This document shows positions 1-11,667 of a DNA stretch of 11,667 bases, piece after piece. Below the pieces are notes generated by a model that ran no database searches, was not told where the DNA came from, and saw only the letters and a list, made by a program, of their open reading frames with translations. Numbering within the stretch: position 1 is the stretch's first letter; each line of letters opens with the position of its first letter. The stretch lies in assembly GCA_016210785.1 (NCBI GenBank), contig JACQTN010000471.1, positions 1 to 11,667 on the forward strand, written 5' to 3'. Both the position numbers and the translations under genes were made by a program. The stretch is from Armatimonadota bacterium (GTDB taxonomy: Bacteria; Sysuimicrobiota; Sysuimicrobiia; Sysuimicrobiales; JACQTN01).

Positions 1-530
1 GGCTGGAAGTGCCCGCCGACGAGGCGGAGGCCATCGTGCAGGCCGCGCGAGTGCACGACGTGGGCAAGATCGCCATCTCCGACATCATCCTCCGGAAGCC
101 GGGGGCCCTGTCGGCGGAAGAGTGGGAGGAGATGAACCGGCATCCGGTCTTCGGCGCGCAGATCGTCGGCCGCCTGCCCCAGTACCAGCGCGGGAAAGAG
201 TACATCCTCTATCACCACGAACGGTACGACGGCAGCGGAGCGCTCCGGCTGCGGGGACGGGAGATCCCCCTCGGCGCACGGATCATCGCGGCGGCCGACG
301 TCTTCGACGCCATGACCTCCGACCGGCCCTATCGCCGTGCCTTTGACCGGTCGGTGGCTATCGCTGAAATGGTGCGGCACAAGGGCCAGCAGTTTGATCC
401 CGTGGTGGTGGAGGCGTTGGTATCGGCCCTCCAGGAACAGGGCCTGCTCCGCGAGACTCCGCGGCTGGACGCCTTCGTCCCGCCCATGCCGCTGTCCGTA
501 CCCGCCAGCAGCACGTCCGTGCGACACTAA
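1..530 (+). CDS. HD-GYP domain protein, 3' part only (copy A)
   Basis: This is the C-terminal 176 or so codons of an HD-GYP protein whose start lies before the window. The frame is already open from base 3, and the GTG at 9 lines up with the inside of the downstream paralogue, so it is not a start. Visible motifs are HDVGK (HD pair plus Lys), a His in NRHPVFG, the HH pair in YHHERYDGSG, and the Asp in AAADVFDAM, all expected metal or phosphate ligands. HD-GYP proteins hydrolyse cyclic-di-GMP to pGpG or GMP through a bi- or trinuclear iron/manganese site. Odd point: the GYP motif reads GSGALRLRG, so Tyr-Pro is absent. About 76% of residues match copy B at 1294-2673, including the same SVRH C-terminus, so the two are tandem paralogues. 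Whether copy A shares the membrane N-terminus of copy B cannot be seen. The fold is secure; enzymatic activity is inferred. Confidence 0.93.
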   Translation, partial: LEVPADEAEAIVQAARVHDVGKIAISDIILRKPGALSAEEWEEMNRHPVFGAQIVGRLPQYQRGKEYILYHHERYDGSGALRLRGREIPLGARIIAAADVFDAMTSDRPYRRAFDRSVAIAEMVRHKGQQFDPVVVEALVSALQEQGLLRETPRLDAFVPPMPLSVPASSTSVRH

Positions 531-628
531 CCCGGTTCCGCCGATTTGGCTGACCGAACAGGTGATCGCCCGGTCGAGTGCTTCCCGCGCACGGCTTAGT
601 ACTTTCGGCCACCACGGACCGCGAAGCC

Positions 629-658
629 TTGACAGTGCCTCAGGGAAGTCCCTATACT
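629..658 (+). promoter_or_regulatory. sigma70-type promoter driving the riboswitch transcript
   Basis: A perfect -35 TTGACA (629-634) and a -10 TATACT (653-658) are separated by 18 bases. Transcription would start near 665, about 45 bases before the GEMM aptamer. The first part of the transcript can form a small hairpin (668-673 with 680-685). No obvious terminator separates it from the stop codon of copy A at 530, but its strength and position make it the likely start of a new unit: riboswitch, leader ORF, 82-residue protein and possibly HD-GYP copy B. Confidence 0.8.
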
Positions 659-709
659 GGCGGCGCAACAGCAACGCGCTGCTGTGGCGCGGCGACAACT
701 GAATAGACA

Positions 710-791
710 CCTTCCGAAAGGGCAAACCGTTCGAGAGGACGGGACGCAAAGCCGCGGGACTCGCGAGAGTCAGCCGGGCTGCCGAAGAAGG
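710..791 (+). promoter_or_regulatory. cyclic-di-GMP-I (GEMM-I) riboswitch aptamer
   Basis: The sequence matches the conserved GEMM-I core. It has AGGGCAAACC (719-728), then stem P2 (727-732 with 737-742) closed by the GNRA tetraloop GAGA. The invariant GGGACGCAAAGCC (741-753) follows, then a short P3 stem GACTC/GAGTC with tetraloop GCGA (758-771) and the 3' signature AGCCGGGCTGCCGAA (772-786). CCTTC (710-714) can pair with GAAGG (787-791) to close P1. The G run in AGGGC is kept, as expected for cyclic-di-GMP binding; cyclic-GMP-AMP variants of this class carry an A at the key guanine. It lies 45 bases after a good promoter and upstream of a small exported protein and an HD-GYP gene, so ligand sensing and predicted ligand breakdown are side by side. 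Whether ligand turns expression on or off is not decided by the sequence. Confidence 0.93.
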
Positions 792-802
792 GGCCGCATG
801 GT

Positions 803-840
803 ATCGCCTGCTCCGCTTCGGAACCCGCGGGGCAGGCGAT
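803..840 (+). terminator. hairpin after the aptamer, candidate expression platform
   Basis: ATCGCCTGC (803-811) pairs perfectly with GCAGGCGAT (832-840). The stem continues inward through a T-G pair and four more pairs (812-816 with 827-831), giving 14 pairs around a 10-base loop. It begins 12 bases after the aptamer and is followed by TGTCGTTCC, only weakly T-rich, so it is a poor classical terminator or a structure acting at another level. Bases 824-830 (CCCGCGG) are also exactly complementary to 752-758 (CCGCGGG) inside the aptamer, a possible competing pairing that would make the two folds exclusive. This is inference from base pairing alone. Confidence 0.5.
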
Positions 841-863
841 TGTCGTTCCGAGAGGAGGGAGAC

Positions 864-929
864 GTGAACGACAGGGCCGGGTGGCACCGCACCGCAGTCA
901 TCTCGGGCCGAGGGAGGATGGAACCATGA
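864..929 (+). CDS. 21-codon leader ORF coupled to the next gene
   Basis: A GTG start at 864 follows a very strong Shine-Dalgarno sequence (GAGGAGGGA, 852-860) and opens a frame of 21 codons, starting VNDRAGWHR and ending GRGRMEP. Its TGA (927-929) overlaps the ATG (926) of the exported protein gene as ATGA, the usual arrangement for translational coupling. It sits between the riboswitch hairpin and the first real gene, so it may be a leader peptide setting translation of the next gene. It resembles no family I know and has no run of one amino acid that would point to attenuation. The strong ribosome site and exact overlap are the only evidence that it is translated. Confidence 0.4.
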   Translation: MNDRAGWHRTAVISGRGRMEP

Positions 930-1174
930 ATCGCGCCATGAGCCTGCTGCTATTGTTCGTGGTGATCGGGGTTGCCCTGGGGACATCCCTGGCCTATGCC
1001 GGGGAGGATCTGTCGGGCGAGGATCCGCCCATGTCGGCGGCAGGAAACGCACACAACAACGCCGGCAAGGTCTCCGGCACCAGCACGCCCGGCGGCCACG
1101 CTCCCAACGAGAACGCCACCCTGGGCGGCAACCCGGGCAACAAGGCGGGTGACCGGGATCAGGGAGGCCGCTGA
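926..1174 (+). CDS. small exported low-complexity protein under riboswitch control
   Basis: This is an 82-residue protein of unknown family. Residues 1-25 form a signal peptide: a short basic start (MNRAM), a hydrophobic core LLLLFVVIGVALG, and a likely signal peptidase I site after SLAYA. The mature part of about 57 residues is rich in Gly, Asn, Ala, Pro and Asp, has no Cys and no hydrophobic stretch, and is probably disordered outside the membrane. The ATG at 926 has GGGAGG (912-917) eight bases upstream and overlaps the leader ORF stop. It is the first clear gene after the cyclic-di-GMP riboswitch, so its level should follow cyclic-di-GMP; a role in the cell surface or matrix would fit but is inference. 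A 17-bp inverted repeat begins 48 bases after its stop. Confidence 0.72.
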   Translation: MNRAMSLLLLFVVIGVALGTSLAYAGEDLSGEDPPMSAAGNAHNNAGKVSGTSTPGGHAPNENATLGGNPGNKAGDRDQGGR

Positions 1175-1222
1175 TCTGTCGCAGTTCCATCGCAGCGGAT
1201 TGAGAGAGTCTTAGAACCCGGT

Positions 1223-1261
1223 GGTGCGCGGCCGGTCGGGCCGGCCGACCGGCCGCGCACC
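1223..1261 (+). other. 17-bp perfect inverted repeat between the exported protein and HD-GYP genes
   Basis: Bases 1223-1239 pair without mismatch with 1245-1261 around a 5-base loop (GCCGG). The stem is almost all G-C. No T-rich tract follows on either strand, so it is not a standard intrinsic terminator. It could attenuate read-through into the HD-GYP gene, protect the 3' end of the short upstream message, or be a protein-binding palindrome. It ends 32 bases before the HD-GYP start. Confidence 0.6.
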
Positions 1262-1293
1262 CACCGGCGTGTGCCGGTCCACACCGACGGGCC

Positions 1294-2673
1294 ATGCCGC
1301 GGACGCTGAGGGCGCTGCCCGCCCGCGCCCGGCTGTTCTTCTGGATCATCCTGGGGGTGTCTGTGTGCCTCCTCGGGGTGATCCTTTTCTGGCAGTCCTC
1401 GGCGGCGGTCTTGTGGGAAACGGCGCGGACCGGCACGCCCATCGTCATCGCCGCGTCCGCGCTGATCTTCCTGGCACGCCTGTACCCCATTCCCTTCGCG
1501 GGCGGCGACCGGGTCTCCGTCACCTTCCGGCTGGATGGAGTCGTCCTGTTCGCCGCGATCCTGCTGCTGCCGGAGATCGAGGCGGTCCTGGTGGCGGTCG
1601 CGGGCGTGGGGTTCCATCAACTGTACGTGTACTTCAACAAGCGCGAGCGGTGGTACCTGTGCGTCTTCAACACCGCGCAGTACGTGATCGTCGTCGGCCT
1701 GGCCGCCATCGCCTACCGCGCTCTCGACAACGGCACCGTACCGCCGCTGGCCTCGCCGAGGGACCTGATCCCGATTCTGGTCACCACGGCCGTATACTTC
1801 GCCGTCAACACCGCGCTCATTTCCACCATGCTGGCGCTCGTGCGCCAGCGGCGTCCCTGGGAGGTGTGGGTAGGCGCGCACCGGTGGACCTGGCACCTCT
1901 ACCTGGCACATCTGGCCCTGGGCATCCTGATCGCCGACCTCTTCCTGGTGGTGCCGCTGGCCGTCCCCCTGGTCACGCTGATGGTCCTGGTGCTCCGGCA
2001 CGCCTACGGCAGCGTGGCCATCATCCGCGACCAGACCCGCGAGACCATCGAGCTCCTCGCCGACACGGTGGACCGCCGGGACCCGTATACCTTCCAGCAC
2101 TCCCAGAGGGTGGCGGACTACTGCCGGCTCATCGCGCGACGGCTGGAGATGTCCGCGGACGAAGTGGACGCCATCGTGCAGGCGGCGCGCGTGCACGACG
2201 TGGGCAAGATCGCCATCTCCGACGTGATCTTGCAGAAGCCCGGCAGCCTCACGGACGAGGAACGAGGGGAGATCGACAAGCACGCCGCGTTCGGCGCGGA
2301 GATCGTCGCCCGCCTGCCGCAATACCAGCGCGGCAAGGAGTACATCCTCTACCACCACGAGCGGTACGACGGGAGCGGCACCTTCCGGCTGCGGGGGCGC
2401 GACATCCCGGTGGGCGCCCGGATCATCGCCGCGGCCGACACCTTCGACGCCATGACGTCCGACCGGCCGTACCGCCGCGCCCTGGACCGGGCGGTGGCCA
2501 TCGCCGAGATGATCCGGCAGAAGGGCAAGCAGCTCGACCCGGTCGTGGTGGAAGCGTTCATCACGGCGCTGCAGGAACAGGAACTCCTCAGCGATGCGCC
2601 GCGGCTGGGTGCGCTGGTCCCGCAAGTTCCCCTGCCGGTGCCCGCAGCGGCCAGCACTTCCGTCCGGCACTAG
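1294..2673 (+). CDS. membrane-anchored HD-GYP phosphodiesterase-like protein (copy B)
   Basis: This 459-residue protein has an N-terminal half (about 13-235) with six to eight hydrophobic segments and no recognised ligand motif. It is probably a membrane sensor domain of the kind often joined to cyclic-di-GMP enzymes. A short linker leads to a C-terminal HD-GYP domain (about 250-430). Visible ligands are H269 (FQHSQRV), H301-D302 and K305 (HDVGK), H330, H354-H355 (YHHERYDGSG) and D382 (AAADTFDAM). The usual GSGYPRG loop is GSGTFR, one residue shorter and without Tyr-Pro, just as in copy A, so catalysis is likely but not certain. ATG 1294 is the first usable start in frame; its Shine-Dalgarno sequence is weak. 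It probably lies on the riboswitch transcript, subject to the hairpin at 1223-1261, which would give feedback between cyclic-di-GMP level and its breakdown. Confidence 0.9.
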   Translation: MPRTLRALPARARLFFWIILGVSVCLLGVILFWQSSAAVLWETARTGTPIVIAASALIFLARLYPIPFAGGDRVSVTFRLDGVVLFAAILLLPEIEAVLVAVAGVGFHQLYVYFNKRERWYLCVFNTAQYVIVVGLAAIAYRALDNGTVPPLASPRDLIPILVTTAVYFAVNTALISTMLALVRQRRPWEVWVGAHRWTWHLYLAHLALGILIADLFLVVPLAVPLVTLMVLVLRHAYGSVAIIRDQTRETIELLADTVDRRDPYTFQHSQRVADYCRLIARRLEMSADEVDAIVQAARVHDVGKIAISDVILQKPGSLTDEERGEIDKHAAFGAEIVARLPQYQRGKEYILYHHERYDGSGTFRLRGRDIPVGARIIAAADTFDAMTSDRPYRRALDRAVAIAEMIRQKGKQLDPVVVEAFITALQEQELLSDAPRLGALVPQVPLPVPAAASTSVRH

Positions 2674-2753
2674 ATGACTCGGAGCATGAGAGGTATCCGG
2701 GTCAAGTTTCGTGGATGAGATCGCACCCTGGACAGCAGCGGCCCCCACCAGAC

Positions 2754-2791
2754 GCGACGGCCGGCCTCTCCAAGCAGAGGCCGGCCGTCGC
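2754..2791. terminator. hairpin terminator between convergent genes
   Basis: Bases 2754-2769 and 2776-2791 form a perfect 16-bp stem with a 6-base loop (CCAAGC). It lies midway between the stop of the plus-strand HD-GYP gene (2673) and the stop of the minus-strand gene (2818), so it can end transcription from both sides. Neither flank has a strong T tract; the plus side continues AGTGTGCAGATTCTC. The call rests on stem strength and position. Confidence 0.7.
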
Positions 2792-2817
2792 AGTGTGCAG
2801 ATTCTCGGGTGAACGGG

Positions 2818-3696
2818 TTACCGGCGGGCTTTGGCGCGGGACCGGGCCGGCCTGGATGTCCGCGCGGCCGACCTGGCGGTCCTGGCCAGCGCGGGTTTCT
2901 TCGCCTTCACCGGCGCCGCCTTGGACGCGGGCCGGGGGGCCGTAGACCGGGACGGACTCGGGGCAGTCCCCGTGGCGGCCGCAGGCCGCGGCGCGGCGGC
3001 TGCAGGTCGTGGCGCGGCGGCCGCAGGTCGTGGCGCGACAGCCGCAGGTCGTGGCGGGCCGGCCGCAGGTCGTGGCGGGCTGACCGCAGGTCGCGGCGGG
3101 CCGGCCGCAGGTCGGGGCGGGGCGGGACGCTGGGCTTCCGCCGGCCGCACGCCGGCGGCGGCCATGGCTCCGGGCGCCGGCACGCCCACACGGCCGGGGG
3201 CCGCGGGCCGCGCCGGCACGGCGGACCGGGAGACCTGAGCCGGCATCGGGCGGGCCGGCGGCCGCGGCGCCGGCTTGGGTGCCTCGGGTGGAGGCATCAC
3301 GATCTTCAACCGCTTGTACTTGGCCTCGCGCCACTTCTTGTGACGTTGCCCCAGGCGCTCGAAGAGATCGAAGAGGTCCGGCCACCCCAGGTCGTGGCGC
3401 ATCCCCTGGATCACCGGCTCCATTTTGTTCCACGGGATCGGGAACAACTCGAGGACGGGCTCCTCCGGCACGATGCCCGCCTCGACCAGGTAGCCCAGGT
3501 TGTCGCAGAAAACCGCCGCCCGCAGGAAGTTGGTGAACCGGATGCTCCCCGGCGGGCACTCGATCACGAACTGGTTGTAGTCTTTGAAGTCAAACTGGAA
3601 CACCATGTACTGCAGGGCGTCCACGTTCTGTGGTATATCGGCAATATTCATCAGCCGGAGCACGACGTCGGCTTCCTGCGGACGCAGCTTCCTCAT
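2818..3696 (-). CDS. unknown N-terminal domain with a long Pro-Ala-Arg repeat tail
   Basis: This is a 292-residue cytoplasmic protein with no signal peptide or membrane segment. Residues 1-130 look like a folded, mostly helical domain (FLRAAVFCDNLGYLVEAGIV, then PWNKMEPVIQGMRHDLG). The pattern recalls uncharacterised DUF4760-like domains, but I cannot confirm that. From about 135 the chain is Pro/Ala/Arg-rich, with seven 7-residue units of the RPAAxxP type (about 190-239), and it ends in a Lys/Arg-rich segment (KAKK, SRAKARR). The tail resembles AlgP or histone-H1-like tails, so nucleic-acid or other polyanion binding is possible. The start is ATG 3696, with a GAGGGGG ribosome site nine bases upstream; a TTG directly before it is less likely. 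It is separated from the oxidase operon by 310 bases and probably has its own promoter. Confidence 0.75.
   Translation of the reverse strand: MRKLRPQEADVVLRLMNIADIPQNVDALQYMVFQFDFKDYNQFVIECPPGSIRFTNFLRAAVFCDNLGYLVEAGIVPEEPVLELFPIPWNKMEPVIQGMRHDLGWPDLFDLFERLGQRHKKWREAKYKRLKIVMPPPEAPKPAPRPPARPMPAQVSRSAVPARPAAPGRVGVPAPGAMAAAGVRPAEAQRPAPPRPAAGPPRPAVSPPRPAAGPPRPAAVAPRPAAAAPRPAAAAPRPAAATGTAPSPSRSTAPRPASKAAPVKAKKPALARTARSAARTSRPARSRAKARR
2981..3127 (-). repeat. seven tandem 21-bp units coding the RPAA tail
   Basis: Units beginning GCAGGTCGTGGCG on the plus strand recur every 21 bases at 2981, 3002, 3023, 3044, 3065, 3086 and 3107. They differ at a few positions and stay in phase with the minus-strand gene, each coding seven residues such as RPAAAAP or RPAAGPP. 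The repeat number could change by slippage or recombination without breaking the reading frame. Confidence 0.9.
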
Positions 3697-3757
3697 CAAA
3701 GGGTTCCCCCTCGATACTGTGAGGCCCCAGCCTGGATACAGATGTTCGCGGTTTCAT
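3590..3757 (-). CDS. doubtful 55-codon ORF overlapping the start of the next gene
   Basis: ATG 3757 is preceded at ideal distance by a strong ribosome site, AAAGGAG (3770-3764). The frame opens MKPRTSVSRLG and runs 55 codons, overlapping the first 107 bases of the 292-residue gene in another frame. Its codons lack the usual GC-rich third positions, which argues against a real protein. It may be a leader ORF that affects translation of the main gene, or a chance frame behind a chance ribosome site. The ribosome site lies at the foot of an imperfect hairpin (3766-3791). Confidence 0.2.
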   Translation of the reverse strand: MKPRTSVSRLGPHSIEGEPFDEEAASAGSRRRAPADEYCRYTTERGRPAVHGVPV

Positions 3758-4010
3758 ACGGAACTCCTTTCCCCCCGCGAAAACGGGAAGGCAGTCTGAA
3801 CCCCATGCACACGGTAGTGCAGGGCTACCAGATATTGTGGTCATCAGTATGCGAGGCACAAGATACAGGTTTCCGATGGGCCAGACACGGGTCAATCCGA
3901 CATCTCGCCACGCCGGGCAGTCGGCCGGCGAGACCGGCGACACGGTACCGAGAAAACGTCTGGCGGCGAGGGGCCGGCGTCCGCCGTTCGGGAGGCCGGC
4001 GGAGGATTCT
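3700..4010. other. gap between the oxidase operon and the repeat-tail gene
   Basis: This 310-base stretch holds no convincing gene apart from the doubtful leader ORF ending at 3590. On the minus strand it should contain the end of the oxidase transcript and the promoter of the repeat-tail gene. Just after the ctaAB stop there are GC-rich inverted segments (about 3966-4002), followed on the minus strand by a short T run (TTTTC, near 3954-3958), a weak terminator candidate. I saw TTGACC at 3895-3890 but no -10 box at a normal distance, so no promoter is called. Local GC is lower than in the genes. Confidence 0.4.
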
Positions 4011-5870
4011 TCACCCCAGCGATCGGTCGAAGGCCATGGCGAAGAACAGCAGCGCCAGGTACACGATGGAGTAACCAAACAACCGCCACGCGGCGCGGTG
4101 GCTGGTGTCGCGGCGGACCTGCGCGGCCAGGGCGATGAAACCCGCGCCCAGCACAACCGCCGCACCCAGATACAGCCATCCCATCAGGCCCAGCGGGGTG
4201 AGGACGAGCGTGAACAGCACCAGCACCCCGCTGTAGGCCAGGATCTGACGCCGCGCCGCGTTGTCCCCCTTTACCACCGGGAGCATCGGGACTCCGGCCC
4301 GCCGGTAGTCCTCCACCCGCACCAGCGCCAGCGCCCAGAAGTGAGGCGGCGTCCACAGGAAGATGATGCCGAAGAGCAAGACGGCGGTCAGGTCGAGCCG
4401 TCCCGTCACGGCCGCCCACCCCACCATGGGCGGGACCGCGCCCGCCGCGCCGCCGATGACGATGTTGAGTGGCGTGCTGCGCTTGAGCCACAGGGTGTAC
4501 ACGCCCACGTAGAAGAGCAGCGCCAGTTGCGCCAGCACCGCACTCAGCACGTTCACCCACGCGGCCATGAGGAGGAAGGACGCGACGCCCAGCGCGATCC
4601 CAAACGCCAGCGCCCGGCCCGGTGGCACCCGTCCGGCCGGCAGCGGGCGGGTTCGCGTCCTGGCCATCACCCCGTCGATGTCCCGATCCACGTAGCAGTT
4701 GATGGCGTTGGCCCCGCCGGCCGCCAGCGCGCCGCCCAGCAGCGTGAGCAGGGCCAGGACCGGATCGGGCGCGCCGCGGGCCGCCATCCACATGGCCGCG
4801 TAGGCCGTGGCCAGCAGCAGCACGATGATGCGCGGCTTGGTCAGGTGGACGTAGTCCGCGGCGGCGCGCCCCCACGCCCGTAGCACCGCCCCCGCGTCCG
4901 GCGTCGCGGCGGCGTAGGCCACGCCCCCGGCGGTCTCCCCGCCCGCCACCACCGGCGGCTGCCAGGCGCGGAAGGCCAGGATCACCAGGAGCACCAGCAA
5001 CGCGGCGGCCACGCCCAGGTGGATGGTGGTCACCGCTGCGGGGATACGCAGGCTCACGTTCAGCCCGCCCAGCAGCACCTGGACGGCCAGCAGCACCAGC
5101 GCGGCGCGGGCCACCGGACCCACGCCGGGGTGATGGCGCTGCGCGCGGGAAGCACGCAGGGTGGTGACCAGGATCAGCAGGCCGACCGTGAGGGCGGCCA
5201 TGCGGTGGATGAATTGGACCAGGATCGGGCCGCGCAGCGGCGGGACGAGCCGGCCGTAGCACAGGGGCCAGTCCGGGCAGGCCAGGGCGGCGCCGCTGCT
5301 GCCCACGTATCCTCCCAGCAGGCTGGCCCCGAAGACGCCCACCGCGGCCAGCACGGCCAGGTGGCCGAAGCGGAAGCTGGAGCGGGGCGCAGAGGGAGGC
5401 TCGGCGTTTCCAGGGGAGGGCCTGACGCGCGCGTCGTCCGCCGCCAGAACGATCAGCGTGATGGTGGTGAGGAAGGCCAGGCCCAGCGCCAGGTGGGCCA
5501 CCACCACTCCCGCGGCCAGGTGCAGGCGCACGGTGAGCGCCCCCAGCAGCACCTGTGCGATCAGCAGCACCACGGCCAGCCACGCCAGGCGCGCCACGCG
5601 GGGCGCCGCCTTCCGCTGCGACCGCGCCGCCCACGCCGTGGCCACGGTGAAGAGGCCGACCACCGAGGCCACCAGCCGGTGGGTCCACTCGATCAGGACG
5701 GGCGTCTCGAGAGGCGGGAGGATCCGACCGTGGCACAGGGGCCAGTCCGGACAGGCCAACCCGGCGCCAGTGGCGCGCACCAGGCCGCCCAGCATCACCA
5801 GGAGGTAGGTGAGGACGGCGGTGATGGTGGCCAGCCGGCGGAGACGATCCATCGACGCGGCGGCGGTCAC
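4011..5870 (-). CDS. ctaAB: fused haem A synthase - haem O synthase (CtaA-CtaB)
   Basis: This 619-residue membrane protein joins two consecutive enzymes of haem A biosynthesis. Residues 1-305 are CtaA/COX15, with eight helices in two similar halves. Each half has a CPDWPLC cysteine pair (C40/C46 and C198/C204), and four haem-ligand histidines are visible (H64, H126, H222, H284). After a linker, residues 335-619 are the UbiA-type farnesyltransferase CtaB, with N391-x3-D395-x3-D399, RTRTRPL, and the WTPPHFWALAL plus GVPMLP motifs. CtaB makes haem O from haem B; CtaA oxidises it to haem A for subunit I. The fusion order runs against the reaction order. The GTG start at 5870 overlaps the upstream stop (GTGA), and an ATG at 5852 is the alternative. 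Such fusions are known in some bacteria, for example Thermus. Confidence 0.95.
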   Translation of the reverse strand: MTAAASMDRLRRLATITAVLTYLLVMLGGLVRATGAGLACPDWPLCHGRILPPLETPVLIEWTHRLVASVVGLFTVATAWAARSQRKAAPRVARLAWLAVVLLIAQVLLGALTVRLHLAAGVVVAHLALGLAFLTTITLIVLAADDARVRPSPGNAEPPSAPRSSFRFGHLAVLAAVGVFGASLLGGYVGSSGAALACPDWPLCYGRLVPPLRGPILVQFIHRMAALTVGLLILVTTLRASRAQRHHPGVGPVARAALVLLAVQVLLGGLNVSLRIPAAVTTIHLGVAAALLVLLVILAFRAWQPPVVAGGETAGGVAYAAATPDAGAVLRAWGRAAADYVHLTKPRIIVLLLATAYAAMWMAARGAPDPVLALLTLLGGALAAGGANAINCYVDRDIDGVMARTRTRPLPAGRVPPGRALAFGIALGVASFLLMAAWVNVLSAVLAQLALLFYVGVYTLWLKRSTPLNIVIGGAAGAVPPMVGWAAVTGRLDLTAVLLFGIIFLWTPPHFWALALVRVEDYRRAGVPMLPVVKGDNAARRQILAYSGVLVLFTLVLTPLGLMGWLYLGAAVVLGAGFIALAAQVRRDTSHRAAWRLFGYSIVYLALLFFAMAFDRSLG

Positions 5871-6175
5871 GGGCGGCGGCCGTTGCGGGCGGTCTTCCGG
5901 CCGTTGGTGGAGGGCTCCGGCGCTTCCCAGGAGGCGCCCGTGCCCGAGCCGCCGGAGACCGGCGGGTGCGCCGTCCCCGCGGCCTGCCGTCGGTACGCGG
6001 CGTAGATCAACCAGGCGACGGTGGTGAAAACTGCGTAGGGCGCCAGCATAATCAGCACGATGCCGAAGTCAATGCCTGGCGCCCCCGACACCGGCCCATG
6101 GGCGTACCCGTGCAGCAGCACGATCAGGACCAGCGGCCCCAGGATGAGAAGCAGCTTCAGCCTGTGCCGTTCCAT
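5867..6175 (-). CDS. small two-helix membrane protein in the oxidase operon
   Basis: This 102-residue protein has two likely transmembrane segments (about 6-24, LKLLLILGPLVLIVLLHGY, and about 37-61, FGIVLIMLAPYAVFTTVAW). A polar, Gly/Ser/Pro-rich tail ends in basic residues (GRKTARNGRRP). I do not recognise the family. ATG 6175 follows a strong GGGGGGAGG site, and its stop overlaps the GTG of ctaAB, so translation is likely coupled. Lying between subunit IV and the haem synthase, it may be a small oxidase subunit or assembly helper; position is the only evidence. Confidence 0.75.
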   Translation of the reverse strand: MERHRLKLLLILGPLVLIVLLHGYAHGPVSGAPGIDFGIVLIMLAPYAVFTTVAWLIYAAYRRQAAGTAHPPVSGGSGTGASWEAPEPSTNGRKTARNGRRP

Positions 6176-6193
6176 ACTTCCTCCCCCCCTGCG

Positions 6194-6224
6194 TTCCCTG
6201 CCTCAGCGATTCCCTGCCTCAGCG
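6194..6224. repeat. 15-bp tandem duplication at the end of the subunit IV gene
   Basis: TTCCCTGCCTCAGCG occurs at 6194-6208 and again at 6210-6224, one base apart. The second copy contains the stop codon of the subunit IV gene, so the last codons and stop were copied into the intergenic space. It looks like a replication-slippage product, and no function is evident. Confidence 0.8.
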
Positions 6225-6524
6225 GATCCCCAGCACGCGCGTGGCGTCGGGCACCAGGGCGAAGAAGAGGATGGTGGCCAGGATCAGCGGGGTGGTGACG
6301 ATGTAGGCCAGGCTGATGCGTTCAAACCGCAGGTGCATGAAGTAGGCGGCGATGAGCACGGCTTTGAGCAGCGCCAGGCTGATCAGGCACAGGACCATCA
6401 CGAGGCGCGGGATGCGGGTGAGCACCACGCCAATCTCCAGCACGGTGAGCACCAGCAGCCAGAACCAGGTGACGACGTAGACCTTGTAGCCGCCCTCATG
6501 GGCCTTGTCGTGTGCGTCTGCCAT
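6219..6524 (-). CDS. ctaF: cytochrome c oxidase subunit IV (CtaF-like)
   Basis: This 101-residue protein has three transmembrane helices (about 14-35, 42-62 and 72-92) and the signature of prokaryotic subunit IV, including LLKAVLIAAYFMHLRFE followed by a final hydrophobic helix. The subunit packs against subunits I and III and helps stability rather than catalysis. The ATG at 6524 is chosen because MADAHDKAHEGGYK is the normal short cytoplasmic start; the open frame upstream has no family similarity and overlaps the subunit III gene. A purine-rich site (GGGGGGACG) lies upstream. It sits 56 bases after the subunit III stop. Confidence 0.9.
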   Translation of the reverse strand: MADAHDKAHEGGYKVYVVTWFWLLVLTVLEIGVVLTRIPRLVMVLCLISLALLKAVLIAAYFMHLRFERISLAYIVTTPLILATILFFALVPDATRVLGIR

Positions 6525-6580
6525 CGCCCGCGTCCCCCCGTCACCCGTCGCGAGTCCTGCGCGTCCTGGGATGGGCATCC

Positions 6581-7210
6581 TCAAATCAGGTACAGCAGCG
6601 TGAAGATGAAGACCCAGACCAGATCCACGAAGTGCCAGTACAGCCCGGCGATCTCGATGGTCTCGGCGGAGTACCGCCTGCGCCCCTCCTTGCCCGCCAC
6701 CACCAGCAGGTAGATCACGCCGCTGGTGACGTGGCTGCCGTGGAATCCCGTGATGACGAAGAAGGTGGTGCTGAACATGGGCACGCCCCAGGGGTTGGTG
6801 GTGAGCCGCGCGCCCTCGCCGATGAAGTGAGACCACTCGTAGGCCTGCATGCTCAGGAACATCAGGCCGCCCAGGATGGTCAGCCCCAGGAACAGCCGGA
6901 CCTTGCGGTGATCGTTCATCCGCGCCGCCGCCACCGCCGCCGCCATAGTCACGCTGCTGCAGATCAGGATGAAGGTCATGGGGCCGACCACGGCGTTGAT
7001 GTTGAAGATGTTGTACTGGTAGGGCCAGCGCCCGGCGGACATGCGCATGACCCCGTACCCCACCAGCAGCCCGGCGAAGGTCAGGGCGTCCGACATGAGG
7101 AAAAGCCACATCATCAGCTTGCCCCAGCTCGTCCCCACCGGCGACTTGCCGCCGCCCCAGTCGGAAGCCAGGACCCGCTGTTCTTCCATCACCGCGTCTT
7201 CGGCGCTCAT
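6581..7210 (-). CDS. ctaE: cytochrome c oxidase subunit III, second copy
   Basis: This 209-residue subunit III is of the short form found in bacteria (five to six helices). Typical signatures are WLFLMSDALTFAGLL near residue 35, TGFHGSHVTSG (154-164) and YWHFVDLVWVFIF (191-203). Subunit III has no redox centre; it supports proton uptake and stability of subunit I. ATG 7210 has a GAGGGGG site close upstream. It differs strongly from the neighbouring subunit III gene and is the more family-typical of the two. The 136-base gap before it carries a dispersed repeat. Confidence 0.93.
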   Translation of the reverse strand: MSAEDAVMEEQRVLASDWGGGKSPVGTSWGKLMMWLFLMSDALTFAGLLVGYGVMRMSAGRWPYQYNIFNINAVVGPMTFILICSSVTMAAAVAAARMNDHRKVRLFLGLTILGGLMFLSMQAYEWSHFIGEGARLTTNPWGVPMFSTTFFVITGFHGSHVTSGVIYLLVVAGKEGRRRYSAETIEIAGLYWHFVDLVWVFIFTLLYLI

Positions 7211-7227
7211 GATCCCCCTCGAAGCGT

Positions 7228-7346
7228 GTTCGGTCTCCCCCTCACCCCGGCACGTGCTGCTCCCTGCAAGGCGTTTGCAGGGCGTTTCCTCGTACCGCGC
7301 TCACCCACTTCGCGCCACCTCCCGTGGGAGAGGGGTAAGAGGTATT
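7228..7346 (-). repeat. dispersed intergenic repeat, short copy
   Basis: Read on the minus strand, this stretch begins right after the stop of the upstream subunit III gene with CCTCTTACCCCTCTCCC. It continues GCGCGAAGTGGGTGAGCGCG, includes GCACGTGCCGG and ends GGGTGAGGGGGAG. The same blocks in the same order occur in the gap between ctaC and ctaD (9871-10093). The pyrimidine-rich start and GGGTGAGGG end resemble a widespread class of bacterial intergenic repeats. It can form a GGGAG/CTCCC hairpin that might act at RNA level. Confidence 0.65.
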
Positions 7347-7991
7347 CTAAATGGCAAACAGCAGCAGGAACAGGTACAGCCACAGCCCGTCCATGAAGTG
7401 CCAGTAGGTGGCGGCCAGGCCCACGCCGCCGTACGCCTGCGCCGAGTACCGTCCCAGCAGCGCCCGGGCCAGCACGTAGAGGAGCACCAGCACCCCGACC
7501 ACCAGGTGCAGGCCGTGCGCGCCGGTCAGCAGGTAAAAGAAGGAGCTGTGCGGGTTGGTGCGCAGGAAGACGCCCATGGCGGCCAGTTGCCTCCAGGCGA
7601 CCATCTGCCCTGCCACAAAGCCGGCGCCCAGCACGGACGCCGCCAGCAGCCCCAGGCGGAGGCCTGCCACGTCCCCCACCCTCACCCGCCGACGGCCCCA
7701 CTCCAGCGCGGCGCTGCTGGCCAGGAGCGCCGCGGTGTTCACCCAGAGAATGCCCGGCAGCGGGATGGGCGTCCAGTCGGGCGCGGCGCGGCGCATCAGC
7801 AGGGTGCTGGTGAAGCTGGCGAAGAGCATCGTCACCGCCGCCAGCAGGAGCCACAGCCCCAGGCGCCCGGCATCCACCGGCGCCACGCCGGCCCCCGACC
7901 CGCCGCCGTTGCCGCCCGGTCCGCGGCCGGCGCCGCCCACTGCGCCGTTTCCCGGCCGCTGCCGCAGAAGCGTCTCGGCCACGCCCGTCAC
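7347..7991 (-). CDS. ctaE: cytochrome c oxidase subunit III-like protein, first copy
   Basis: This 214-residue protein starts with a Gly-rich, disordered stretch (about 14-40) and has about five helices. Subunit III signatures are present but altered: LLTGAHGLHLVVG (154-166) for the usual GFHGxHV, and YWHFMDGLWLYLF (197-209). The GTG start overlaps the stop of ctaD by four bases (GTGA), with GGGGAG just upstream, so its translation is tied to subunit I. A second, different subunit III gene follows after 136 bases. The two may serve alternative forms of the oxidase, or both may be built in together. The assignment to the subunit III family is clear; its exact role beside its neighbour is not. 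Confidence 0.88.
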   Translation of the reverse strand: MTGVAETLLRQRPGNGAVGGAGRGPGGNGGGSGAGVAPVDAGRLGLWLLLAAVTMLFASFTSTLLMRRAAPDWTPIPLPGILWVNTAALLASSAALEWGRRRVRVGDVAGLRLGLLAASVLGAGFVAGQMVAWRQLAAMGVFLRTNPHSSFFYLLTGAHGLHLVVGVLVLLYVLARALLGRYSAQAYGGVGLAATYWHFMDGLWLYLFLLLFAI

Positions 7992-9820
7992 CTGCTCCCC
8001 GAGGCGCCGTGCGCCCCGCCGTCTCCGGGCACCGCGGCGGGCAGGGCCGGCACCGTCTGAGGGATGAAGTCCTGCGGCGCGCCCGGCACGCTGAAGTCGT
8101 ATGCCCAGCGGTGCACAACCGGCTCCTCAGCGCCCCAGTTCCCGTGCGGAGGAGGCGACGGGACCGTCCACTCGAGGCTGTTCGCTCCCCACGGGTTCCG
8201 GTCAGCCTTCTTCCCGCGGAACATGCTCCAGAACAAGTTGTAGGCGAAGATGAGCTGCGCCGCGCCCAGGACGAAGGCGCTGACGGAGATCACCGCGTTG
8301 AGGCCGCCCAGGTGCTGCAGGTGCGGGTAGACGTCCGGGGAGTAGATGCGCCGCATCATGCCCGCGGTCCCCAGGTAGTGCATGGGGAAGAAGGTGCCGT
8401 AGATGCCCACGAAGGTGAGCCAGAAGTGGAGGCGGCCCAGCCTCTCGTCCATGAGCCGGCCGAACATTTTGGGGAACCAGTGATACGTGCCCCCGAACAC
8501 GCCGAACAGCGCGGCGCTGGCCATGACGAAGTGGAAGTGGGCGACCACGAAGTACGTGTCCGTGAGCTGGATGTCCACCGCGGGCGAGCCCAGGAAGATG
8601 CCGGTCAGCCCTCCGGTGACGAAGAGGGAGACGAAGCCGACGGCAAATAGCATGGCCGAGGTAAAGCGAATCTTCCCCCGCCACAGGGTGGCCAGCCAGT
8701 TGAAGGTCTTCACGGCCGACGGCACGGCGATCACCAGGGAGGTGGCCATGAACGCCGTCCCCAGCAGCGGGTGCATGCCGCTCACGAACATGTGGTGGCC
8801 CCACACGACGAAGCTGAGGAACCCGATGGCGGCCATGGAGCCGATCATGAAGCGGTAGCCGAAGATGGGTTTGCGGGCGTGGGTGGCCAGGATGTCTGAC
8901 ACCATGCCCATGGGCGGCAGGATCAGCACGTACACCTCCGGGTGCCCCAGGAACCAGAACAGGTGCTGCCACAGCAGGGGCTGCCCGCCCGCGTGGGGGA
9001 TCAGCTTGCCGCCCACCACCAGGCCGGCCGGCACGAAGAAACTGGTGCCGCCGAGGCGGTCGAACAGCAGCATCACCGCCGCAGCCATCAGCACCGGGAA
9101 GGAGAGCAGCATCAGCACGGCGGTAATGAACAGCGACCAGGTCGTCAGCGGAAGGCGGGTCATCGACATGCCCCGCGCCCGCAGGTTGAGGATCGTGGTG
9201 ATGTAGTTCAACCCTCCGAACAGGAAGGAGAGAATCAGGATGAAGAGGGCGATCAGCCACAGCGTCATCCCCAGCCCCGAACCGGGCGCGGCCTCCTTCA
9301 GAGCGCTGAGCGGTGGGTAGACGGTCCACCCGCCCCCGGGCGCCCCGCCCTCCACGAAGAACGCGGCGAGCAGCACGATGATGGCCGGCGGGAACAGCCA
9401 GTAGGAGAGCGCGTTCAGGAACGGGAACGCCATGTCGCGCGCGCCGATCTGCAGCGGGATGAGGAAGTTGCCGAATCCGCCGCTCAGGATCGTGGTCAGC
9501 ACGAAGAAGATCATGATGGTGCCGTGCATGGTGACCAGGGCGTAGTAAAAGGTGGGCGTCATCTGCCCGCCCTGGAACCCGCCCGGAAACAGGCTGGCCA
9601 GCAGCGGCCACTCCCGGCCCGGCCACCCCAACTGCGCGCGCATCAGCATGGCCAGCGTGCCACCCACCAGCGCCATGAACAGCGACGTGAAGTAGTACTG
9701 CAGCCCGATGATCTTGTGGTCGAGGCTGAAGATGTACTTGCGGAAGAAGCCCAGCTCGTGTTCGTGCTCGTGGGCCTCGGGGGCCGGGTGTGCGTGTTCA
9801 CGCGCCTCGAGCGTCGCCAT
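7988..9820 (-). CDS. ctaD: cytochrome c oxidase subunit I, A1 type
   Basis: This 610-residue catalytic subunit of an aa3-type haem-copper oxidase reduces oxygen to water and pumps protons. All ligands are visible: H99 (MHGTIMIFF) and H430 for the low-spin haem; H428 for haem a3 (VAHFHF); and H293, H342 and H343 for CuB, with Y297 able to form the His-Tyr link (GHPEVY). E295 in GHPEVY, D129 and N136 (ARDMAFPFLN) mark a full D channel. K371 (VPSAVK) marks the K channel, so this is an A1-type pump. The N-terminus is His-rich (EAHEHEHE), and a polar tail of about 70 residues follows the last helix. ATG 9820 has a GAGGAGAGG ribosome site. The haem A it needs would come from the ctaAB product in the same operon. 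Confidence 0.98.
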   Translation of the reverse strand: MATLEAREHAHPAPEAHEHEHELGFFRKYIFSLDHKIIGLQYYFTSLFMALVGGTLAMLMRAQLGWPGREWPLLASLFPGGFQGGQMTPTFYYALVTMHGTIMIFFVLTTILSGGFGNFLIPLQIGARDMAFPFLNALSYWLFPPAIIVLLAAFFVEGGAPGGGWTVYPPLSALKEAAPGSGLGMTLWLIALFILILSFLFGGLNYITTILNLRARGMSMTRLPLTTWSLFITAVLMLLSFPVLMAAAVMLLFDRLGGTSFFVPAGLVVGGKLIPHAGGQPLLWQHLFWFLGHPEVYVLILPPMGMVSDILATHARKPIFGYRFMIGSMAAIGFLSFVVWGHHMFVSGMHPLLGTAFMATSLVIAVPSAVKTFNWLATLWRGKIRFTSAMLFAVGFVSLFVTGGLTGIFLGSPAVDIQLTDTYFVVAHFHFVMASAALFGVFGGTYHWFPKMFGRLMDERLGRLHFWLTFVGIYGTFFPMHYLGTAGMMRRIYSPDVYPHLQHLGGLNAVISVSAFVLGAAQLIFAYNLFWSMFRGKKADRNPWGANSLEWTVPSPPPHGNWGAEEPVVHRWAYDFSVPGAPQDFIPQTVPALPAAVPGDGGAHGASGSR

Positions 9821-9870
9821 CGTCCTCTCCTCTATGTATCTACCCGCCGTCGCGCCCGCCGTACCGGCGC

Positions 9871-10093
9871 CGGCCCCTCACCCTACCGGCACGTTCCACT
9901 CTTAGCGTAAGGTGCCTCATTGCACGGGCGCTCACCGGCACGTGCCACTCTCCTGCGAGGCGTTGCTCTCTACCGCGCGACACGTTCAACGTCTGGGCAA
10001 GGTGCACGACTCTACCGCGCTCACCCACTCACGGCGCACCCGCTTCGCGGCGCACCGGCGCCCCCCCGGAGGGGAGAGGGAGAAGAGGAATCC
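9871..10093 (-). repeat. dispersed intergenic repeat, long composite copy
   Basis: The gap between ctaC and ctaD holds a longer relative of the repeat at 7228-7346 in the same orientation. On the minus strand it starts just after the ctaC stop with CCTCTTCTCCCTCTCCCC, contains GTGGGTGAGCGCGGTA, and ends with GGGTGAGGG. Internally, a block starting CACGT on the plus strand recurs at 9890, 9939 and 9981 (steps of 49 and 42 bases), followed each time by variants of GCGAGGCGTTGC and CTCTACCGCG, so the copy seems to have grown by degenerate internal duplication. No open frame of interest lies in it. Confidence 0.6.
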
Positions 10094-11446
10094 TCAACGG
10101 CGTCCCTGCGAGGCCAGCCAGGAGTCAAACTCCGCCGGCGGGAGCACCTTCACCGCCCCGCGCATGATGTAGTGCCCCACGCCGCACAGCTCCGCGCACG
10201 CGATGGAATAGTCGCCGGCGCGGGTGGGCACGAACCAGATCTCGATCACCCGCCCGGGAACGGCGTCCTGCTTCACCCGGTGGTTGGGCAGAAAGAAGCT
10301 GTGGAGCACGTCCTTGGCGCGCAACCGCACACGCACCGGCCGGCCCTCGGGCAGGCGCAGCTCCGCGGCCAGCACGATGTCGTCTTTGCCGGCCTGATCG
10401 TCGGGGGCCAGCCCCAGCGGGTTGTCCGCGGCGATCCGCCTGGGGTCGGTGCGGCCGAAGACGCCGTCCTTGCCCGGATACCGGATGCGCCAGGCGAACT
10501 GCTCGCCGGTCACCTCCACCGTCATGGCGTCGGCGGGCGGGGCGGCGTGCACCCTGGTCCAGACCAGCCCGCCCATCAGAGTCAGGACGGTCAGGGCGGC
10601 GGCCGGGACGAGAATCCAGGTGAGCTCCAGGCTGTGGTGCTCGGGCCAGTGGATGGCGCTCACCACGTTGCGCTCGCTGAAGCGCATCACGAAGAAACCC
10701 AGCGTGGCCTGCACCAGGATGAAGACCACGCCGGTGATCACCAGCGTGACCGTGAAGAGCCGGTCAATCTCCCCGCCGTGCTGCGAGGCCACCGGCGGCA
10801 TCCACCACTGCTGCTTCGCCGCCAGCGTGAACAGCACGCCCATGACGACGATGGCCAGCAGCGACCATCCCATCAGGAGCGCGGAGGTGCGCTCGGTGCT
10901 GCGGGCCGGCGCCAGCGCGTCCGCGGGCGCGTCATCCGGCTCGGGGAAGCTCTCCTCCACCACGCCGGCCTGCTTGCTCCCGAGGCCTACCAGCGCTCCG
11001 AAGAGCAGGGAGACCGCCAGGCTGCCGAACGCGGGCAGCGGGCCCAGGTTCCAACCGAAGAATCCCAGGCCGATGGCGGGCAGAAAGAAGGCGTTAGTGG
11101 CAGCCCACGGGATGAGAGAGAAACGCATGCCCTGGGCCCAGACCGCGCCCTTCACGCCCGGCGCGAACCAGAAGGCGAACAGGACCGCCCACGCCGGGCC
11201 GCTGAGGACCTGCCAGCCGCCCCAGAAGAGGATGATCCGGGCCAGGTCCGCGCCCGAGGCCAGCGCCGCCATCCACCGGATGAGGAGGCTGGTGCTGCCG
11301 GGATTGGCCGCGGACACGGCCGCGGCGACCATGTACCCCAGGAGACCCGCCCAGGCGCTGAGCGTTCCGGCGATCAGGCCCACCGCGCCCACGCGCTTGA
11401 CGGCGTTCCAGATCTGGCCGGACGGTCCCGGGCTAGCAGTTGTCAT
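10094..11446 (-). CDS. ctaC: cytochrome c oxidase subunit II with extra N-terminal membrane domain
   Basis: This 450-residue protein is well above the usual 220-350. Residues 190-450 are subunit II: membrane helices (about 191-210, 229-252 and 274-297), then a periplasmic CuA cupredoxin domain. The full ligand set is present: H382 (VLHSFF), C417, E419, C421, H425 and M428 (CAELCGVGHYIM). No CxxCH haem motif follows, so it is not a caa3 type and should take electrons from a separate cytochrome c or cupredoxin. Residues 1-160 add about four hydrophobic segments of unknown family (AGTLSAWAGLLGYMV; ILFWGGWQVLSGPAW), joined by an acidic linker (162-188). ATG 11446 has a GGGGGGAGG site seven bases upstream. 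It is the first gene of the operon. An internal ATG (residue 192) could in principle give a standard subunit II. Confidence 0.95.
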   Translation of the reverse strand: MTTASPGPSGQIWNAVKRVGAVGLIAGTLSAWAGLLGYMVAAAVSAANPGSTSLLIRWMAALASGADLARIILFWGGWQVLSGPAWAVLFAFWFAPGVKGAVWAQGMRFSLIPWAATNAFFLPAIGLGFFGWNLGPLPAFGSLAVSLLFGALVGLGSKQAGVVEESFPEPDDAPADALAPARSTERTSALLMGWSLLAIVVMGVLFTLAAKQQWWMPPVASQHGGEIDRLFTVTLVITGVVFILVQATLGFFVMRFSERNVVSAIHWPEHHSLELTWILVPAAALTVLTLMGGLVWTRVHAAPPADAMTVEVTGEQFAWRIRYPGKDGVFGRTDPRRIAADNPLGLAPDDQAGKDDIVLAAELRLPEGRPVRVRLRAKDVLHSFFLPNHRVKQDAVPGRVIEIWFVPTRAGDYSIACAELCGVGHYIMRGAVKVLPPAEFDSWLASQGRR

Positions 11447-11493
11447 CGGGTGCCTCCCCCCGCATCACTTCAGACAGGTGAAAACCTTCAACA

Positions 11494-11522
11494 ATCTTAG
11501 CGTACGGTCCGCGATGACGCAA
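11494..11522 (-). promoter_or_regulatory. candidate promoter of the oxidase operon
   Basis: On the minus strand TTGCGT (11522-11517) and TAAGAT (11499-11494) are 17 bases apart, resembling -35 and -10 boxes with two mismatches each. Transcription would begin about 40 bases before the ctaC ATG, leaving a short leader with a strong ribosome site. This is the best match in the 220 bases before ctaC. Confidence 0.45.
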
Positions 11523-11667
11523 GGGGCACGCGATGAGAGTCGGGGTTTGCTATGTGGAGGACAAACTCCTTTGGAAAGTGGGGGAGGCCCGGACACGAAT
11601 CCGGCACAGCGGTCTGGTGGGCGAGGCAGGTGTCGAACCCGACCGGGGCACTTCACCAGCCTAAACC
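11523..11667. other. non-coding right edge of the window
   Basis: No convincing gene is seen here. On the minus strand the last 50 bases contain GGTTCGA followed by CTCGCCCACCA, which looks like the 3' end of a tRNA. However, the T stem has a mismatch and a G-T pair, and no matching anticodon arm can be drawn from the bases that remain. A small hairpin (CCGGA/TCCGG, about 11589-11604) lies beside it. Confidence 0.35.

Follow-up and report, generated by a model that had tools for sequence, protein, structure and literature searches.

Does a cyclic di-GMP (c-di-GMP) riboswitch control, at this locus, an enzyme predicted to destroy its own ligand? The window, that is the whole 11,667-nucleotide stretch of DNA analysed here, carries between 629 and 2673, in this order and all on the (+) strand, a promoter, a c-di-GMP-I aptamer, the gene of a small exported protein (sp2) and an HD-GYP gene (copy B). 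The original prediction had read the same parts, and all of them were recovered except a leader ORF. This ORF (864-929, with a GTG start at 864) was rejected, since the aligned leader of a paralogous cassette on contig C16 keeps the aptamer, the hairpin and the ribosome-binding site but has no counterpart of it. For a T-box-like string near 879, an Rfam search at E up to 5 gave no matching family. Genes were called with our own ORF scorer rather than with an annotation pipeline, and the host MAG is 72% complete, with 616 contigs in a 3.7-Mb assembly. We regard it as fairly probable that 629-2673 represents a cassette present in repeated form, in which the riboswitch would control an operon of sp2 and copy B and the messenger would feed back on its own breakdown; such a feedback circuit is plausible.

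Table 1. Features of the locus (positions in the window)
Feature	Position	Strand	Evidence
Copy A, a MASE9-HD-GYP protein of which the C-terminal 175 aa are present	3..530	+	HD_5 E 5.5e-29
Sigma-70-type promoter, TTGACA-18-TATACT	629..658	+	11/12 matches; 1 found vs mean 0.1 in shuffles
c-di-GMP-I riboswitch aptamer	712..787	+	contact bases G20 and A47, apparently c-di-GMP type
Hairpin of 14 bp, short tail containing T; putative terminator in the expression platform	803..840	+	kept in the C16 paralogue
sp2, 82-aa exported small protein	926..1174	+	hydrophobic signal-peptide-like N-terminus, RBS
Long inverted repeat, GC-rich, separating sp2 from copy B, without T run behind	1216..1270	.	folding
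Copy B, MASE9 membrane sensor and HD-GYP, 459 aa	1294..2673	+	HD_5 E 6.4e-35, MASE9 E 4.2e-9

The predicted sigma70-type promoter was borne out (Table 1), and so was the GEMM-I aptamer. Indeed, the covariance model RF01051 matched 711-786 with 69.7 bits, above its gathering score of 35. A related model, RF03167 (c-di-GMP-I-GGC), matched 712-787 (+) with 67.2 bits and an E-value of 1.8e-14 (cmscan; gathering score 59) and wins the clan competition by E-value. The aptamer could thus belong to this GGC variant, with a changed ligand and hence no c-di-GMP feedback. We infer that GGC in the family name stands for contact bases. However, RF01051 scores higher in bits, and the consensus G behind GGGACGC in RF03167 is an A in the window and in 222 of 224 aptamer sites collected from the genome itself and 42 relatives of the same order (A at position 47; G006:C30 has G). 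The GGC ligand class was therefore rejected on the contact base, although its score exceeds the cut-off, and we consider it most unlikely. Bases were counted by fixed offsets and patterns, by which G018:C76 was not located; positions come from our own alignment to what we take to be the Vc2 numbering, in which A47 is presumably a contact base. Both the Rfam alignment and the base census give G at position 20 and A at position 47 in the window, which suggests an aptamer of the c-di-GMP type.

Behind the aptamer, the candidate terminator hairpin has one pair changed on both sides in the C16 paralogue, and G004, a genome of another family, has a U-tailed hairpin at the equivalent place. A terminator scan of 531-2800 called neither this hairpin nor the inverted repeat at 1216-1270. 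Folding of a truncated transcript showed a competing hairpin. At 217 sites enough sequence follows for a comparison with shuffles; there, the complementarity between the 3' end of the aptamer and the 70 nt that come next exceeds the shuffled level only slightly, with 26 sites at z below -2 and one above +2. In the window itself, antiterminator-type complementarity was not above shuffles (24 of 40 as good), an observation that we counted against the circuit; it was better at C349, C336-2 and C16, where 0, 1 and 1 of 40 shuffles were as good. The riboswitch would presumably act by making transcription stop conditionally, immediately downstream of the aptamer, with a sign of the switch that is likewise conjectural.

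The full HD-GYP gene of the original prediction corresponds to copy B, to which our analysis adds a MASE9 domain (PF20972; 37.1 bits, cut-off 24.3). When residue roles are taken from PMC4159591, copy B keeps the catalytic Lys and all but one of eight metal-ligand positions (H269, H301, D302, K305, H330, H354, H355 and D382). It shares these His/Asp ligands and the Lys with the HD-GYP phosphodiesterases PmGH (4mcw) and cGAMP phosphodiesterase 3 (5z7c), but differs from both by the membrane sensor in front, by GTF in place of GYP and by a Tyr at the position equivalent to E185. The motif reads GAL in copy A, so that both copies lack the GYP tyrosine and proline; we counted the loss of the tyrosine in copy B against the circuit. 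According to PMC4159591, the inactive Bd1817 also has no GYP tyrosine, and alanine mutants of the PmGH motif remained active. The best match of copy B among solved structures is the 3'3'-cGAMP-specific phosphodiesterase 3 (113.8 bits), which leaves its substrate not certain. Accordingly, the switch might sense, or the enzyme degrade, 3'3'-cGAMP instead of c-di-GMP, the more so as A occupies position 20 in 13 of the 224 aptamers of the order (G in 210), one of them, C375, in the host genome. The literature supports G at position 20 of GEMM-I and reports that the G20A change lets it bind cGAMP (PMC6274999). Against this, the window aptamer has G20 rather than the A20 of cGAMP-binding GEMM-Ib, and the score of PmGH, which acts on c-di-GMP, is only slightly lower (112.2 bits), so that we hold cGAMP to be quite improbable. 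Judged by its residues and homology, copy B is predicted to be a c-di-GMP phosphodiesterase.

The HD-GYP paralogue expected upstream is present, but only as a C-terminal part (copy A). Its N-terminal part with MASE9 lies on C16, whose suffix overlaps the window prefix by exactly 70 identical nt, and upstream of copy A on that contig neither an aptamer nor an sp gene belonging to it was seen. Searching genome contigs with copy B brought up no named close relative; only six loci were found, all of them distant and in Clostridia-like records.

The small exported protein proved well founded, having a signal-peptide-like N-terminus, an RBS and a dN of 0.32 against a dS of 0.87 relative to its C16 paralogue, sp1. 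The mature part of sp2 starts at about AGEDLSGEDPPM and ends with GDRDQGGR. AlphaFold gave an N-terminal helix alone (residues 2-19), then no confident fold (mean pLDDT 56.3, pTM 0.21), and the sp proteins had no Pfam or NCBIfam match. We define the sp family by a signal peptide, a short G-D/E-x-P motif region and a Gly/Asn-rich tail; sp2 has all of these, matches the profile and is the first row of alignments A1 and A2. With at most 14 candidates scored per genome, the profile found nine matches in 386 genomes. Six of them closely precede a membrane HD-GYP gene, five being directly adjacent; on C336 one further exported-protein gene stands between. An aptamer is present at four of these six loci and was not found at the other two (C430 of the host genome and C20 of G004). 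Since sp precedes membrane HD-GYP genes even there, it is probably not the mere output of the circuit that the original prediction had made of it. Rather, the pair of sp and membrane HD-GYP looks like the core, with the riboswitch as an optional control. With E up to 0.1, an earlier sp profile gave 13 matches in 8 of 43 genomes, and five weak ones (G033, G011, G002, G029 and G023; E 0.003 to 0.09) were left out of the sp counts. In the protein database, an sp cluster and an HD-GYP cluster have equal longest contigs in two pairs, P0009/P0022 (77,008 bp) and P0012/P0023 (119,372 bp), and contig or member counts also agree within the pairs.

MASE9 reaches the cut-off in four of the six sp-paired HD-GYPs (C386, C16, and C95 and C20 of G004), those of C336 and C430 (22.5 vs 24.3) falling below it. 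Over the order, MASE9 was matched in 20 of 43 genomes. Upstream ORFs and aptamers were scanned at 26 of 29 listed places, the other three, the window and two on C16, being read separately. Three of the 26 show an aptamer-like pattern (G004 C95, G040 C343 and G009 C7) and two an sp gene (C430 and G004 C95), so most MASE9 genes of the order do without sp. Both this figure and the four of six were counted against the circuit.

The host genome has several such cassettes, the one in the window among them. The paralogous cassette on C16 consists of an aptamer, sp1 (80 aa) and, after a gap of 42 nt, an HD-GYP gene (456 aa), followed by the start of copy A. The two HD-GYP genes differ by a dS of 0.95 and a dN of 0.30, similar to the values of the sp pair, as if the unit had been duplicated whole. 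On C336, three aptamers each precede an exported-protein gene, and an HD-GYP and a degenerate GGDEF follow. The same order, which the original prediction proposed to look for in related genomes, recurs on C95 of G004 as aptamer, sp (98 aa) and HD-GYP, the latter two genes overlapping as ATGA.

To what extent these comparisons bear on the window depends on the stretch between sp2 and copy B. The 1216-1270 hairpin is possibly an attenuator or mRNA end; that the transcript might be terminated or processed there, short of copy B, was counted against the circuit. The same inverted repeat accounts for microRNA and Chloroflexi-1 Rfam matches at 1177-1283, which were rejected as far below cut-off. A strong hairpin at this place would fit a riboswitch that controls only sp2, as a surface- or pilus-associated exported protein, with copy B independent behind it and the HD-GYP neighbourhood incidental. 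Other riboswitch targets of the order look exported or pilus-related as well: ten cluster members were scanned, which yielded CAP, GspH prepilin, T2SSE/MshEN and Peripla_BP domains and, for two of the ten, no Pfam match. In G022, the sp homologue instead closes an aptamer-headed type IV pilus operon, which we also counted against the circuit, and the scarcity of sp among MASE9 genes points the same way. On the other hand, the short C16 gap, which has no such hairpin, and the ATGA overlap in G004 argue against control of sp2 alone, as do the two sp/HD-GYP loci without a detected aptamer. Moreover, the scan of 531-2800 found no separate promoter for copy B and no promoter-like site between sp2 and copy B, where the original prediction had seen a possible refutation. 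We therefore regard control of sp2 alone as rather unlikely, and co-transcription of sp2 with copy B as the probable arrangement.

Comparison with other loci supports the order of the parts and also the notion of a phosphodiesterase for c-di-GMP under the command of a c-di-GMP switch. Six of the eight aptamers of the host genome are followed within 3.2 kb by a same-strand HD-GYP gene, four distinct genes in all. Across the order, a profile built from four sequences, three of them from loci counted, found HD-GYP in sense behind at least 14 of the 224 aptamers (at least 12 distinct genes) and in antisense at five (four genomes, two on one contig). These are lower bounds because downstream sequence is limited (3.2 kb at 71 and 1.4 kb at 201 of the 224 sites). 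According to PMC6366702, c-di-GMP riboswitches rarely control c-di-GMP turnover genes; here, such switches precede at least four distinct HD-GYP genes in one genome and at least 12 across the order. The window aptamer shares with RF01051 the fold, a score above gathering, G20 and A47 and the hairpin behind, but is placed before a predicted c-di-GMP phosphodiesterase gene.

In the circuit that we favour, the switch would govern exported sp2 and membrane-anchored copy B, and copy B, once expressed, would lower c-di-GMP. If co-transcription holds, RNA and enzyme would form a compact feedback device. The sp protein would have its place of action beyond the inner membrane, where it would affect the membrane sensor of the HD-GYP protein or act together with it. 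A comparable pair is DbfQ/DbfS of Vibrio cholerae, in which the sensor binds a small periplasmic protein whose gene lies next to its own (PMC12714742). As there, a small exported protein gene adjoins a membrane sensor gene, in that case in the biofilm lifecycle; the likeness is one of gene arrangement. DbfS differs in being a histidine kinase, and the abstract of PMC12714742 names no riboswitch. A run of three aptamers is known from the triple-tandem c-di-GMP-I riboswitches Bc3-5 of Bacillus (PMC4759541). That of C336 is similar, except that each aptamer is followed by an exported-protein gene, and we therefore read it as three riboswitch-gene units.

It is conceivable, if doubtful, that the sp proteins serve as secreted peptide signals, or as ligands in the periplasm, which the adjacent HD-GYP membrane sensor would read. 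The riboswitch would then set the amount of signal and receptor, so that a peptide loop wired by RNA would reset c-di-GMP. An sp that serves as sensor ligand would be a novel type of exported signal and would supply an input for MASE9, a domain for which a narrow literature search brought up no published ligand. The rarity of sp beside MASE9 genes slightly lowered our estimate of this reading. It is supported by the mature part of sp2, whose lack of a confident fold would suit a free peptide, and by the motif GFEGGD, repeated three and four times in exported proteins on C336 and C175, as in a multi-copy precursor. The confinement of this motif speaks for it as well: of the ten places in the assembly that encode GFEGGD exactly, none lies outside three contigs with membrane HD-GYP genes, and two of the three have GGDEF genes besides.

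The window, contig C386 of a draft genome of 3.73 Mb (72% complete), carries one of several copies of a cassette in which a c-di-GMP-I aptamer precedes a small exported protein (sp2) and copy B, where the membrane sensor domain MASE9 is joined to a predicted phosphodiesterase domain, HD-GYP. Contig C16, read as its reverse complement, matches the start of the window with its last 70 bases; its order is aptamer, sp1 (80 aa), MASE9-HD-GYP (456 aa) and, behind genes of the opposite strand, the beginning of copy A, the HD-GYP gene whose C-terminal part opens the window. On C16, sp1 and the MASE9-HD-GYP gene are 42 nt apart, and a piece of RNase P RNA is oriented away from the aptamer. The sp1/sp2 pair (62% identity, dN 0.32, dS 0.87) and the copy B/C16 HD-GYP pair (60% identity, dN 0.30, dS 0.95) have similar dN and dS, as expected if the entire unit was duplicated; by these substitution values, sp behaves as a protein under selection. 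Contig C336 has three aptamers, each followed by an exported-protein gene (that of a repeat protein in the third case); genes for a membrane HD-GYP and for a degenerate GGDEF protein (GENRF) come next. On C478, a membrane HD-GYP lies directly behind an aptamer. In the whole genome, an HD-GYP is found at most 3.2 kb downstream of six of the eight aptamers, three of these six sharing one gene. Copy B has 22 HD-GYP-type matches there, most of which, at the 17 loci inspected, have neither aptamer nor sp.

Features of the cassette in the window
Feature	Position	Description
Promoter	629-658	sigma-70-type, upstream of the aptamer
c-di-GMP-I aptamer	712-787	downstream of the promoter
Hairpin	803-840	14 bp, just 3' of the aptamer
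sp2	926-1174	82 aa, hydrophobic N-terminus
Inverted repeat	1216-1270	GC-rich, between sp2 and copy B
Copy B	1294-2673	MASE9 + HD-GYP

The GEMM-I aptamer proposed in the original prediction was recovered by the RF01051 covariance model within 700-800, with 69.7 bits; clan competition in Rfam labels it c-di-GMP-I-GGC, though at a lower score (67.2 bits) than this parent family. The base 3' of GGGACGC is A in the window aptamer and G in the RF03167 consensus. This A (A47) is presumably a ligand contact. Position 20 of the window aptamer is G; GEMM-I carrying G20A binds 3'3'-cGAMP (excerpts of PMC6274999), and the window aptamer therefore reads as a c-di-GMP switch. RF01051 matches exceed the cut-off in 42/42 relatives of the same order, and outside the order one genome in 18 has a weak RF03167 match, under the cut-off. 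When 224 aptamers from the order's 43 genomes were read by script, the base 3' of GGGACGC was A in 222 and G in one, the site not being located in another; at position 20, G was read in 210, C in one and A in the other 13. The A at position 20 is the change linked to 3'3'-cGAMP binding, and one such aptamer belongs to the genome containing the window (G000:C375:8251-8366, L013).

In the paralogous C16 leader, the pairing of the hairpin behind the aptamer is kept, with one pair altered on both sides, and G004, a relative of another family, has a U-tailed hairpin at the equivalent position. We take this hairpin as a candidate expression platform; a pattern scan called no terminator at 803-840. 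Most likely, c-di-GMP binding would decide termination near 840-850, and hence sp2 output, and read-through of the 1216-1270 hairpin would extend control to copy B, the predicted c-di-GMP hydrolase. If the ligand lowers expression, the loop would be positive and high c-di-GMP self-protecting; if it raises expression, the loop would be negative. Copy B retains H269, H301, D302, K305, H330, H354, H355 and D382, so that all but one of the eight metal ligands of PmGH, and the catalytic Lys, have an equivalent; a Tyr stands at the E185 position and GTF in place of GYP. According to PMC4159591, the source of these residue roles, alanine mutants of the GYP residues kept activity and Bd1817, devoid of the GYP tyrosine, is inactive.

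Sp2 has no match in Pfam or NCBIfam, and its AlphaFold model shows a helix (2-19) and a remainder without confident structure. In a protein database, sp profiles built from five and later 11 members found eight and 14 proteins, respectively (query members included), among them short, well-conserved types. Over 386 genomes (43 of this order), nine matches were obtained in four genomes, and six of them are located a short way upstream of a membrane HD-GYP gene that has the same orientation. HD-GYP is the next gene on C386, C16 and C430 and on C95 and C20 of G004; on C336, one extra exported-protein gene intervenes. The other three comprise the last gene of an aptamer-headed type IV pilus operon in G022, a C549 fragment without signal peptide on a 4.4-kb contig where no HD-GYP was recognised, and a G078 match (E 3.8e-4). 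An aptamer is present at four of the six paired loci, none being detected on C430 and G004 C20 at E up to 0.01. The search of related genomes for the same gene order yielded aptamer, sp and HD-GYP on G004 C95, where the sp stop and HD-GYP start overlap (ATGA). G004 C20 is syntenic with the window locus by eye, being flanked by a coiled-coil/zinc-ribbon-like gene and a relative of window gene 2818-3699. Two sp and two HD-GYP database clusters agree in the length of the longest contig (77,008 and 119,372 bp) and in the number of contigs or members; this suggests that the pairing also holds there.

Since sp and membrane HD-GYP are paired with or without an aptamer, we argue that sp works with the membrane sensor of the HD-GYP. 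A precedent is DbfQ, a small protein of the periplasm whose target is the sensor encoded by the neighbouring gene (PMC12714742); sp is likewise a small exported protein encoded beside a membrane sensor. Sp may also have a pilus or matrix role, given its place at the end of the G022 operon. That locus (L339, G022:C59, rc 738-8339) comprises an aptamer and a long operon of PilT-like, sigma factor, MerR-like, PilB-like and PilC-like genes (named by eye); the sister genome G026 has the same operon without sp. Riboswitch, MASE9 and HD-GYP are each of known kind. We did not find the three joined to an exported protein family of their own in the open-licence literature searched; this arrangement is repeated within one genome and also occurs in another family.

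Most membrane HD-GYPs of the order lack sp: 26 scanned MASE9 places included two with an sp gene and three with an aptamer-like pattern. The Pfam MASE9 cut-off is reached by four of the six sp-paired HD-GYPs; that of C430 falls slightly under it and that of C336 has no MASE9 match, and both align to copy B across the N-terminal region.

The DNA pattern for GFEGGD occurs at ten sites in this assembly, all within C175, C336 and C430, and at six in 42 relatives, one being the G022 sp and five not lying within sp-like proteins. The genes of C175, where no aptamer was found, include one for a membrane HD-GYP and one for a degenerate GGDEF (GERQF). Two more encode exported proteins: a short one containing MEGGDS, and one truncated by the contig end in which GFEGGD is present four times. 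The GFEGGD(S) repeat proteins of C336 (L011:3589-3996, minus strand, three copies) and C175 (L310:1-640, minus strand, four) both adjoin membrane HD-GYP and degenerate GGDEF genes.

Across the order, the aptamer/HD-GYP link is enriched, since HD-GYP lies in sense behind 14/224 aptamers (12 distinct genes) and in antisense at 5/224, but six of the 14 cases come from the genome containing the window. Aptamers G009:C7:8557-8643 and G040:C343:1589-1673 have same-strand MASE9 genes about 1 kb downstream; they fall outside the 14 because the HD-GYP profile was searched just 1.5 kb downstream. First downstream genes were called with our own ORF scorer and clustered. Of ten members scanned with Pfam, two had no match; the others included a sigma-70 factor, CAP, T2SSE/MshEN, prepilin and periplasmic binding proteins. 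The sigma-70 cluster comprises 29 genes from as many genomes, each called as the first gene behind an aptamer; c-di-GMP may thus govern a sigma-factor regulon throughout the order. Twenty-eight of the 29 lie within about 215 nt of the aptamer.

Elsewhere in the window, the minus-strand gene 2818-3699, with a relative by eye on G004:C20, has a conserved N-terminal part and an Ala/Pro/Arg tail encoded by about seven copies of a 21-bp tandem repeat (2974-3125). Gene 4011-5870 (minus strand), part of a cytochrome c oxidase gene cluster, encodes a 619-aa protein in which two CtaA-like stretches are fused to heme o synthase.
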